A DNA stretch of 61,812 nt from Muribaculaceae bacterium (GTDB taxonomy: Bacteria > Bacteroidota > Bacteroidia > Bacteroidales > Muribaculaceae): assembly GCA_017473615.1 (NCBI GenBank), contig JAFUKL010000007.1, positions 1 to 61,812 of the forward strand, read 5' to 3'. The position numbers were made by a program, and so were the translations under genes. Under the pieces are notes generated by a model, which was not told where the DNA came from, made no database searches, and was given only the letters and a program-made list of their open reading frames with translations. This document shows positions 1-61,812 of this stretch, piece after piece; within the stretch, counting starts at the first letter, position 1, and each line of letters opens with the position of its first letter.

Positions 1-1
1 T

Positions 2-193
2 ATGAACGACATCGACGACGGCTCAGTGGTTACAGCTTCCAAGCTTGTGGCTGCTAAGGTTGACGGCAGTGTACGTCAGGACTTGACCCAAGTGTCTTCA
101 ATGGCAATGTATCCTTCAGTGGCAGGTAACGGTTCGCGTATAGCATTCTCTACTCCTGACGGAGAATTGTTCATCATCAACGTTAACAAATAA
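2..193 (+). CDS. C-terminal end of a PD40/WD40-like propeller protein (5' partial)
   Basis: Only the last 63 codons lie in the window; the frame is open to the left edge, so the gene starts upstream. The visible part contains a PD40-type blade pattern, with a conserved YPS...GSRIAFST core followed by GELFII, as in TolB-like beta-propellers. It ends with TAA at 191-193, just before the next gene, so the two are probably cotranscribed. Which propeller family it belongs to, and whether it is exported, cannot be judged from this fragment. Confidence 0.6.
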   Translation: MNDIDDGSVVTASKLVAAKVDGSVRQDLTQVSSMAMYPSVAGNGSRIAFSTPDGELFIINVNK

Positions 194-207
194 TGGGAGG
201 ACGAGCT

Positions 208-3200
208 ATGAAAATGAGAAAAATTTTTGCTACAGCCGCTATGGCTCTTTGTGTAGCAGTTGCTTCTGCTCAAGTAGCTAAGGAAGATGTACGCATCTAT
301 ATCAATCCGGGTCACGGTTCTTGGGGACCTAACAACCGCCACATGGCTACAATAGGTCACAATCCTATCAGTACTGCTGATCCTGATACAACCGATTTCT
401 TTGAATCAAACACCAACCTTCGTAAAGGTCTTGCATTGCTTGAAAAACTTCATGAATATGGTGTGCCATTTGATAAGACCAAGAACCAAACCAACGAAAA
501 TCCTAATCGTATAGGTGCGGCACTTGACTTGACACAAAACCTTGTGATGAGTCACGTTAAGTGTGGTCCTTATCCTTACAGTACAGAAAAAGACCCTGAG
601 GGGGGGCATATAATTGCTGACCAAAAGAACGATTTTAACCGTACTCTTTCTGTTATTGCTGCAGAAGTAGAAGCAAACGACTTCGATATGTTTATCTCTA
701 TTCACTCAAATGCAGCAACTGATGGAAATACTGTAAACTATTTGTATTTCGCTTACGATGATGATTTTACAGGTAATGATAAAACTCTTTCTATCGAAAT
801 GAGCCGTTGCGGTTGGAATCATCGTATTCTTGACCGTCACACACAATGGTCTCACTATGATTATACCATGACTGCTGCCGATGTGGCTGCGGGTAAGGGT
901 AAGATAGGATACCAAGGTCTTGGTGTTCTGAATCACTCTGTTTCCGGTTATCTTGTAGAAGGTTATTTCCACACTTACCAACCTGCACGTCATCGTTATA
1001 TGAACTTTGATATGTGCCGTATTGAGGGTGTTGATTATGCTCGCGGTGTTGCCGACTACTTCGGCTGGGAAAAAGAAAAGACCGGTGATATCGTAGGTAT
1101 CGTTCGCGATAAACATGAAAAATTCTCCGATGCAGTTTATACTCCTAAGGCTGGAACATACGATGTTTACAAGCCGCTTAACGGAGTGGTCGTAAAATTG
1201 ATGAAGGGTGAAGAAGAAGTTGCAGTGGATACTACCGACGTAAATTACAACGGTCTTTTTGCATTCCGTAACGTAGAACCGGGCGATTACACAGTGAAAT
1301 TCTCTCATGCCGATTATAAGGCTGATTCGGTATGGACTACCGATAAAGCAGTTGAAGAAGTTGCAACTTCAATACCTGTAACTGTTAAGGCCGCTGTTAC
1401 TGCTTATCCTACTGCATTCCTTGAAAACGTAGCGTATGTTCCGGCTGCAGTGGTTTATGTAAACTATCCTGACTCTCTTGCTGATAAAGGCTTTGCTCTT
1501 GCTGATGAAATCAATATTGCAGGTACAGCTAAAACAGGTCTTGCAGAAGCGGTTGCTGGTAAGACAGTACGCCGTACAATTGTTCGAGATGACTATATGT
1601 ATGTTCTTGCTGTAGATGCAGAGAACAAACCGTATGTATATTTGTTTGATGTAAATACAGATGCTTTGGTTAAGACCTTGGGTACAACAGCAACAGTAGG
1701 TGATATACTTCCTCTATCTGATATTGCACTTACAGCTGAGGGCGTACTTGTAGGTATTAATAAGTGTAACCAAGCATACGGTGGTTCTAACAATGTAACC
1801 GCTTACAAGTGGGAAAACGGTGAAGATAAACTTCCTGAAGGTGAAGCACAAGTATGGTGGACAAATAACTTTGCCGGTAACTGGAGTAATGGTATCGCCG
1901 GTGAAACTATAACGTATAATGGTACTCTTGCCGATGGTCAATTCATTTATTCCGGCTCATCTACAGCCGGTGGTACAAGAATTGTTATTGCAGCTGTTTC
2001 TGAAGGACAATACCTTGGATATATGAGAAATAACCAAGATGGTACTTATTTGAAGACACAATATACAGGTGATACATTTAATATGATTTTATCACCAAAT
2101 GCGGATGATCAAATCATTTTCGATTCAGAAACAATAATGCCATTTGAAATCCAACTTAATCCTACTGATGTAGGTGTACCTACAATACTTGGACACATGG
2201 CTGAAGGTACAGTTGCTGTTGCAGCAAACAATGCTTCTTACTTCAAGTATGCAGGACATTCTTTGATGGCTGTTCCGGCTCTTAATGCCGAAGGTAAAGT
2301 TGAAGGTGTTAAATTGTTTGATATCACTGAAGGTATTGCCAATGCAACTGAAATCGTTCTTGCAGGAGCTTCTCTTGCTGAACCGGTAGAAGTTGCTTAT
2401 GCATCGGCTCACGGTGAATTGGCATTGACACTTGATGAACTTTCTGGTATCACCAAGAGTGCTGAAATAGAATTATTCTTGGTAGCTGATGGAAATGTAA
2501 CCAAGTTTACTACAGCAGGAGTTAAGCAACCTGTTTATAGCGGTGTTTATGCTTATAATCTTGCTGCCTCAGTTGCAGAAAATACAGCAACTGTTTCATT
2601 TAACTTGAATGACAAGTCTCACAAAGTATCGCTTGTTCTTACTCCGGTAGAAGAAGGAGCAGAAGAAGTAGTTTACGAAATGGGTGCTCTTCAAGCAGGT
2701 GCTCACTCTTATGAAGTTGATTTGACACAACTTGCGGAAGGTGATTATAATTGGGCTGTATCAGTAGCAAACAAGAAGATTGCTTCAGGTGACATGCTTA
2801 CTACAATGAATACTTGGGGTGCCTCCGGTTCTACTTATTATCGCGGTGGTGTTGCAGTAGAAACTAATCCTGAAAGTGAATACTTCGGTACTGCTTATCT
2901 TTCTGTAGCTCGCTCTAAAGGTATATTCTTGCTTGACCCGATGTATGAAGTGAAAGCAGGTGCTCCATATTGGGCAGGTTCATTTAATACAGGTAACAGT
3001 TCTTCTACATTCCGCGGTGCACTTTACAATGATAAGTTCTATGTGACTGACTGGAGTGACGCTTATCCGGGTATTTGGATTTTCGACCCTGCTAATCCTA
3101 CTGCTATCAATAATATCTTTGCAGGTGCTACAAATGATGGTAAAGGTAAATTAACTATCGACGGCGTAGCCGTAGGTGGTGGTTCAACAGGTGTTGCATT

Positions 3201-3957
3201 CACCGGAGAAGGTGCAGATCGTAAGATGTTTATCTATGTTGAAGATCTTCCTGAAGGAAATGGAGGTAATAAACTTTATCGTTATGATATAGGTGCTGAA
3301 GATACATGGGGTGCTAAGGAGCCTGTTCAACTTGCTGATGCTTCGGCTAAACTTGTGAACACTAATACGGGTATGCTCGGAAGTGCATTGCACAATGTGG
3401 TGTTCTGTTCACAAACTCGTTATTCAGGCTCTAATACAGCAGGTGTACCTGCATTCATTGTTATTGATGAAGAAGGAAATATAATCTTCAATAGTGCTGA
3501 CTTGGTTGAAACTCTTGACGGTTGTCAAGGTGGTGGTATGGCACTTTCTACCGACGAAACTAAGTTTGCGATTGTTGACGGTAGTGCATCAATCCAAGTT
3601 TACGACGTAGAGTGGAATGAAAATGTGCCTTCATTCACTCATGTAACTTCTATCCCGACTAAGGATCAAGAAATATGCCAGATGTCATTCGACTATGCAG
3701 GTAACTTGCATTGCATCAATCGTAAACATGGTTACTTCGTTCATGCTGTTCCTTGTGATGTTCGTGACGTTGTAACTCCTGCTAAGACAGCTTCTGTTCT
3801 TACCGGTACAAAGGCAGCTTCAGGAATAGAAGAAGTGGATGCTGATGCTAATGCTCCTGTTGAGTACTACAACTTGCAGGGTGTGAAGGTTGCTAATCCT
3901 GAAAACGGTATCTTCATCAAGAAGCAAGGCAACAAAACCACAAAAGTGGTTCTATAA
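208..3957 (+). CDS. Large secreted N-acetylmuramoyl-L-alanine amidase-like protein with T9SS-type tail
   Basis: The start is set at ATG 208 because GGGAGG at 195-200 sits about 7 bases upstream and a clean signal peptide follows (MKMRKIFATAAMALCVAVASA, about 21 residues); an in-frame ATG at 193 has no such support. Residues about 28-290 look like an Amidase_3 domain: INPGHG near residue 32, FISIHSNAA near 170 and a later YLVEGYFH glutamate fit the zinc ligands and the catalytic Glu. A small carboxypeptidase-regulatory-like beta domain follows (about 295-390). The next roughly 750 residues are repetitive beta-rich sequence that I do not recognise. The last 30 residues (YYNLQGVKVANPENG then GIFIKK) look like a short type IX sorting tail. 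The predicted role is cell-wall or muropeptide cleavage at the surface. At 1249 residues it is far longer than ordinary amidases. Confidence 0.75.
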   Translation: MKMRKIFATAAMALCVAVASAQVAKEDVRIYINPGHGSWGPNNRHMATIGHNPISTADPDTTDFFESNTNLRKGLALLEKLHEYGVPFDKTKNQTNENPNRIGAALDLTQNLVMSHVKCGPYPYSTEKDPEGGHIIADQKNDFNRTLSVIAAEVEANDFDMFISIHSNAATDGNTVNYLYFAYDDDFTGNDKTLSIEMSRCGWNHRILDRHTQWSHYDYTMTAADVAAGKGKIGYQGLGVLNHSVSGYLVEGYFHTYQPARHRYMNFDMCRIEGVDYARGVADYFGWEKEKTGDIVGIVRDKHEKFSDAVYTPKAGTYDVYKPLNGVVVKLMKGEEEVAVDTTDVNYNGLFAFRNVEPGDYTVKFSHADYKADSVWTTDKAVEEVATSIPVTVKAAVTAYPTAFLENVAYVPAAVVYVNYPDSLADKGFALADEINIAGTAKTGLAEAVAGKTVRRTIVRDDYMYVLAVDAENKPYVYLFDVNTDALVKTLGTTATVGDILPLSDIALTAEGVLVGINKCNQAYGGSNNVTAYKWENGEDKLPEGEAQVWWTNNFAGNWSNGIAGETITYNGTLADGQFIYSGSSTAGGTRIVIAAVSEGQYLGYMRNNQDGTYLKTQYTGDTFNMILSPNADDQIIFDSETIMPFEIQLNPTDVGVPTILGHMAEGTVAVAANNASYFKYAGHSLMAVPALNAEGKVEGVKLFDITEGIANATEIVLAGASLAEPVEVAYASAHGELALTLDELSGITKSAEIELFLVADGNVTKFTTAGVKQPVYSGVYAYNLAASVAENTATVSFNLNDKSHKVSLVLTPVEEGAEEVVYEMGALQAGAHSYEVDLTQLAEGDYNWAVSVANKKIASGDMLTTMNTWGASGSTYYRGGVAVETNPESEYFGTAYLSVARSKGIFLLDPMYEVKAGAPYWAGSFNTGNSSSTFRGALYNDKFYVTDWSDAYPGIWIFDPANPTAINNIFAGATNDGKGKLTIDGVAVGGGSTGVAFTGEGADRKMFIYVEDLPEGNGGNKLYRYDIGAEDTWGAKEPVQLADASAKLVNTNTGMLGSALHNVVFCSQTRYSGSNTAGVPAFIVIDEEGNIIFNSADLVETLDGCQGGGMALSTDETKFAIVDGSASIQVYDVEWNENVPSFTHVTSIPTKDQEICQMSFDYAGNLHCINRKHGYFVHAVPCDVRDVVTPAKTASVLTGTKAASGIEEVDADANAPVEYYNLQGVKVANPENGIFIKKQGNKTTKVVL

Positions 3958-4006
3958 AAAATGATAAGTCTTTAAGGTTCTGTAGAATCTTAATACTTAA
4001 CCGATA

Positions 4007-4044
4007 GGGGGTGCGTTCCGTCAAGGGCGCATCCCCATTTTTTT
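4007..4044 (+). terminator. Intrinsic terminator after the amidase-like gene
   Basis: A 9-bp stem (GGGGGTGCG at 4007-4015 with CGCATCCCC at 4028-4036, one G-U pair) is followed by seven T residues at 4038-4044. It lies about 50 bases after the amidase stop codon. Confidence 0.8.
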
Positions 4045-4072
4045 GTTATGTCAGGATAAATAAGTACCTTTG
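4042..4072 (+). promoter_or_regulatory. Bacteroidota-type promoter of rlmN
   Basis: TTTG at 4042-4045, a 19-base spacer and TACCTTTG at 4065-4072 match the -33/-7 pattern of the Bacteroidota primary sigma factor. The -33 element is built from the T-tract of the preceding terminator, so the two signals overlap. The rlmN start is about 29 bases downstream. Confidence 0.7.
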
Positions 4073-4100
4073 GGGCGCAAAAAAATAAGGATGTAAGGGT

Positions 4101-5120
4101 ATGAAGAAACCGTTGATAGGAATGACTTTGGCTCAGTTGAAAGAGGTCGTACTTTCACTTGGTATGCCGGGTTTCTCGGCAGGACAGATAGCCAAATGGC
4201 TGTATGAAAAGCGGGTGACGGATATAGAGGAGATGACAAACTTGTCGAAAGCCAACCGAGAAAAATTGGCTGCTGCATTCTGTGTGGGCAGATGTGAACC
4301 AAGCAGTGCCATGCGTAGCGTAGACGGTACGGTGAAGTACTTGTTTACCACAGCCGACGGTCTTGCTGTGGAAAGTGTTTATATCCCTGATGATGACCGC
4401 GCCACGTTGTGCATCTCTTCGCAGAAAGGATGCAGGATGGGGTGCCGATTCTGTATGACCGGCAAGCAGGGCTTTCATGGTAATCTTTCGGCGGCGGAAA
4501 TCGTCAATCAGGTGCTGAGTGTACCTGAAAGCGATACACTCACCAATGTGGTGTTTATGGGAATGGGTGAACCGATGGATAATTTCGATGAGGTGCAGAA
4601 AGTGCTGATGATTATGACCGAGAAATGGGGATTTGCGTGGAGCCCTAAGCGTATCACGGTGTCTTCTATAGGCAAACTCGACACTTTGCGCAGACTTCTC
4701 GATGAAACACATGTGCATGTGGCGATAAGCGTGCATTCTCCCTATCATGAAGAAAGACTCGGGCTTATGCCTGTGGAGAAGGCTTATCCTGTGCGGGAGG
4801 TAATGAAATGCCTTCGCAATTATGATTTCGCTCACCAGCGACGGTTGTCGGTGGAATATATAATGTGGAACGGACTTAACGATGATGATGTGCATGCTCA
4901 GGCTCTTGTGGACTTGCTTGCAGGAACAGGGTCGCGTGTGAATCTTATCCGCTTTCATGCTATTCCGGGTGTAAATCTGAAAACAACCGACGAACAGAGA
5001 ATGACGGCTTTCAGGGATTATCTCAACCGTAAGGGTGTACTTGCCACAATACGGCGAAGCCGAGGTGAGGATATTATGGCGGCTTGCGGCATGCTTGCCG
5101 GAAAGGTGAATAAAGGGTGA
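4101..5120 (+). CDS. rlmN: 23S rRNA (adenine-C2)-methyltransferase RlmN
   Basis: This is a radical SAM enzyme that methylates C2 of A2503 in 23S rRNA (and A37 in some tRNAs) in the cytoplasm. The cluster CRMGCRFC (CxxxCxxC) near residue 112 binds the 4Fe-4S cluster. VFMGMGEPMDN is the family GEP motif, RRLSVEYIMWNGLND is typical of the core, and the C-terminal AACGML supplies the conserved second catalytic cysteine. At 339 residues the length is normal. It has its own promoter. The secreted nuclease gene follows after about 36 bases and may be read from the same transcript. Confidence 0.95.
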   Translation: MKKPLIGMTLAQLKEVVLSLGMPGFSAGQIAKWLYEKRVTDIEEMTNLSKANREKLAAAFCVGRCEPSSAMRSVDGTVKYLFTTADGLAVESVYIPDDDRATLCISSQKGCRMGCRFCMTGKQGFHGNLSAAEIVNQVLSVPESDTLTNVVFMGMGEPMDNFDEVQKVLMIMTEKWGFAWSPKRITVSSIGKLDTLRRLLDETHVHVAISVHSPYHEERLGLMPVEKAYPVREVMKCLRNYDFAHQRRLSVEYIMWNGLNDDDVHAQALVDLLAGTGSRVNLIRFHAIPGVNLKTTDEQRMTAFRDYLNRKGVLATIRRSRGEDIMAACGMLAGKVNKG

Positions 5121-5156
5121 TGTTCAATAATAGGTAATAAAGAGTTGAAATATATT

Positions 5157-7550
5157 ATGATGAAAAGAGCTATATTTACGGTTATATGTGTAATAGGGGT
5201 GCTGACTATGTATGCGGCAGCTCCTACCGGATATTATGCAGGTGCGCAAGGCAAAAACAAAGGCGCATTGCTTGCAGCCCTTGAAGATATTGTAGGCGAA
5301 CACACTACTTTGGGTTATGGCGACCTGTGGGATTTGTTTTACGAAAGTGATGTGACTTCGGAAGGGTATATTTGGGATATGTATTCCACTTCAAAATATA
5401 CGCCGGGGAAGAATCAGTGCGGAAATTATACAAGTATAGGTGATTGTTACAACCGCGAGCATTCCATGCCTAAGAGTTGGTTTGACGACCAATCGCCTAT
5501 GTATAGCGATGCTTTTCATCTTTATCCCACCGATGGAAAGGTTAACGGACAGCGCAGCAATTATCCCTTCGGGGAGTGTGCCAACGGCAGCTATGTGTCT
5601 TCAAACGGTGGCGTGAAAGCTCTCGGACGTTTGGGTACTTCCACTTTCTCGGGATATAGCGGAACGGTGTTTGAACCCGATGATCAATATAAGGGTGATT
5701 TTGCCCGTTCCTATTTCTATATGGCAGCGGCATATAACAGCCACATCGATGAATGGAACAGTGCGCAGCTTGCGGGTAACAGTTATCCGTGTTTCAGCGC
5801 ATGGAGCGTAAATCTTCTTATGAAATGGCATCGAGAAGACCCCGTGAGCCAAAAAGAAACGAATAGAAATGAAGTGGTGTATAAATGGCAGGGAAACAGA
5901 AATCCGTTTATCGATCATCCCGAACTTGCCGAATACGTGTGGGGAACAAAGACCGGTGAAGGATGGATGCCGGGAGGTACGTCCTCTGATCCTATTATAA
6001 TAAATCCCGATGCTAACGAGACGTATGATTGCGGTGTGGTGTCAAAGGGTAGAACGACATCGATAAATATTCCGTTGCAGACTACCGGGATTACTGAAGA
6101 ATTGACGGTGAGAGTGCAAAACACCAATTTCTCGGTAACGCCTGACGAGGTGTCGGTAGCAGATGCGAAAGTGGGAATATCGTTGACTTTGACATATTCA
6201 CCCAAGGATACAGGAGTGCATACTGCAACGCTTGAAATCTATAACGGGGAAGTGGGCGTTGAAGTGTCGGTGAAAGGTGAGTGTGTGAACGGTATTCCGG
6301 CACAAGATGCCACTGATGTGACTTTTGAGGGATTCACGGCTCATTGGACCGACGTCGACGGCGGAGCGACATATAAATTCACCTTGTTTGAGGATGACGG
6401 AACTACTGTGGTTGCAGGCTATCCGGTAGATGTGCTTTCAAGTGAGCAGAAATACACTGTGACAGGACTTGATTATGAGCGCGTGTATTATTATCGCTTG
6501 TCTTGCGATGACCGTGTGTCAAATATGGTGAAAGTGACTACAGCCTCACCGCATCGCATTCTTGCATTCTCCAATGTCCCTGAAGGAGGACTGAAATTCA
6601 GTGCATATCCCGATATGGCATCGGCTATACAGGAAATGAGTATATATACCGAATATATCACCGAGAAAATCAATGTTTCGGTTACGGGTGAGTTTGAGTT
6701 GAGTATGGATAATTCCAACTGGTCGCAATCCATAGGAGATATAGACCCTGAAGGTGAAACGTTCTTCGTGAGAATGAAAGCTGTTGCAGCAGAAGGCTCA
6801 TATCAGGGTGTGCTGTCGCTAAGCACTTCGAGTATGGACGGAGAAGAACTTGATTTGACGGGAAGCGTGGCTGCACCGCGTTCATTCCTTGAGGATTTTG
6901 AGGAAATGAGTTGTTCAAGTTATTATACCGGAACCGTACAAGGAACGGCTTGTACATGGAAAGTAGGACAGATGTACCTTGGAACGACTGCAGCGCAGGA
7001 TTATATGCACGGAACGCAATGCGCCCGAATCAAAAAAGGCGGATATATTGAAATGGCAGAGGATAAACCGAACGGAATAGGAACGTTGTCGTTCTATGCC
7101 CGTCCATTCTCTAATGATGCCGATGCCGAAGTCGCAGTATCCTATTCGAGTGACGGCGGTGTGTCTTGGAGTGTAATAGCGTCACCTGTGATAACGATCG
7201 GAAACGACGGCATGACGGAATATTCCTATACGGTGAATACTACCGGAAAAGTGAGAGTTAAATTTGAGGTGAATACGGGTAAACGCTTATGTATAGATGA
7301 TGTGGCTATCAGCGATTATGTTACAGCATCGGGAGTTGAACAATTGGAGACATGGCAGTGGATGGCTTATTCGGTTGCCGGTGGAATCATGATAGACACA
7401 CCTATGTCAATGGACGTGGAAATCTACTCGATGGAGGCGGTGAAAGTTTATGGCTCACAAGTATCGGCAGGGAAGACCGTAGTACCATTGGAAAAGGGTG
7501 TCTATATAGTGCTTGGAGAAGATAAAGCTAAAAAAGTTATAGTGAAATAA
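5157..7550 (+). CDS. Secreted endonuclease I family nuclease with T9SS-type C-terminus
   Basis: The N-terminal signal peptide (MMKRAIFTVICVIGVLTMYAAA) is best reached from ATG 5157 or 5160; a TTG at 5145 is in frame but less likely. Residues about 25-270 form an endonuclease I (EndA/NucM-like) domain: CYNREHSMPKSWF carries the catalytic His, and SDAFHLYPTDGKVNGQRSN is the metal-binding signature. Several beta-sandwich segments follow, including one fibronectin-III-like stretch around residues 375-460. The last 75 residues (VEIYSMEAVKVYG... then GVYIVLG...KVIVK) resemble a type IX secretion CTD. It likely degrades extracellular DNA or RNA at the cell surface. The length of about 797 residues exceeds the catalytic family because of the accessory domains. 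Confidence 0.85.
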   Translation: MMKRAIFTVICVIGVLTMYAAAPTGYYAGAQGKNKGALLAALEDIVGEHTTLGYGDLWDLFYESDVTSEGYIWDMYSTSKYTPGKNQCGNYTSIGDCYNREHSMPKSWFDDQSPMYSDAFHLYPTDGKVNGQRSNYPFGECANGSYVSSNGGVKALGRLGTSTFSGYSGTVFEPDDQYKGDFARSYFYMAAAYNSHIDEWNSAQLAGNSYPCFSAWSVNLLMKWHREDPVSQKETNRNEVVYKWQGNRNPFIDHPELAEYVWGTKTGEGWMPGGTSSDPIIINPDANETYDCGVVSKGRTTSINIPLQTTGITEELTVRVQNTNFSVTPDEVSVADAKVGISLTLTYSPKDTGVHTATLEIYNGEVGVEVSVKGECVNGIPAQDATDVTFEGFTAHWTDVDGGATYKFTLFEDDGTTVVAGYPVDVLSSEQKYTVTGLDYERVYYYRLSCDDRVSNMVKVTTASPHRILAFSNVPEGGLKFSAYPDMASAIQEMSIYTEYITEKINVSVTGEFELSMDNSNWSQSIGDIDPEGETFFVRMKAVAAEGSYQGVLSLSTSSMDGEELDLTGSVAAPRSFLEDFEEMSCSSYYTGTVQGTACTWKVGQMYLGTTAAQDYMHGTQCARIKKGGYIEMAEDKPNGIGTLSFYARPFSNDADAEVAVSYSSDGGVSWSVIASPVITIGNDGMTEYSYTVNTTGKVRVKFEVNTGKRLCIDDVAISDYVTASGVEQLETWQWMAYSVAGGIMIDTPMSMDVEIYSMEAVKVYGSQVSAGKTVVPLEKGVYIVLGEDKAKKVIVK

Positions 7551-7602
7551 AGCGAAATCAGGCAAAAATGCGTAAATTCGCCGAATATTATAAAATTGAT
7601 TA

Positions 7603-8712
7603 ATGGCTGACGATAGAAAAATAAGAGTTGGAATAACCCACGGGGACACCAACGGAATAGGATATGAAGTGATTTTGAAAACACTTTCATGTCCTCAATT
7701 GACCGAACTTTGTACGCCGGTGCTTTATGGCTCGGCTAAAATAGCGACATATCACAGAAAAGCTCTCGATATGCCGGGGCTTAACTTCAACGTCCTGCAA
7801 GATGCCGGCGGTGTGAAGGATAACATGAATAACTTCGTGGATGTAATCAAGGACGAGGTGAAGATAGAACTCGGACAACCCTCCAAGGCTGCCGGAGATG
7901 CGGCATTTGCAGTGCTTGAACGTGCAGTAGCCGACTTGCAAGAAGGTAAGATAGACGTTTTGGTTACCGCTCCGATAAATAAGAATACAATTCAAGGTGA
8001 AGGATTCAATTTCCCGGGACATACGGAATATTTGGCGGCAGTTGCGGGTGAGGAGTGTAAACCACTTATGATATTGTTTAATGACCGCGTGAAAGTGGCA
8101 CTTGTGACAACGCATCTGCCTATTTCGGAAGTGCCGGGAGCTGTAACCAAAGAGGCTGTGTTGGAAAAACTTGAATTGTTCAGTGATTCGCTAAAACGCG
8201 ATTTCGGTATCGTGTATCCTCGTATTGCCGTTTTGGGGCTGAATCCTCATTCCGGTGACGGCGGTTTGTTGGGTAAAGAAGAGCAGGAAGTAATAATACC
8301 TGCAATAGAAGAGGCTAACGACAGGAGAATATCATGTTTCGGACCTTATGCCGCCGATGGATTTTTCGGCAGTTGCCAATATGAGCATTTCGACGGAGTT
8401 CTTGCCATGTATCATGACCAAGGGCTTGCTCCGTTGAAGACTATGGGTATGGAAAACGGTGTAAACTATACAGCCGGTCTGCCTTTTGTTCGCACATCTC
8501 CCGACCACGGTACGGGCTATGATATAGCCGGCAAGAATCTTGCCGATGAATCTTCATTGCGGGAAGCTGTTTATCAGGCTATAGACATATACCGCAACAG
8601 AGAACGCTACAATGAAATGACGAGTAACCCGCTACGTCGCCAATATGTCAATAAAGGAGCCGATAATGTTGTGCTTGATTTGACTAAGGTGGAGGATGAG
8701 GATACTCATTGA
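7603..8712 (+). CDS. pdxA: 4-hydroxythreonine-4-phosphate dehydrogenase PdxA
   Basis: PdxA oxidises 4-phosphohydroxy-L-threonine in pyridoxal 5'-phosphate synthesis. The N-terminus GITHGDTNGIGYEV, the metal-site sequence PGHTEYLA, and the C-terminal YHDQGLAPLKTM and FVRTSPDHGTGYDIAG are all diagnostic. The 369-residue length is slightly above the 330-residue enterobacterial form, which is usual in this phylum. It heads a short same-strand run with the ATP-grasp gene (21-base gap) and the GtrA gene. A pdxJ partner is not in the window. Confidence 0.93.
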   Translation: MADDRKIRVGITHGDTNGIGYEVILKTLSCPQLTELCTPVLYGSAKIATYHRKALDMPGLNFNVLQDAGGVKDNMNNFVDVIKDEVKIELGQPSKAAGDAAFAVLERAVADLQEGKIDVLVTAPINKNTIQGEGFNFPGHTEYLAAVAGEECKPLMILFNDRVKVALVTTHLPISEVPGAVTKEAVLEKLELFSDSLKRDFGIVYPRIAVLGLNPHSGDGGLLGKEEQEVIIPAIEEANDRRISCFGPYAADGFFGSCQYEHFDGVLAMYHDQGLAPLKTMGMENGVNYTAGLPFVRTSPDHGTGYDIAGKNLADESSLREAVYQAIDIYRNRERYNEMTSNPLRRQYVNKGADNVVLDLTKVEDEDTH

Positions 8713-8733
8713 GGAATAATAAAATATAAGGGA

Positions 8734-9603
8734 ATGTCGGAAGTGAAGATTGCAGGCGTGATGCGTGCGGGAGCTTATTCTCCCAATCATATAGGAAACG
8801 ATGCGGCTATATTCAATGCCACGGCTGAACAGTTGCGCAAGCGCGGTTTTGTCGTGAATGTATATAGTGAGGAAAAATTTAAGTCGTGTGAAATAACCGA
8901 AGATGTGATTTTGAACATGTGTCGTGATTCGGAATCCATATCCAAACTGCAACAACTTGAGGATAGCGGTAAGTTGGTGATAAATTCCGGCTATGGCATA
9001 GAGAATTGTACCCGCGAGCGTATGGCACGTATATTGCTTGGAAGCGGCATTCCTTATCCCGAAAGCATAATAGTGAACACCGATGAGAGCGTGAAGGAGA
9101 TGCTTGAGCGCACCGGCATGAATAATTGTTGGGTGAAATGTGGCGGACATTCGCAGCATAAGGAGGATGTAAGCTATGCTCGCAATCGTAACGAGGCACA
9201 AGAAGTTTTGCAAGAATATTTCTATAGGGGAATAAAACGTGCCGTTATCAACAGACATCTTGCCGGAGATTTGATAAAATTCTACGGAGTGAGAGGAACA
9301 CCGTTCTTTTATTGGTTTTATCCGTTTGAGACCGGACATGTGATGCAAGGATATGGTGCCGAGGTGACACCGGTGAAAGGCATCAAGCTTGATGAAGAAC
9401 TGCTGAAATCGTATTGTCGGGAGGCTTGCGAAGAATTGAATGTTGTGGTGTATGGCGGAGATTGCATTGTTTCACCTGAAGGTAAAATCACCATCATAGA
9501 CTTCAATGACTGGCCGAGTTTTGCTCCGTGTAGCAATGAGGCTGCCCCATATATAGCAAAAAGTGTTCTTGCATCGGTTAAGGAATTCATGTCGAAGCGT
9601 TGA
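8734..9603 (+). CDS. ATP-grasp fold protein of unknown substrate
   Basis: This 289-residue protein has features of an ATP-grasp ligase: an N-terminal Rossmann-like part (KIAGVMRAGAYSPNH), a central VKCGGHSQH segment where the ATP-binding lysine would lie, and the C-terminal ITIIDFNDWPSFAPC, where Asp and Asn would bind Mg. By family it would join an acid to an amine or thiol using ATP. The substrate cannot be read from the sequence. It is tightly placed between pdxA and the GtrA gene. No signal peptide is visible, so it should be cytoplasmic. Confidence 0.65.
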   Translation: MSEVKIAGVMRAGAYSPNHIGNDAAIFNATAEQLRKRGFVVNVYSEEKFKSCEITEDVILNMCRDSESISKLQQLEDSGKLVINSGYGIENCTRERMARILLGSGIPYPESIIVNTDESVKEMLERTGMNNCWVKCGGHSQHKEDVSYARNRNEAQEVLQEYFYRGIKRAVINRHLAGDLIKFYGVRGTPFFYWFYPFETGHVMQGYGAEVTPVKGIKLDEELLKSYCREACEELNVVVYGGDCIVSPEGKITIIDFNDWPSFAPCSNEAAPYIAKSVLASVKEFMSKR

Positions 9604-9629
9604 TACGCATAGTGTCGTCGGAGATATAA

Positions 9630-10142
9630 ATGGAAGGGTTAAAAAGTTTAATTAACAGGAAACGAAAAAGCATATTCATCTTAATCAAGGCATCGGTGTC
9701 GTCGCAAATATCAGCGTGGACCGATTTCTTGATGAGTTTGATTTCCTTTGCTTGGATAGGGCTTGATGCAAAATACGCTGCTGCCGTAGGAGCTATAGCG
9801 GGCGGCGTGGTGAATTGTTGTATTAATTATAAATGGACTTTTAAGGCTGAGGACTGCAGTTATCGCTCGGTAGCGGTGAAGTATTTGCTGGTGTGGCTCG
9901 GCAGTTTTTTCTTTAACGTGTATGGAACAGAGTGGCTCACCGACTTATTGGTGGCATCGGTGTGGCTTGATGAATTGGGTATGTCGGAAGATGTGCGTTT
10001 CACTATTGCGCGTTTGGGTGTATCGCTTGTGGTCTCTTTGTTCTGGAATCTTCTTTTGCAACGATATTTTGTATTCCGCAACGTGAAGTTGAAGGATAAA
10101 ATGTTATGTGTAACCACACGATTGATGAAAAAGCATAAATAA
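9630..10142 (+). CDS. GtrA-family four-helix membrane protein
   Basis: At 170 residues with four hydrophobic segments (about 35-55, 65-85, 95-115 and 130-155) and the typical motif NYKWTF after helix 2 with RYFVF near the end, this fits the GtrA family. These proteins are thought to help move lipid-linked sugars or other polyprenyl-linked groups across the inner membrane. The start ATG at 9630 is 26 bases after the ATP-grasp gene. The inositol phosphate synthase gene comes after a 414-base gap with its own promoter, so a functional link is only suggested. Confidence 0.75.
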   Translation: MEGLKSLINRKRKSIFILIKASVSSQISAWTDFLMSLISFAWIGLDAKYAAAVGAIAGGVVNCCINYKWTFKAEDCSYRSVAVKYLLVWLGSFFFNVYGTEWLTDLLVASVWLDELGMSEDVRFTIARLGVSLVVSLFWNLLLQRYFVFRNVKLKDKMLCVTTRLMKKHK

Positions 10143-10367
10143 TCTGAATACGGTCAATTAAGGGAGAAAAATTGCGAATATTATATTTTGTAATTTTAAC
10201 TAAAAATATGGGTATAAACGCTTAATTTTTGGTTTATTTTACTAAAATGCAGCCTTGTTTGCAGTCTTTAACTTATTTGATAGCAAGAAAATCTTTAAAT
10301 AATTTTTCTAATTGGAAAATACGTAATAATTTTACGCAGATTTTCAGAAGTAGAGTGCAAAAAGAGA

Positions 10368-10397
10368 TTTGTCTCCTTCTCAATATAGGTAATTTTG
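10368..10397 (+). promoter_or_regulatory. Candidate promoter of the inositol phosphate synthase gene
   Basis: In the 414-base gene-free stretch 10143-10556 the best promoter match is TTTG at 10368-10371, 18 bases, then TAATTTTG at 10390-10397. It would give a leader of about 150 bases. The rest of the gap is AT-rich, without convincing hairpins or coding potential, apart from an 18-base sequence at 10157-10174 that recurs at 61593-61610. Confidence 0.45.
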
Positions 10398-10556
10398 ATT
10401 GATGTTTGCCACTTTTCGGCGTTTTGCGGTACAAGAAAACACAGAGTGGTAGGCGTTATTGAAATTGCACTTGTGTGTGAAAGGCGGAATGAATTCTTTT
10501 GCTCTTGAATTGAAAGCGAAATATAATGTAAAACTAATATAATAAAATTAGAAATT

Positions 10557-11864
10557 ATGGAAAAATGTAATGTGCAAAAAGCTGATGGCAAGTTGGGCGT
10601 ATTGGTAGTCGGACTTGGTGCAGTAAGCACAACTTTCATGACCGGTGTGTTGATGGCTCGCAAGGGTTTGGCTAAGCCGGTTGGTTCAATGACTCAATAT
10701 GACAAAATCCGTGTAGGAAGAGGTGCTGACAAGAAGTACCTTAAATACAACGAAATCGTTCCTATGGCTTCTTTGGACGACATCGTATTCGGTGCATGGG
10801 ACGTTTATCCTGCTAATGCCTATGAATCGGCTATACATTGCGAAGTGTTGAAAGAAAAAGATATCGAACCGGTTAAGGACGAATTGGTTAAGATTGTTCC
10901 TATGAAGGCTGCGTTCGACAAGAACTATGCTAAGCGTCTTGAAGGAGATAATGTGAAAGACGTTAAAAATCGTTGGGATATGATGGAGCAAATCCGTGAA
11001 GACATCCGCAACTTCAAGAAGGAAACCGGTGTTTCTCGCGTTGTTGTGCTTTGGGCTGCTTCTACTGAAGTATATGTTCCGGTAAACGAAAAAGTTCACT
11101 ATAAATTGGCTGACCTTGAGGCAGCTATGAAGGCTGACGATAAGGAAAATATTGCACCTTCAATGTGCTATGCTTACGCTGCTTTGGCTGAAGGCGCTCC
11201 ATTCATTATGGGTGCTCCTAATACAACAGTTGATATTCCTGCAATGTGGGAAATGGCAGAAAAGACTAAAATGCCTATCGCAGGTAAAGACTTCAAGACT
11301 GGACAAACTTTGGTTAAGTCAGGTTTCGCTCCTATTATCGGTACACGTATGCTCGGTCTTTCAGGATGGTTCTCAACCAACATCTTGGGTAACCGCGACG
11401 GTCTTGTACTTGATGAACCTGCTAATTTCCGTACTAAAGAAGTTTCCAAACTTTCTACATTGGAATCAATTCTTGTTCCGGAAGAACAGCCGGATTTGTA
11501 TACCGATTACTACCACAAGGTGCGTATCAATTACTATCCGCCGCGCAACGACAATAAGGAAGGTTGGGATAACATTGACATCTTCGGATGGATGGGTTAC
11601 CCGATGCAAATCAAGATTAACTTCCTATGTCGTGACTCAATCTTGGCTGCTCCTCTTTGTCTTGACTTGGTATTGTTGAGTGACCTTGCTGCACGTGCAG
11701 GACGTTGGGGAACACAGCGTTTCTTGAGCTTCTTCTTGAAGAGTCCGCAACATGACTATACTCAGGATGAGGTTCCGGTAAACCACTTGTTCCAGCAGTA
11801 TGTTATGCTTAAGAACGCTATCCGTGAAATGGGTGGTTATGAGGCTGACGAAGAAATCGATTGA
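10557..11864 (+). CDS. ino1: Inositol-3-phosphate synthase (MIPS)
   Basis: This NAD-dependent isomerase turns glucose 6-phosphate into 1L-myo-inositol 1-phosphate, the entry step for inositol lipids. The N-terminal GVLVVGLGAVSTTF is the NAD-binding loop; VLWAASTEVY, FIMGAPNTTVD, IAGKDFKTGQT and GWFSTNILGNRDG are core motifs of the MIPS family. At 435 residues it is the size of the prokaryotic enzymes. Some Bacteroides species place MIPS in an inositol-lipid gene cluster, but here no CDP-alcohol phosphatidyltransferase or phosphatase lies next to it. It has its own terminator at 11891. Confidence 0.95.
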   Translation: MEKCNVQKADGKLGVLVVGLGAVSTTFMTGVLMARKGLAKPVGSMTQYDKIRVGRGADKKYLKYNEIVPMASLDDIVFGAWDVYPANAYESAIHCEVLKEKDIEPVKDELVKIVPMKAAFDKNYAKRLEGDNVKDVKNRWDMMEQIREDIRNFKKETGVSRVVVLWAASTEVYVPVNEKVHYKLADLEAAMKADDKENIAPSMCYAYAALAEGAPFIMGAPNTTVDIPAMWEMAEKTKMPIAGKDFKTGQTLVKSGFAPIIGTRMLGLSGWFSTNILGNRDGLVLDEPANFRTKEVSKLSTLESILVPEEQPDLYTDYYHKVRINYYPPRNDNKEGWDNIDIFGWMGYPMQIKINFLCRDSILAAPLCLDLVLLSDLAARAGRWGTQRFLSFFLKSPQHDYTQDEVPVNHLFQQYVMLKNAIREMGGYEADEEID

Positions 11865-11890
11865 TTTTTTTAATATGACAGATATTTTAA

Positions 11891-11923
11891 AGAGACGCAG
11901 CAAAGGTTGCGTCTCTTTTTTTT
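11891..11923 (+). terminator. Intrinsic terminator after inositol phosphate synthase
   Basis: A perfect 9-bp stem (AGAGACGCA with TGCGTCTCT) with an 8-base loop is followed by a run of T, 27 bases after the stop codon. Confidence 0.88.
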
Positions 11924-11935
11924 GTGTTGTTTGGG

Positions 11936-11966
11936 TTGTGTTATAATAAAAATATATCTATCTTTG
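11936..11966 (+). promoter_or_regulatory. Promoter of the Wzc-type kinase gene
   Basis: TTG at 11936-11938, 20 bases and TATCTTTG at 11959-11966 fit the Bacteroidota -33/-7 consensus closely. The predicted leader to the start at 12102 is about 130 bases and contains one small hairpin (ATGCG-ttac-CGCAT near 11995-12008). Confidence 0.72.
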
Positions 11967-12101
11967 TGAATAATATAGTAATATAAGGGTAGTATGCGTT
12001 ACCGCATGGTGTTATTGGATGGCAGATAGGTGGTGTGAATATAAAAATACCTCTCTGTTATGTCGATGATGTTTGCCGGTTAATTTAAATAATTATTTGG
12101 A

Positions 12102-14495
12102 ATGCAGGAGTTTGAAAATAGTCAGGTAGAAAGCGGAGAAGTGGGAAATGAAATATCTATGCGTGAATTCTTCTCGGCGTGTTTAAAACATTGGGTTTGG
12201 TTTGCCGTGTCTATTGTAGTGTGTGCGGCATTGGCATTGTTATATGCCAAGTCGAAGATGCAGTCCTATAGTTCTACGGCGTATATTTTGATAAAATCAA
12301 GCGATGGAGCGGGTGGAAACAGTGCTGCCGCTGTATTCTCGGATTTGGGATTCACTTCGCCTAACAATTGGTATGCCGTAGAGAATGAAATTTATGTGCT
12401 GAAGTCTACCCAACTTATGGATGAAGTTGTGGAGAAATTGCGCATAAACAATTTATATTTCGTTCAGCGAGGATTGCGTAAAGTTAATATCTACGGTAAG
12501 AATCCGATAGAAGTGCAACTTGAATCAAGTATTAAATATACCAAGAGACCTAAGGAAATAACCGTATGTCCTATAAGCGAAACCGAGTATGAGTATGAAA
12601 CCGACAGCATTTCATGGACTAAAGCTGTTTATGGAGAAATACTGAAGACCGAGTTCGGAGACGTTAAGGTTGTTAAAACACCGTTTTTCACTGACGGCTC
12701 GATAGACGAACCTGTCTATGTAAATGTCAATAGCGTACATGGACAAGCAGTTTCTTTTTGTAAAATACTTGAAGTGAAGAAAGCCGACAAGGATGCCGTG
12801 GTATTGCAATTGTCTTTCACTGGAAGCAATTTCGGAATGTGTAAAGATGTTCTTGACAACCTGATTATTGCCTATAATGAAGATGTAATAAATGACAAGA
12901 ATCGTGTGGCACTTGCTACAGAAACTTTCATTGTGGAACGAATAAATGCCATCAGTAAGGATTTGGGTGGTATCGATACTCAAATCGAACGGTTGAAAGT
13001 GGCAAATAAAATGCCTGACTTGCAGACTGCTGCCGGTGCGTATGTAGGTGAAGGCTCCAAGTATGCCGAGAATGTGGCAGAGGCTGAAATGCAGTTATCG
13101 CTTGCCCAATATGTCAAGGAATATATAGGCAAGATGAAAGAGAATGACCTTATTCCGGCAAATACGGGAATCGCCGATATGGGCATTAACAGCATGATAG
13201 AATCTTATAACAAGGAATTCCTTGAATATTCAAAGATGGCTGCAACGTCGGGTGCTGCCAATCCGGTAATGATAGAAAAAGGTAAAGCTCTTGCCACAAT
13301 GCGTGACAATATAATACGCTCAGTGACAAATTATTGCAAAACGATGGAGATAAAAGTGGCTAAAGCCCGGGCGCAAGAGAATGTGGTAACTCGCCGAATT
13401 GCATCGGTTCCTGAGCAAGAAAAAGAGATAAGCGATGTTTTGCGTCAGCAGAAGATTAAAGAGCAACTTTATCTGTACTTGCTGAATAAGCGCGAGGAAA
13501 ATGCTCTGCAATTAGCCGTTACCGAACCCGACGGAAAAGTTATAGAGCATGCCGGCGGAGACTCCGAGCCTGTATCGCCTCGCACTTTATATATCTTGGC
13601 TATAGGTGTGTTCTTGGGACTTCTTATACCTGCGGGAATAATATATGTTATATTCTGGATAAGAATGTTGGATATGAAAGTGCGTCGTATATCCGATATA
13701 GAATCGGTGTGTGATGTGCCTATTCTTGGCGAATTGCCGTCAAAGGGGAAAGAACTTGTCGGTGAGGAAGTCGTTGTGAATGAGACCGGAGTGGATCCTA
13801 TGAGTGAAGCTTTCCGTATCGTGCGCGGAAATATTGATTATATGCTTGAAGAGCGCAAAGACGGAATAGGAAAGGTTATTCAGTTTACTTCCACAATTCC
13901 TAATGAAGGAAAAAGTTTTGCAGCAGTGAATCTTGCTTTGACCTCGGCTCAGTTCGGGAAAAAAGTGGTGGCTGTCGATTTAGATTTGAGAAAAGGTAAT
14001 TTCTCAAAGTATATAGGCATGAGTACATTGAAGGGGGTAAGCTCGTACTTGTCGGGTAAAACAGATAATGTAGATGAAATTATAGAGAAAGGAAAGTTGC
14101 ACCATAACCTTGATACCATAAGTCTTGGCGCAATACCGCCTAACCCGGCTCAACTATTGCTTAACAGCCGATTTGTGGAAATGATACAGTACTTACGGGA
14201 GAGATATGACTATGTTATCTTGGATACTGTTCCTTATGGGCTTGTAGTGGATTCTTCTATTGTCAACCGAAGTGTGGATATGACGATATACGTCATGCGT
14301 GCCGGTATGGTGGATAAGCGTTATCTTGTGGAACTTGACAAGATGTATAATGATAATAAGATAAAAAATATGTCGTTCTTGCTTACCGATGTACCTATGG
14401 ATCGTAACCGTCACGGATACGGGTATGGTTACGGATATGGCTACGGTTACGGAGTGGAACGTAAAAAACGTAAAAGAAGATTCGGTATCAGATAA
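12102..14495 (+). CDS. Wzc-type polysaccharide co-polymerase and tyrosine autokinase
   Basis: This inner-membrane protein controls chain length and export of surface polysaccharide. A Wzz domain begins near residue 20 with a membrane helix (WVWFAVSIVVCAALALLYA). A long coiled periplasmic part of GNVR type ends around residue 490, followed by a second helix (LYILAIGVFLGLLIPAGIIYVIF). The cytoplasmic BY-kinase domain has Walker A STIPNEGKSFAA, Walker A' VVAVDLDLRKG and Walker B YDYVILDTVPYG. The tail at 14415-14453 codes for six Gly-Tyr pairs before a basic end, matching the tyrosine cluster that these kinases autophosphorylate. No export lipoprotein lies next to it; candidates are about 30 kb away at 43969. 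Confidence 0.9.
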   Translation: MQEFENSQVESGEVGNEISMREFFSACLKHWVWFAVSIVVCAALALLYAKSKMQSYSSTAYILIKSSDGAGGNSAAAVFSDLGFTSPNNWYAVENEIYVLKSTQLMDEVVEKLRINNLYFVQRGLRKVNIYGKNPIEVQLESSIKYTKRPKEITVCPISETEYEYETDSISWTKAVYGEILKTEFGDVKVVKTPFFTDGSIDEPVYVNVNSVHGQAVSFCKILEVKKADKDAVVLQLSFTGSNFGMCKDVLDNLIIAYNEDVINDKNRVALATETFIVERINAISKDLGGIDTQIERLKVANKMPDLQTAAGAYVGEGSKYAENVAEAEMQLSLAQYVKEYIGKMKENDLIPANTGIADMGINSMIESYNKEFLEYSKMAATSGAANPVMIEKGKALATMRDNIIRSVTNYCKTMEIKVAKARAQENVVTRRIASVPEQEKEISDVLRQQKIKEQLYLYLLNKREENALQLAVTEPDGKVIEHAGGDSEPVSPRTLYILAIGVFLGLLIPAGIIYVIFWIRMLDMKVRRISDIESVCDVPILGELPSKGKELVGEEVVVNETGVDPMSEAFRIVRGNIDYMLEERKDGIGKVIQFTSTIPNEGKSFAAVNLALTSAQFGKKVVAVDLDLRKGNFSKYIGMSTLKGVSSYLSGKTDNVDEIIEKGKLHHNLDTISLGAIPPNPAQLLLNSRFVEMIQYLRERYDYVILDTVPYGLVVDSSIVNRSVDMTIYVMRAGMVDKRYLVELDKMYNDNKIKNMSFLLTDVPMDRNRHGYGYGYGYGYGYGVERKKRKRRFGIR

Positions 14496-14496
14496 T

Positions 14497-14530
14497 GATA
14501 AATCCCCGGGGTAACTTGGGGTTTGTCATT
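14497..14530 (+). terminator. Possible weak terminator after the Wzc-type gene
   Basis: A 10-bp stem including two G-U pairs (GATAAATCCC at 14497-14506 with GGGGTTTGTC at 14518-14527) follows the stop codon, but only a short T stretch comes after it. Termination may be partial. Confidence 0.5.
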
Positions 14531-14576
14531 TAGATAGCGAGATGAGTTTATATTTTCATCGTATATTTCAACTATT

Positions 14577-14906
14577 ATGATAGTATATAATACAACCTAT
14601 AGTGTAAATAATGATACAGCCGTGGCATTCATAAAATGGTTACGCAGCCGTTACATTCCGGATGCTGTTGCGGGCGAAGTACTGAAAGAGCCGCGCCTTG
14701 CGCATTTGATGGTGGAAAATGATGGTAAAAGCAACAGCTTTTCTTTGCAATTCACGGTAGAAAATGTAGACGTGCTTGAAAAGTGGTATCATAAGTGCGG
14801 GGCTGAATTGCTACATGAAATGGAGACGCTTTTCGGGCAGAAAGTGGTGGGTTTTACCACCATAATGACTGTGATGGACATCAAGCACACCGATGGAAGG
14901 TTGTGA
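14577..14906 (+). CDS. DUF4286 family protein
   Basis: This 109-residue protein starts [13 protein letters not shown] and contains the pattern [11 protein letters not shown], which I associate with the small DUF4286 family common in Bacteroidota. It has no signal peptide or membrane segment. It overlaps the next gene, ruvC, by 14 bases, so the two are translated from one message. Its role is unknown; coupling to ruvC is conserved-looking context rather than evidence of a shared function. Confidence 0.75.
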
Positions 14907-15453
14907 ACGTATAATAATAGGTATTGACCCGGGAACGAATGTAATGGGTTATGGCATTCTTGGGGTAAAAAATAAAAAACCAGAGCTTATAGCGATGGGG
15001 GTAATCAAGTTGAATAAGTTTGACGACCATTATTTGCGCTTAAGACGAATTTCAGAGCGTGTTACCGGGCTTATCAAGCAATATCTGCCTGATGAAATGG
15101 CGATAGAAGCACCGTTTTTCGGTAAAAATGTACAATCTATGCTTAAATTGGGAAGAGCGCAAGGAGTGGCTATGGCTGCTGCGCTTGTCAGGGATATTCC
15201 CATAGCCGAATACGAACCCCGCAAAATCAAGATGGCTATAACCGGAAACGGAGCTGCTTCTAAAGAACAGGTCGCAGAGATGTTGCGTCGCACTTTAAGT
15301 ATTCCAAAAGAGGAAATGCCTGATTTCCTTGATGCCACCGATGCCCTTGCTGCTGCACTGTGTCATTTCTATGAGTCTTCCAAGCCTTTGGTAGAGAAAG
15401 GATGTCGCTCATGGAAAGAATTTATATCAAAGAATCCTGACAGGGTGAAATAA
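14893..15453 (+). CDS. ruvC: Crossover junction endodeoxyribonuclease RuvC
   Basis: RuvC cuts Holliday junctions after RuvAB branch migration. The acidic active-site residues are visible: Asp in [14 protein letters not shown], Glu in [11 protein letters not shown] and the Asp pair in [28 protein letters not shown] and [12 protein letters not shown] are also family motifs. The length of 186 residues is normal. The start ATG lies inside the DUF4286 gene. Confidence 0.95.
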
Positions 15454-15516
15454 TCAAAACATCTTCTAACATTGAATTAATGTTTATCTTGTTATGTGAA
15501 TGTTAAAAACTTATGC

Positions 15517-15524
15517 TATCTTTG
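15517..15524 (+). promoter_or_regulatory. -7 element of the TonB-dependent receptor promoter
   Basis: TATCTTTG matches the Bacteroidota -7 consensus. The nearest upstream TTG (15489) is 25 bases away, too far for a good -33 element. The leader of about 130 bases before the start at 15657 contains an imperfect hairpin (AACAAACTC with GAGTTGTT, around 15548-15573). Confidence 0.5.
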
Positions 15525-15656
15525 CGATGTGAATAGAGAGAATATATAACAAACTCCTAATATAGAGTTGTTGAAAATATTCATAGAAATCTTATCGAAA
15601 TAAATTTAAACAATTTCTAATAAACATCTTTATTATTAATTTCATTAATTAAAATT

Positions 15657-18600
15657 ATGATTAAAAATTTAAAGACGTTGCTGAGCTTGGTAATGCTTAT
15701 GTTTGCTATAGGCGTGAACGCACAAGTGACGACTTCATCTATTAGCGGTATTGTAGTAGATGAAAAAAGTTTCCCATTGACCGGTGCAACCGTTGAAGCC
15801 AAACATACTCCTTCGGGGACGCTTTATGGGGCTGTTGCCAATCTTGACGGGCGTTACACCATTCAAGGTATGCGTACCGGTGGACCTTACACAGTGAAAG
15901 TATCTTTTATAGGCTATAAGTCTGTTGTTTACAACGACATATATCTTCAATTGGGTAATGTGACAACAGTTGATGCCGCACTTGAACCTTCTGCCAACTC
16001 TCTTGACGAAGTGGTGGTTGTAGGGCAGGCTGCTGCTCAGGCAGGCGCATCTCGCAACTTCAGCTTGGCAAAGATTCAGGGTACTCCTACTGTTGATAGA
16101 AACTTGTATGACATTGTTAAGAATATGCCGGTTGCCGAGACATTTAAGGATGGCGGTATTTCATTTGCAGGAACCAACAATCGTTATAACAGTTTCCAGA
16201 TTGACGGTGCGGTAAGCAACGATGTATTCGGTTTGGCTGCCAGCGGAACGAATGGAGGTCAGGCTAATGCTAATCCTATATCATTGGATGCAATCCAAGA
16301 AATACAGGTTGTCGTAGCTCCTTTTGACGTACGTCAAGGCGGGTTTACGGGCGGTGGTATAAATGCTATCACCAAGCAAGGTAATAATGAATACCATGCT
16401 TCGTTCTATACATATTACCATAATCAGAATTTTTATGGTCGCCATGACGCCGCTAATGATTACAAGTATTCAAAACTTACGAAACAAAACCTTACGACAA
16501 TAGGAGGAAGCATAAGCGGTCCTATCGTCAAGGATAAGTTGTTCTATTTCTTGAATATTGAGAATACTAAGGAAAGTACTCCTGCAGGCTATTATCCCGG
16601 ATACAACGACCGCAGCCTATCTCCTGAAACTGCACAACAAATTGTGGATCGCTATGAACAGATTACCGGTATACGCGAATCTTATGGCAAGCGTGATATA
16701 TCACGTAAAGATTTCAGCCTTTTGGCACGTGTCGATTGGAATATAAACAAAAATCATAAGTTGGCTTTACGCTATCAGCATATTAATGCTTATAATGAGG
16801 CATATAAGTCTTCTTCTTCGGTTTATTATTTCAATAATTCAAGTTACCGTTATAATAACAATACCAATTCGTTTGTTGCAGAGTTAAACTCTCAAATGGG
16901 TGATTTGTTCAACGAATTGCGTTTGTCTTATAATCGTGTAAGGGATGATCGTGTAGTACCTTATGAGGGTCCGCTTGTGTATCTAACAGGTATTCCGGCT
17001 CAAGATCCTGCCAATACATTAAATGTATGGATAGGTTCTGAAGCATCTTCAACTGCCAATCATGTGCATCAAGATGTGTACACTGTTGAGGATAACTTGA
17101 CATGGTATAAGGGTCGTCACACATTCACCGTGGGTACACACAATGAATTCTTCAAGTTAAATAACTTGTTTATTCAATATGTTACCGGGGCGTGGGCATA
17201 TTCATCGGTAGAGAATTTTATAAATGATAAGTCAAATACATATTTCTTTAATTGTACCGACCCTTCAGTAACCGATGGCAATTTGAGATATGCACCTACA
17301 GCAAAAGCCGGTCAGTTTGGTCTGTATGTACAGGATAAATTTGATGTTAACAGAAATCTACAGTTGACTTACGGATTGCGTGCCGATGTACCGGTACTCT
17401 TCAATGAACCTACGGTAAATCATGCTTTCAATGCGTTTGCAACATTAAACCGTCTCGGTGTGCGTCAAGGCGAAATGCCTGGTGCTAAAGTGATGCTGTC
17501 TCCGCGTATTGGTTTCCGTTGGTATACCGACAACAGTCATAAGACGTTGATTCGTGGCGGTGTTGGTTTGTTTACCGGACGTGTACCGTTTGTGTGGCTT
17601 GTAAATGCGTATAATAATAACGGTATCGAACAAACAGGAATGTCGGTGTATAATGCCGCAGATATTCCTGCAATAACGACAAATACATCTTCACTTGCCG
17701 ATTACTTAGGTGAGCAACCATCTCCGAATATTGTTACAATATCTAAGAAATTCCGCTATCCGCAAGTATTGCGTGTGAATCTTGCATGGGAACAGAAATT
17801 GCCTTATGATATCAACTTTACGTTGGAAGGTCTTTATTCAAAGACATTCAACAATATATATTTCCGTAATGTAGCGTTAAAAGAGACTGCCAAGATTTAT
17901 GCCGTGCCGGGTGTTGATGCATCGATTGCTCCTTATTTCTCTTCAGACAGAAGTTATGCGTCTATAATAAATACAGAAAATACCAATAAGGGTTATTCTT
18001 ACAATATTTCGGCAATTCTTGAAAAACGTTTTAATTTCGGTTTGGATGTAATGGCATCTTATACCTACGGACGTTCAAAGTCGGTAAATGATGGAACGTC
18101 ATCAGTCGCATTGTCCAACTGGCAAAAGTGCTATAGTGTGAACACTAATGCTCCTGAATTATCGTTCTCTTCATTTGACCATCCTCATAAGGTTGTAGTA
18201 TCATTGGGATATACAACGCCAAAATATGCTAATGGATGGTTGCAATCATCACTTTCTGTAATTTATAACGGAACTACCGGTATGCGCTATAGCTTGACAA
18301 TGAGTGAAAGCAAAGATTTCAATGGTGACGGAAGAAAAGGAAACTCACTTATGTATATTCCTACCGATGCGGAAATCGATATGATGAATTTTGTAGACAT
18401 GACTGCAAAGGATGGCTCTGTTATCAAGTCGGTAGAGCAACAGCGTACAGAGTTTAAACAATTCTGCGGTACTGATGATTATGCAAAGAATCATCGCGGT
18501 CAATATGCCGTGCGTAATTCTAATATCGCACCATGGGAAAACCGTATAGATTTGCATTTTGCGCAGGATATATTCTTGTTGAAGAATCGTGGAAGCAAGA

Positions 18601-18827
18601 TTCAATTTACATTTGATGTTATGAATTTTGCCAATATGCTTAATAAAGAATGGGGTGTACATTATGCTACTGCTTATGTCGTGACGCCGCTTACTGTAAC
18701 AGGCGTAGCAAAGGGTGCTGATGGAAACTATGCTCCTACTTATCAGGTGAATACCAACACAAAGCCTACAAAGGATAATTTGGCTTCTCGTTGGCATGCT
18801 CAAGTAGGTGTTAAGCTTACGTTCTAA
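15657..18827 (+). CDS. Oar-like TonB-dependent outer membrane receptor
   Basis: A signal peptide (MIKNLKTLLSLVMLMFAIGVNA) precedes a carboxypeptidase-regulatory-like domain (ISGIVVDEKSFPLTGATV to SFIGYKSV, residues about 25-105). A TonB-box-like LDEVVVVGQ, a plug region with the IDGAVSNDVFG segment, and a long beta-barrel ending in an aromatic residue (VGVKLTF) follow. At 1056 residues it resembles Oar-type receptors rather than SusC, and no SusD-like lipoprotein gene follows, so glycan uptake is less likely. It probably imports a peptide or other ligand, or has an adhesin-like role. It is a single-gene unit with its own terminator. Confidence 0.85.
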   Translation: MIKNLKTLLSLVMLMFAIGVNAQVTTSSISGIVVDEKSFPLTGATVEAKHTPSGTLYGAVANLDGRYTIQGMRTGGPYTVKVSFIGYKSVVYNDIYLQLGNVTTVDAALEPSANSLDEVVVVGQAAAQAGASRNFSLAKIQGTPTVDRNLYDIVKNMPVAETFKDGGISFAGTNNRYNSFQIDGAVSNDVFGLAASGTNGGQANANPISLDAIQEIQVVVAPFDVRQGGFTGGGINAITKQGNNEYHASFYTYYHNQNFYGRHDAANDYKYSKLTKQNLTTIGGSISGPIVKDKLFYFLNIENTKESTPAGYYPGYNDRSLSPETAQQIVDRYEQITGIRESYGKRDISRKDFSLLARVDWNINKNHKLALRYQHINAYNEAYKSSSSVYYFNNSSYRYNNNTNSFVAELNSQMGDLFNELRLSYNRVRDDRVVPYEGPLVYLTGIPAQDPANTLNVWIGSEASSTANHVHQDVYTVEDNLTWYKGRHTFTVGTHNEFFKLNNLFIQYVTGAWAYSSVENFINDKSNTYFFNCTDPSVTDGNLRYAPTAKAGQFGLYVQDKFDVNRNLQLTYGLRADVPVLFNEPTVNHAFNAFATLNRLGVRQGEMPGAKVMLSPRIGFRWYTDNSHKTLIRGGVGLFTGRVPFVWLVNAYNNNGIEQTGMSVYNAADIPAITTNTSSLADYLGEQPSPNIVTISKKFRYPQVLRVNLAWEQKLPYDINFTLEGLYSKTFNNIYFRNVALKETAKIYAVPGVDASIAPYFSSDRSYASIINTENTNKGYSYNISAILEKRFNFGLDVMASYTYGRSKSVNDGTSSVALSNWQKCYSVNTNAPELSFSSFDHPHKVVVSLGYTTPKYANGWLQSSLSVIYNGTTGMRYSLTMSESKDFNGDGRKGNSLMYIPTDAEIDMMNFVDMTAKDGSVIKSVEQQRTEFKQFCGTDDYAKNHRGQYAVRNSNIAPWENRIDLHFAQDIFLLKNRGSKIQFTFDVMNFANMLNKEWGVHYATAYVVTPLTVTGVAKGADGNYAPTYQVNTNTKPTKDNLASRWHAQVGVKLTF

Positions 18828-18854
18828 ACATGGCAAACGGAAGAGTATAACGAT

Positions 18855-18887
18855 AAAAGGCGATCTCAATGTGGAGGTCGCCTTTTT
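18855..18887 (+). terminator. Intrinsic terminator after the TonB-dependent receptor
   Basis: A 13-bp stem with one G-U pair (AAAAGGCGATCTC with GAGGTCGCCTTTT) and a 6-base loop is followed by T residues. Because ychF converges on it from the right, the A-rich left arm could also act on the reverse strand. Confidence 0.85.
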
Positions 18888-18954
18888 GCTTTTAAGAGGG
18901 CTGATAGTGCTAAGCCCGGTTTTGAAAAATTGCGGTATAAAAACTTATTATGCT

Positions 18955-20058
18955 TTATACATTGAAACGGAAGTGCATGATGTCACCATCTTGAACAACG
19001 TATTCCTTACCTTCTACGCTCATCTTTCCGGCTTCTTTTACTGCCGATTCACTTCCGAGTGCAACATAGTCTTCATATTTTATGACCTCGGCACGTATGA
19101 ATCCCTTTTCAAAATCGGTATGGATTACTCCTGCACATTGAGGTGCTTTGCTGCCTTTTCGGTAGGTCCATGCTCTAACTTCTTGAGGTCCTGCAGTGAG
19201 GAATGTTTCCAAGTCAAGCAGCTTGTATGCAGCCCGTATAAGTCGGTTTACCCCCGACTCCTCAAGCCCCATTTCATCGAGGAACATCTGACGCTCTTCG
19301 TATGAATCAAATTCTGCTATTTCACTTTCGGTCTTTGCGGCAAGTATTAGGATTTCTGCGCCTTCTTCTTTCACAGCCTCTTTTACTTGTTCCACGTATT
19401 TGTTTCCGCTCACTGCACTGTTTTCATCTACGTTGCACACGTAAAGCACCGGCTTTGCTGTGAGTAGAAATAATTCACGGAAACACTTTTGTTCGTCCTT
19501 AGATTCAAACTCGACTGTTCGAGCCGATTTTCCTTGGTCAAGAGCCTCTTTTACACGAGAAAGCACTCCATAAGCAAGTTTAGCATTCTTGTCACCACCT
19601 GTTTGTGCTTGTTTCTGTACTTTTGCAATGCGACTTTCCACAGTTTCAAGATCTTTCAACTGTAATTCATAGTCAATGATTTCCTTGTCGCGTACAGGGT
19701 CGACAGAGCCATCGACGTGGGTGATGTTGTCATCGTCAAAACAGCGAAGTACGTGAATTATGGCATCTGTTTCGCGTATATTGGCAAGGAATTTGTTCCC
19801 TAAACCTTCACCTTTGGATGCTCCTTTCACAAGTCCCGCTATATCCACTATTTCCACGGTGGTGGGAACTATTTTTTGCGGATTCACAAGTTCAGCAAGT
19901 TTGTTCAGGCGTTCATCGGGAACCGTTATAACCCCTACGTTAGGTTCTATTGTACAGAACGGAAAATTAGCCGATTGCGCTTTAGCGTTTGACAAACAAT
20001 TAAAAAGAGTGGATTTTCCCACGTTGGGGAGACCTACAATACCGCATTGAAGTGCCAT
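18955..20058 (-). CDS. ychF: Ribosome-binding GTPase/ATPase YchF
   Basis: YchF is an Obg-related NTPase that binds ribosomes and prefers ATP. The G1 loop GLPNVGKST at residue 8, G3 DIAGLVKGASKGEGLGN, and the altered G4 CNVDE (where GTPases have NKxD) are all present, along with the C-terminal TGS domain ending VVQDGDIMHFRFNV. The 367-residue length is exactly typical. It is monocistronic and transcribed divergently from porT; the 272-base divergent gap holds a repeat shared with 49987. Confidence 0.96.
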   Translation of the reverse strand: MALQCGIVGLPNVGKSTLFNCLSNAKAQSANFPFCTIEPNVGVITVPDERLNKLAELVNPQKIVPTTVEIVDIAGLVKGASKGEGLGNKFLANIRETDAIIHVLRCFDDDNITHVDGSVDPVRDKEIIDYELQLKDLETVESRIAKVQKQAQTGGDKNAKLAYGVLSRVKEALDQGKSARTVEFESKDEQKCFRELFLLTAKPVLYVCNVDENSAVSGNKYVEQVKEAVKEEGAEILILAAKTESEIAEFDSYEERQMFLDEMGLEESGVNRLIRAAYKLLDLETFLTAGPQEVRAWTYRKGSKAPQCAGVIHTDFEKGFIRAEVIKYEDYVALGSESAVKEAGKMSVEGKEYVVQDGDIMHFRFNV

Positions 20059-20090
20059 AATTATTATCTGGTTTTTTACGTTTTTATTTC

Positions 20091-20122
20091 AATATTCCTT
20101 AAAATAATCTCGAAATAAAATT
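20091..20122. repeat. Intergenic 32-base repeat, copy A
   Basis: This 32-base AT-rich sequence (begins AATATTCCTTAAAATAATCT) is identical to 49987-50018 on the same strand. Bases 20138-20174 immediately after it also resemble 58663-58700. It lies between the divergent ychF and porT genes. Confidence 0.8.
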
Positions 20123-20166
20123 AAAAACAACTTCTAAAAATTTCAAGAAAATTTTAAACAGGTTCT

Positions 20167-20174
20167 TAATTTTG
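20167..20174 (+). promoter_or_regulatory. Candidate -7 element of the por operon
   Basis: TAATTTTG fits the -7 consensus and is the best match upstream of porT, leaving a leader of roughly 150 bases. No clear -33 TTG is present at the right distance, so the call is tentative. The element sits in the repeated intergenic sequence. Confidence 0.35.
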
Positions 20175-20330
20175 CAAAGTTACGATAAAAAGGCTTATTA
20201 TCCAAAACTCCTGATATGGGTCAAATTGCAGATGCCGGATATTCTGTCTCTTTGTTGGCAGTTTTTCTTTACAAAAACTTTTCCCTTTGCAATATCGGCG
20301 GCGATTCTGCGTTATTTAACTATATTGTTT

Positions 20331-21056
20331 ATGAAAAAACAGCTATTAAGGCATATTATAGTATTTCTGCTCATTGTCTCAGGATGTTCGGCAGCAATGG
20401 CACAGCGGCGTAATGAGGGACTGCTAAACCGTCCTTATGCCGACCTGAAACCGATACATTTCGGTTTTTCGGTGGGTTTGCATGTACAGGATTTAAATAT
20501 CTCCAATAATGGATTTATAACACCTGAGGGTGAGGCATGGTTTACCGAAATACCTGCATATTCGCCCGGATTTTGTGTTAATGTGTTGGCTGATTTGCGT
20601 ATATCTCGGCATTTCAATCTCAGGTGTTCTCCGGGAATGTATTTCGGCAACAAACGCATCCATTATATAAATCATTCCACAGGAGATAAGAATACACAGG
20701 ATATAAAGAGCAATTATATCGTAGTGCCGTTGGACTTGAAATTTTCGGCTTTACGCTACAAGAATATACGTCCTTATATCGTGGGAGGTGTGATGGGAAT
20801 ACTCGATGTGTCAAAAAAGCGTCCCGAACAGTTGAAACTGAAAGAAGCTGATGCCATGCTCACAATTGGCATAGGTTGTGATTTTTATCTGCCGTTCTTT
20901 AAGTTGTGTCCTGAGTTGAAATTCTGTTTCGGGTTGAGAAATCTGCTTGACTCCGAACGTCCCGATCTTCAGGATAATCCGGAAATGATGAAATATACCC
21001 AGTCGGTTTCGAGAATCAAGTCCAATATGATTGCACTCACATTCTATTTTGAATAA
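20331..21056 (+). CDS. porT: Type IX secretion outer membrane protein PorT
   Basis: The start is taken as ATG 20331, giving a signal peptide (MKKQLLRHIIVFLLIVSG to AMAQ); a longer upstream frame has no coding character. The mature part of about 215 residues is an outer-membrane barrel of the OMP_b-brl_2 type, with PorT-like segments IHFGFSVGLHVQDL, LADLRISRHFNLRCSPGMYFG and a C-terminal aromatic FYFE. PorT is needed for type IX secretion and gliding in the phylum. Six bases separate it from porP, so here it opens the por operon; in Porphyromonas gingivalis porT lies away from porPKLMN. Confidence 0.8.
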   Translation: MKKQLLRHIIVFLLIVSGCSAAMAQRRNEGLLNRPYADLKPIHFGFSVGLHVQDLNISNNGFITPEGEAWFTEIPAYSPGFCVNVLADLRISRHFNLRCSPGMYFGNKRIHYINHSTGDKNTQDIKSNYIVVPLDLKFSALRYKNIRPYIVGGVMGILDVSKKRPEQLKLKEADAMLTIGIGCDFYLPFFKLCPELKFCFGLRNLLDSERPDLQDNPEMMKYTQSVSRIKSNMIALTFYFE

Positions 21057-21062
21057 CTTTAC

Positions 21063-22055
21063 ATGAGAGAAACGTATAAAGCGATATTGAAACAAGTGTT
21101 TACGTTTGCCGTTATGATGATGGCATGCGTTAATACCATACATTCTCAAATAGATGCCCAGTATACGCAATATTGGGCTGTTCCCGGATATTACAATCCG
21201 GCAGCAATCGGACGTACCGATTTTATCGATATTCATGCAGCTGGGCGCTTGCAATGGGTGGGTATCGACAATGCGCCGCAATCGTTCACGGGACTTGCCG
21301 ATATGCCGTTTAAATTCCTTGAGAAACGCTTTGGTACAGGCTTGGTTATTCATCAGGAAAGTGCAGGGTTGTTCAATACGCTTAACGTAGGAGCGCAAAT
21401 AGCATTTATAAAGAAGAAATTCCTCAAAGGAGATTTGAGTATAGGTTTACAGATAGGTATGTTCAATGAGACATTCAGAGGCACCGATGTAATCCTTCCC
21501 GGAGATGATGAATATCATGAAGGGACTGATGATGCTATCCCGACAACCGATATAACCGGTACGGCATTTGATGTAAATATAGGAGCGTTCTATACTCATA
21601 AATGGTTCTGGACCGGTGTATCGGTCATGCATGCGACAAATCCGAAGATTTCTCTCAGCGAAGAGTCTGCTACGGAACAATATTATGAGTTCGCAGCCGA
21701 CCGCACCTTTTATTTCATGGGCGGAAGCAATATTCCGATAAAAAACACGTTAATAGAATTACAGCCGTCTTTCTTGATTAAGACTGATACCAAGTTCTTT
21801 ACAGGAGAAATAACAGCTCGCGCACGATACCGGAAATTCCTTAACGGAGGTTTGGCTTATCGGTGGAAAGATGCTTTATCGATAATGGTAGGTGCAGAAT
21901 TTAAGAATTTTACTGTGGGTTATAGTTACGACTACCCCTTGTCTAATATATCCAAGGCGAGCAGCGGCAGTCATGAGTTCTTCCTTGGTTACAAGGTTAA
22001 ACTTGACTTGAGAGAGAAAAATAAGAATAAACATAAAAGTATTCGTATAATGTAA
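21063..22055 (+). CDS. porP: Type IX secretion membrane protein PorP/SprF
   Basis: A signal peptide ends at about residue 28 (NTIHSQ). The mature N-terminus DAQYTQYWAVPGYYNPAAIG is the hallmark of the PorP/SprF family, whose members are outer-membrane barrels that interact with the PorKN ring. The rest is a beta-barrel of 14 or so strands with typical FSY-like ends. The 330-residue length is normal. The porK start follows after 3 bases. Confidence 0.92.
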   Translation: MRETYKAILKQVFTFAVMMMACVNTIHSQIDAQYTQYWAVPGYYNPAAIGRTDFIDIHAAGRLQWVGIDNAPQSFTGLADMPFKFLEKRFGTGLVIHQESAGLFNTLNVGAQIAFIKKKFLKGDLSIGLQIGMFNETFRGTDVILPGDDEYHEGTDDAIPTTDITGTAFDVNIGAFYTHKWFWTGVSVMHATNPKISLSEESATEQYYEFAADRTFYFMGGSNIPIKNTLIELQPSFLIKTDTKFFTGEITARARYRKFLNGGLAYRWKDALSIMVGAEFKNFTVGYSYDYPLSNISKASSGSHEFFLGYKVKLDLREKNKNKHKSIRIM

Positions 22056-22058
22056 TTT

Positions 22059-23501
22059 ATGAAAAGAATATTTTATTTCATAATAGTGGCGATAGCAGTT
22101 ACGTCTTGCATGTCATCAAGAGGTAACCGCTCAAGTATGGGAGGAGAAGTGACCGGAATAAGCGGAACTTCTTGGACTGAGCCTACTCCATACGGCATGG
22201 TTCTTATAGAGCGCGGTTCGATAAAAGCAGGTCCGCAAGAAAACGATAGCGCGTGGGGTCTTCAAGCCGATTCACACGGGTTATCGGTTGATGCGTTTTG
22301 GATGGATGAGGCTGAGGTATCCAATGCAAAATACAAGCAATTCGTATTCTGGGTGCGCGACTCCATTATAAGAGAACGTCTTGCCGATCCTGCTTATGGA
22401 GGAAATGAGGCATTTAAGATAGAAGAGGATCGTGACGGAAATCCGGTGACACCTTATCTTGATTGGAGCCGTCCTATTCCTTGGCGTAACCCTAACGAGG
22501 ATGAAGCTCGCGCTATCGAGAGCGTGTATCGCACCAATCCTATTACCGGAGTGCGTGAGCTTGACCCCGCCCAGCTTAATTACAGATATGAGGTGTATAA
22601 TATGACTGAAGCGGTAAAACGCAAGCATCGACTTGACCCTACTCGTCGTGATTATAATACCGATAATCCTATAGTTGAGGAAATGCCTGTCATATCGAAG
22701 GATACCGCATTTGTAGACGATGATGGACGCATCATACGCCAGACCATCACAAGACCGTTGTCGAGCGAATATGATTTCTTGAATACATATATAGTAAATG
22801 TCTATCCCGATACTACTTGCTGGGTTAATGATTTTGAAAATTCATTGAACGAACGTTATGTGCGTAATTATTTTTCTCAAGGAACCTACAGCGATTTCCC
22901 TGTTGTGGGTGTAAGCTGGGAACAGGCAAACGCTTTCTGTGTGTGGAGAACCGACTTTCTGCGCCGTTCCTTGGGTAAGGATGGTTATCAGATAGAACCC
23001 TACCGTCTTCCTACTGAAGCTGAATGGGAATATGCAGCACGTGCAGGTCTCGATAAGAATAAGTATCCTTGGGAGGGCGATCTTCCGCTCACTGAACAAG
23101 ATGGATGTTTTTACGCTAATTTTAAGCCTATGGAAGGTAATTACGTGAAGGATGGCAATATCATTACATCGGCTACAGGTACATATTCACCCAATGATTT
23201 CGGATTGTATGACATGGCGGGTAATGTGAGTGAATGGACTTCTACGGCATATACCGAGAGTGTTAATAAACTGACTAATGATATTAATCCCGAATATAGT
23301 TACAACGCTGCGATAGGTGACAATGAAAAGGATCCGTATCGTATGACACGTAAAATTGTGCGTGGTGGTTCGTGGAAAGACGTGGCTCACAACATCCGTA
23401 GCGATATCCGCATGTGGGAATACCAGAACGAGCAACGCTCTTACATTGGTTTCCGTTGTGTACGTTCACAATCAGGCATCGTGAAAAGTAAAAGAAAATA
23501 A
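22059..23501 (+). CDS. porK: Type IX secretion ring lipoprotein PorK/GldK
   Basis: The lipobox (VAIAVTSC, Cys at residue 17) marks it as a lipoprotein. The protein has the formylglycine-generating-enzyme fold: YGMVLIERGSIKAG at the start, VVGVSWEQANAFCVWR, YRLPTEAEWEYAARAG, DMAGNVSEWT and IVRGGSWKD near the end. PorK forms a periplasmic ring with PorN beneath the outer membrane; the fold is structural here, not catalytic. At 480 residues it is the expected size. It is part of the porT-N operon. Confidence 0.96.
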   Translation: MKRIFYFIIVAIAVTSCMSSRGNRSSMGGEVTGISGTSWTEPTPYGMVLIERGSIKAGPQENDSAWGLQADSHGLSVDAFWMDEAEVSNAKYKQFVFWVRDSIIRERLADPAYGGNEAFKIEEDRDGNPVTPYLDWSRPIPWRNPNEDEARAIESVYRTNPITGVRELDPAQLNYRYEVYNMTEAVKRKHRLDPTRRDYNTDNPIVEEMPVISKDTAFVDDDGRIIRQTITRPLSSEYDFLNTYIVNVYPDTTCWVNDFENSLNERYVRNYFSQGTYSDFPVVGVSWEQANAFCVWRTDFLRRSLGKDGYQIEPYRLPTEAEWEYAARAGLDKNKYPWEGDLPLTEQDGCFYANFKPMEGNYVKDGNIITSATGTYSPNDFGLYDMAGNVSEWTSTAYTESVNKLTNDINPEYSYNAAIGDNEKDPYRMTRKIVRGGSWKDVAHNIRSDIRMWEYQNEQRSYIGFRCVRSQSGIVKSKRK

Positions 23502-23532
23502 GAATCTGTAATCACTATTTAATTGCACTGTC

Positions 23533-24528
23533 ATGGGCAAAATAATAAGATATAAGAATATTGTCGAGAAATTTCTTTCAGGCGAAAAAGGTCAACGTTT
23601 TTTCAATTTCGCTTATAGTATAGGTGCTGCGGTCGTAATTCTCGGAGCATTGTTTAAAATTCTTCACCTTCCCGGGGGCAATGCCTTGTTGTGTATAGGT
23701 ATGGGTACCGAGGTGTTGATGTTCATGCTTACGGCGTTTGACCGTCCCGAAAAGCCGTATAAATGGGAAGAGGTGTTTCCTGTGCTTGCGTCACAAGATC
23801 CGGAGGATCGTCCCGATTTTTCATCAGGTAGCGGAATTATAATCAGTGGTGGCGTAAATACGGGAGCTGCTAAGGTTACGGGAGAAGAAGCTCGTAAGGC
23901 TGTCGGAATACCTGCTGATATAAATTTGTCGGAAAGCGATACATTAAGCCTTAGCGAGAGCATCGCTAAAATGGCGGCAGCAAGTGACCAATTGTCACGA
24001 ATGGCTGAAATGACCGAGGCAACACAGCGTTATTTAGATCAGATAGCAGGCATATCGGAGCAGATGGCTCAATTGCGCAATAACACCCAGTCTTTGAATG
24101 AAGTGTCTGCCACTCTTCTTGACAGTTACAAGGCTATCACCGACAATTCAGAAACCATTTCTAAAGGTTCTGTCGGTTATGTGGAGCAGATGGAGGCTCT
24201 TAACCGTAACATCAGCGGCTTGAACACTATATATGAAATTCAATTGAAGAGCATTTCTTCTCAACTTGAAAACATAGATCGTGTCAACCGCGGATTGAAA
24301 GATATTCGCGATATGTATGAGAAGTCGGCAGCTGAAAGCACCGACTACTGCAATGAGACCGAACGTCTTGCTCATAATATGAAACAATTGAACAGCGTAT
24401 ATGAAAAAATGGTGAAAGCTCTCACTGTGAATATGTACCGTCCTATGGGTACTGCCGATGGCAATGGTGAAGTTTCGGCAATGGAGGAATACCGTCGCCG
24501 TACAGCCAATAACGATGAAAACGCTTAA
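23533..24528 (+). CDS. porL: Type IX secretion motor protein PorL/GldL
   Basis: PorL is the inner-membrane half of the proton-driven motor with PorM. Two N-terminal helices are visible (about residues 28-45 and 52-68); the second contains GMGTEVLMFM, whose glutamate corresponds to the proton-path residue of GldL. The cytoplasmic part (about 75-331) is rich in coiled-coil sequence. At 331 residues the cytoplasmic part is long but usual for Bacteroidales PorL. It starts 31 bases after porK. Confidence 0.95.
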   Translation: MGKIIRYKNIVEKFLSGEKGQRFFNFAYSIGAAVVILGALFKILHLPGGNALLCIGMGTEVLMFMLTAFDRPEKPYKWEEVFPVLASQDPEDRPDFSSGSGIIISGGVNTGAAKVTGEEARKAVGIPADINLSESDTLSLSESIAKMAAASDQLSRMAEMTEATQRYLDQIAGISEQMAQLRNNTQSLNEVSATLLDSYKAITDNSETISKGSVGYVEQMEALNRNISGLNTIYEIQLKSISSQLENIDRVNRGLKDIRDMYEKSAAESTDYCNETERLAHNMKQLNSVYEKMVKALTVNMYRPMGTADGNGEVSAMEEYRRRTANNDENA

Positions 24529-24538
24529 ACAGTAAAAA

Positions 24539-26116
24539 ATGGCAAATTCCAATCAAACCATAGGAAGAATGTCGCCGCGACAGAAGATGATAAACTTGAT
24601 GTATATCGTCCTCACTGCCATGCTTGCTCTTAACGTATCGGGCGATGTGCTTAACGGATTCCGCCAAGTGGAAGACGGGTTGACACGCTCGAATGAAACT
24701 GCTACTGAACGTAATGATGCGTTGTTGTCGCAATTGGAGGAATTTAATGAGACTAATCCCGAGAAAGGCGGAGTGTGGCTGAAAAAAGCAAAAGATGTCA
24801 AGGCGAAGACCGACAGCTTGTATGAATATATCAACTATCTGAAACTTGAAATAGCTCGACAAGCCGATGGTGAAGATGGAGATCCCGAAAATCTGGACAA
24901 TCAAGAGGATCTTGAAGCAGCTGCGGCTGTAATGCTCGCACCTATCAATAGTAAGGGAAGCTATCTGCGCAAGCAGATAGATGTATATCGAGAGTTTACC
25001 AGCGAATTTATCGATGACACATTGAAACGCAACAATATAGGCAAAATGCTCTCAACCGCTCCATATAAGATGAAGAATACTATAGGCGGTAACAAAACTT
25101 GGGAGGAACGCTTGTTTGATAATATGCCTGCAATTGCAGCGGTTACGTTACTCACTAAATTACAGAATGATATACGTTATGCCGAAGGTGAAGTTTTGAC
25201 ATCTCTTATAGCTAATGTGGATGCCGGGGATATACGTGTCAATCAGGTGGAGGCTTTCGTAATACCAGAATCGCGCATAGTGATGAGCGGTAGTGCATAT
25301 AAGGCTAACATAGTGCTTGCTGCTGTAGATACCACTCAGCGTCCGCTTGTATATGTGGAAGATGTTCCACTCGACAACGATAGGGGTATATATGAGTTTG
25401 GAACGGGAAGACCCGGTAACTACGACTACAGCGGTTTTATTGAAGTTCCTCATGGTGACGGTAGCGTTACTAAGCATCCGTTTACTTCATCCTATACTGT
25501 AATAGAGCCTATGGCATCGGTATCGGCTACGATGGTTAATGTGCTTTATGCCGGTATTAACAATCCTATATCTATAGCTGTGCCGGGTGTTCCTAATAAT
25601 GCCATAAGTGCATCGATGACTAATGGTACTATCACGCGTAGCGGAAAGGGGTGGATTGCTCGTCCGGCAAAAGTGGGTACTAACAGCGTGATTACGGTAA
25701 CAGCCAATATGGACGGACGCTCTCGCACGGTTGCCAAAACCGATTTCAGAGTGAGAAAACTACCCGATCCCACACCGTTCATTTCATATAAGGATACCAA
25801 GGGTAATCCGGAACGATATAAAGGAGGTAAACCGTTCTCTAAAACTTTGCTTTTGCAGTCGGCAGGTATTGAGGCTGCCATAGATGATGATATGTTGAAT
25901 GTGGAATATCGTGTGATAAGTTTTGAAACTGTATTCTTCGATTCTATGGGCAATGCGATACCCGAAGTGTCTAACGGCAGCAATTTCTCTGAACGTCAGC
26001 GAGCAAGTTTCCGTCGTCTGTCGCGCGGTAAACGATTCTATATTTCACGTGTGAAAGCTGTGGGACCTGATGGTATAGAGCGCACTCTCGCCCCGATGGA
26101 GGTGATTGTAAACTGA
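24539..26116 (+). CDS. porM: Type IX secretion motor protein PorM/GldM
   Basis: The N-terminus SPRQKMINLMYIVLTAMLALNVS contains the single membrane helix of PorM, which inserts into the PorL pentamer. The large periplasmic part (about residues 35-525) has four beta-type domains reaching towards the PorKN ring, and ends with the family-typical ISRVKAVGPDG. The 525-residue length is normal. It starts 10 bases after porL. Confidence 0.96.
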   Translation: MANSNQTIGRMSPRQKMINLMYIVLTAMLALNVSGDVLNGFRQVEDGLTRSNETATERNDALLSQLEEFNETNPEKGGVWLKKAKDVKAKTDSLYEYINYLKLEIARQADGEDGDPENLDNQEDLEAAAAVMLAPINSKGSYLRKQIDVYREFTSEFIDDTLKRNNIGKMLSTAPYKMKNTIGGNKTWEERLFDNMPAIAAVTLLTKLQNDIRYAEGEVLTSLIANVDAGDIRVNQVEAFVIPESRIVMSGSAYKANIVLAAVDTTQRPLVYVEDVPLDNDRGIYEFGTGRPGNYDYSGFIEVPHGDGSVTKHPFTSSYTVIEPMASVSATMVNVLYAGINNPISIAVPGVPNNAISASMTNGTITRSGKGWIARPAKVGTNSVITVTANMDGRSRTVAKTDFRVRKLPDPTPFISYKDTKGNPERYKGGKPFSKTLLLQSAGIEAAIDDDMLNVEYRVISFETVFFDSMGNAIPEVSNGSNFSERQRASFRRLSRGKRFYISRVKAVGPDGIERTLAPMEVIVN

Positions 26117-26145
26117 TTTTTTAACAGAATATACATAATGCTATT

Positions 26146-27273
26146 ATGAAAGCTATAAAATATTTTTCAATGGTACTGCTGATTGCCGGAATCAGCCTAT
26201 CGGCGCAGGCGCAAGTGGTAAAAAAGAAAAAGGCGGGAGATGATGACAAAAATAAGTCGGAACAGGTGTCCGGACGCATGCAGGCTCGTTTTGAGGAGAA
26301 AAAAGCATCCGATTCCGACATCCAATGGCAACGTACTGTTTACCGCTCGCTTAATCTTAATGTCGCTGAAAATATGCCTCTTTATTATCCTGAAGAGCCT
26401 AACAGTGAGGGCATGAACCTGTTTTTTATTATAATAAAGCATTTGTCGGATAACACGTTGCCTGCATACGAATATCTTGATGGGCGAGAAATGTTCACCG
26501 ATGAATACCGAATTAAGGTTAATGACATGTTCGATCGCTTTCATATACTGCATGCCAAGGCAAAAGGCAGTAGCGAAAAGAATCCTAAATATACAGTGGA
26601 GAATGCAGATATCCCGGCTAATGAGGTGCTCAGCTACTATATATTGGAAAAATATGAATTCAACCGCCTTAACGGCAAAGTAACTCGGAAGGTGGATGCA
26701 ATATGTCCGGTTCTTCACCGTAATGATGATTTCGGCGGAGAGCCTATAAAATATCCTATGTTCTGGGTGAAAATGGATGATTTACGACCATTTATTACTC
26801 AACAATATGTATTCACCGACAATGACAATAATCTGTTGAAAACAACTCTTGATGATTATTTTGTAGGAAATAAGTATAAGGGTGATATATATAAATTCAA
26901 GAATTTGCGTAACCTATCCATGATTCAGATGTTTCCGGATAGTGCAAAGTTGAAGCATGCTCAGGATAGCATAGAGAAGCGTCTTGCAACGTTTGATGCA
27001 AATATTTGGGTTCCTACCCGCGAGGAATTGCAGGCTCGTGCCGAGGCAGAAGCAGCAAAACAAGACTCGATAAATGCATTGAAGAATCCGGATGAACTGA
27101 AGAGTGATGATTCTGACGACAGGCGTACAAGTGTGCGCAGTACGCGTGCCAAGAGCAAGCGTGCCGAGAAGAGCTCTTCAAACAATAAGTCTAAAACGAA
27201 GGTGAAGAAATCAAGTACAAAGGTGAAAAAGAGCAGCTCAAGTGCAGTGCGCTCGGTTCGTCGCCGCAGATAA
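26146..27273 (+). CDS. porN: Type IX secretion ring protein PorN/GldN with long basic tail
   Basis: A signal peptide (MKAIKYFSMVLLIAGISLSAQA) and the family core MFTDEYRIKVNDMFDRFHI and YPMFWVKMDDLRPF identify PorN, the periplasmic partner of PorK. The core ends near residue 310 (NIWVPTREEL). About 55 further residues are unlike the core: a short acidic stretch SDDSDD and then a Lys/Arg/Ser-rich low-complexity tail ending VRSVRRRR. This tail could bind peptidoglycan, lipid A or nucleic acid, but nothing proves it. It is the last gene of the por operon, before a terminator at 27302. Confidence 0.93.
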   Translation: MKAIKYFSMVLLIAGISLSAQAQVVKKKKAGDDDKNKSEQVSGRMQARFEEKKASDSDIQWQRTVYRSLNLNVAENMPLYYPEEPNSEGMNLFFIIIKHLSDNTLPAYEYLDGREMFTDEYRIKVNDMFDRFHILHAKAKGSSEKNPKYTVENADIPANEVLSYYILEKYEFNRLNGKVTRKVDAICPVLHRNDDFGGEPIKYPMFWVKMDDLRPFITQQYVFTDNDNNLLKTTLDDYFVGNKYKGDIYKFKNLRNLSMIQMFPDSAKLKHAQDSIEKRLATFDANIWVPTREELQARAEAEAAKQDSINALKNPDELKSDDSDDRRTSVRSTRAKSKRAEKSSSNNKSKTKVKKSSTKVKKSSSSAVRSVRRRR

Positions 27274-27301
27274 GTAATCTTTCTTAAAGAAATAAGGTAT
27301 T

Positions 27302-27338
27302 AGTCAGGAGAGTCATATAAGGCTCGACTGACTTTTTT
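27302..27338. terminator. Terminator between porN and the convergent pseudouridine synthase gene
   Basis: AGTCAG-GAG pairs with CTC-GA-CTGACT (6 + 3 bp with a 2-base bulge) and is followed by TTTTTT at 27333-27338. It closes the por operon on the forward strand. Confidence 0.7.
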
Positions 27339-27351
27339 GTATTAGCATAAA

Positions 27352-28992
27352 TCAGAAAGGGCAAGGGGCTGTGATTTGCAGTAGTTTTCCCGTGATAGGG
27401 TGTGTGAAAGTTAAAGATTGTGCGTGAAGATAGAGTCTGTCGGCGTGTGTACCATATAGAGTATCTCCTACAATGGGTGCATTAAGTCCATCGGGGTGCG
27501 ATGAATGTACACGCAACTGGTGCGTGCGACCGGTCTTGGGATAAAAGGTTATGCGTGTTCTGTCGTTTTTTCGATCTTGTACGGTGAAGTGGGTAATGGA
27601 CTCTTTGCCATGAGTGTAGTCTACCATTTGCAGCGGTCGTTCTTGCGGATTTAATGTAAGCGGCAAGCTGACAATGCCTTCTTTTTGAGGTACTTCCCCG
27701 TTCAATATGGCGATGTATTGTTTTTCAATGTTTCTGTTTTCGAAAAGTGATTGCATGATTGTGTGTATAATAGGACTTTTTGCAAAGAGCACCACGCCCG
27801 ACGTTGCCATGTCAAGACGATGAATGATAAGAGGTTTGTTTTCTTGTGGATATGTCTTTTCAACAAGTTCTTGCAGAGACTTGTTAGAAGTCTTACCCGG
27901 AACAGATAGCATGCCGGCAGGTTTGTTTACGGCAAGAATCCATTCGTCTTCATAAATTATTTCAAAAGTGTTGTTTTGGTGTACTGTTTCAAGTGGATTA
28001 GGCTCTACGTCAAGACCCTGTAACATCCATTTTAGAATAGGTTCGCATTTGGTTTTGCATGCCGGGTAAAAGTGTCCGTGTCGTCGTATTATATCTTTAG
28101 GTGATTCCCCAACCCAAAATTCTGCCATTGCAAGCGGTGTGTAGTCGTTGGAATAGGCATATTGCAGCAGTTTGGGTGCAGCGCATTCTCCGGCACCTGC
28201 CGGTGGCATTCCATGCGTTGCAGATGCGAATATCTCGCATAGGTCACTACTTTCCCCGCGGGCGTTGAGCATGGTAAAGTGGCGGAATATCTTTTCCTGT
28301 AAGGCGATACTACGTGCTTGTCGTTCGGCTTTCCATGCTTTAACTTGTTCGTCACGAGATGATAATAGAGCCATCACGCTATCAATTTCTTGCTTTCGGC
28401 GTACTTGAATACGCTTTAATTCAGCTTTTTGAAATTGGCTTTCTGTGATAAGCTCATTTCTGTCGGCATTCAGGTTGCGTAGGGTATCTCGTTTTGCTTT
28501 TGCCACTTTCATGAATTCCTTATATTGGGATATTTCAGTTTCAGCTTCGGCTTTTATTGTCTTGATGCGAGATATTATCTCATTGCGTTCAGAGCTTTGA
28601 AGTTCTTGTTTAATGAGATAGTTTATTTTTGAAATGTTCTCTTCCTCAATGCGAAAAAATCCGTTTTCATCGAGCAGATTGTATATGGCAGGGACAAAAT
28701 AAGGTAGGTTGTTGCTATGGGCAAGGTTTCCAGAGAATGCAGCAAGGAATCCGATTTCTGTTTCATCATTGGTATTGGCAGTGTGACGACTAACAATGAG
28801 TACTCCCATCATTTTGCCTTTTTGAAGTTCTTCGTACCAATGAGTTTGGGTCTTGAGGTATTCTTGAAGACGATTGGCAGCTAACCGGCATAAAGGGTGA
28901 GGCGTATAGAAAAACGGGAATGTAAATTGCTTAGGCAATTCCATCCCGTTTAATTCTTCTTTACTGAACCTATGAAACCTGTTAAGATTCAT
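27352..28992 (-). CDS. RluA-family pseudouridine synthase with long N-terminal coiled-coil extension
   Basis: Residues about 345-546 are an RluA/RsuA-type pseudouridine synthase: VNKPAGMLSVPG, the catalytic IIHRLDMATSGVVLFAK with its Asp, and TGRTHQLRVHSSHP. The first 340 residues are an extension containing a small N-terminal domain (FPFFYTPHPLC) and a long charged coiled coil (about 130-250). The start at 28992 is 11 bases past the DUF1846 stop; a longer frame back to 29103 overlaps that gene and has no support. It presumably modifies rRNA or tRNA uridines; the exact target is unknown. Confidence 0.85.
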   Translation of the reverse strand: MNLNRFHRFSKEELNGMELPKQFTFPFFYTPHPLCRLAANRLQEYLKTQTHWYEELQKGKMMGVLIVSRHTANTNDETEIGFLAAFSGNLAHSNNLPYFVPAIYNLLDENGFFRIEEENISKINYLIKQELQSSERNEIISRIKTIKAEAETEISQYKEFMKVAKAKRDTLRNLNADRNELITESQFQKAELKRIQVRRKQEIDSVMALLSSRDEQVKAWKAERQARSIALQEKIFRHFTMLNARGESSDLCEIFASATHGMPPAGAGECAAPKLLQYAYSNDYTPLAMAEFWVGESPKDIIRRHGHFYPACKTKCEPILKWMLQGLDVEPNPLETVHQNNTFEIIYEDEWILAVNKPAGMLSVPGKTSNKSLQELVEKTYPQENKPLIIHRLDMATSGVVLFAKSPIIHTIMQSLFENRNIEKQYIAILNGEVPQKEGIVSLPLTLNPQERPLQMVDYTHGKESITHFTVQDRKNDRTRITFYPKTGRTHQLRVHSSHPDGLNAPIVGDTLYGTHADRLYLHAQSLTFTHPITGKLLQITAPCPF

Positions 28993-29003
28993 TTTAGAAT
29001 GGT

Positions 29004-30467
29004 TTATCCTTTCTTGACCGGATCGCAAGTGAGACCTACACCGAGTTTCTTGAATATTTTGCGGTCGACTTCGCTTAACATTACGGTAGAATGAACTTGG
29101 CATCCTTTTAATTTCGGTAGTTGTTCAAGAGCCTTACGACAATTCTCGTCATGGTTGCTGAGTATTGATATAGCCACAAGTACTTCATCAGTATGTAGAC
29201 GAGGGTTATTTCCATGTAGGAACTCAACTTTGGTTTTTTGGATGGGTGAAATCATTTCTTCCGGAATTAATTTCACCTCATCGGATATTCCTGCAAGATA
29301 TTTAGTTGCATTAAGGATAAGGGCAGCACTTGGACCGAGTAACGCACTTGTACGTGCTGTTATGATGGTTCCGTCGTGAAGTTCTATGGCTGCGCTATGT
29401 ACACCGGAGAGCTTTTTCTTCTCTTGCGCTGCAACGGTAGTTCTGCGGTAGTCGGTCGTAAGTTTTGCTTGTTTCATTATAAGCGCAATCTTGTTGACCT
29501 CGTTTTCGTTGTTGCCTTTTGTCGCCAAATTACAAAGAGCATAGTAATATCTTCTGATGATTTCCTCTCTTGCAGCATTGCAACAGGCATCCTCGTCTTT
29601 CATGCAGAAACCTATCATGTTTACACCCATGTCGGTAGGTGATTTATAAGGGCTTTCACCGTATATCCCTTCGAAAAGAGCGTTCAGTACAGGGAAGATT
29701 TCAATATCGCGATTATAGTTGACAGCTATGTTACCGTATGTTTCAAGGTGGAACGGGTCTATCATGTTCACATCGTTGAGGTCGGCTGTAGCTGCCTCAT
29801 AAGCTATATTGACGGGATGTTTCAGAGGCAGATTCCACACAGGAAAAGTCTCGAATTTAGCATATCCTGCTTTTATTCCTCTTTTGTTTTCGTGGTAAAG
29901 TTGGCTTAGGCACACAGCCATTTTGCCGCTTCCAGGTCCCGGAGCAGTGACTACGACTAATGGGCGCTGTGTTTCTACGTAATCGTTCTTGCCGAAACCG
30001 TCATCGGAGTCTATTAATGCCACATTGTGAGGATAGCCGTCAATAGTGTAGTGATAGTAAACTTTTATGCCCAACCGTTCAAGGCGGTTGCGGTAGGCAT
30101 CGGCACTCGACTGTCCGTTATAGTGGGTTATGACAACACCTCCCACGAAAAGTCCTACTTTCTCAAATTCTGAGCGAAGTCGTAATACATCTTCATCGTA
30201 AGTGATACCTAAGTCGCTTCTCATTTTGTTTTTCTCAAGATCGATAGCACTTATAACCATTACAACTTCAGAATAGTCGCTTAACTGCATAAGCATGTGC
30301 AGTTTGCTGTCGGGCAGGAATCCCGGCAGCACACGGCTTGCGTGGTGGTCGTCAAATAACTTACCTCCGAATTCGAGGTATAATTTATCTCCGAATTGAG
30401 CAATTCGCTCTTTAATGCGTTCGGATTGTATCTTCAGATACTTTTCGTTGTCAAACCCTGTTTCCAT
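29004..30467 (-). CDS. DUF1846 (UPF0371) family protein
   Basis: The 487-residue protein begins METGFDNEKYLKIQSERIKERI and contains VVVTAPGPGSGKMAVCLSQLYHE, a phosphate-binding-like loop typical of the DUF1846 family. The biochemical function of the family is not settled. No signal peptide or membrane segment is visible. It is transcribed first in a two-gene reverse unit with the pseudouridine synthase and has a strong promoter at 30476-30506. Confidence 0.88.
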   Translation of the reverse strand: METGFDNEKYLKIQSERIKERIAQFGDKLYLEFGGKLFDDHHASRVLPGFLPDSKLHMLMQLSDYSEVVMVISAIDLEKNKMRSDLGITYDEDVLRLRSEFEKVGLFVGGVVITHYNGQSSADAYRNRLERLGIKVYYHYTIDGYPHNVALIDSDDGFGKNDYVETQRPLVVVTAPGPGSGKMAVCLSQLYHENKRGIKAGYAKFETFPVWNLPLKHPVNIAYEAATADLNDVNMIDPFHLETYGNIAVNYNRDIEIFPVLNALFEGIYGESPYKSPTDMGVNMIGFCMKDEDACCNAAREEIIRRYYYALCNLATKGNNENEVNKIALIMKQAKLTTDYRRTTVAAQEKKKLSGVHSAAIELHDGTIITARTSALLGPSAALILNATKYLAGISDEVKLIPEEMISPIQKTKVEFLHGNNPRLHTDEVLVAISILSNHDENCRKALEQLPKLKGCQVHSTVMLSEVDRKIFKKLGVGLTCDPVKKG

Positions 30468-30475
30468 AACGTATG

Positions 30476-30506
30476 CAAAGATAACTCATCATTCCAATTC
30501 ACACAA
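30476..30506 (-). promoter_or_regulatory. Promoter of the DUF1846 gene
   Basis: Read on the reverse strand, TTG (30506-30504), 20 bases and TATCTTTG (30483-30476) match the consensus. The DUF1846 start is 9 bases further, so the leader is very short. Confidence 0.7.
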
Positions 30507-30556
30507 AAACATTTTCCCTGAAATTATAAACACTATTAATTTTTTATTTTTATGGT

Positions 30557-30575
30557 TATCTTTGCCGTGGATAAT
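30557..30575. repeat. Left 19-bp direct repeat of the island
   Basis: TATCTTTGCCGTGGATAAT is identical to 36306-36324. The first 8 bases also match a -7 promoter element; the other 11 are not part of any consensus I know. The repeat runs into a palindrome, GGATAAT-ca-ATTATCC, at 30569-30584 that is present only at this end. Confidence 0.85.
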
Positions 30576-30709
30576 CAATTATCCCGTATCTGATTGATAT
30601 ACAGATAGCGAATGCTATGATAGAAAGTTGTTGGTAACGATTTGGCGCCTTCGAGATTGCACCAATTTTCTGCGTTATGCATGGCATAAAACAAGCTACA
30701 CCTCGGCAT
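30575..30709 (-). other. Island left terminus with a 44-codon protein-like frame
   Basis: The gene-free stretch 30468-30792 contains this reverse-strand frame starting ATG at 30709 (MPRCSLFYAMHNAENWC...) and stopping within the direct repeat. Its composition is protein-like rather than random. From general familiarity I believe similar short peptides occur as hypothetical proteins in many Bacteroidales genomes, which would make this a recurrent mobile-element end rather than a gene; this was not checked. The flank 30710-30792 contains GCTCTCGGTTTGCACTGTC and no other feature. Confidence 0.45.
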
Positions 30710-30792
30710 AATTAAAACAAGTTTTTATTCTGCTCTCGGTTTGCACTGTCTTTGTCAAACAACTCTTTTCTATGTCCTATTTTTAACTTGTC

Positions 30793-31599
30793 TTATTTCA
30801 ATAATCGTCTATTCTCAACCTCTTCTAAAACCTTCATTTGTTGAATAGCAATTTGGTTGAGTTTTATAAGTCTTTCACGTTGTGTAAGTCCTTCGTCAAT
30901 GAAAACCGCATTTAAGCTCTCCATATTTGATAGGCAAATGAGTTCGTTTATTGTTGCATAATCCCGAATATTACCTTTTAACTCAGGATTTGTTTCTCTC
31001 CACTGCTTTGCTGTCATACCGAACATTGCGACATTCAAGACATCTGCTTCATTGGCGTAAATAATACTTGCTTGTAATGCTGTAATTTCAGCAGGAACGA
31101 GATTTTGTTTTATTGCATCAGTATGTATATGATAATTGATTTTGGAAAGTTCTCTTTTTGCGGTCCATCCAATCAATTTCTGTTCTTCTTGTTTAAGTCT
31201 TTGGAATTCCTTGACAATATATAATTCAAACTCAACCGAAATCCAACTTGCAAACTTAAAAGCAATATCTTTATGGGCATAAGTTCCACCATATCTACCA
31301 GATTTGGAAATAATCCCTATGGCATTGGTAGCATTTATCCATTTCTGTGGAGAGAGTGTAAAAGCGTTCAATCCAGCTTCCTTTTTAAACCCCTCGAATT
31401 CGAGGGGGTTGAATTGAGGGTTATACAAACTTTCCCAAATCCCCAAGTATTCAATGGTATTTCGATTACGCATCCAATTACCAATAACTGCTGTAGGATC
31501 TTCACTCTTATGCTTCGCTATATCTGTCAATGAGATATAATCGTTTTCGTTTACTGATATTACGGTAACATTAGTATTTTGAACAGTAATCTTTGCCAT
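30793..31599 (-). CDS. KilA-N domain protein
   Basis: Residues about 15-130 form a KilA-N DNA-binding domain: YISLTDIAKHKSEDPTAVIG, then the family signature GRYGGTYAHKDIAFKFASWIS. The C-terminal half (about 135-268) is helical and ends in a coiled segment (LNQIAIQQMKVLEEVENR). KilA-N proteins are common in phage and in defence islands; the role here is unknown and could be regulation of the island or an anti-phage function. It is divergent from the XRE gene. Confidence 0.8.
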   Translation of the reverse strand: MAKITVQNTNVTVISVNENDYISLTDIAKHKSEDPTAVIGNWMRNRNTIEYLGIWESLYNPQFNPLEFEGFKKEAGLNAFTLSPQKWINATNAIGIISKSGRYGGTYAHKDIAFKFASWISVEFELYIVKEFQRLKQEEQKLIGWTAKRELSKINYHIHTDAIKQNLVPAEITALQASIIYANEADVLNVAMFGMTAKQWRETNPELKGNIRDYATINELICLSNMESLNAVFIDEGLTQRERLIKLNQIAIQQMKVLEEVENRRLLK

Positions 31600-31629
31600 A
31601 ATCTATATTTACTGATAAACTACGTAATG

Positions 31630-31660
31630 CAAAAATAGAAAGAATTTATGAGATACCCAA
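31630..31660 (-). promoter_or_regulatory. Promoter of the KilA-N gene
   Basis: On the reverse strand, TTG (31660-31658), 20 bases and TATTTTTG (31637-31630) match the consensus. The start is about 30 bases downstream. It lies back to back with the XRE promoter. Confidence 0.6.
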
Positions 31661-31670
31661 TAAAATTGTG

Positions 31671-31678
31671 TACCTTTG
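31671..31678 (+). promoter_or_regulatory. -7 element of the XRE/restriction-modification operon
   Basis: TACCTTTG matches the -7 consensus, 26 bases before the XRE start. No good -33 TTG is seen, which would fit an activated or repressed promoter. Confidence 0.5.
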
Positions 31679-31703
31679 CTTTTCATTAGATGATATTTCA
31701 GAT

Positions 31704-31913
31704 ATGAATAGGATAAAAGAGATGCTCGAATCAAAAGGAATTAGTCAAACTGAATTGGCAAGTTTATTAGGTAAGAGTTTTAATATGGTCAATTTGTATG
31801 CTACTAATAAAGTCCAACCCCCTATAGCTATTTTATATCAAATAGCTGAAATATTAAATGTAGACGTGAGAGAACTACTTGTACCAAGCAAAACAAATAG
31901 AAAAATTAAATAG
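31704..31913 (+). CDS. XRE-family helix-turn-helix regulator (C-protein-like)
   Basis: Taking ATG 31704, the protein has 69 residues and is essentially one XRE helix-turn-helix: MNRIKEMLESKGISQTELAS, recognition helix FNMVNLYATNK, and IAEILNVDVRELLV. A longer frame from 31668 would begin upstream of the promoter element. It ends 8 bases before the nuclease-methyltransferase gene, the arrangement seen for controller (C) proteins of restriction-modification systems. It probably times expression of the island. Confidence 0.85.
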   Translation: MNRIKEMLESKGISQTELASLLGKSFNMVNLYATNKVQPPIAILYQIAEILNVDVRELLVPSKTNRKIK

Positions 31914-31921
31914 TTTTCAAT

Positions 31922-34060
31922 ATGAAGATAACAGATATAATCAAAGGATCAGAGTATGACCTCAGCCTTTTCTCGGAAGATAAAATCTTGAAATTAGAAA
32001 ACAGACTTGTTGAAAGAAATACAAAGAAAGGATTGGATATGTATTTCACTTGTCTTGTTCGCAAAAAAGAGATTAAGGTAACACCCGAGGAAATTGTGCG
32101 ACAATTATATTTATTGGTGCTTACGGAAGATTTAGGTTATCCTGTATCTCGAATGGAACTTGAATATGAAGTTACTTTCGGCAGAGAAAAGAAACGAGCC
32201 GATATAGTTGTATTCGACAAACAACAGGTAACTTCTCCATTTATCATTGTGGAATTGAAGAAACCAAAATTAAAAGACGGTAAGGAGCAACTAAAAAGTT
32301 ATTGCAATGCAACCGGTGCTCCGATTGGAGTGTGGAGCAACGGACGCAGTATTTCATACTACCACCGAAAAGACCCTAATTATTTTGAGGATTTAAGTGG
32401 AATACCAAGAGCTGACCAAAAGCTTTCCGATATTTTATCGGAGCGATGGAAAATAGCCGATTTGATAAAAAAAGATAAATTGGTGAATGAGAGAAAATCT
32501 CTCAAGGATTTGATTCTTGAGATGGAAGATGAGGTCTTAGCTGGTGCTGGTGTTGATGTCTTTGAAGAGGTCTTTAAGTTGATTTTCACCAAATTGTTTG
32601 ATGAAATGGAAAGCGGGCGTAAACCAGACCGTAATTTAGAATTTAGAAATTATGGTGATACTGAAACAGAACTTAAAGATAAATTGCAGACCTTGTTTGA
32701 TAAGGCAAAGGACAAATGGCAAGGTGTATTTACCGATGATGCAAAAATATTACTTACCCCTTCACATCTGTCTGTGTGCGTTGCTTCACTGCAAGATGTC
32801 AAGTTGTTCAATTCAAATCTCGATGTCGTAGATGAAGCCTTTGAGTATCTGATAAACAAAAGTAGTAAGGGCGAAAAAGGTCAATATTTCACCCCTCGCT
32901 ATGTGATTGATATGTGCGTAAAGATGCTTAATCCAAGGTCTGACGAAAAAGTGATTGATACGGCTGCCGGTAGTTGCGGTTTTCCAGTGCATACAATCTT
33001 CCATGTTTGGCAGAATATTTTAGAATCAAAGGGATTGAAACGCAGTCATTTATTTACTTTGGAAGAAAAACCTGCCGAATGCAGTGATTATGTTCAAAAC
33101 AATGTGTTTGCCATGGACTTTGACGAAAAAGCTGTACGTGTAGCACGAACACTTAACTTGATAGCCGGTGACGGACAAACGAATGTGATGCACCTTAACA
33201 CATTGGATTACGAGCGTTGGGACGAATTTGTAAAAGATGAAAATTGGAATGATACATATTCCGATGGTTGGAGGAAATTGAAGAAATTGAGAGCTGCGAA
33301 AAATAGCAATAGGGATTTTACATTTGACATCGTCATGGCTAATCCGCCATTCGCTGGTGATGTAAAGGAAAGCAGAATACTCGCAAAGTATGATTTAAGT
33401 CGGAGCATCTCGTTAGAAAAGATTAAGAATGTTCCCAAAGATTGGAATATATCTTATGGAGAACCAACATATCCCGAAGCATTGAGCAATAGTGCCGAAA
33501 CTGTATATCAGATGAGTGACGGCACATTCCGCAAAACGAAGTTGAAACAGTCAACAACCATGAGTAGAGATGTGCTGTTCGTGGAGCGTAATCTTGATTT
33601 CTTAAAGCCGGGTGGTAGAATGGCGATTGTTCTTCCTCAAGGTCGTTTTAATAATAGTAGCGATAAGTTTCTACGAGAATATATATCAGACAGATGTCGA
33701 ATATTGGCAGTTGTCGGGCTGCATGGGAATGTGTTCAAACCTCATACCGGAACTAAGACAAGCGTCTTGTTTGTTCAGAAATGGGATGATGAACTATGCC
33801 CGAAAGTGGATGATTACAATATCTTCTTTGCGACCATGCAGGAATCAAGCAAAGATAACAGCGGAGATAAGATATATCGAAATACCACCGATGAGGAAGG
33901 GAATAATGTACCATTACTTGACAGTCATGGGCATCTAATCGTTAAACACGATTTGTTTAACCACGACGGACTAACAGGTGATGGTATTGCCGAAGCCTTT
34001 GCCGAGTTTGCCAAGAAGGAGAAATTATCTTTTTTCGTGGATGCCCCTTTGATGAAGTAA
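31922..34060 (+). CDS. Single-chain restriction nuclease-DNA methyltransferase (BcgI-like/HsdM-type)
   Basis: The first 160 residues look like a type I HsdR N-terminal nuclease domain: RADIVVFD and FIIVELKKPK give the PD-(D/E)xK residues. Residues about 200-700 are an HsdM-type N6-adenine methyltransferase: GQYFTPRYVIDMCVKML, SAM-binding VIDTAAGSCGF, and the catalytic DIVMANPPFAGD. No HsdR helicase gene is present, so cleavage would be by the fused nuclease, as in type IIB/IIG BcgI-like enzymes, with specificity from the downstream S subunits. At 712 residues it is longer than HsdM alone. The 3' end overlaps the open frame of the first S gene. Confidence 0.85.
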   Translation: MKITDIIKGSEYDLSLFSEDKILKLENRLVERNTKKGLDMYFTCLVRKKEIKVTPEEIVRQLYLLVLTEDLGYPVSRMELEYEVTFGREKKRADIVVFDKQQVTSPFIIVELKKPKLKDGKEQLKSYCNATGAPIGVWSNGRSISYYHRKDPNYFEDLSGIPRADQKLSDILSERWKIADLIKKDKLVNERKSLKDLILEMEDEVLAGAGVDVFEEVFKLIFTKLFDEMESGRKPDRNLEFRNYGDTETELKDKLQTLFDKAKDKWQGVFTDDAKILLTPSHLSVCVASLQDVKLFNSNLDVVDEAFEYLINKSSKGEKGQYFTPRYVIDMCVKMLNPRSDEKVIDTAAGSCGFPVHTIFHVWQNILESKGLKRSHLFTLEEKPAECSDYVQNNVFAMDFDEKAVRVARTLNLIAGDGQTNVMHLNTLDYERWDEFVKDENWNDTYSDGWRKLKKLRAAKNSNRDFTFDIVMANPPFAGDVKESRILAKYDLSRSISLEKIKNVPKDWNISYGEPTYPEALSNSAETVYQMSDGTFRKTKLKQSTTMSRDVLFVERNLDFLKPGGRMAIVLPQGRFNNSSDKFLREYISDRCRILAVVGLHGNVFKPHTGTKTSVLFVQKWDDELCPKVDDYNIFFATMQESSKDNSGDKIYRNTTDEEGNNVPLLDSHGHLIVKHDLFNHDGLTGDGIAEAFAEFAKKEKLSFFVDAPLMK

Positions 34061-34084
34061 AGTATCAGACTTTGTTGGAGGGGC
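34030..34084 (+). promoter_or_regulatory. Candidate -1 ribosomal frameshift signal
   Basis: In the methyltransferase frame T TTT TTC (34030-34036) is a classical X XXY YYZ heptamer. Six bases later GCCCCT (34043-34048) pairs with AGGGGC (34079-34084); five weaker pairs extend the stem to 34053/34074. The -1 frame is open from here into the S gene, giving ...RGCPFDEVKYQTLLEGLEA. The stem also covers the TTG codons proposed as S starts, so it may instead control initiation. Confidence 0.4.
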
Positions 34085-35445
34085 TGGAAGCAGTTGAAAT
34101 AACACTTGATAAATGCATAAATAATAAAGATTATAGAATTGATAGTGATTTTTACACAAAAGCACCTATTATAAATCCAAACCTTTCTTACAAAAAAATT
34201 GGAGATTGTATATCATTCTCTCAATATGGGATTTCTATTGCGATGAATGAAAATCGACAAGGTATCCCTATATATAGAATGAATGAGATTCATAATTTGC
34301 TTTGTGATTTAAACGTTTCTAAATATGCAGAAGTAAGTGATGACGAATTTACAACATTTAAACTAAATAATAAAGATGTATTGTTCAATAGGACCAATTC
34401 TTATGAATGGGTTGGCAGAACTGGAATATACTATCAAAATGACAGTATAGATAAAGTTTTTGCTTCCTATCTTGTCCGGTTTGTTCCAAATTCTAAAATT
34501 ATACTACCAGAATATCTTGCAACATATTTAAATACGAAGCAGGGGATATGGGATATTAAAAGAAGGGCAAGACAATCTATTAATCAAACAAATGTAAATC
34601 CGGAAGAAGTAAAAGAGATTCTAATTCCGATTCTTCCTATGGTATTGCAGGAGCAGATAGCAGAAAAACTTCAAACAGCCAATCAGCATAGGATAGAGTC
34701 TAACACACTATATAAAGATGCCGAATCATATCTATTGGAGTGTTTGGGAATGAAAGATTTTGCTGCTGAACCGAATGCCTACAACACATTATCGTTGAAA
34801 GAGTCATTCTTAGAAACAGGACGTTTTGATGCCGAATATTACTTACCCAAATATGAAGACTATTGCAAGTTGATTCTATCTTACTCTAATGGCTATGAAC
34901 TGTTGAAAACAGCTTGTGATATATCAGACATCAATTATACGCCCGAAGTTGGGCAACTATATAAGTATGTGGAACTTGCCGATATTGGTAAATCTGGAGA
35001 AATTACTGGTTGTGATGTTATGAATGGAGAGGATTTGCCAACCCGTGCTCGCAGAATGATTCATACTAATGATGTCATAGTATCATCCATTGAAGGGTCA
35101 TTGGATAGTTGCGCATTAGTAACTGACGATTACGACGGTGCATTATGTTCCACAGGTTTTCATGTGTTGCAATCATCTAAACTGAATCCCGAAACATTGC
35201 TGACATTATTCAAATCCTTGCCTATTCAGCAATTGATGAAAAAAGGTTGTTCGGGAACAATCCTAACAGCTATAAATAAGTTCGAATTGGAAAAACTACC
35301 GATTCCCATTATCAGAACTGAAATACAACAAGAGATAGCCAAACATATTAGACAAAGTTTTGCTCTAAGAAAAGAAGCGTTGCAATTACTTGAGAATGCA
35401 AAACTTACCGTAGAACAATTAATTGAAATTGGGGGTAATTGTTGA
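34072..35445 (+). CDS. Specificity (S) subunit, two target-recognition domains
   Basis: The protein has the layout of HsdS: first recognition domain (about 1-195), a central helical conserved region (QEQIAEKLQTANQHR), second recognition domain starting ETGRFDAEYYLPKYED (about 252) and a final conserved helix (HIRQSFALRKEALQLLENAK). It gives DNA sequence specificity to the fused nuclease-methyltransferase. No ATG or GTG exists before residue 58; the frame begins at TTG 34072 or 34075, or is entered by frameshifting from the preceding gene, whose end the frame overlaps. The gene is about 457 residues if TTG is used. Confidence 0.82.
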   Translation: MLEGLEAVEITLDKCINNKDYRIDSDFYTKAPIINPNLSYKKIGDCISFSQYGISIAMNENRQGIPIYRMNEIHNLLCDLNVSKYAEVSDDEFTTFKLNNKDVLFNRTNSYEWVGRTGIYYQNDSIDKVFASYLVRFVPNSKIILPEYLATYLNTKQGIWDIKRRARQSINQTNVNPEEVKEILIPILPMVLQEQIAEKLQTANQHRIESNTLYKDAESYLLECLGMKDFAAEPNAYNTLSLKESFLETGRFDAEYYLPKYEDYCKLILSYSNGYELLKTACDISDINYTPEVGQLYKYVELADIGKSGEITGCDVMNGEDLPTRARRMIHTNDVIVSSIEGSLDSCALVTDDYDGALCSTGFHVLQSSKLNPETLLTLFKSLPIQQLMKKGCSGTILTAINKFELEKLPIPIIRTEIQQEIAKHIRQSFALRKEALQLLENAKLTVEQLIEIGGNC

Positions 35446-36212
35446 TAATCAATAAATTACAAAATAAGGCTATTAAGGAGTTTAGAACTGCAATATGGCT
35501 GTTACTTGTAGAAATAGGTATAGTTACTGAAAATAATGCCAATAATAACATTGTTACCACCACAAAGAAATTATCGGATAGCTTTCTTTGTAGCGGGCGA
35601 TTTGACGCTGAATATTATCAACCTAAATATGATTATCTATTCAAAAAGTTATCTGATTATGAGACTTTAGCACTTGGCGATTTAGTAGATATTCATAAAT
35701 CGATTGAGCCAGGAAGTGATGCTTATTGTGATAGTGGCATTCCATTTGTTCGTGTGTCCGATTTATCCAAATTTGGTTTGTCAGAAACAAGAATATTTTT
35801 AGACAAAGAAAATTATTCAGATGTGATACGTCCTACAAAGGATACAATTCTTTTATCAAAAGACGGTAGTGTTGGCATTGCATATAAAGCTGAAGAGAGC
35901 CTTGAAGTTATCACTTCCGGTGCAATCCTTCATTTAAAAATTAAAAGTACTAAAGTGCAACCCGATTATTTAACATTAGTTATAAATTCCATTGTTGTGC
36001 AACTACAAGCTGAACGCGCTGCTGGTGGCTCAATCATTCAGCATTGGAAATCATCGGAAATAGAGAAAGTACAAATCCCAATCTTGCCATTGGATATTCA
36101 GACTGAGATTTCTAACAAAATTCGTCATAGTTTTGCTTTACGAAAAGAAAGCCTACAACTATTGGAACAGGCTAAATCATTTGTAGAACAATCGATAGAA
36201 ATATGTAATTAA
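35439..36212 (+). CDS. Half-size specificity subunit, one target-recognition domain
   Basis: From about residue 50 it repeats the second half of the preceding S subunit: CSGRFDAEYYQPKYDYLF, a different recognition domain, then KIRHSFALRKESLQLLEQAK. It is therefore a duplicated half S gene with an alternative recognition domain. There is no ATG or GTG; the frame opens after TAA at 35436-35438 and its TTG at 35442 overlaps the previous stop (TTGA), which suggests termination-reinitiation. The first 40 residues have no counterpart in the first S subunit. It may dimerise as a half-subunit or act as a spare domain for recombination. Confidence 0.7.
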   Translation: MLIINKLQNKAIKEFRTAIWLLLVEIGIVTENNANNNIVTTTKKLSDSFLCSGRFDAEYYQPKYDYLFKKLSDYETLALGDLVDIHKSIEPGSDAYCDSGIPFVRVSDLSKFGLSETRIFLDKENYSDVIRPTKDTILLSKDGSVGIAYKAEESLEVITSGAILHLKIKSTKVQPDYLTLVINSIVVQLQAERAAGGSIIQHWKSSEIEKVQIPILPLDIQTEISNKIRHSFALRKESLQLLEQAKSFVEQSIEICN

Positions 36213-36323
36213 TTATCCAGACTTTGGAGGGATAAGTTCGCGGAATGCGGTAAGGTTTTCGGGAATCTTCACACCCGTTTCGCACTCACTTTCGTTTCTT
36301 TGTTGTATCTTTGCCGTGGATAA
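36213..36323 (-). other. Island right terminus with a 36-codon protein-like open frame
   Basis: Immediately tail to tail with the half S gene, the reverse strand has an open stretch of 36 codons ending TAA at 36213-36215. It reads STAKIQQRNESECETGVK and then KIPENLTAFRELIPPKSG. It has no start codon, so it is not a normal gene. Its far end lies inside the 19-bp direct repeat. It is either a remnant gene end or a recurrent mobile-element terminus; I believe related peptides occur elsewhere in Bacteroidales, unchecked. Confidence 0.4.
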
Positions 36324-36324
36324 T
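36306..36324. repeat. Right 19-bp direct repeat of the island
   Basis: Identical to 30557-30575. Its TATCTTTG half lies about 50 bases before the FKBP start and is the likely -7 element of that gene, although no -33 TTG is seen at the proper distance. Confidence 0.85.
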
Positions 36325-36358
36325 TAAGAACTGTTTAAACTGGGTTTAAAAGGCGTTT

Positions 36359-36766
36359 ATGGCAAAGAAACTTGATGTGAAATATGTGGCGGAATGTCGC
36401 CGGTTTCTGGAAGAGATGGCAGCTCAGCCCGATGTGAGAAATGTGAGTAAGGGTGTGCTTATGCGGTATATAGAACATGGTAAGGGAGAAGTGTGTCCCC
36501 GCTCTAACAATGTAATCACGGTGAAATACCGTGGTACTCTTATCGATGGTACTGAATTTGATTCGAATATGAGTGATGCCTACCCTGCGGCATTCAGATT
36601 AAAAGACCTTATCGTTGGATGGCAGATCGTGCTTACGCAGATGCGTGCCGGCGATAAAGTGATGGCATATATACCATCGGAATTCGGCTATGGCGACCGC
36701 AGAGAAGGCAATATTCCGGGAGGTTCAACGCTTATTTTTGAAATTCATCTTGTAGAGGTTCATTGA
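36359..36766 (+). CDS. FKBP-type peptidyl-prolyl isomerase
   Basis: The C-terminal 90 residues are an FKBP domain: VITVKYRGTLIDGTEFDSN, GWQIVLTQMRAGDKVMAYIP, FGYGDRREGNIPGGSTLIFEI. The active-site aromatic and the GYG loop are kept. No signal peptide is visible (MAKKLDVKYVAECRRF), so it should be cytoplasmic, unlike many Bacteroidales FKBPs that are lipoproteins. It assists proline isomerisation during folding. The ATG at 36359 lies just after the right repeat of the island. Confidence 0.9.
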   Translation: MAKKLDVKYVAECRRFLEEMAAQPDVRNVSKGVLMRYIEHGKGEVCPRSNNVITVKYRGTLIDGTEFDSNMSDAYPAAFRLKDLIVGWQIVLTQMRAGDKVMAYIPSEFGYGDRREGNIPGGSTLIFEIHLVEVH

Positions 36767-36783
36767 CAAGGTTGACATTCCGG

Positions 36784-37023
36784 TTACTTGGTTGTTTCAA
36801 CAGGAGCAGAGGCTAAAATCTTTCGTGCCAAATCCAAATCGCTTTTGAACACAAGTACTCGCACCATTCCATAATTTATTGGGGCAAGGCTCAGCACATT
36901 TGACATGATTTCATTTGTGAGCATTGCTTGTACTCCGTTTGTTTCCAATACGCCTTTCACCATGCTGGCCTCAATGGTATTTTCATATTCGCCCAATACG
37001 GTAAGTTCTTCGTTGTCTTTCAT
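36784..37023 (-). CDS. DUF2007 family small protein
   Basis: The 79-residue protein contains GEYENTIEASMVKGVLETNGVQAML and ends VLVFKSDLDLARKIL, the pattern of the DUF2007 'putative signal transducing protein' family, a small ferredoxin-like fold. Function is unknown. It converges on the FKBP gene, with 17 bases between the ends. Confidence 0.8.
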   Translation of the reverse strand: MKDNEELTVLGEYENTIEASMVKGVLETNGVQAMLTNEIMSNVLSLAPINYGMVRVLVFKSDLDLARKILASAPVETTK

Positions 37024-37134
37024 AACAGTGGTTTTATTTTGATATTAGTTTATAAAGATAACGAATTTAAGGGTGAAAAAGTTATGGAACATTGCAAAAA
37101 ATCCTTTTTTCTGAAAAAAAGAAGTGAAAAACTG

Positions 37135-37165
37135 TTGACAAACGCTTTTTGAGATTGTATTTTTG
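37135..37165 (+). promoter_or_regulatory. Promoter of the ftsX-uppP-truB-queA run
   Basis: TTG at 37135-37137, 20 bases and TATTTTTG at 37158-37165 give a good consensus promoter. The transcript would start about 37172, which favours ATG 37240 over ATG 37186 for ftsX. Confidence 0.72.
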
Positions 37166-37239
37166 CAATAAAATAGGTTTAATGCATGATTCTGCGCATA
37201 TCAGTCGGAATGCGTGCAGTGTGGTATCTATTTAATGAA

Positions 37240-38112
37240 ATGGAAGAAAAAAAGTCTAAAATATCATATTTCAGTGCTAATATCACGCCCATAATAAGTG
37301 TGTCGTTGGTCTTGTTGTTGCTTGGTATCGTAGGATTGCTTGGTATAGCGGCAAACAGCCTTACTGATTATGTAAAGGAAAATATAGGTTTTGATGTAAT
37401 CGTAAATAACAATGCATCGCAGCAAGAAATAGATGAATTGAAACGTCTATGGACAAAAGCTCCCTATGTGAGCAGTGTGAAATATATTTCCAAGGAAGAC
37501 GCTTTGCAGTCATGGGAGAAAGAGACCGGAGAGAATCTGATAGAGATGATAGGAGTGAATCCTTTGAGTGCAGAATTTGAAGTACGGGTAAAAGCAAAAT
37601 ATGTAAGTGTAGACAGTCTGAATAAAATCGAGCATGCGTTGAAACAGATGTCGGCAATAGATAGTATCCAGATGCATAAGGATGTAGTAGAACAGATAAA
37701 CAGCAATTTGAAAAATGTGATGCTTGTGCTTGGTTCAATCCTTATTATGCTGGTTGTTATTTCTTTTGTGCTGATAAATAATACGGTGCGACTGGCTGTA
37801 TATTCCCGCAGGTTTATCATTCACACGATGAAATTGGTAGGAGCCACCCCCGGGTTTATACGCCGTCCGTTTATACTCACTAATATATTGAACGGTTTGA
37901 TAGCTTCATTAGTGGCTGTTGCTCTATTGAGCGGATTGCTGTATTATGTGGTGGAAGTAAACCGTGATTATGCCGGGCTTGTGGATGTGAGCCAGATAGG
38001 TGTTGTGTATGGAGGGCTTGTTGTTACCGGAGTGGTGATGTGTGCCGTTGCAGCATTACTTTCCACAAATAGGTTCATAAGTTTGAATTATGACGACTTG
38101 TTTACAAAATAA
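37240..38112 (+). CDS. ftsX: Cell division protein FtsX
   Basis: FtsX is the membrane part of the FtsEX complex that couples division to peptidoglycan hydrolase activation. One N-terminal helix (PIISVSLVLLLLGIVGLLGI), a periplasmic domain of about 100 residues (DVIVNNNASQQEIDELK...), then three more helices, with KLVGATPGFIRRPF typical of FtsX. The start is set at 37240 (MEEKKSKISYFSANITP) because this matches the usual beginning and allows a leader after the promoter; ATG 37186 is the alternative. The ftsE gene is not adjacent, which is usual in this phylum. Confidence 0.9.
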   Translation: MEEKKSKISYFSANITPIISVSLVLLLLGIVGLLGIAANSLTDYVKENIGFDVIVNNNASQQEIDELKRLWTKAPYVSSVKYISKEDALQSWEKETGENLIEMIGVNPLSAEFEVRVKAKYVSVDSLNKIEHALKQMSAIDSIQMHKDVVEQINSNLKNVMLVLGSILIMLVVISFVLINNTVRLAVYSRRFIIHTMKLVGATPGFIRRPFILTNILNGLIASLVAVALLSGLLYYVVEVNRDYAGLVDVSQIGVVYGGLVVTGVVMCAVAALLSTNRFISLNYDDLFTK

Positions 38113-38139
38113 AAACGTAATAAATAATTTATACTATAT

Positions 38140-38433
38140 ATGGCAGTGAAAAATAATACCCAGGGTGGTAGGGACGACAAAAAAACTACAATCAATTACA
38201 ATGAATTTCCGTTGGCATCGGCTAATTTTGTACGTATGGCAATAGCCGGCATACTTATAGTGTTGGGATTTATCCTTATGGCGGGAGGAGCCAATGAAGG
38301 GGAAGTGTTTAATCAGGACATTTTCAGCACAAGACGGATAATAATAGGTCCTACTGTATCGTTCTTGGGATTCGTGTATATGGCATTTGCAATTAATTAC
38401 AAAAAGAAGAATAAAGGAAACAAAGAAGCTTAA
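38140..38433 (+). CDS. DUF3098 membrane protein
   Basis: The protein of 97 residues has two membrane helices (about 33-52 and 67-86) and a basic C-terminus. The position between ftsX and uppP and the pattern FVRMAIAGILIVLGFILMAGG followed by IFSTRRI match the DUF3098 family of Bacteroidota. Its role is unknown, though the neighbours suggest cell-envelope synthesis or division. Confidence 0.85.
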   Translation: MAVKNNTQGGRDDKKTTINYNEFPLASANFVRMAIAGILIVLGFILMAGGANEGEVFNQDIFSTRRIIIGPTVSFLGFVYMAFAINYKKKNKGNKEA

Positions 38434-38442
38434 TACAAGGAA

Positions 38443-39288
38443 ATGAGCATATTTGAAACTGTTATTATCGCCATAGTAGAGGGTTTGACCGAGTTTTTGC
38501 CTGTATCGTCTACCGGTCACATGATTATAGCCCAAAATCTGTTGGGGGTGGAAAGTACCGATTTTGTGAAAGCTTTTACCTTTATTATTCAATTCGGGGC
38601 AATTCTTTCGGTAGTCGTATTGTATTGGAAACGATTCTTTAAACTGAATAGCACACCTGTACCGCATGGGACATCGGCAATGAAGCGCTTTCTTCATAAA
38701 TATGATTTCTATTGGAAACTGTTTGTTGCGTTTATTCCGGCGGCAGTACTGGGGCTATTGTTCAGTGACGCTATAGATGCCATGCTTGAAAGGGTGGAAG
38801 TGGTTGCTGTGACACTTATTTTAGGAGGTGTATTTATGCTGTTTTGTGACAAGATATTCAATAAAGGAAGCGAAAAGACCGAGTTGACGGAGAAACGGGC
38901 TTTTATGGTGGGGTTGTTTCAATGCATATCGATGATCCCGGGGGTGTCACGTTCTATGGCGACAATTGTTGGCGGAATGGCGCAGAAAATGACCCGTAAG
39001 GCGGCAGCTGAATTTTCGTTTTTCTTGGCAGTGCCTACAATGTTCGCCGCAACGGTCTATAAAATGTATAAGTTGCTGAGTGGTGGAGGTACAGCCGTTA
39101 TAATGGATAACATGGTGACGCTTATTGTGGGTAACGTGGTGGCTTTTGTTGTGGCGTTGCTTGCTATAAAATTTTTTATCGCATTTGTTACGAAATACGG
39201 TTTCAAGGCTTTCGGGTGGTATAGGATTATTGTGGGTGGTATTATATTGCTCATGTTAATGACCGGTCATAATCTAACGATAATGTGA
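38443..39288 (+). CDS. uppP: Undecaprenyl-diphosphatase UppP (BacA)
   Basis: UppP removes a phosphate from undecaprenyl diphosphate to recycle the lipid carrier of peptidoglycan and surface polysaccharides. The active-site motifs [15 protein letters not shown] and [10 protein letters not shown] are intact. About eight membrane helices are present in 281 residues. It begins 9 bases after the DUF3098 gene, and its stop overlaps the truB start. Confidence 0.95.
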
Positions 39289-40004
39289 TGGATTTTGTAA
39301 GGGGCGAAATATTTCATATAGATAAGCCTTACGGCTGGACTTCCTTTGCCGTAGTGGGTAAGTTGCGCTATCATATAAGCAGACGTATAGGCATAAAGAA
39401 AATAAAAGTAGGGCATGCGGGTACGCTTGATCCTTTGGCAAGCGGTGTGCTTGTAGTGTGTACGGGAAAAGCAACTAAGCGTATAGAGGAACTGCAGGCG
39501 GGCGTCAAGGAATATATAGCGGAAATCAAACTTGGAGCTACAACGCCATCTTTTGACTTGGAAACAGAAGTTGATGCGTTGTATCCGTGGGAACATATAA
39601 CCCGTGAACAAGTGGAGAATGTATTGCGCGAGCGCTTCACCGGCAGTATTGAGCAAGTGCCTCCGTCTTATTCGGCGTGCAAGATAAATGGTAAGCGTGC
39701 TTATAAAATGGCACGTAATGGTGCCGAAGTGGAGCTGAAAGCGAAAACTCTTGTAGTGAATGAGATAGAGATACTTGAGTTTGAGGGGCAGAGACTTGTT
39801 GTTAGAGTGGTATGCGGGAAAGGAACTTACATAAGGGCATTGGCTCGCGATATAGGTGTGGCATTAGGCAGTGGAGCACACCTTACGGGATTGCGCCGCA
39901 CGCAAGTAGGAGAAGTGAGGGTGGAGAATTGCCTGACGGTGGATGATGCCGTGAATATGATATGTACAGCTGATGTGGTGATGCCCGAACGTGCCGAGAG
40001 TTGA
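39288..40004 (+). CDS. truB: tRNA pseudouridine(55) synthase TruB
   Basis: TruB makes pseudouridine 55 in the T-loop of tRNA. The catalytic Asp is in GHAGTLDPLASGVLVVCTGKATK; QVPPSYSACKINGKRAYKMAR and RVVCGKGTYIRALARD are further motifs. ATG 39288 shares one base with the uppP stop (TGATG) and is preferred over GTG 39285. The length of 238 residues is short compared with E. coli (314) because the C-terminal PUA domain is absent, as usual in the phylum. Confidence 0.95.
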   Translation: MDFVRGEIFHIDKPYGWTSFAVVGKLRYHISRRIGIKKIKVGHAGTLDPLASGVLVVCTGKATKRIEELQAGVKEYIAEIKLGATTPSFDLETEVDALYPWEHITREQVENVLRERFTGSIEQVPPSYSACKINGKRAYKMARNGAEVELKAKTLVVNEIEILEFEGQRLVVRVVCGKGTYIRALARDIGVALGSGAHLTGLRRTQVGEVRVENCLTVDDAVNMICTADVVMPERAES

Positions 40005-40044
40005 GAAAGCAAAGATTGAGAAATAATATAAATTAAAATATAAG

Positions 40045-41097
40045 ATGAAGTTATCGGAATTTAAATTTAAGTTGCCGGAGGAGTTGATAGCAACTCACCC
40101 CGTGCCTGTAAGGGATGAGTCGAGATTGCTTGTCCTTCACAAGAAAGATGGCAGCATAGAACATAAAGTGTTCAAGGATATTCTTGAATACTTTGATGAA
40201 AATGATTTGTTTGTTTTCAATGACACCAAGGTATTTCCTGCAAAATTATATGGAAACAAGGAGAAAACGGGTGCTAAAATAGAAGTGTTTATGCTGCGTG
40301 AACTGAACACAGAGCATAAACTGTGGGATGTACTTGTGGAGCCGGCACGAAAGATTAGAATCGGGAATAAACTATATTTCGGTTTGGATGACTCGATGGT
40401 AGCTGAGGTGATAGACAATACGACATCTCGCGGACGAACTTTACGTTTTTTGTATGATGGTGAACATGAGGAATTTAAAGAGTGCTTGTTTGCCTTGGGA
40501 AATACCCCGCTTCCGTATTACATTAAGCGTGAACCGGAACCGGAAGATGCCGAACGTTATCAGTGCTTGTTCGCTAAGAATGAGGGAGCGGTAGTGGCAC
40601 CGGCTGCCGGATTCCACTTCAGTCGCGAACTTATGAAGAAAATGGAAATCAAGGGCATAAATACCGGATTCCTGACACTTCATTCCGGCTTAGGAAATTA
40701 TCGTGAAATAGATGTGGAGGATTTGACAAAACATCGTATGGATTCTGAGCAGATGGAGGTTTCCGATGAACTTGTGGATCTTGTGAACAAGACTAAGGAT
40801 GCCGAGAAGAAAGTATGTGCGATAGGAACATCCACAATGCGTGCCATAGAAAGTACGGTGGCGATGAACGGTCATATCAAGCCATATTCTGGCTGGACGA
40901 ATAAGTTTATTTTCCCGCCTTATGATTTTACCGTATGTAATGCAATGGTAAGCAATTTCCACATGCCTTACTCGGTTATGCTTATGATGGTAGCCGCATA
41001 CGGTGATTATGATAAAGTTATGAATGCCTACCAAGTCGCGGTTAAGGAGAAATACCGTTTCGGAGCATACGGTGATGCTATGCTTATTGTAGATTAA
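40045..41097 (+). CDS. queA: S-adenosylmethionine:tRNA ribosyltransferase-isomerase QueA
   Basis: QueA transfers the ribose part of SAM to 7-aminomethyl-7-deazaguanine in tRNA on the way to queuosine. The N-terminus [56 protein letters not shown] and the late [11 protein letters not shown] are diagnostic. Length 350 residues is normal. It ends exactly where the convergent glycosyltransferase gene ends (no base between the stop codons), with no terminator in between. Confidence 0.96.
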
Positions 41098-42288
41098 TCA
41101 GCTTTTTAACGGCTGCCATGTGTAGAAGTATGATTTATGTCTGCGGCATTTGATTTTATAATGCCATTCTACGGCGGGTGTTAATAATGTGAATATAGGG
41201 ATAGAAAACAGCAGTTTACGCAATTGTAGCGTTTCTGCTGTTTTTCTGTATGTTATTATTTGCGGAATGAACATTATTGCGGCTGTTAATACCAAGACTG
41301 CAATGGTGATAGGATTATTGAAACCCAATAGTGCGATACCTGCAATCAGCATTATATTGAGAATGTAAATTGCAGTTTTCAGATTCTCTAAAAAGAATGC
41401 AGAAGAACGAATTTTACTTTCTGAGAAAGTGCGGTGCAGTTTAAGGGTTTGTAGGGCTTTTGCAGGATTGTCGTGAGAGACAGTTATGATACTTTCGGGC
41501 GATAATTCTACATGTGTATTACCGTGAATAGCAATTTCGTTGACAAAGAGATCATCATCACCATAGTGCAAGTGCATAGATTGAGAAAAACCTTTATGGC
41601 TTAAAAACAGGCTTTTTCGATAAGCAAGATTGTCGCTTGTTCCTCGGTATGGTTTGCGTTGTATGGCTTGAACGAGGTATTTAATGGTATTCTTCATATA
41701 TATGAACGAACGTAACCTGCAGCCTCTGCCGGTATCGCTATTTTCGGAAAGACGAGAATGTCCTATCACAACATCGGCTCCACTTGAAAAATGTCGCGCG
41801 ATAGATGAAACCCAATGGCGGGATTGGGGGGTGCAGTTGCTGTTTGTGGTAAGTATTATGTCATATTGGGCTGCCTTGATTCCAAGCATGAGAGCCAGTT
41901 TCTTGCGCGATAGGTTTCTTGCGTCGTCGGGCGTAAAGGAGTAATGAAGATTTTTATGTTGCAAAGATAGCCGTTCGATAAAATCGCTTGTACTTTCGCT
42001 TTTACCATCGTTTACAACAATTACTTCATATAGAGGATAATCTTGGTCGAGTATCTTAGGAAGATTGCGGGCTAAAACCGCAGTGTTGCTGCCGGCATAT
42101 ACCACAATGGATACACCGCAAGATTCTTCCTTGGGGGAAATGTCGGGAGAATATGAATGAGGGTTGGACACGGCTTTTTTTAATGAACGGAAATCAAGAT
42201 ATTCCCAAATTATGAAAATAATGGAAAAGAAGAATGAAATACCCGCAAGGATGAAAATAATAGGGCTAATGTCTAAGAAAATATGCAT
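41098..42288 (-). CDS. Family 2 glycosyltransferase with membrane helices
   Basis: An N-terminal membrane helix (PIIFILAGISFFFSIIFIIW), a GT-A catalytic domain (SIVVYAGSNTAVLARNLPKIL, YPLYEVIVVNDGKSES, LTTNSNCTPQSRHW, HYGDDDLFVNE) and two or three C-terminal helices form a processive-type GT2 layout. The sugar and acceptor are unknown; it may act on envelope glycans. The start at 42288 (MHIFLDISP) is chosen over 42342, because the extra 18 residues overlap the promoter region of the divergent operon. Confidence 0.8.
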   Translation of the reverse strand: MHIFLDISPIIFILAGISFFFSIIFIIWEYLDFRSLKKAVSNPHSYSPDISPKEESCGVSIVVYAGSNTAVLARNLPKILDQDYPLYEVIVVNDGKSESTSDFIERLSLQHKNLHYSFTPDDARNLSRKKLALMLGIKAAQYDIILTTNSNCTPQSRHWVSSIARHFSSGADVVIGHSRLSENSDTGRGCRLRSFIYMKNTIKYLVQAIQRKPYRGTSDNLAYRKSLFLSHKGFSQSMHLHYGDDDLFVNEIAIHGNTHVELSPESIITVSHDNPAKALQTLKLHRTFSESKIRSSAFFLENLKTAIYILNIMLIAGIALLGFNNPITIAVLVLTAAIMFIPQIITYRKTAETLQLRKLLFSIPIFTLLTPAVEWHYKIKCRRHKSYFYTWQPLKS

Positions 42289-42296
42289 AAATGTCG

Positions 42297-42304
42297 TATC
42301 TTTG
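42297..42304 (+). promoter_or_regulatory. -7 element of the polysaccharide operon
   Basis: TATCTTTG (followed by GC) is a good -7 element on the forward strand. A clear -33 TTG is missing. The transcript would have a leader of about 165 bases containing the hairpins at 42408-42475. A reverse-strand TAATTTTG at 42378-42371 may serve the divergent glycosyltransferase. Confidence 0.5.
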
Positions 42305-42407
42305 CAAACGTTTGAAAAATCGGTAAAGACGGTAATCGTCATTAAAGTGCGTTCCGCCTATTTCATACTGCAAAATTACTAAAGATAGAGCAAACATTAT
42401 AACGAAA

Positions 42408-42475
42408 CGTTGATTTTTTATCAACGATGTAATAAACGATATGAAAATATCGTTTTAAAAGAGTGCAACTCTTTT
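42408..42475 (+). promoter_or_regulatory. Three tandem perfect hairpins in the leader of the polysaccharide operon
   Basis: Hairpin 1: CGTTGAT-ttttt-ATCAACG (42408-42426). Hairpin 2: AAACGATAT-gaaa-ATATCGTTT (42434-42455). Hairpin 3: AAAAGAGT-gca-ACTCTTTT (42457-42475), whose last base touches the ATG at 42476. AACGAT occurs at both 42423-42428 and 42435-42440, so ATCGTT of hairpin 2 can pair with either one. Hairpins 2 and 3 end in TTTT and could act as weak terminators. This suggests an attenuator or translational switch. Confidence 0.6.
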
Positions 42476-43906
42476 ATGGAACAGGATAATACAATACAAC
42501 AAAATAGATCAAAAAGATTTTTAAAGGCTATAGGTCTGTATGCTATAGGTAATTTGGGAAGTAAGTTGATAACTTTCCTGATGGTACCGTTGTATACCTA
42601 TTTTGTTAATCCCGCCGATTATGGCTTTTACGATATTTGTCTTACACTGGTGTTAGCTGCAACTCCATTAATGACACTTCAGCTAAGAGACGGAGCTTTT
42701 AGGTTTTTAATAAATAATGATGATAATAATCAAAAGCGTGTCGTGGTGTCATTTGCTTATAAAGTGCTTATTTTAACTACAATTCTAATAGTTGCAGTAG
42801 GTGTACTCCTTTCCTTATTGTATCCGATGCAATATTTGTGGTATGTAATAATGTTATTGGTAGTAATGTCCTTTTATGAAGTCATAACGCAAATGACACG
42901 TGGGTTGGGGGACTTAGTTGGATTTGTTACATCCGGTATTATTTCGGCTTTGGGTATTGGTATATTCAGTATTGTTTTTGTTGTGTGCTTTGATATGGGC
43001 ATTGTTGGAATATTTTTGGCAAATATATTAGCGAGATTTATAGCTCTGATATTTGTCGAAGTACGATTGGGGATAATCAGGAACTATTTTACGATACTTC
43101 CGAATAGGAGTCTTTTGAAGCGGGAATTGTTGAAGTACACAATACCTTTGATGTTTAGTACCTTTTGCTGGTGTGTAATGGATAGTAATGGAAGATTGTT
43201 TGTCCAACATTATCTTGGTTTGGAAATGAATGGTCTATATGCAGTCGCATTTCGATTTGCTACTATATTGCAGACGTTAGCAGTGATATATTTTCAAGCA
43301 TGGCAAGAAATGGCTCTAATTCATTATGAGAGTAAAGATCGAGATAGCTATTTCTCAGATATGTTTAATGCTTATGTTTATGTGTTGTCGTTTTTTCTGA
43401 TATGTTTGAATTTTGTCCTAAAATTGAATTACGGTTGGTTGGTTGATTCTGAATATGCTGAAAGTTTGTGGTATATATATCCAATGTCAATAGCTGTGTC
43501 TTTTTATGCACTGGATTTGTTTGTTGATTTGGGGTATCAGTGTGCTAAAGATACAAAACGAATGTTGCCTTCATTGATTGTTGCTGTAATGATAAATATA
43601 TTTATGAGTCTGTTGTTGGTGGATAAATTTGGCGTGTGGGGTGTAGTTTGTTCAAGTATAATGGCGTATGTAACGTTATTTATATATCGTATATGTGATA
43701 TGCGAAGATATTTTAAATTATCCCTTTATAGAAAGACTTTATACCCAATATTGTTGGTCTTTATAAGTATGATTCCTTTTTATTATTTAGAAGGAAGTGC
43801 TAATAATATTGTGTATATTGTTTTATGTATTATTGTATTTGTGTTATCTGTTCCAACTTCAGTTAAGCAAAAGATAATGATAAGGTTTCCAAAATCTATG
43901 AGATAA
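42476..43906 (+). CDS. Wzx-type polysaccharide flippase
   Basis: ATG 42476 (MEQDNTIQQNRSKRFLKA) is taken as the start; a TTG at 42410 would place the leader hairpins inside the coding region. The protein has about 12-14 membrane helices, and the first, FLKAIGLYAIGNLGSKLITFLMVPLY (split here by helix), is typical of oligosaccharide flippases of the MOP superfamily. It would move the lipid-linked repeat unit across the inner membrane. It is the first gene of an AT-rich six-gene operon. Confidence 0.88.
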   Translation: MEQDNTIQQNRSKRFLKAIGLYAIGNLGSKLITFLMVPLYTYFVNPADYGFYDICLTLVLAATPLMTLQLRDGAFRFLINNDDNNQKRVVVSFAYKVLILTTILIVAVGVLLSLLYPMQYLWYVIMLLVVMSFYEVITQMTRGLGDLVGFVTSGIISALGIGIFSIVFVVCFDMGIVGIFLANILARFIALIFVEVRLGIIRNYFTILPNRSLLKRELLKYTIPLMFSTFCWCVMDSNGRLFVQHYLGLEMNGLYAVAFRFATILQTLAVIYFQAWQEMALIHYESKDRDSYFSDMFNAYVYVLSFFLICLNFVLKLNYGWLVDSEYAESLWYIYPMSIAVSFYALDLFVDLGYQCAKDTKRMLPSLIVAVMINIFMSLLLVDKFGVWGVVCSSIMAYVTLFIYRICDMRRYFKLSLYRKTLYPILLVFISMIPFYYLEGSANNIVYIVLCIIVFVLSVPTSVKQKIMIRFPKSMR

Positions 43907-43968
43907 AAATTGGAAAAGATATAATATTTGTGATAGCTGTAGCGTTTTATAATAAAAAAAAGTATCAA

Positions 43969-44784
43969 ATGAAAATAAAAAATATTTTTTTCCCTTTTAC
44001 GCTTATTTTAGTAAGTATATGTATAATGTCTTGTTCAGCAACAAAAGAGAACTTGACATATTTTAAAAATATTGATGAATTAGCAGGCGATGGTGGTATT
44101 GGCTCTAATGATTATACCGTAAAAGTAGTCCCTGATGATGAATTGAAAATAGTCATAACATCTCAGATACAAGAGGCTACTGCACCATATAATTTACCGT
44201 TGGCAAATTATGCTACGGCAACAGATTTATCGTCTAAAGGAAATCCTGCGATACAAACATATATTGTAAATAAAGATGGATGTATCACGATGCCTATTCT
44301 TGGGACGGTGAAAGTCGCAGGAAAAACTACTGATGAGATTTCGAAAGAAATAAAGGCTCTTGTGGAAAAAGATGTAAAAGATCCGTATGTGACTGTGGCG
44401 TTTTGTGGTTTTAGGGTGAATGTGTTAGGTGAAGTTCAGAAGCCTGGCGCAAAAGTCGTTACAAAGGAAAGGTATTCGATTCTGGATGCTCTTGCTGATG
44501 CAGAAGATCTGACGGAATATGGTAAAAGAGAGAACGTCCTTCTTATTCGTGAGATAGATGGCGTAAAAAAGCAAATAAGATTAAATCTGAATGATGCAAA
44601 ACTATTGGAATCACCTTATTTTTATCTTCAACAGAATGATGTAGTGTATGTAGAACCGAATAAGATTAAGAAAGATAACTCGAAGTATAATCAGAATAAT
44701 GCGTTTAAGATGAGTGTGGTTTCTACCGTTGTTAGTGCTGCCTCTGTAATAGCATCTTTGGTAATAGCTTTGACGGTTAAGTGA
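43969..44784 (+). CDS. Wza-like polysaccharide export lipoprotein
   Basis: The start ATG 43969 gives a lipoprotein signal (FPFTLILVSICIMSC, Cys at about residue 22). A polysaccharide export (Poly_export) domain begins at YTVKVVPDDELKIVI and includes NKDGCITMPILGTVKVAG; an SLBB-like domain follows (RVNVLGEVQKPGAKVV). A membrane helix near the C-terminus (VVSTVVSAASVIASLVIALTV) is typical of the Bacteroidota form. It would form or line the outer-membrane channel. Start choice: a GTG at 43930 is less likely as it precedes the signal. Confidence 0.88.
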   Translation: MKIKNIFFPFTLILVSICIMSCSATKENLTYFKNIDELAGDGGIGSNDYTVKVVPDDELKIVITSQIQEATAPYNLPLANYATATDLSSKGNPAIQTYIVNKDGCITMPILGTVKVAGKTTDEISKEIKALVEKDVKDPYVTVAFCGFRVNVLGEVQKPGAKVVTKERYSILDALADAEDLTEYGKRENVLLIREIDGVKKQIRLNLNDAKLLESPYFYLQQNDVVYVEPNKIKKDNSKYNQNNAFKMSVVSTVVSAASVIASLVIALTVK

Positions 44785-44798
44785 AAGGATAGATTCCT

Positions 44799-46073
44799 GT
44801 GCTGAGTATAAATAAAATATATTGTTGGCTGTTTGTTTTCGCTTTGCTTATTCAAATACCAAGTGTTCATCTGTTTAAATTTGCAGATGAACTTTTAGCC
44901 GTTATAATGATGTGTCTTGTTGGCTTGGATGTATTTGTGAATAAAAAAATTAAGAAATACGCTATGTTATGGGTTGTTGCATTTATAATGGCTTTCTATG
45001 CAATATATTCCATGATATTTCTTTCATATAATACACCTATTGCAATAGCACATGATTATATAACTCAAATGAAACCGTTTTGTTATTTTTATGTGAGTTA
45101 TGCTGTTGTTCCACATTTAAATACTTTTGTTAGAAGAACACTTCGAAAGATTTGTTTGTTAAATGCTTTTGTTTCAATTTTATGTATAATAACAGGGCAG
45201 GTGGAGACGGTTTTCTCACATGTAACATATTTGGGATTAGTGTCAGTGTTAACGTTTATGGTGTATTTGATTGCTTCTACCGAAGAGAATGGAAATATCT
45301 CTCAAAAGAATCTGATTGTAGCAGTTCTAATATTAACGATAGGGCTTTTTTGTACGCGTTCAAAATTTTATGGAGAATATGTGATGGCATTGTACATGCT
45401 ATTTGTTTATATTCCGGGCTTTTCCAAAAAAATTAAACCGAAACATATATGTACTTTTGTGGCGGCTGTAATTTTGGTATTAATAGTATCTTGGAATAAA
45501 ATAGAGTTTTATTTTATTACAGCAGGTTCAGACGCTATAATGAGTGAAGACCTATTGATGCAAATGGCAAGACCTATGTTGTATGGTGGGATGATTGCAT
45601 TGTTGCTAATGCATCCGTTATTAGGGAGTGGGTTGGCTTCTTTTGCGACCAATGCATCATCTTCTGCTGTAAATTATTCAGAAGCATATTCTGCTATAGG
45701 TTTAGATATAGTTTGGGGACTTTCTCCTGATTATGATGCTTTTATATGTGATGCGTATTATCCGAGTTTGGCGCAATTTGGTATTATTGGTATTATTTTA
45801 TATATCGCTTTTTTTGTTTGGATATATAAGAGGTTAGGCCTTTTATTATATAAGCAAGGTAAATTGCTGTATTCAGTAGGAATAATGTCAATTGTTGTTC
45901 TAATGATAGAAGGAATTGCAGCTACAACATTTAATCAACCGGCAGGTGCAATGTGTATGATGATATTGGGTTTCTTGTTATCTCAATTTAAAAATATGTC
46001 CAAAATAGAATTGAGAGAAATAAGACAAGGTGATTATAAAGATAAAAAAGCATTGGATTTTATAAAAAAATAA
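44799..46073 (+). CDS. Probable polysaccharide polymerase (Wzy/O-antigen ligase type)
   Basis: The protein of 424 residues has about 10-12 membrane helices and a large loop between later helices containing HPLLGSGLASFATNASS and PSLAQFGIIGIILYIAF, which is the pattern of Wzy/WaaL-type proteins. It begins with GTG at 44799. Polymerase and ligase cannot be told apart by sequence alone; the position between export and chain-length genes favours a polymerase. Confidence 0.72.
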   Translation: MLSINKIYCWLFVFALLIQIPSVHLFKFADELLAVIMMCLVGLDVFVNKKIKKYAMLWVVAFIMAFYAIYSMIFLSYNTPIAIAHDYITQMKPFCYFYVSYAVVPHLNTFVRRTLRKICLLNAFVSILCIITGQVETVFSHVTYLGLVSVLTFMVYLIASTEENGNISQKNLIVAVLILTIGLFCTRSKFYGEYVMALYMLFVYIPGFSKKIKPKHICTFVAAVILVLIVSWNKIEFYFITAGSDAIMSEDLLMQMARPMLYGGMIALLLMHPLLGSGLASFATNASSSAVNYSEAYSAIGLDIVWGLSPDYDAFICDAYYPSLAQFGIIGIILYIAFFVWIYKRLGLLLYKQGKLLYSVGIMSIVVLMIEGIAATTFNQPAGAMCMMILGFLLSQFKNMSKIELREIRQGDYKDKKALDFIKK

Positions 46074-46084
46074 AAATTATAGAT

Positions 46085-47668
46085 ATGGAAAATGATAAGA
46101 TAGATTTGAGGAAATATATAAATGCGGTAAAAAGAGGTTGGATTTGGGGTCTCTTTCCTTTTATAATTATATTAGGATTGGCTGTAGTATATTGTGTGAT
46201 AAAAATGCCTCAGTATGAGTCTTATGCCATGATGCTCATAGAGGATGATAGCGATAAAAGTACACGTTCTATGGGTGGGATGGCATCGCTAATGCGAACT
46301 TTTTCTATTGGTGGATTTGGAAGTTCATCAGTAGATAATGAAATAGTAATAGTGAAATCGCATGCAGTAAAGAAAACTGCTTCTTCAAGATTGGGATTGA
46401 ATCGTACATACATTGAACGGAAAGGGTTGAAGAAGGAATTGTTGTATAAGACATCTCCTGTATTAGTAGAAGCTCCCAATCAACTTTTTGATACGCTTCA
46501 AACTTCGTTCAAAATAAGATTAGATATAAAAGGAGGCAAAGTGGATATTACTGCATCTAAAGGTTTTTGGGGTAAAACGCTTGCTTCAAAAAAAGATGCG
46601 ATATTACCTTGTTCTTTTGAAACACCATACGGAATTTTTCAAATCCTAAAGTCTGATACTTTTCAAGAGGGAATTGATAAAACAATTGATGTTATTGTAT
46701 CAGGTGATGATATTGTGGCTTCCGGGTTAAATGAAAAAGTCTTAAATGTTGACTTTAGGACTAAAAAAGCCGATGTAATAGAGTTTACCATCTTAGATGC
46801 GAGTAAAGAGCGTGGCAGGGATATGTTAAATGCTTTGATGTCGTCATATAATGAACGAAGAAAAGGACGTAGAAATGAAACAGCTTCGGCGGAAGTAGCA
46901 TTTTTAGACGAACGTATTTCGTTATTGGGAACTGAATTGGCTATGGCTGAAGATAAAGTTGCAGAATTTAAGAGTGATAATAATTTGGTTGATGTAGGTA
47001 CGGAGGTGTCTATGCTTATACGACAGGATAAGGCTACTGATGAAGAAATAATAGCAATGAATATTCAAAAAACGATGTTGGAGGATATTTCGAAACAATT
47101 GAATAATCCGGAGAAAAAATATTCATTGATACCAATGGCTGAGACTTTGGGAGATGGTGCAGCAGCTACAGTGATTAGTAATTATAATGAATTAATATTA
47201 AAACGTTTGGAAATAGCGAAGTCGGCTAAATCTGATAATATTGTATTAAGAAGTTTAACCGAGCAAATAGATGCTTTGCGTGAAACTGCAATTGAAAATG
47301 TGGATAGAACGTTAGATAATCTTCAGATTAAATATGAAAGTGTAAATAGAGAAAATGCTAAATATAAAGGAAGACTAAGTACTTTACCAAAATATGAACA
47401 AGAATATGTAGATTTAATGCGAGATAAGGAATTAAAAAATGCATTGTATATGTTCTTGCTTGAAAAACGTGAAAGTGCGATGTTGAAATTGAATAATACG
47501 CAGGAACTGGGCTTTATTTTTGAACCGGCATATTCAGCGATAAAATCATATAAGAATAAAATATATATTATTTTGGGTGTTTCATTTGCTTTAGCATTTA
47601 TATTGAGTGTACTATCATCTGTTATAATTGGACAGAAACTTATGGAAAAAAATAAGAAACTGAGTTGA
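46085..47668 (+). CDS. Wzz-type chain-length determinant without kinase domain
   Basis: An N-terminal Wzz domain with a helix (GLFPFIIILGLAVVYCVI), a coiled periplasmic part (about residues 210-440), a GNVR-like end (YEQEYVDLMRDKELKNALY) and a second helix (IYIILGVSFALAFILSVL) form a polysaccharide co-polymerase. There is no cytoplasmic BY-kinase domain; the kinase-bearing Wzc homologue is 30 kb away at 12102. The length of 527 residues fits the domain layout. Confidence 0.88.
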   Translation: MENDKIDLRKYINAVKRGWIWGLFPFIIILGLAVVYCVIKMPQYESYAMMLIEDDSDKSTRSMGGMASLMRTFSIGGFGSSSVDNEIVIVKSHAVKKTASSRLGLNRTYIERKGLKKELLYKTSPVLVEAPNQLFDTLQTSFKIRLDIKGGKVDITASKGFWGKTLASKKDAILPCSFETPYGIFQILKSDTFQEGIDKTIDVIVSGDDIVASGLNEKVLNVDFRTKKADVIEFTILDASKERGRDMLNALMSSYNERRKGRRNETASAEVAFLDERISLLGTELAMAEDKVAEFKSDNNLVDVGTEVSMLIRQDKATDEEIIAMNIQKTMLEDISKQLNNPEKKYSLIPMAETLGDGAAATVISNYNELILKRLEIAKSAKSDNIVLRSLTEQIDALRETAIENVDRTLDNLQIKYESVNRENAKYKGRLSTLPKYEQEYVDLMRDKELKNALYMFLLEKRESAMLKLNNTQELGFIFEPAYSAIKSYKNKIYIILGVSFALAFILSVLSSVIIGQKLMEKNKKLS

Positions 47669-47674
47669 TTCGTT

Positions 47675-48865
47675 ATGAACAAAAGAGTTTTAGTAGTAAA
47701 TAAGTTTTTTTATAATAGAGGTGGCGCTGAGGTCGTAGCCATAGCAATGTGTCAAGCCTTGCGTGAAATGGGGTATTCTGTTGCTGTATTTACTATGGAT
47801 TACAAAGAAAATTTTAAAAATGAGGAGTGTTATGTAGCTTCAAATGTTTCTTTTAATGCCGGTGTTGTTGAAAAAATAAGATTTGCAGGTAGAACATTGG
47901 GAAGAGGGAATGTTAAAACTGATTTTTTAAAGGCTTTGAATGAATTTAAGCCGGATATAGTGCATTTTCATAATATTCATTCCTATTTGTCTCCTGCTAT
48001 TGTAAAGGTGGCTAAGGATTTTGGTTGTCGCGTGGTATGGACTTTGCATGATTATAAATTGCTTTGCCCGTCGTACGCATGTTTGAGGGATAATATGCCT
48101 TGTGAATTATGCTTTAAAGATAAAATCAACGTGATAAAAAATCGCTGCATGAAAGGTAGTCTTGCTGCGAGTGCGTTGGCTTATGTTGAAGCAAAGAGGT
48201 GGAGTAGGGACTGGATTCAGCGATATGTTGATGCTTTTGTATGTCCAAGTTCATTTATGGCGAAAAAAATGGAACAAGGGGGATTTGATAAGTCCAAGCT
48301 GCATGTAATATGTAATTTTATAGATCCGGTAAAATGTGAAATATTAAAAGGGAGCAAACAACAACCTCGAGAGGATATATATGTTTATGTAGGGCGTTTG
48401 TCTCAAGAAAAAGGGGTAAAGACTCTGTTAGATGTGGCAAGTCGTCTTCCTTATAAATTATATGTTGCCGGAGATGGTCCATTGACAGATGAATTAAAGA
48501 ATAAATATGCCGAATGCCATCAAATAGTCTTTTTGGGAAGGCAAAATGCTCAGCAAGTAAGCGAGTTATTAGCTAAATCGCATTTTACTGTTGCTCCATC
48601 GGAATGTTATGAAAATAATCCGTTGAGTGTAATCGAATCTTTGTGTGCAGGTACACCTGTTGTCGGTGCTAAGATTGGAGGTATACCGGAATTGATAGAA
48701 GAACGGTGGGGGTATGTATATGAATCGGGTAATTCAGAACAATTGGCAGCCGTAATAAGGATGACTTTTGAAAAAAAATTTAATAATGAGGAAATAGCAA
48801 AAGCTGCTTTGTGTAGATTTTCATCGGAATATCATATCTCATTATTAGAGAAGTTATATCAATGA
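47675..48865 (+). CDS. GT4-family glycosyltransferase (1)
   Basis: A GT-B fold enzyme: NKFFYNRGGAEVVAI near the start, VHFHNIHSYLSPAIV, YVGRLSQEKGVKTLLDVA, YVAGDGPL and the donor-site CYENNPLSVIESLCAGTPVVGAKIGG. A cysteine pair-rich segment (LLCPSYACLRDNMPCELC) around residue 130 is a feature of one GT4 subgroup. It presumably adds one sugar of the repeat unit. It starts 6 bases after the Wzz gene and overlaps the next gene by 4 bases (ATGA). Confidence 0.88.
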   Translation: MNKRVLVVNKFFYNRGGAEVVAIAMCQALREMGYSVAVFTMDYKENFKNEECYVASNVSFNAGVVEKIRFAGRTLGRGNVKTDFLKALNEFKPDIVHFHNIHSYLSPAIVKVAKDFGCRVVWTLHDYKLLCPSYACLRDNMPCELCFKDKINVIKNRCMKGSLAASALAYVEAKRWSRDWIQRYVDAFVCPSSFMAKKMEQGGFDKSKLHVICNFIDPVKCEILKGSKQQPREDIYVYVGRLSQEKGVKTLLDVASRLPYKLYVAGDGPLTDELKNKYAECHQIVFLGRQNAQQVSELLAKSHFTVAPSECYENNPLSVIESLCAGTPVVGAKIGGIPELIEERWGYVYESGNSEQLAAVIRMTFEKKFNNEEIAKAALCRFSSEYHISLLEKLYQ

Positions 48866-49935
48866 AGAGGATTGCGGTAATAGGCTTGCGCGGATTCCCG
48901 GGGGTACAAGGGGGTGTAGAGGTGCATTGCGAGAACTTGTACCCGAATTTCAGTGAAAATGTAAAGATACGGGTGTACCGCAGAAAACCATACCTTACGG
49001 AGCTTTCGGCATATAAGTACGATAGAATATCATTTAAAGATTTGCCTTCTACGAGAATAAAGGGGCTGGAGGCAGTGTTGCACACGTTTTTGAGTTGTTG
49101 TCATGTGATAGCTCATCGTCCCGATGTGGTGCATATTCATAATATCGGTCCGGGAATGTTTACACCATTGCTGAAGATGTTTGGACTTAGGGTATGTATG
49201 ACTTACCACAGCCCGAATTATGAGCATAATAAATGGGGCGTAGTTGCAAAGCATATTCTGAAATTCAGTGAATGGTTGTCGCTTAATTTTGCCGACGAAG
49301 TGATATTTGTAAATAAATACCAACTGGAGAAACTCAATTCTGTTTGCAAGGGCGGAATGCATTATATGCCTAATGGTATGAAACGAGTGGAACGTAGCAG
49401 TTCGGTAAGTTTTCTTGACAAGTATGGCTTGATTAGTGGGCGATATGTACTTGCCGTAGGAAGAATAACGCCTGAAAAGGGCTTTGACGTACTTGTTAAG
49501 GCAATATCGATGTGTCCTGATGTAGAACATCTTGTTATAGCCGGAGCCAGCGATCATGATAAGGCGTATTATGAGCAGTTAAAATCCCTTGATGTTCACG
49601 GCAAGGTGGTATTTACCGGATATACAGCCGGAGAGGACTTGCGCCAATTGTATTCACATGCACGGCTGTTTGTGCTATCATCGTTTAATGAAGGTTTCCC
49701 GTTGGTTTTGCTTGAGGCTATGGGCTACGGATTACCGCTTGTAGTTACAGATATACCTGCAACGCATCTTATTAAGTTGCCAAATGAAGACTATGTACCT
49801 GTTGGAGACTCGTTAACAATGGCTAACGCTATAAAGAAAAAGTGGAATGCACTTCAAGAGTATAAGACTTATGATTTGGATGAGTTTGACTGGCGTAGAA
49901 TTGCCGTTGATACAGAACGAATTCTTATAGGATAA
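48862..49935 (+). CDS. GT4-family glycosyltransferase (2), DUF1972 type
   Basis: The N-terminus RIAVIGLRGFPGVQGGVEVHCENLYP is the DUF1972 signature found in rhamnosyl-type GT4 enzymes. DVVHIHNIGPGMFTPLLK, VLAVGRITPEKGFDVLVKAI and the donor-site FNEGFPLVLLEAMGYGLPLVVTDI follow. The composition is less AT-rich than in the five preceding genes, as if the gene were from a different origin. It is last in the operon, before a strong terminator. Confidence 0.88.
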   Translation: MKRIAVIGLRGFPGVQGGVEVHCENLYPNFSENVKIRVYRRKPYLTELSAYKYDRISFKDLPSTRIKGLEAVLHTFLSCCHVIAHRPDVVHIHNIGPGMFTPLLKMFGLRVCMTYHSPNYEHNKWGVVAKHILKFSEWLSLNFADEVIFVNKYQLEKLNSVCKGGMHYMPNGMKRVERSSSVSFLDKYGLISGRYVLAVGRITPEKGFDVLVKAISMCPDVEHLVIAGASDHDKAYYEQLKSLDVHGKVVFTGYTAGEDLRQLYSHARLFVLSSFNEGFPLVLLEAMGYGLPLVVTDIPATHLIKLPNEDYVPVGDSLTMANAIKKKWNALQEYKTYDLDEFDWRRIAVDTERILIG

Positions 49936-49986
49936 AGGAAATAGGTCGCTATTATCTGCGCAATTTGACGAAAAAATCCATTTCAA

Positions 49987-50018
49987 AATATTCCTTAAAA
50001 TAATCTCGAAATAAAATT
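49987..50018. repeat. Intergenic 32-base repeat, copy B
   Basis: Identical over 32 bases to 20091-20122 in the same orientation. It lies between two convergent genes, directly ahead of the terminator hairpin, so it is not tied to promoters. Confidence 0.8.
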
Positions 50019-50031
50019 TAAAAAGATTCTT

Positions 50032-50083
50032 AAAACCAATAAGAGACTGTGTTTTTTTCGGCACAGTCTCTTATTGGTTTTTA
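50032..50083. terminator. Bidirectional terminator with a perfect 20-bp stem
   Basis: The arms at 50032-50051 and 50062-50081 are exact reverse complements (AAAACCAATAAGAGACTGTG), with a 10-base loop. T residues flank both sides, so it can stop both the glycosyltransferase operon and the convergent lipoprotein gene. Confidence 0.92.
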
Positions 50084-50097
50084 TCGTAAAGGGGTTA

Positions 50098-51786
50098 TTA
50101 TAGTACGTTTGATAAATTGAATTTTGAGAATTCTTTGTCGTTCAACGCACGTTTAGCAAGCTCTTTATCAAGTTTTACGGCTTGACGAAGATTAGATGTA
50201 ACCATTTGCTCATTATTGGTGCGTGCGCCAAGAACAGCCATCAAATAGTAAGTGGTAGCATCCGGTTTCTCGATAGAAACGAGTGTGTTTTTAGCAGCAT
50301 TGTAGTCCTTTGTTAGGATTTGTGCAAGAGCCGCATTGTTAGATGCTGAATTACCCATTGTGCTTTTAGCCGCATTTAGGTCACCCTGATTGATGTAGTA
50401 TACGCCAAGAGCGTCATTAAGTTCTTTTACGCCGGCAGCGTTTCCGAATTTTTCGTTGGCAGTATCGTAATCTTTGTCAAGAAGACTGATCAAACCTTGA
50501 TTCATTTGCACTTCTTTGCTTTCAGGATTTAACTTGGCAGCCTTGTTGAAATTGCGTTCTGCTGCATCATAGTCACCATCGGCAAATTGGCACATACCAA
50601 GGTTGTTGAATGTGCGGTAATCATTCGGATAAATTTCTGCTGCAGTCGAATAGATTTCAGCCTTTTTGCTGTTGTCATCGGTAAGAGTTGCAGCATATAG
50701 AAGTTCTTCCACGCTTAGGCTCTTAGGATCATTTGCGTATGCTTCTTGAATCTCTTTGTCACTTTTGCCGATAACCTCGATAGTGGCAGAAAGGCGAGAG
50801 TAACGCAATTGAGGCAGTACCTGTTGTGCCAATTGATCGAATACGGAAGAAAGGTTACGTATTTCGCGTTCGCGTTCTTCCGGGTCTTTATACATTGAAA
50901 GTACGCTTAGGATAAGTTCTTTGTCCTGTATGTTGCTTTCTGCAACCAATCGTTGGAAGCCTTCCCAATCTTGAGCAGTAAAATCGGATGTAAGTTCGCC
51001 GAATTCATCAACGCTGTTTTCCTTCAAGGTTTTGTCAAGATATTTTTTAGTGTTCTGCTCACGTCCTTCTGCAATGCGTGTGTTAAGTTTTACACCACCT
51101 TCTGGAGATGCGTAAGATGAGATATTGATTTCCTTTATTTCACGGCGTGCATCGTCATTTGCCTCTTTTACCGCACCATTAAATTCTTTCATGGCAGCCG
51201 TGTTGATTTGGTCGGCACGTACATTGGTTTGGTTGATAAGGAACATGATGTCTGCTTCGACTTTCTCGTTGATGATTCTTTGGAAATTGTCGGTAGCTAT
51301 GGCAGGAGTTACGGTTGCCGCAGTCGCAAGTGTAGCAGTGGCAAGCACACCCTCAGCTACCTTAACACGCGGAAGAACGTATGTTTTGTTACCTTGTTTT
51401 ACGTTAAAGTCAAGCCATAAGTTACTTTTCATCATTTCAGGCTCATATTCATAGCTTACCGGAAGAGCTACTGTAGCACCGGTTTCATAAGGAACCACTT
51501 GATGGTTTCCTCTTACTTTTTCACCTTGAAGAACAAGTGCGTTTCCGGCTTTTTCCTTGTCTCCGTATACAAGATAAGGAGTAATTGTTACCTCAGCATT
51601 CTTCTGGAAATACTTTGCAGGGATTTGTCCTGTGATAGTTGCAGGCACTAGACTTCCTTCTACTTCAAGTGGAGACGGATTCACGTTGAAATTGTCGCTT
51701 GACAATTGAGTAAGTTGCTTGCTACAGCCTGTACCTAATAGCAGGGTAGCGCATAGCGACATTGAGATAAGAATTTTTTTGCTCAT
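50098..51786 (-). CDS. Lipoprotein with OmpA-like and TPR domains
   Basis: The lipobox LLLGTGC (Cys at residue 21) makes it a lipoprotein. The N-terminal 150 residues are beta-type. An OmpA-like region is suggested around 210-265 (INISSYASPEGGVKLNTRIAE with following REQNTKKYL, the pattern of the peptidoglycan-binding loop and helix). The last 200 residues are tetratricopeptide-like (NLGMCQFADGDYDAAERNFNKA... repeated). It probably sits in the outer membrane facing the periplasm. The order OmpA-like then TPR is unusual; OmpA-like domains are usually C-terminal. Confidence 0.75.
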   Translation of the reverse strand: MSKKILISMSLCATLLLGTGCSKQLTQLSSDNFNVNPSPLEVEGSLVPATITGQIPAKYFQKNAEVTITPYLVYGDKEKAGNALVLQGEKVRGNHQVVPYETGATVALPVSYEYEPEMMKSNLWLDFNVKQGNKTYVLPRVKVAEGVLATATLATAATVTPAIATDNFQRIINEKVEADIMFLINQTNVRADQINTAAMKEFNGAVKEANDDARREIKEINISSYASPEGGVKLNTRIAEGREQNTKKYLDKTLKENSVDEFGELTSDFTAQDWEGFQRLVAESNIQDKELILSVLSMYKDPEEREREIRNLSSVFDQLAQQVLPQLRYSRLSATIEVIGKSDKEIQEAYANDPKSLSVEELLYAATLTDDNSKKAEIYSTAAEIYPNDYRTFNNLGMCQFADGDYDAAERNFNKAAKLNPESKEVQMNQGLISLLDKDYDTANEKFGNAAGVKELNDALGVYYINQGDLNAAKSTMGNSASNNAALAQILTKDYNAAKNTLVSIEKPDATTYYLMAVLGARTNNEQMVTSNLRQAVKLDKELAKRALNDKEFSKFNLSNVL

Positions 51787-51844
51787 TTTCAGTATTAAAA
51801 ATAATTTATTTTGTGTATATAATTTTATCTAAAATATCTTGATA

Positions 51845-51852
51845 CAAAGATA
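51845..51852 (-). promoter_or_regulatory. -7 element of the OmpA-like/TPR lipoprotein gene
   Basis: TATCTTTG on the reverse strand, about 60 bases before the start. No clear -33 TTG at the proper distance. Confidence 0.45.
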
Positions 51853-52035
51853 TTGCATAATTGTTGAATAGTTTAGCAGGTTAACATTTTTTGTTATACT
51901 TTTTTTCAATAAAAATAGACATTTAAATTTGAAATCGGTGGTTTGTTGTGCCAATAAACATAAAATTATGGTGTTTTTACCGTTAGGCAAGTAAAACTCA
52001 CGACTTGGCTGAATGTGAAAATCGATTCTTTATTG

Positions 52036-52043
52036 TAACTTTG
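52036..52043 (+). promoter_or_regulatory. -7 element of the SUI1-family gene
   Basis: TAACTTTG followed by TGCAGG, 24 bases before the start at 52067. The nearest TTG upstream (52005) is too far to be a good -33 element. Confidence 0.4.
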
Positions 52044-52066
52044 TGCAGGATAAAACAATGTAAGAT

Positions 52067-52402
52067 ATGGATTGGAAAGAGAAATTGGGGCTGGCTTTTA
52101 ATATTGATCCGGACACTGTAGTTAACTCTCCGGTGGAGGAACAATCAGTAGAAGAACCTGATGCATATAAACAACGCCTTGATATTATGCTTGATAAACG
52201 TAATAGAAACGGTAAAAAAGTTACACTGATAGTGAATTTCGGGGGTAGCGATGATGCCTTGAAGGCTTTGGCTAAGGATTTGAAACAGCATTGTGGTGTA
52301 GGAGGTTCTGCTCGCGGTGGAGAAATATTGATACAAGGTGATTTCAGGGAAAAAATACTTGCTTTCTTAAAATCTAAAGGATATAAAGCTCGTATTATAT
52401 AA
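52067..52402 (+). CDS. SUI1/YciH-family translation factor
   Basis: Residues about 45-111 match the SUI1 (eIF1) fold: NRNGKKVTLIVNFGG, LKDL-type helix (ALAKDLKQHCGVGGSARGGEI) shortened here, and IQGDFREKILAFLKSKGY at the end. Bacterial members (YciH) affect start-site fidelity in E. coli, though their physiological role is unclear. The 111-residue length is normal. Confidence 0.92.
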   Translation: MDWKEKLGLAFNIDPDTVVNSPVEEQSVEEPDAYKQRLDIMLDKRNRNGKKVTLIVNFGGSDDALKALAKDLKQHCGVGGSARGGEILIQGDFREKILAFLKSKGYKARII

Positions 52403-52501
52403 TTACTTTGATATTTTAAAAAAAGGTTTTAAATCGAAATGGTTTAGAGCCTGTTTGAATTCCTTATCTCCCTCTCTTATCGGTTGTTATACAAAAAAAG
52501 T

Positions 52502-53650
52502 TCATAGTACTGTCTTGTTTCCCGTTTCTTCAAGATATTGGGCGGGAGTTTTTCCTATATTTTTCTTGAATGCCGTGTGGAACGCACTTCTGGAACTGAA
52601 TCCGCTTTGAAATGTTATGGTGTCAATGTTTTGTTCATGGGCGGTATCGTTATTCAGCGTTCTTATAGCCCGGTCTATTCTAAGCTTGTTGATATAATCA
52701 AAGAAACTGCTGCCATACGCTTTTTGTATGGCTTGTGATATATCGTTGCATGATATTCCGGTAGAGTCGGATACATCCTTTAAGGTGAGAACCGGATTAA
52801 GGTAAATCTTGGATGATTTGAGGTATTCATCTATAATACCGGCGTATTTCACGCTTTTATCGTTGTCTATAACCGGGACTTCTTCTATCCTGCTGTCAAA
52901 TTGAATTTCTGCTATAGGGTTGTTGCTTGATGTATGTTTGTCTTGCGAAGATTTCAGTATGCTGTAAGTGAAGTACAGCATAGCAATCACGTCCAATGCA
53001 TTCAGTAACCATGTGTTGTCGTTTTTCCATATATGGTGACATATTATAAGTGTTGTGTATCCTGCGGCTATAAAGTATAGCGTCTTAGGAATCCACATAT
53101 TTCTTGCCCATTCAGTCTCGGTGTAATGTTTCCCTATGAAAGCCTTCACTCTTGACATATAAATGAGTATAATGGAAAAATAGATGATAGCTTGAACTGC
53201 TATTACAGAAATGTTAATAATTTCTATCCAACGGCTCATGTATGTACTTTTGTAAAGTAAGAAATTGAGCCTTTCCGGGAAAGATAGCAATAATATGTAT
53301 ATTGTATAAATAAGGAAACATGCCACTGCTGGAAGAAAATGAATCAGCCTTATTTTTTTAAATTTCTCTCCGGAATTAAAATATCGATGAACAAAGAGCC
53401 ATAGTGCAGGTAGGAATGCGATGCCTGATGTATATGCAAACGGAGCTATCCATAACGAAAGGATGTACCATCCGCATGTGAAAAAGATATTGTAAACGTA
53501 GATTGGTATTGTTGTGGTTATTACCGTTACGGCTAATGGGATGTCTGCCTTAGTGTGTTTACGTGTAAACAGCAACAATGCCGACAATCCCAGCAGGAAT
53601 AATATGCTTATAATGTTTATAATCAGTATGGTTGCGTTTGGGATAGGCAT
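52502..53650 (-). CDS. Membrane-anchored AraC-family regulator
   Basis: The first 230 residues hold about six or seven membrane helices (MPIPNATILIINIISILFL, then helices to about residue 225), and the last 100 form an AraC DNA-binding domain: LKDVSDSTGISCNDISQAI as the first helix-turn-helix, then ITFQSGFSSRSAFHTAFKKN and GKTPAQY as the second. Such proteins sense a signal in or across the membrane. Target and signal are unknown. The start at 53650 is divergent from addA with a 102-base gap. Confidence 0.88.
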   Translation of the reverse strand: MPIPNATILIINIISILFLLGLSALLLFTRKHTKADIPLAVTVITTTIPIYVYNIFFTCGWYILSLWIAPFAYTSGIAFLPALWLFVHRYFNSGEKFKKIRLIHFLPAVACFLIYTIYILLLSFPERLNFLLYKSTYMSRWIEIINISVIAVQAIIYFSIILIYMSRVKAFIGKHYTETEWARNMWIPKTLYFIAAGYTTLIICHHIWKNDNTWLLNALDVIAMLYFTYSILKSSQDKHTSSNNPIAEIQFDSRIEEVPVIDNDKSVKYAGIIDEYLKSSKIYLNPVLTLKDVSDSTGISCNDISQAIQKAYGSSFFDYINKLRIDRAIRTLNNDTAHEQNIDTITFQSGFSSRSAFHTAFKKNIGKTPAQYLEETGNKTVL

Positions 53651-53752
53651 AGCTGCAAAATGACATATTATTATTTGTGTGCTAAAATAGGTATTTTTTT
53701 TGGCTTTTGGAAATAATGAGTTATTTTTGAATAAATTTTAGATGGCAGTATA

Positions 53753-56700
53753 ATGATAAATGTGATAAAGGCATCGGCAGGGTCGGGGAAGACCTTTCGG
53801 TTGACTTATGAATATATAAAGCTCTTATTAGGAACGAAACGCAAGGGGCGTTATGTCTTGGCTGACGGGAATGACCGTGAACGCCACAGGCACATCCTTG
53901 CAGTGACTTTTACCAATAAGGCAACCGGTGAAATGAAAGAACGTATAATAAAGGAACTCTCGGTTTTGGCAGGGAAAGTTCAGGGAATCGATAGCCCGTA
54001 TATGAAAGATTTGTGCAGAGAGTTTGGTATTGCAGGTGATGATGTGAAACGTGCTGCTTCTCGGGCATTAAACGATCTGCTGTTTGATTACACTAATTTC
54101 AATGTCAGTACCATCGATTCTTTTTTTCAGATGATACTACGCACGTTTGCCAAGGAACTAAAAATGTCTTACAATTATGATATAGAGCTTGATGATGACT
54201 ATGCCATAAAAGTGGGTGTGAATGATTTCCTTTCTGGACTTGCTCACGAAAGGGGCATTTCACCGGGAAGCACAGAGGCTAAACGTGTACGCAGAGCCAA
54301 ATCGTGGATTAGGGAGTTTGTGAGGGGGGAAGTTGCAAATAGTAAGTCTTGGAACATATTTTTGGAATCAGAATCTTCTGAATTGACAAAAAACAAGTAT
54401 GGCGGAGGTTTTTCATTCAGTGATTTTGCATCATGCCTTACAAAAGAGGAACTAAGGATGCGCATAGATGATATTGTTAACTATCTCGGTTATGACGATG
54501 ATGGAGGTGTTGATAGAATTGCTCATTTCAAGTCTTATCTGTATGACTGCATGCAAAAAATGAAACAGGATGCAGTGGAGGCGGCTGAAAATGTTTTACG
54601 ATTGAGTGCAAATGACGGCTTGGACGAGGCTGATTTAAACAGAAATGGCGGTTTGATGTGGGTGTTGAAAATCTCACGAGATAATATCGATTGCGGATTG
54701 GGGACGGAAAATACTGCGAAAATAAGCGGTAGTGTTGATAAAAGCGATAAATGGTTCAAGAAAGACCGAACCAAGAAGAACCCGTTAAGTGAAAACACGA
54801 TAACTTCCATAAAACGATGTATCTGTTTAATTGCGGAATGTAACAGCCGATTTCTTATATACAAGGAAATGCACCGCAATGTGTTTATGCTTGGGTTATT
54901 GAGTGAGATAAGTCGTTATTTGTCGAAATTCCGTAAGGAAAATGATCTTATCTTGCTTGCCGACACTAATGAATTGCTGCATAAAATAATTAATAATGAA
55001 GATACTCCGTTTGTTTATGAGCGTGTAGGAATCTGGTTGAGCCATTTCTTGATAGACGAATTTCAAGATACTTCTCGTGCGCAATGGGATAATATGAAAC
55101 CATTATTGTTTAATAGCTGTGCCGAGGGCAGCGATAACTTGATAATAGGTGATGAGAAACAATGTATTTACCGTTTCAGAAACGCCGATTCCTCTTTGTT
55201 GCGTACTGAGGTGGGACGACATTTTACCGTAAGGCAAAGCGATACGGGAAGAAGTATTAATTGGCGCAGTACACCAAGAGTTGTGGAATTTAACAATTCC
55301 TTTTTTACCATGATTGCCGCTATGCTTGGGGCAAAAGAGGAGTATGCCAATGTGGTACAGGATTTGCCCGCCGGCAAGAATTATGCTAACGATGGATATG
55401 TTGAGGTGAGATTTATTGAAGAAAATACCGCCGGTGAAACAGGTGAAAAAAGTAAATTCAAGGATGTCGTGCTTGACAGACTGCCGGGAGTGATTAAGGA
55501 AATTGTTTCCCGGGGATATAAGTATAGCGATATCGCTGTGTTGGTATCGACAAACGCTCAAGGAGCGGATGTCATTAAGCGTATTTTGGATTACAATATG
55601 GAAAAGGATGACAACGAAGATGCAATAAATGTCATTTCTAATGAATCGCTTATGCTGAAAAATTCTCCTGCAGTGCGTCTTGTGGTGAGCAATCTGAGGT
55701 ATCTTGATACAAAACTCTTTGCCACAGAACGCGGGAATGGTACAAACAATGATAATGAAGGACGGCTTTACAGGGCTTTGCGCAGCTATGAATCCCTCAT
55801 GTTTAAGCAGGGGCTTGAACCCGGGGAAGCACTGGAAATGAGTTTGGCTGCATCGTTGCAGGAAACGGAGCGGGAAACGGAGCGGGAAACGGCATCTCTT
55901 TCAGCATTGTTGCCGGATAATACGGAATCATTCAATATAGTTTCTATCACCGAGCATATTATAGCTCAAAACATATCTGAAGAGGAACTTGTGCATGAGA
56001 ATGCTTTTATTCAAGCGTTTCAGGATAGTGTAGTTGACTTCTCCAATCGGCAAAATCCTACTATCCATGAATTTTTACGCTGGTGGGATAGGGGTGGCTG
56101 CAATACTTCTATAAATTCACCCGATGGACAGAATGCAATAAATGTGCTTACCGTGCATAAATCGAAAGGTCTGGAGTTTAAATGTGTTATTTTACCTATG
56201 TGTGACTGGGATTTGGCGGGAAAAGAAGAAGTGATGTGGATTCCTAAGGAAACGGCTGTCGATAGCGGGCTTTTTACGGGATTGCCACAAGAATTGTTAC
56301 CTCCTGTGATTCCCTTGATGCCTAATGCTGCTATGGATTTGGAGCATTCAGGTTTATCGGAGTTCTATGCGGATAAGATGAAAGAACGCATCATAGATTC
56401 CTTGAATAAAACTTATGTGGGCTTTACGCGTGCGGTAGATGAATTGTATATATTTACACCCGCAAAGAAGTCTAAGGATGGTACTCCTACAAAGATGAAT
56501 TGTTTGCTGGCTGAATTGCTTGTGAATGAAGAGGATGCGTATATATCCGGAACTAAAGGCTATGTTGGCGGAAAAACGAAGAACGAAGGACGTTCTTTGC
56601 TTAAAATGCCGTTATATAAGGTGGAGAATGTCAAGATAGAATACACTGTACCCGACTTGTTCGGTGATGAGCAACGCAGACGCGGAATACGTTTGCATAA

Positions 56701-57097
56701 TGTGTTCAAGCGCATAAGGCATAAGGATGATGCCGAGAATGCTTTGCGTTATTTCAAGGTTAAGGGAGCAATACCTTCAAATTGTTATGAGGATGATTGT
56801 CGTGTGGTGAAAGATGCACTTGATGATATGCGTGTACAAGAGTGGTTTGCCCCCGGCAACAAGGTGTATAACGAGCGCAGTTTGGTGCGTATGTTCAAGA
56901 AACATCGCCCCGACAGGTTCATCGTCACTCCCGATGGACGTACTATCGTGATTGATTATAAATTCGGCGAAGTGCATAGTATGGCACATCACAAGCAAGT
57001 GAAAGAATATATGGATACCTTGGCTATGACCGGTTTTGACAATATTGAAGGTTATCTGTGGTATCCCTTTGAACAACAAATTGAACCGGTGAAATGA
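53753..57097 (+). CDS. addA: AddA/RecB-like helicase-nuclease
   Basis: A UvrD-type superfamily 1 helicase of 1114 residues: Walker A KASAGSGKTFRLTYEY at residue 7, LAVTFTNKATGEMKERI, Walker B LIDEFQDTSRAQWDN, IIGDEKQCIYRFR, TVHKSKGLEFKCVI and FTRAVDELYIF. The C-terminus has a RecB-type nuclease: GRTIVIDYKFGE and HKQVKEYMDTL carry the PD-(D/E)xK and QxxxY residues. It would resect DNA ends for recombination. The partner addB is not adjacent; the neighbours are xseA-xseB (4-base overlap with xseA). A 12-base tandem repeat lies at 55861-55892. Confidence 0.9.
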   Translation: MINVIKASAGSGKTFRLTYEYIKLLLGTKRKGRYVLADGNDRERHRHILAVTFTNKATGEMKERIIKELSVLAGKVQGIDSPYMKDLCREFGIAGDDVKRAASRALNDLLFDYTNFNVSTIDSFFQMILRTFAKELKMSYNYDIELDDDYAIKVGVNDFLSGLAHERGISPGSTEAKRVRRAKSWIREFVRGEVANSKSWNIFLESESSELTKNKYGGGFSFSDFASCLTKEELRMRIDDIVNYLGYDDDGGVDRIAHFKSYLYDCMQKMKQDAVEAAENVLRLSANDGLDEADLNRNGGLMWVLKISRDNIDCGLGTENTAKISGSVDKSDKWFKKDRTKKNPLSENTITSIKRCICLIAECNSRFLIYKEMHRNVFMLGLLSEISRYLSKFRKENDLILLADTNELLHKIINNEDTPFVYERVGIWLSHFLIDEFQDTSRAQWDNMKPLLFNSCAEGSDNLIIGDEKQCIYRFRNADSSLLRTEVGRHFTVRQSDTGRSINWRSTPRVVEFNNSFFTMIAAMLGAKEEYANVVQDLPAGKNYANDGYVEVRFIEENTAGETGEKSKFKDVVLDRLPGVIKEIVSRGYKYSDIAVLVSTNAQGADVIKRILDYNMEKDDNEDAINVISNESLMLKNSPAVRLVVSNLRYLDTKLFATERGNGTNNDNEGRLYRALRSYESLMFKQGLEPGEALEMSLAASLQETERETERETASLSALLPDNTESFNIVSITEHIIAQNISEEELVHENAFIQAFQDSVVDFSNRQNPTIHEFLRWWDRGGCNTSINSPDGQNAINVLTVHKSKGLEFKCVILPMCDWDLAGKEEVMWIPKETAVDSGLFTGLPQELLPPVIPLMPNAAMDLEHSGLSEFYADKMKERIIDSLNKTYVGFTRAVDELYIFTPAKKSKDGTPTKMNCLLAELLVNEEDAYISGTKGYVGGKTKNEGRSLLKMPLYKVENVKIEYTVPDLFGDEQRRRGIRLHNVFKRIRHKDDAENALRYFKVKGAIPSNCYEDDCRVVKDALDDMRVQEWFAPGNKVYNERSLVRMFKKHRPDRFIVTPDGRTIVIDYKFGEVHSMAHHKQVKEYMDTLAMTGFDNIEGYLWYPFEQQIEPVK
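55861..55892 (+). repeat. 12-bp in-frame tandem repeat inside addA
   Basis: GGAAACGGAGCG is repeated about 2.7 times, coding for Glu-Thr-Glu-Arg units. Because the unit is a multiple of three, changes in copy number keep the frame. The repeat sits in a surface-like linker between helicase motifs. Confidence 0.8.
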
Positions 57098-58404
57098 ATA
57101 TGACCGATAATATTGAATCTATCTCGTTGCTGGAATTTAATGCACGGATAAAAAGACTGCTTGCATCGCCCGATGTGCAGCGATGCTGGGTTGTGGCAGA
57201 ACTTAGCGATGTGGCGGTACGCGGGGGACATTGCTATATGGAACTGGTACAAAAGGATGAAAGTAACACCCGCATTCTTGCAAAGAGCCGGGCTGTGATT
57301 TGGGCTAATGTCTTTGCGAGGTTGAGGTATGAGTTTGAAACGGTGACAGGAATGCCGTTTGCAAGCGGTATCAAGTTGATGGTTGAGGTGACAGCCAATT
57401 ATCATGAACAATACGGTATGTCATTGGTGGTTTCCGCTATAAATCCCGACTACACATTGGGTGGAATGGCGTTGAAACGAAAAGAAATTATACGCAGGCT
57501 CACGCAGGAGGGTATTATCGATATGAATAAGGAATTGCCGTGGGCTGAAGTGCCGCAACGTATATCCGTTGTTTCGGCTGAAGGTGCAGCCGGATATGGC
57601 GATTTTATGAACCAGTTGGAAAATAATCCGCTTGGATTGAAATTCTATACATGCCTTTTCCCGGCTGTCATGCAGGGTGAACGCACAGTGCCGTCTGTTA
57701 TATCGGCGTTGAATCGGATAAATGACAATATCGGGTTGTTTGATTGTGTTGTACTGATTCGCGGCGGTGGGGCTACATCCGAATTGCATTGTTTTGATAA
57801 TTATGAATTGGCTGCCAATATCGCTCAGTTTCCGTTGCCTGTGATAGTGGGAATAGGACATGAACGTGATGTGACAGTGCTCGACGAGGTGGCGGCAATG
57901 CGAGTGAAAACTCCTACGGCAGCTGCCGAATGGCTTATTTCAAGAGGTGAAACGGCGTTGGGGCGCATCAATGAAATATCCAATATAATTGTGTCATCGG
58001 TGCGTAACTATGTGGCGCATGCCAATGAGCAGCTCGCATATTATGGCAGCACTATACCCATAGTGGCGCATAATAAAATGGATAATGCCTATATGCGTCT
58101 TAATCATTATGCTCAGTCGATACCGGTGAGTGTGAGAAACCACATAGCAGCTTCAAGGACACAGCTTGGGTTTTTGTTTCGGTCTATGAAACAAGCCGGC
58201 GAACAGCGTATTGTGAGAGAACGATTGTCGCTTACGGCTATGGAGGAAAAAATCAGACTGCTCTCACCGCAAAATACCCTTAAACGTGGTTATTCCTTGA
58301 CGCTGAAAGATGGAAAAACCGTGATTTCGGGTGAAATGATAAAACCGGGAGACCGATTGACGACAATGTTTGCCGATGGAAATGTGACATCGGTAGTGGA
58401 GTAG
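57094..58404 (+). CDS. xseA: Exodeoxyribonuclease VII large subunit
   Basis: The N-terminal OB-fold (ISLLEFNARIKRLLASPDV, WVVAELSDVAVRGGHCYMEL) is followed by the catalytic domain with RISVVSAEGAAGYGDFMNQL, VVLIRGGGATSELHCFDNYELA, VIVGIGHERDVTVLDEVAAMRVKTPTAA (quoted here only as parts: GIGHERD and KTPTAAAEWL). It degrades single-stranded DNA with XseB. Length 436 residues is normal. It overlaps addA by ATGA and precedes xseB by 24 bases. Confidence 0.95.
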   Translation: MNMTDNIESISLLEFNARIKRLLASPDVQRCWVVAELSDVAVRGGHCYMELVQKDESNTRILAKSRAVIWANVFARLRYEFETVTGMPFASGIKLMVEVTANYHEQYGMSLVVSAINPDYTLGGMALKRKEIIRRLTQEGIIDMNKELPWAEVPQRISVVSAEGAAGYGDFMNQLENNPLGLKFYTCLFPAVMQGERTVPSVISALNRINDNIGLFDCVVLIRGGGATSELHCFDNYELAANIAQFPLPVIVGIGHERDVTVLDEVAAMRVKTPTAAAEWLISRGETALGRINEISNIIVSSVRNYVAHANEQLAYYGSTIPIVAHNKMDNAYMRLNHYAQSIPVSVRNHIAASRTQLGFLFRSMKQAGEQRIVRERLSLTAMEEKIRLLSPQNTLKRGYSLTLKDGKTVISGEMIKPGDRLTTMFADGNVTSVVE

Positions 58405-58428
58405 ATTAACAAAATAAAAATAAACAAT

Positions 58429-58629
58429 ATGGAAGAAAAAGAAACAAAAATGACTTATTCGCAAGCCATTGCCGAATTAGAAAAAATCGTGCGTGAAATG
58501 CAAGGAGAAAATTGCAGTATCGACAATCTGTCGGCATACACCACCCGTTCGTTGGAGTTACTGAAACTATGTAAAGCCAAACTCCTTGCCACCGATGAAG
58601 AATTGAAAAAAATCCTCACCGAACTGTAG
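58429..58629 (+). CDS. xseB: Exodeoxyribonuclease VII small subunit
   Basis: The 66-residue helical protein with MTYSQAIAELEKIVREMQG and LSAYTTRSLELLKLCKAKL matches XseB. It forms the helical stalk of exonuclease VII with XseA, whose gene is immediately upstream. ATG 58429 is used; ATG 58450 is an alternative. Confidence 0.93.
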   Translation: MEEKETKMTYSQAIAELEKIVREMQGENCSIDNLSAYTTRSLELLKLCKAKLLATDEELKKILTEL

Positions 58630-58662
58630 AATCCGAAATATATCCCAAGTAAAGTCGGAATA

Positions 58663-58700
58663 ACAATTTTAAGAAAATTCAAAACAGTTTCTTAATTTCG
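58663..58700. repeat. Diverged intergenic repeat, related to 20138-20174
   Basis: ATTTTAAGAAAATTCAAAAC followed by AGTTTCTTAATTTCG aligns with ATTTCAAGAAAATTTTAAAC plus AGGTTCTTAATTTTG at 20139-20174 with only a few differences. It overlaps the stop codon of the DUF3256 gene. A short inverse match, TTAAGAACTGTTTAAAC, is at 36324-36340. Confidence 0.45.
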
Positions 58701-59336
58701 AGGTGTGAATGTATGTCGTTTACGTGTGTAGGGGATGGAGTCGCGGAGGTAGGGCTTTATTTTCTTGAAATCTTCTTCGCTCATGTATTGCTCCAGTCCG
58801 TGACGAGCCACAATGGTGCGGCTGTCTGCATCGATGGTATATGATATTATGGGGAAATCGATTGCTGCAAGCACGGTTTCCTTTTTTGTCTTATCGCCTT
58901 TAGGGATGAATACGAAATTTTTCATCGTAGCCGGCTTGAAGTATCGCTTTGTCTCGACTGGTTTCCACTCAGTGTCGTAAACTGCAACCCGACTGTCCTT
59001 TGCCGGTAATTCCACGGTGGTGATGGTTATAATCACGGTGTCTTTCTTGGAAATCGGCATGAGCAGCATTTCTACTGTACTGCTGCCGGAGACACGTATC
59101 GACATATAGTCGTCGGTTACCTTGTTGAATCGGGAACTTTTCCCGAGGTTGTTCTTAACATCAGCCATACGTCCGGCATTGAAATAGTCTATCATGTCCA
59201 TTCTTGTGCGTTGTGAAATCAGTGGTAGCACATTACCGGGTTCACTGATGAAAAAGTCCTTTATCGTGCGGGCTTCCGTTAAGAAGACCGCACTTGATAA
59301 AAGACAAACTATTAATATGAAACGAATTTTGTCCAT
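58692..59336 (-). CDS. DUF3256 family exported protein
   Basis: A signal peptide (MDKIRFILIVCLLSSAVFLTEA) is followed by RTIKDFFISEPGNVLPLISQRTRMDMIDYF, seen here as FFISEP, LPLIS and RMDMIDYF, the opening of the DUF3256 family of Bacteroidales. The rest is beta-rich, ending near LRDSIPYTRKRHTF. It should be periplasmic or surface-exposed. Function unknown. It precedes the RNA helicase gene in the opposite sense to xseB (convergent, 62-base gap). Confidence 0.85.
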   Translation of the reverse strand: MDKIRFILIVCLLSSAVFLTEARTIKDFFISEPGNVLPLISQRTRMDMIDYFNAGRMADVKNNLGKSSRFNKVTDDYMSIRVSGSSTVEMLLMPISKKDTVIITITTVELPAKDSRVAVYDTEWKPVETKRYFKPATMKNFVFIPKGDKTKKETVLAAIDFPIISYTIDADSRTIVARHGLEQYMSEEDFKKIKPYLRDSIPYTRKRHTFTPRN

Positions 59337-59376
59337 CGTATTGTAATTTCTCTGAAAGTGGAACGTAATGCGTCTA

Positions 59377-61281
59377 TTATTTGTTCTTCTTTTTGTTGAT
59401 GAACAGGTCGAAATTGCCGTTATGCGTTACTTCACCCTTGTTCTTGGTTTTTTCTTTGCCTTTCTTCTCTTTGCGTTCTTTCTTTTTTCGGCTTGGCATG
59501 GTTGTATCGATGTCTTCAAATCGTGTGCGACTTCCACGGCGTTTTTCGTCTCGGTGAGCCTCTTTGATTTCGCTGCGTGCGCCTGAACGCTTTTTGCCTT
59601 TGCCTTCGGTTTTGTAGTCCTTGTCTTGGTCGGCAACTTCGGCATATACCCGCTTACCGAAAAAATCTCCGTTTTTAATCGCACTTATTACCCTATGTGC
59701 ATCGCCTTTCTTCACGTCGAATAGCGAATAGTTGCTGAGCAGGTCGATGCGTCCGATGTTTATTCTTGCTCCGCCCCGGGTATTTTGGTTAATCATCTCT
59801 ATAAGATTCTGTGCAAAGAAACCATCGGCTTTGCCGAGGTTGACATACACCCTTTCATATCCGTTTTCGGCTGTACGGCGGTCTTTTTCATCTACCGAAC
59901 GTTCTCGGTTGCGCTCACGTGCGCTTTCTTTCTTATTTTTGCCTTTCTTCTCGGTTACGGGAATGTCGAGTACCGGCGCATCCTTGTAGTATTCAAGCAA
60001 TCGGTTGAACTCGAGGGATAGGACACGTTTCAGCAAGTCCACTCCTGTGAGCCAGTCGAGTTTTTTCTTTATACCCGGCAGATATTTGTCGATTTCCTCT
60101 TCATCCACTTTTACTTTCTCTATTTTATCGGCAAGGTTATAAAGTTGCTTTTCGATTATTTGTTGAGGTTTAGGCACTTCAAGATGCTCAAATGTCTTGC
60201 CTATGCGTTTTTCTATCAGTCTTATTTTGCTTTTTTCCTTAGAATGGATAATAGCAACAGAGATACCGGTTTTGCCTGCACGCCCGGTACGTCCGCTACG
60301 GTGTGTATAAGTGGCTATGTCATCGGGTATTCCGTAATTGATTACGTGTGTAAGGTCGTTTACGTCAAGACCGCGTGCTGCCACATCGGTCGCTACAAGC
60401 AGTTGCAAATTCCTTTCACGGAATTTCTTCATCACAGTGTCACGCTGTGCCTGCGACAAGTCGCCGTGAAGAGAATCAGCGTTATATCCGTCTTCTATGA
60501 GTTTGTCGGCTATTTCTTGTGTGTCGCGCTTTGTGCGGCAGAATATGATACCGTATATATTAGGGTTGCTGTCGGCTACACGTTTAAGTGCGAGATATTT
60601 GTCGCGAGCCTGTACCAGATAGTATATGTGTCGCACGTTTTCTGCACCTTCATTGCGTGTACCTATCACAAATTCCTGCGGATTGTGCATGTAATTCTTG
60701 GCTATTTTTGCTATTTCGGCAGGCATGGTAGCTGAGAACAGCAGCATCTTGCGGTTATCGGGAACGTTGGTTAGTATGTCGTTGATGTCGTCCACAAAAC
60801 CCATGTTTAGCATTTCGTCAGCCTCATCGAGGATTACGGTGTGTACATTTTCAAGTTTTACCGTTTTTCGGTTTATCAAGTCGATAAGTCTTCCCGGAGT
60901 AGCTACGATTATCTGTACACCTTGTTTCAGTGTGCGTATCTGGCTCTCGATACTGGAACCGCCGTATACGGGAAGCACTTTTAGGTCATCGATATACTTT
61001 GAATAGTCGGCGAGGTCGCTGCCTATTTGCAGACACAGCTCTCGGGTTGGAGATAGAATGAGAGCCTGCGGACGTTTCAGTGAAGTGTCTATACGCTGTA
61101 TTACAGGCAGACCGAATGCAGCCGTTTTTCCCGTACCCGTTTGGGCAAGAGCGACAACATCGCTGTCTTCATTCAATAAATGCGGTATAACTTTTTCTTG
61201 TACGGGCATTGGTGATGAATAGCCCAATTCTGTAATTGCTCTTAATATATCCTCACGGACACCTAATTCTTCAAATGTCAT
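59377..61281 (-). CDS. deaD: DEAD-box RNA helicase (DeaD/CsdA type)
   Basis: The start is placed at ATG 61281 (MTFEELGVREDILRAITELG); the longer frame from 61317 crosses the promoter. All DEAD-box motifs are there: AQTGTGKTAAFG, PTRELCLQ, VATPGRLIDL, DEAD, SAT, and HRSGRTGRAGKTG. Residues about 465-545 resemble the DbpA-type RNA-binding domain (YVNLGKADGFFAQNLIEMI, RINIGRIDLLSNYSLFDV). The last 90 residues are basic low-complexity sequence. It likely remodels RNA in ribosome assembly or cold adaptation. Confidence 0.93.
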   Translation of the reverse strand: MTFEELGVREDILRAITELGYSSPMPVQEKVIPHLLNEDSDVVALAQTGTGKTAAFGLPVIQRIDTSLKRPQALILSPTRELCLQIGSDLADYSKYIDDLKVLPVYGGSSIESQIRTLKQGVQIIVATPGRLIDLINRKTVKLENVHTVILDEADEMLNMGFVDDINDILTNVPDNRKMLLFSATMPAEIAKIAKNYMHNPQEFVIGTRNEGAENVRHIYYLVQARDKYLALKRVADSNPNIYGIIFCRTKRDTQEIADKLIEDGYNADSLHGDLSQAQRDTVMKKFRERNLQLLVATDVAARGLDVNDLTHVINYGIPDDIATYTHRSGRTGRAGKTGISVAIIHSKEKSKIRLIEKRIGKTFEHLEVPKPQQIIEKQLYNLADKIEKVKVDEEEIDKYLPGIKKKLDWLTGVDLLKRVLSLEFNRLLEYYKDAPVLDIPVTEKKGKNKKESARERNRERSVDEKDRRTAENGYERVYVNLGKADGFFAQNLIEMINQNTRGGARINIGRIDLLSNYSLFDVKKGDAHRVISAIKNGDFFGKRVYAEVADQDKDYKTEGKGKKRSGARSEIKEAHRDEKRRGSRTRFEDIDTTMPSRKKKERKEKKGKEKTKNKGEVTHNGNFDLFINKKKNK

Positions 61282-61306
61282 AAATAGTGTTTTATTAATT
61301 TGGGTG

Positions 61307-61314
61307 CAAAGATA
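61307..61314 (-). promoter_or_regulatory. -7 element of the DEAD-box helicase gene
   Basis: TATCTTTG on the reverse strand followed by CACCC, 26 bases before the chosen start. No good -33 TTG is visible. Its position argues against the longer helicase start at 61317. Confidence 0.5.
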
Positions 61315-61432
61315 CAACGAACTTATGAAAAATGAGAAAGATGAGAGGAAATATCTGTCTGTTGGTACATAAAAAATATGATTTTTTCTGAATAGGACTA
61401 AATTAGGTGGCGTTAACGTATTTTAGCAATTC

Positions 61433-61440
61433 GGGGGGGG
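61433..61440. repeat. G8 homopolymer upstream of a surface lipoprotein gene
   Basis: Eight consecutive G in otherwise AT-rich DNA lie about 20 bases before a TAAATTTG box (61460-61467), close to where a -33 element would be. Homopolymers of this kind can change length by slippage and alter expression; length errors from sequencing are equally possible. Confidence 0.7.
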
Positions 61441-61480
61441 TAAAATTAAGCATTTTTCATAAATTTGTGCAGTTTTTGGA

Positions 61481-61565
61481 GTAGCCGTTTTTAAACGGCT
61501 ACAAATAAGGCTGATTAGCCTTATTTGCCCAATTTGCCTAATTAGGCTAATATGCCCAATAGGGC
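61481..61565 (+). repeat. Cluster of four palindromes upstream of a lipoprotein gene
   Basis: In the gene-free stretch 61318-61658 there are four successive inverted repeats: GTAGCCGTTT-tt-AAACGGCTAC (61481-61502), CAAATAAGGCT-gatt-AGCCTTATTTG (61502-61527), GCCTAATTAGGC (61536-61547) and GCCC-aata-GGGC (61554-61565). The first two are perfect over 10-11 bp. The motifs GCCTAAT, GCCCAAT and GGCTAAT recur throughout, as in an array of protein-binding sites or a degenerate repeat element. Confidence 0.75.
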
Positions 61566-61658
61566 TAATAGGACACTGAAGGCTTTAAAGATATTAAGGG
61601 AGAAAAATTGAGACTATATAACTGTTTTTTAAATTAATTAATTAAAACACAAAAAGAA

Positions 61659-61812
61659 ATGAAAAAGTTATTTTTTAGCGTGTTGGGTATAGTGGGAATG
61701 CTATGCTCTACATCATGTTCTGACGAGAGCATCGTACAGGACGTGAAAGGCGATCAGACTGTTCAATTCACAGTGGAATTGAATGACGGCAGCGACGCAA
61801 GCCGTGCCATCA
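61659..61812 (+). CDS. Lipoprotein, 3' partial (possibly fimbrillin-like)
   Basis: Only the first 51 codons are in the window. MKKLFFSVLGIVGMLCSTSC ends in a lipobox cysteine at residue 20, followed by SDESIVQD and VQFTVELNDG, a start common among Bacteroidales fimbrillin (FimA/Mfa1-like) and related lipoproteins. Assignment to that family is a guess from this short piece. It is read from the palindrome-rich leader region. Confidence 0.6.
   Translation, partial: MKKLFFSVLGIVGMLCSTSCSDESIVQDVKGDQTVQFTVELNDGSDASRAI

Follow-up and report, generated by a model that had tools for sequence, protein, structure and literature searches.

Restriction-modification (R-M) systems are known to move, and to our knowledge the movement of R-M units without a recombinase is often unexplained. 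In Helicobacter, insertion of R-M units with a long target duplication has been described. CTnDOT inserts at the core GTANNTTTGC with a variable coupling sequence beside it, and IntDOT is a tyrosine recombinase with an arm-binding domain. Elements of the SGI1 type bring an integrase of their own and take conjugation from a helper. According to PMC5704250, cis-mobilizable elements (CIMEs) keep attL and attR without integration and transfer genes, and are decayed ICEs or IMEs found in tandem with another element. Hitcher elements are described in PMC11389934 as dependent on helpers in trans.

The locus studied here lies in the window, the whole stretch of DNA analysed (61,812 nt; Muribaculaceae bacterium, GCA_017473615.1, contig JAFUKL010000007.1, positions 1 to 61,812, forward strand), which belongs to a draft assembly of 2.0 Mb in 51 contigs that is 78% complete. 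It carries an R-M island that is very probably a non-autonomous, att-flanked, integrase-less and site-specifically integrated element of a family with shared ends. A single genome shows these ends, the target rule and a candidate integrase that could act in trans. Like a CIME, the island retains attL and attR, with no integration or transfer genes among its family-matched ORFs. However, it is bordered by chromosomal genes on both sides with no tandem partner element found there, possible helpers lie elsewhere in the genome, and the two integrase-less copies, in the window and in a genome of another genus (G007), have a derived left end (LE) in common. As for CTnDOT, the element-side core GTATCTTTGC at the right end (RE) fits GTANNTTTGC, whereas the host cores TTATCTTTGC, ATTATCTTTGC and CTATCCTTGC fit it only loosely. 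Furthermore, the spacers between core and GGATAAT vary by left junction (CGT, CTA, AAA, GAAC, CCC) and match the coupling-sequence feature, and the integrase of sibling elements, compared with IntDOT by domain make-up only, is also a tyrosine recombinase with an arm-binding domain. On the other hand, the members are defence cassettes of about 6-8 kb and not a conjugative transposon, and there is no conjugation module among the island ORFs. The island resembles the Helicobacter units in being an R-M unit flanked by direct repeats with no recombinase, but it has conserved ends and per-insertion spacers, and its repeat is an att core. The helper dependence in trans of hitcher and SGI1-type elements is proposed for the island as well, except that, unlike SGI1, the island would borrow the integrase instead.

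Structure of the island and its repeat

The sequence TATCTTTGCCGTGGATAAT is present as a perfect repeat at 30557-30575 and 36306-36324, both on the + strand, and the window contains no further copy with up to 3 mismatches. Past the 19 bp, the neighbourhoods of the left and right repeats show no block match, and two copies were seen in none of 100 shuffles (mean 0.05 occurrences). The sequence-only reading of this DNA had described a perfect 19-bp direct repeat unique in the window, with unrelated flanks and an identity unlikely to be due to chance, around an R-M island without a recombinase, and these points held: no recognised recombinase occurs among the family-matched ORFs, and tblastn of the sibling integrase against the window (E up to 1) gave no match. 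A search for further copies found one additional place in the own assembly at up to 2 mismatches, carrying 2 mismatches. A scan of 99 genomes at up to 1 mismatch gave the 19-mer in two, the own genome counted, so it did not prove to be common at ordinary promoters, the outcome named in that reading as a refutation. The same reading had placed eight of the 19 bases in the promoter consensus, which is too many, because the -7 consensus TAnnTTTG fixes six. The repeat unit appears to be TATCTTTGC-CGT-GGATAAT (9+3+7) and looks like an attachment site; it is neither a chance identity nor a plain promoter duplication. The GC content of the island is 35.9% compared with a flank mean of 40.7% (sd 3.0; 90 overlapping equal-length windows), a gap of only about 1.6 sd, and thus base composition alone is little proof of an island.

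The left flank encodes a DUF1846 protein (29004-30467, - strand; PF08903, 5.5e-177), whose promoter has its own -7 box TATCTTTGC at 30475-30483 (- strand), outside the element and conserved in the alignment of two congeners (G001, G002). The attL repeat (30557-30575, +) consists of the host core TATCTTTGC (30557-30565), the spacer CGT and GGATAAT, and LE extends over 30569-30766 (+), including a 70-bp insert at 30680-30749 (+). Five family-matched ORFs follow in 30793-36212. The first encodes a KilA-N protein (30793-31599, -; PF04383, 1.4e-24), which is the PADLOC candidate PDC-S22 (2.4e-136), and the second an HTH_3 (Cro/C1) regulator (31668-31913, +; PF01381, 2e-11). Next come a fused nuclease-methyltransferase of 712 aa with HSDR_N_2 and N6_Mtase domains (31922-34060, +; PF13588, 1.6e-28; PF02384, 4e-30), the specificity subunit S1 of 457 aa (34072-35445, +; PF01420, 1.6e-14) and a second specificity ORF, S2, of 257 aa (35439-36212, +; PF01420, 2.8e-11); S1 and S2 form a single open frame in two relatives. 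A conserved block (36210-36264, +) beside the right end has 84-89% identity in G007, on contig C16 of the own genome and in genome G077. RE itself (36274-36314, +) is 100% identical to that of G007 over 40 bp and finishes in a promoter-like tail and the core. In attR (36306-36324, +) the element core TATCTTTGC and the spacer CGT are followed by host-side GGATAAT, and the promoter of the housekeeping gene for an FKBP-type prolyl isomerase on the right flank (36359-36766, +; PF00254, 7.4e-22) is the target. If excised, the unit would comprise 30557-36305 (5,749 bp).

Conserved ends, sibling elements and target promoters

Other loci also have copies of LE (about 125-210 bp) and RE (about 40 bp), whose similarity stops at the core, from which it begins in 4 of 4 LEs aligned. 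LE together with the core has 90.6% identity over 212 bp to contig C11 of G007, and 88-89% over about 124 bp to own contig C29 and to contig C17 of genome G128. With up to 3 mismatches, LE has 4 places, spread over 3 of the 297 family genomes, and RE has 12 places in 9 of them, while the exact RE 33-mer occurs at 6 places among the 297. All seven RE places with 0-1 mismatch are near a second family feature (LE, integrase sequence, conserved block or defence gene); the other five of the 12, RE-like with 2-3 mismatches, precede other genes, where no element could be recognised. The 12 genomes of G007's genus contributed no RE beyond those of the 297-genome scan. In a viral collection neither a 27-bp RE piece nor the LE pattern had an exact match, and a DNA hairpin across RE is no better than in shuffles (z -0.39). 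Of 11 right junctions (C29 excluded), just two have GGATAAT after the core, and hence the perfect 19 bp is not a family rule.

The cargo between these ends differs. In G007, LE and RE enclose a type III R-M system without an integrase. In G077 a type II R-M system borders RE, and inspection by eye as far as rnhB revealed no left end. On own contig C16, RE lies beside a complete tyrosine integrase of 411 aa and a TmtA-like defence gene. The stretch between the integrase start and RE is present again on own contig C6 (93% over 428 bp), which begins inside a second integrase copy cut by the contig start, and on G128:C25 (90.5% over 464 bp). At E up to 1e-80 the own genome yielded a single such integrase, that of C16. 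None of the integrase-bearing members was recovered complete on a single contig, neighbouring genes are the only link between LE and integrase (C29 with C6, C17 with C25), and no transfer gene occurs in the parts of these siblings read, which are ended by contig ends. In 61 genomes, more distant relatives of the integrase (35-59% identity) occupy 20 loci in addition to that of own C16; none of these 20, each with flanks of at most about 1.5 kb per side, has an RE-like sequence with fewer than 12 mismatches of 33, so RE seems to be restricted to a narrow set of integrases.

The comparison with related genomes suggested by the sequence-only reading did reveal an empty site: both congeners compared (G001, G002) lack the island and have the DUF1846 and FKBP genes divergently adjacent. 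That reading had expected a single -7 box at the joined site, which would instead hold two, because the DUF1846 gene has its own box on the - strand; the joined target is therefore a divergent intergenic region. Its suggestion that recombination takes place at a site also serving as a promoter agrees with the insertions, which fall at a -7 promoter box wherever comparison was possible (fkbp, ksgA, rbfA, surE), RE contributing a constant 31-bp promoter-like tail at such junctions. The ksgA site is occupied in G128 and empty in G142, the only one of 11 other genomes examined in which the left neighbour from G128 adjoins ksgA. Upstream of surE, read in 5 of 12 genomes, TACATTTGC stands where the right end would sit in G208 and G034, G111 has a promoter TATCTTTGT resembling the RE tail, and G155 reads differently. 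Because G208 and G034 have rpoC upstream and G007 does not, the five genomes read give no clean surE empty site.

Proposed origin and mobilisation of the island

In the reading favoured here, the ends belong to a family of small integrative elements, some members of which carry a tyrosine integrase next to RE. The integrase would recombine the element with (G)TATCTTTGC, the -7 promoter box before a host gene. The left junction would retain the host's own box, and the right junction would supply the constant tail ...CACTCACTTTCGTTTCTTTGTTGTATCTTTGC of the element, re-creating a -7 box. The downstream gene may thus stay transcribed, which suggests why promoters are usable as targets, and the RE tail presumably is a working promoter. 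The cargo is the one-protein nuclease-methyltransferase, the specificity subunits, the regulator and the KilA-N protein. The integrase-less island would be mobilised in trans by the integrase of a sibling, with C16 (complete) and C6 (partial) as candidates, and we infer that the C16 enzyme acts on the ends of the window element. Movement in trans by a sibling integrase is somewhat favoured; mobilisation in trans, already suggested by the sequence-only reading, is supported by the tyrosine integrase beside the same right end elsewhere in the own genome.

A variant of this explanation, differing in the trans step, is a decayed island that had its own integrase at insertion, lost it later in place and is now immobile. 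The conserved block and RE are 9 bp apart in the window, while on C16 the integrase lies between them (block 777-829, RE 3511-3543), as if a module had been deleted. However, although the window and G007 elements come from different genera and differ in cargo, neither has the integrase and both have the 70-bp insert, for which a loss before the split is simplest, and both ends are intact in the two elements. Loss in place is rather unlikely. The insert is absent from the two LEs attributed to integrase-bearing elements (C29, G128), and similar stretches are dispersed in other genomes. Its presence in both the window and the type III element suggests an integrase-less lineage that exchanged cargo. 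Tentatively, it may even be a lineage of defence cassettes that sustains itself, with standard ends, swappable R-M systems, movement by sibling integrases and a portable promoter in RE that makes landing in essential-gene promoters tolerated. It would be a promoter-targeting analogue of gene cassettes. The element ends are also a search key for more defence cassettes in related bacteria.

Compatible with integration through shared ends, though improbable, is tandem accretion, in which GGATAAT at the right core is the LE remnant of a lost neighbouring element. RE is directly followed by LE on own contig C29, the FKBP leader from core to ATG is 44 bp in the window versus 24 and 21 bp in the congeners, and a variant LE in G036 reads GGATAATTAAA. 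On the other hand, the homology stops after about 10 bp, and a target preference for GGATAAT-like right halves, with GGATAAT also present in G077, explains the data equally. An island-free conspecific site would have a single CGTGGATAATTAAG under target preference and none under accretion. A Helicobacter-like insertion, with the 19 bp as a duplicated target, would account for a perfect direct repeat around an R-M unit without a recombinase, but was rejected as highly improbable: the ends are conserved at unrelated loci, G007 repeats only the 9-bp core TATCTTTGC, and the left core of G128 is one base off its right core (TATCCTTGC), unexpected for a fresh duplication. Least probable of all, and also rejected, are two similar ordinary promoters with R-M genes gained between them by other means, since, although TATCTTTGC fits the -7 box, TANNTTTGC occurs at 32 sites in the window against 15.5 expected and some RE-like sequences precede genes without an element, none of the other 30 TANNTTTGC sites is followed after 3-4 bp by GGATAAT matched at 5 or more of its 7 bases, and LE and RE recur as a pair around other cargo, as in G007.

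Relatives of the cargo methyltransferase

BcgI-like (type IIB) systems combine the nuclease and the N6 methyltransferase in one chain, with a separate S subunit. The island likewise has a fused nuclease and N6 methyltransferase with S, a likeness in domains with the activity predicted, and differs in its extra S ORF, HTH and KilA-N genes; the R-M system is presumably active. At 1e-100 the methyltransferase was found in 1 of 297 family genomes. From 331 relatives of the methyltransferase 80 were taken, six of which were compared gene by gene, and neither LE nor RE (each with up to 9 mismatches) occurs in the available flanks of these 80 loci. Nuclease-methyltransferases with 85-90% identity are present in genomes titled Phocaeicola, Bacteroides, Xylanibacter and others, and among plasmids 162 records match, with a top identity of 63%.

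Termini of the island

The 19-bp sequence TATCTTTGCCGTGGATAAT was claimed in the sequence-only reading to bound the restriction-modification island (30557..36324) as a direct repeat. Both copies were found where they had been placed, and no others occur in the window at up to three mismatches; the whole assembly, a draft of a genome 78% complete, holds one additional similar place at up to two mismatches. The repeat consists of a 9-bp core, a 3-bp spacer, and the 7-bp GGATAAT. Between the repeats lie genes for a KilA-N protein, an HTH regulator, a fused HSDR_N-N6 methyltransferase, and two specificity ORFs, and the absence of a recombinase among them was confirmed.

When the left 241 bp were used as a DNA query against 99 genomes, matches besides the window itself were found in G007:C11, from another genus of the family (90% over 207 bp), and in C29, a contig of the same assembly (90% over 112 bp), with further matches weaker or partial. 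Among 297 family genomes, patterns of the left end (LE) and right end (RE) at up to three mismatches occurred at 4 places in 3 genomes and at 12 places in 9 genomes, respectively. In pairwise alignment, the agreement among the four LEs starts at the core TATC(T/C)TTGC, within ±3 bp; their left flanks are unlike one another, that of C29 being itself RE-like, and the REs are alike up to the core and unlike past it. Ends that agree as far as the core while their flanks differ indicate that the island has true, conserved termini. The spacer varies with each left junction: CGT in the window, CTA in G007, AAA in G128, GAAC in C29, and CCC in G036, whose divergent LE (6 mismatches of 35) is cut by a contig end. 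The final 31 bases of the RE, CACTCACTTTCGTTTCTTTGTTGTATCTTTG, vary by at most one base across the 10 tabulated copies, a table that leaves out G155 and G020 (3 mismatches in the 33-mer). In C29, an RE is followed after 4 bp by an LE (L149 3716-3787), a layout that could be a tandem junction or could stem from insertion into an old RE scar. A conserved block near the RE (window 36210-36264) runs on into palindrome-rich sequence, AGGTTTTGAGT..ACTCAAAACAT, in G077 and in C16, another contig of the same assembly (L167 830-1240).

Insertion at promoters

In both congeners compared (G001 and G002), the DUF1846 and FKBP genes that flank the island are adjacent and divergent (proteins 88-90% and 81-84% identical to those of the window), with intergenic gaps of ~114 and ~124 bp, and each has a -7 box upstream. 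The window flanks, joined at a single repeat, align to these intergenic regions, best at the DUF1846 side and the -7 boxes. The insertion target is thus the native FKBP promoter, the opposite-strand DUF1846 promoter being left intact. TAnnTTTG is the -7 consensus reported for the Bacteroides primary sigma factor (PMC7366714).

Three other sites were compared. At ksgA, the G128 LE (C17) and RE (C25) lie next to genes that in G142 stand side by side and divergent; the site is empty there and has TATCTTTGC before ksgA; the left-hand neighbour was not seen near ksgA within the loci extracted from 10 other genomes. At rbfA, C29 carries an O-methyltransferase gene, a further gene, and the LE, and contig C6 of the same assembly carries the RE and rbfA; rbfA directly neighbours the O-methyltransferase gene in three of six other genomes examined (G002, G007, and G034), and the rbfA promoter of G001 is empty, with GTATCTTTGC. 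At surE, TACATTTGC stands at the position of the G007 RE in G208 and G034 (two of five genomes with the upstream region read). Taken together, the four comparisons indicate that elements of the family insert at -7 boxes wherever comparison was possible. The near-constant RE tail would fit two functions at once, as a site for the integrase and, presumably, as a replacement promoter. The surE promoter of G111 (L205) carries TTTCATTTCTTTGTTGTATCTTTGT, close to the RE tail, and no element was recognised alongside.

GGATAAT follows the right core in the window and in G077, 2 of 11 right junctions (C29 was left out because an LE follows there); none of the window's remaining 30 TANNTTTGC sites has it. 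The G007 repeat is the core only. One explanation is that the integrase favours targets matching its own right half; the other is a former LE at this place, and C29 shows for the latter that RE and LE can abut.

Defence cargo and a proposed integrase-less lineage

Cargo is readable at 4 of the 12 REs (window, G007, G077, and C16), and in all four that cargo is defence genes. In G007, LE and RE enclose a type III restriction-modification pair, mod (PADLOC MTase_III, 5.1e-106) and res (Pfam ResIII, 6.3e-20); a small protein and one of the Schlafen/AlbA_2 type are also encoded there. The RE of G077, before aroQ, has a type II system beside it, in which PADLOC recognises two methyltransferases and one restriction enzyme; no LE is recognisable. 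In C16, the RE lies ~330 bp from a gene for a 411-aa tyrosine integrase (Arm-DNA-bind_5, Phage_int_SAM_5, Phage_integrase), followed by a 145-aa protein and a partial TmtA-like gene (L167 1-603) cut by the contig start. The 145-aa protein (L167 1525-1962) weakly matches the PADLOC candidate PDC-S05 (3.3e-10). The segment from the integrase gene start to the RE recurs at contig ends of C6 (93%, 428 bp) and G128:C25 (90.5%, 464 bp), the two REs cut within the integrase; at one more, in C29, the LE follows directly. The remaining five (G199, G153, G166, G155, and G020; 2-3 mismatches) precede other genes, with no element recognised when ORFs were read without domain search. G199 retains the flank found between integrase and RE in C16, and that of G166 shows a weaker likeness; thus some of the five are probably scars, and the others may be ordinary promoters.

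The integrase of C16 has no match anywhere in the window, and none better than E 0.9 in the G007 element. The LEs of these two integrase-less elements, which carry unrelated cargo in different genera, have in common a 70-bp insert at an identical position. It is absent from the LEs of C29 and G128, assigned through neighbouring genes to integrase-bearing elements; apart from this, these LEs match those of the window and G007 at ~88% identity on the side toward the core. The stretch (window 30680-30749) ends in the promoter-like CGGTTTGCACTGTCTTTG. Stretches resembling it are dispersed across further genomes of the family, with G070, G030, and G065 each holding several, so gain of the insert seems more likely than loss. 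We hypothesize that a single integrase-less ancestor spread and swapped cargo, which, as it lacked an integrase, would imply help in trans. This is the simplest account, no more than suggestive with only four LEs; an identical pattern could result if elements recombined with one another, or if integrase-bearing elements that also have the insert escaped sampling.

Known systems and origin of the cargo

Judged from sequence alone, the island would work like helper-dependent elements such as CIMEs (PMC5704250), a likeness that implies neither the class nor ICE/IME ancestry; no tandem partner was seen beside it. It also seems to share target choice with CTnDOT; no conjugation module was seen in the island, and neither class nor IntDOT homology is implied. 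No description of the family was found among the best matches in the open-access literature, subscription literature being mostly outside this scope.

The fused methyltransferase was found at 1e-100 in one of 297 family genomes. Its relatives, 85-90% identical, occur in Phocaeicola coprocola, Bacteroides fragilis, Xylanibacter caecicola, and three other genomes, with S genes downstream at five of these six loci, an HTH gene upstream at three, and no match to the KilA-N gene at any. Together with the promoter type, these relatives suggest a placement of the source genome in Bacteroidales. Within the flanks covered, the element ends were seen at none of the loci of the 80 relatives retained (of 331). 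S1 and S2 are two overlapping ORFs in the window (34072-36212) and in P. coprocola (L068). In B. fragilis and Xylanibacter, S is a single open frame of ~740 codons (L070 12085-14295; L071 12046-14286), and the undivided protein apparently has three target-recognition halves.
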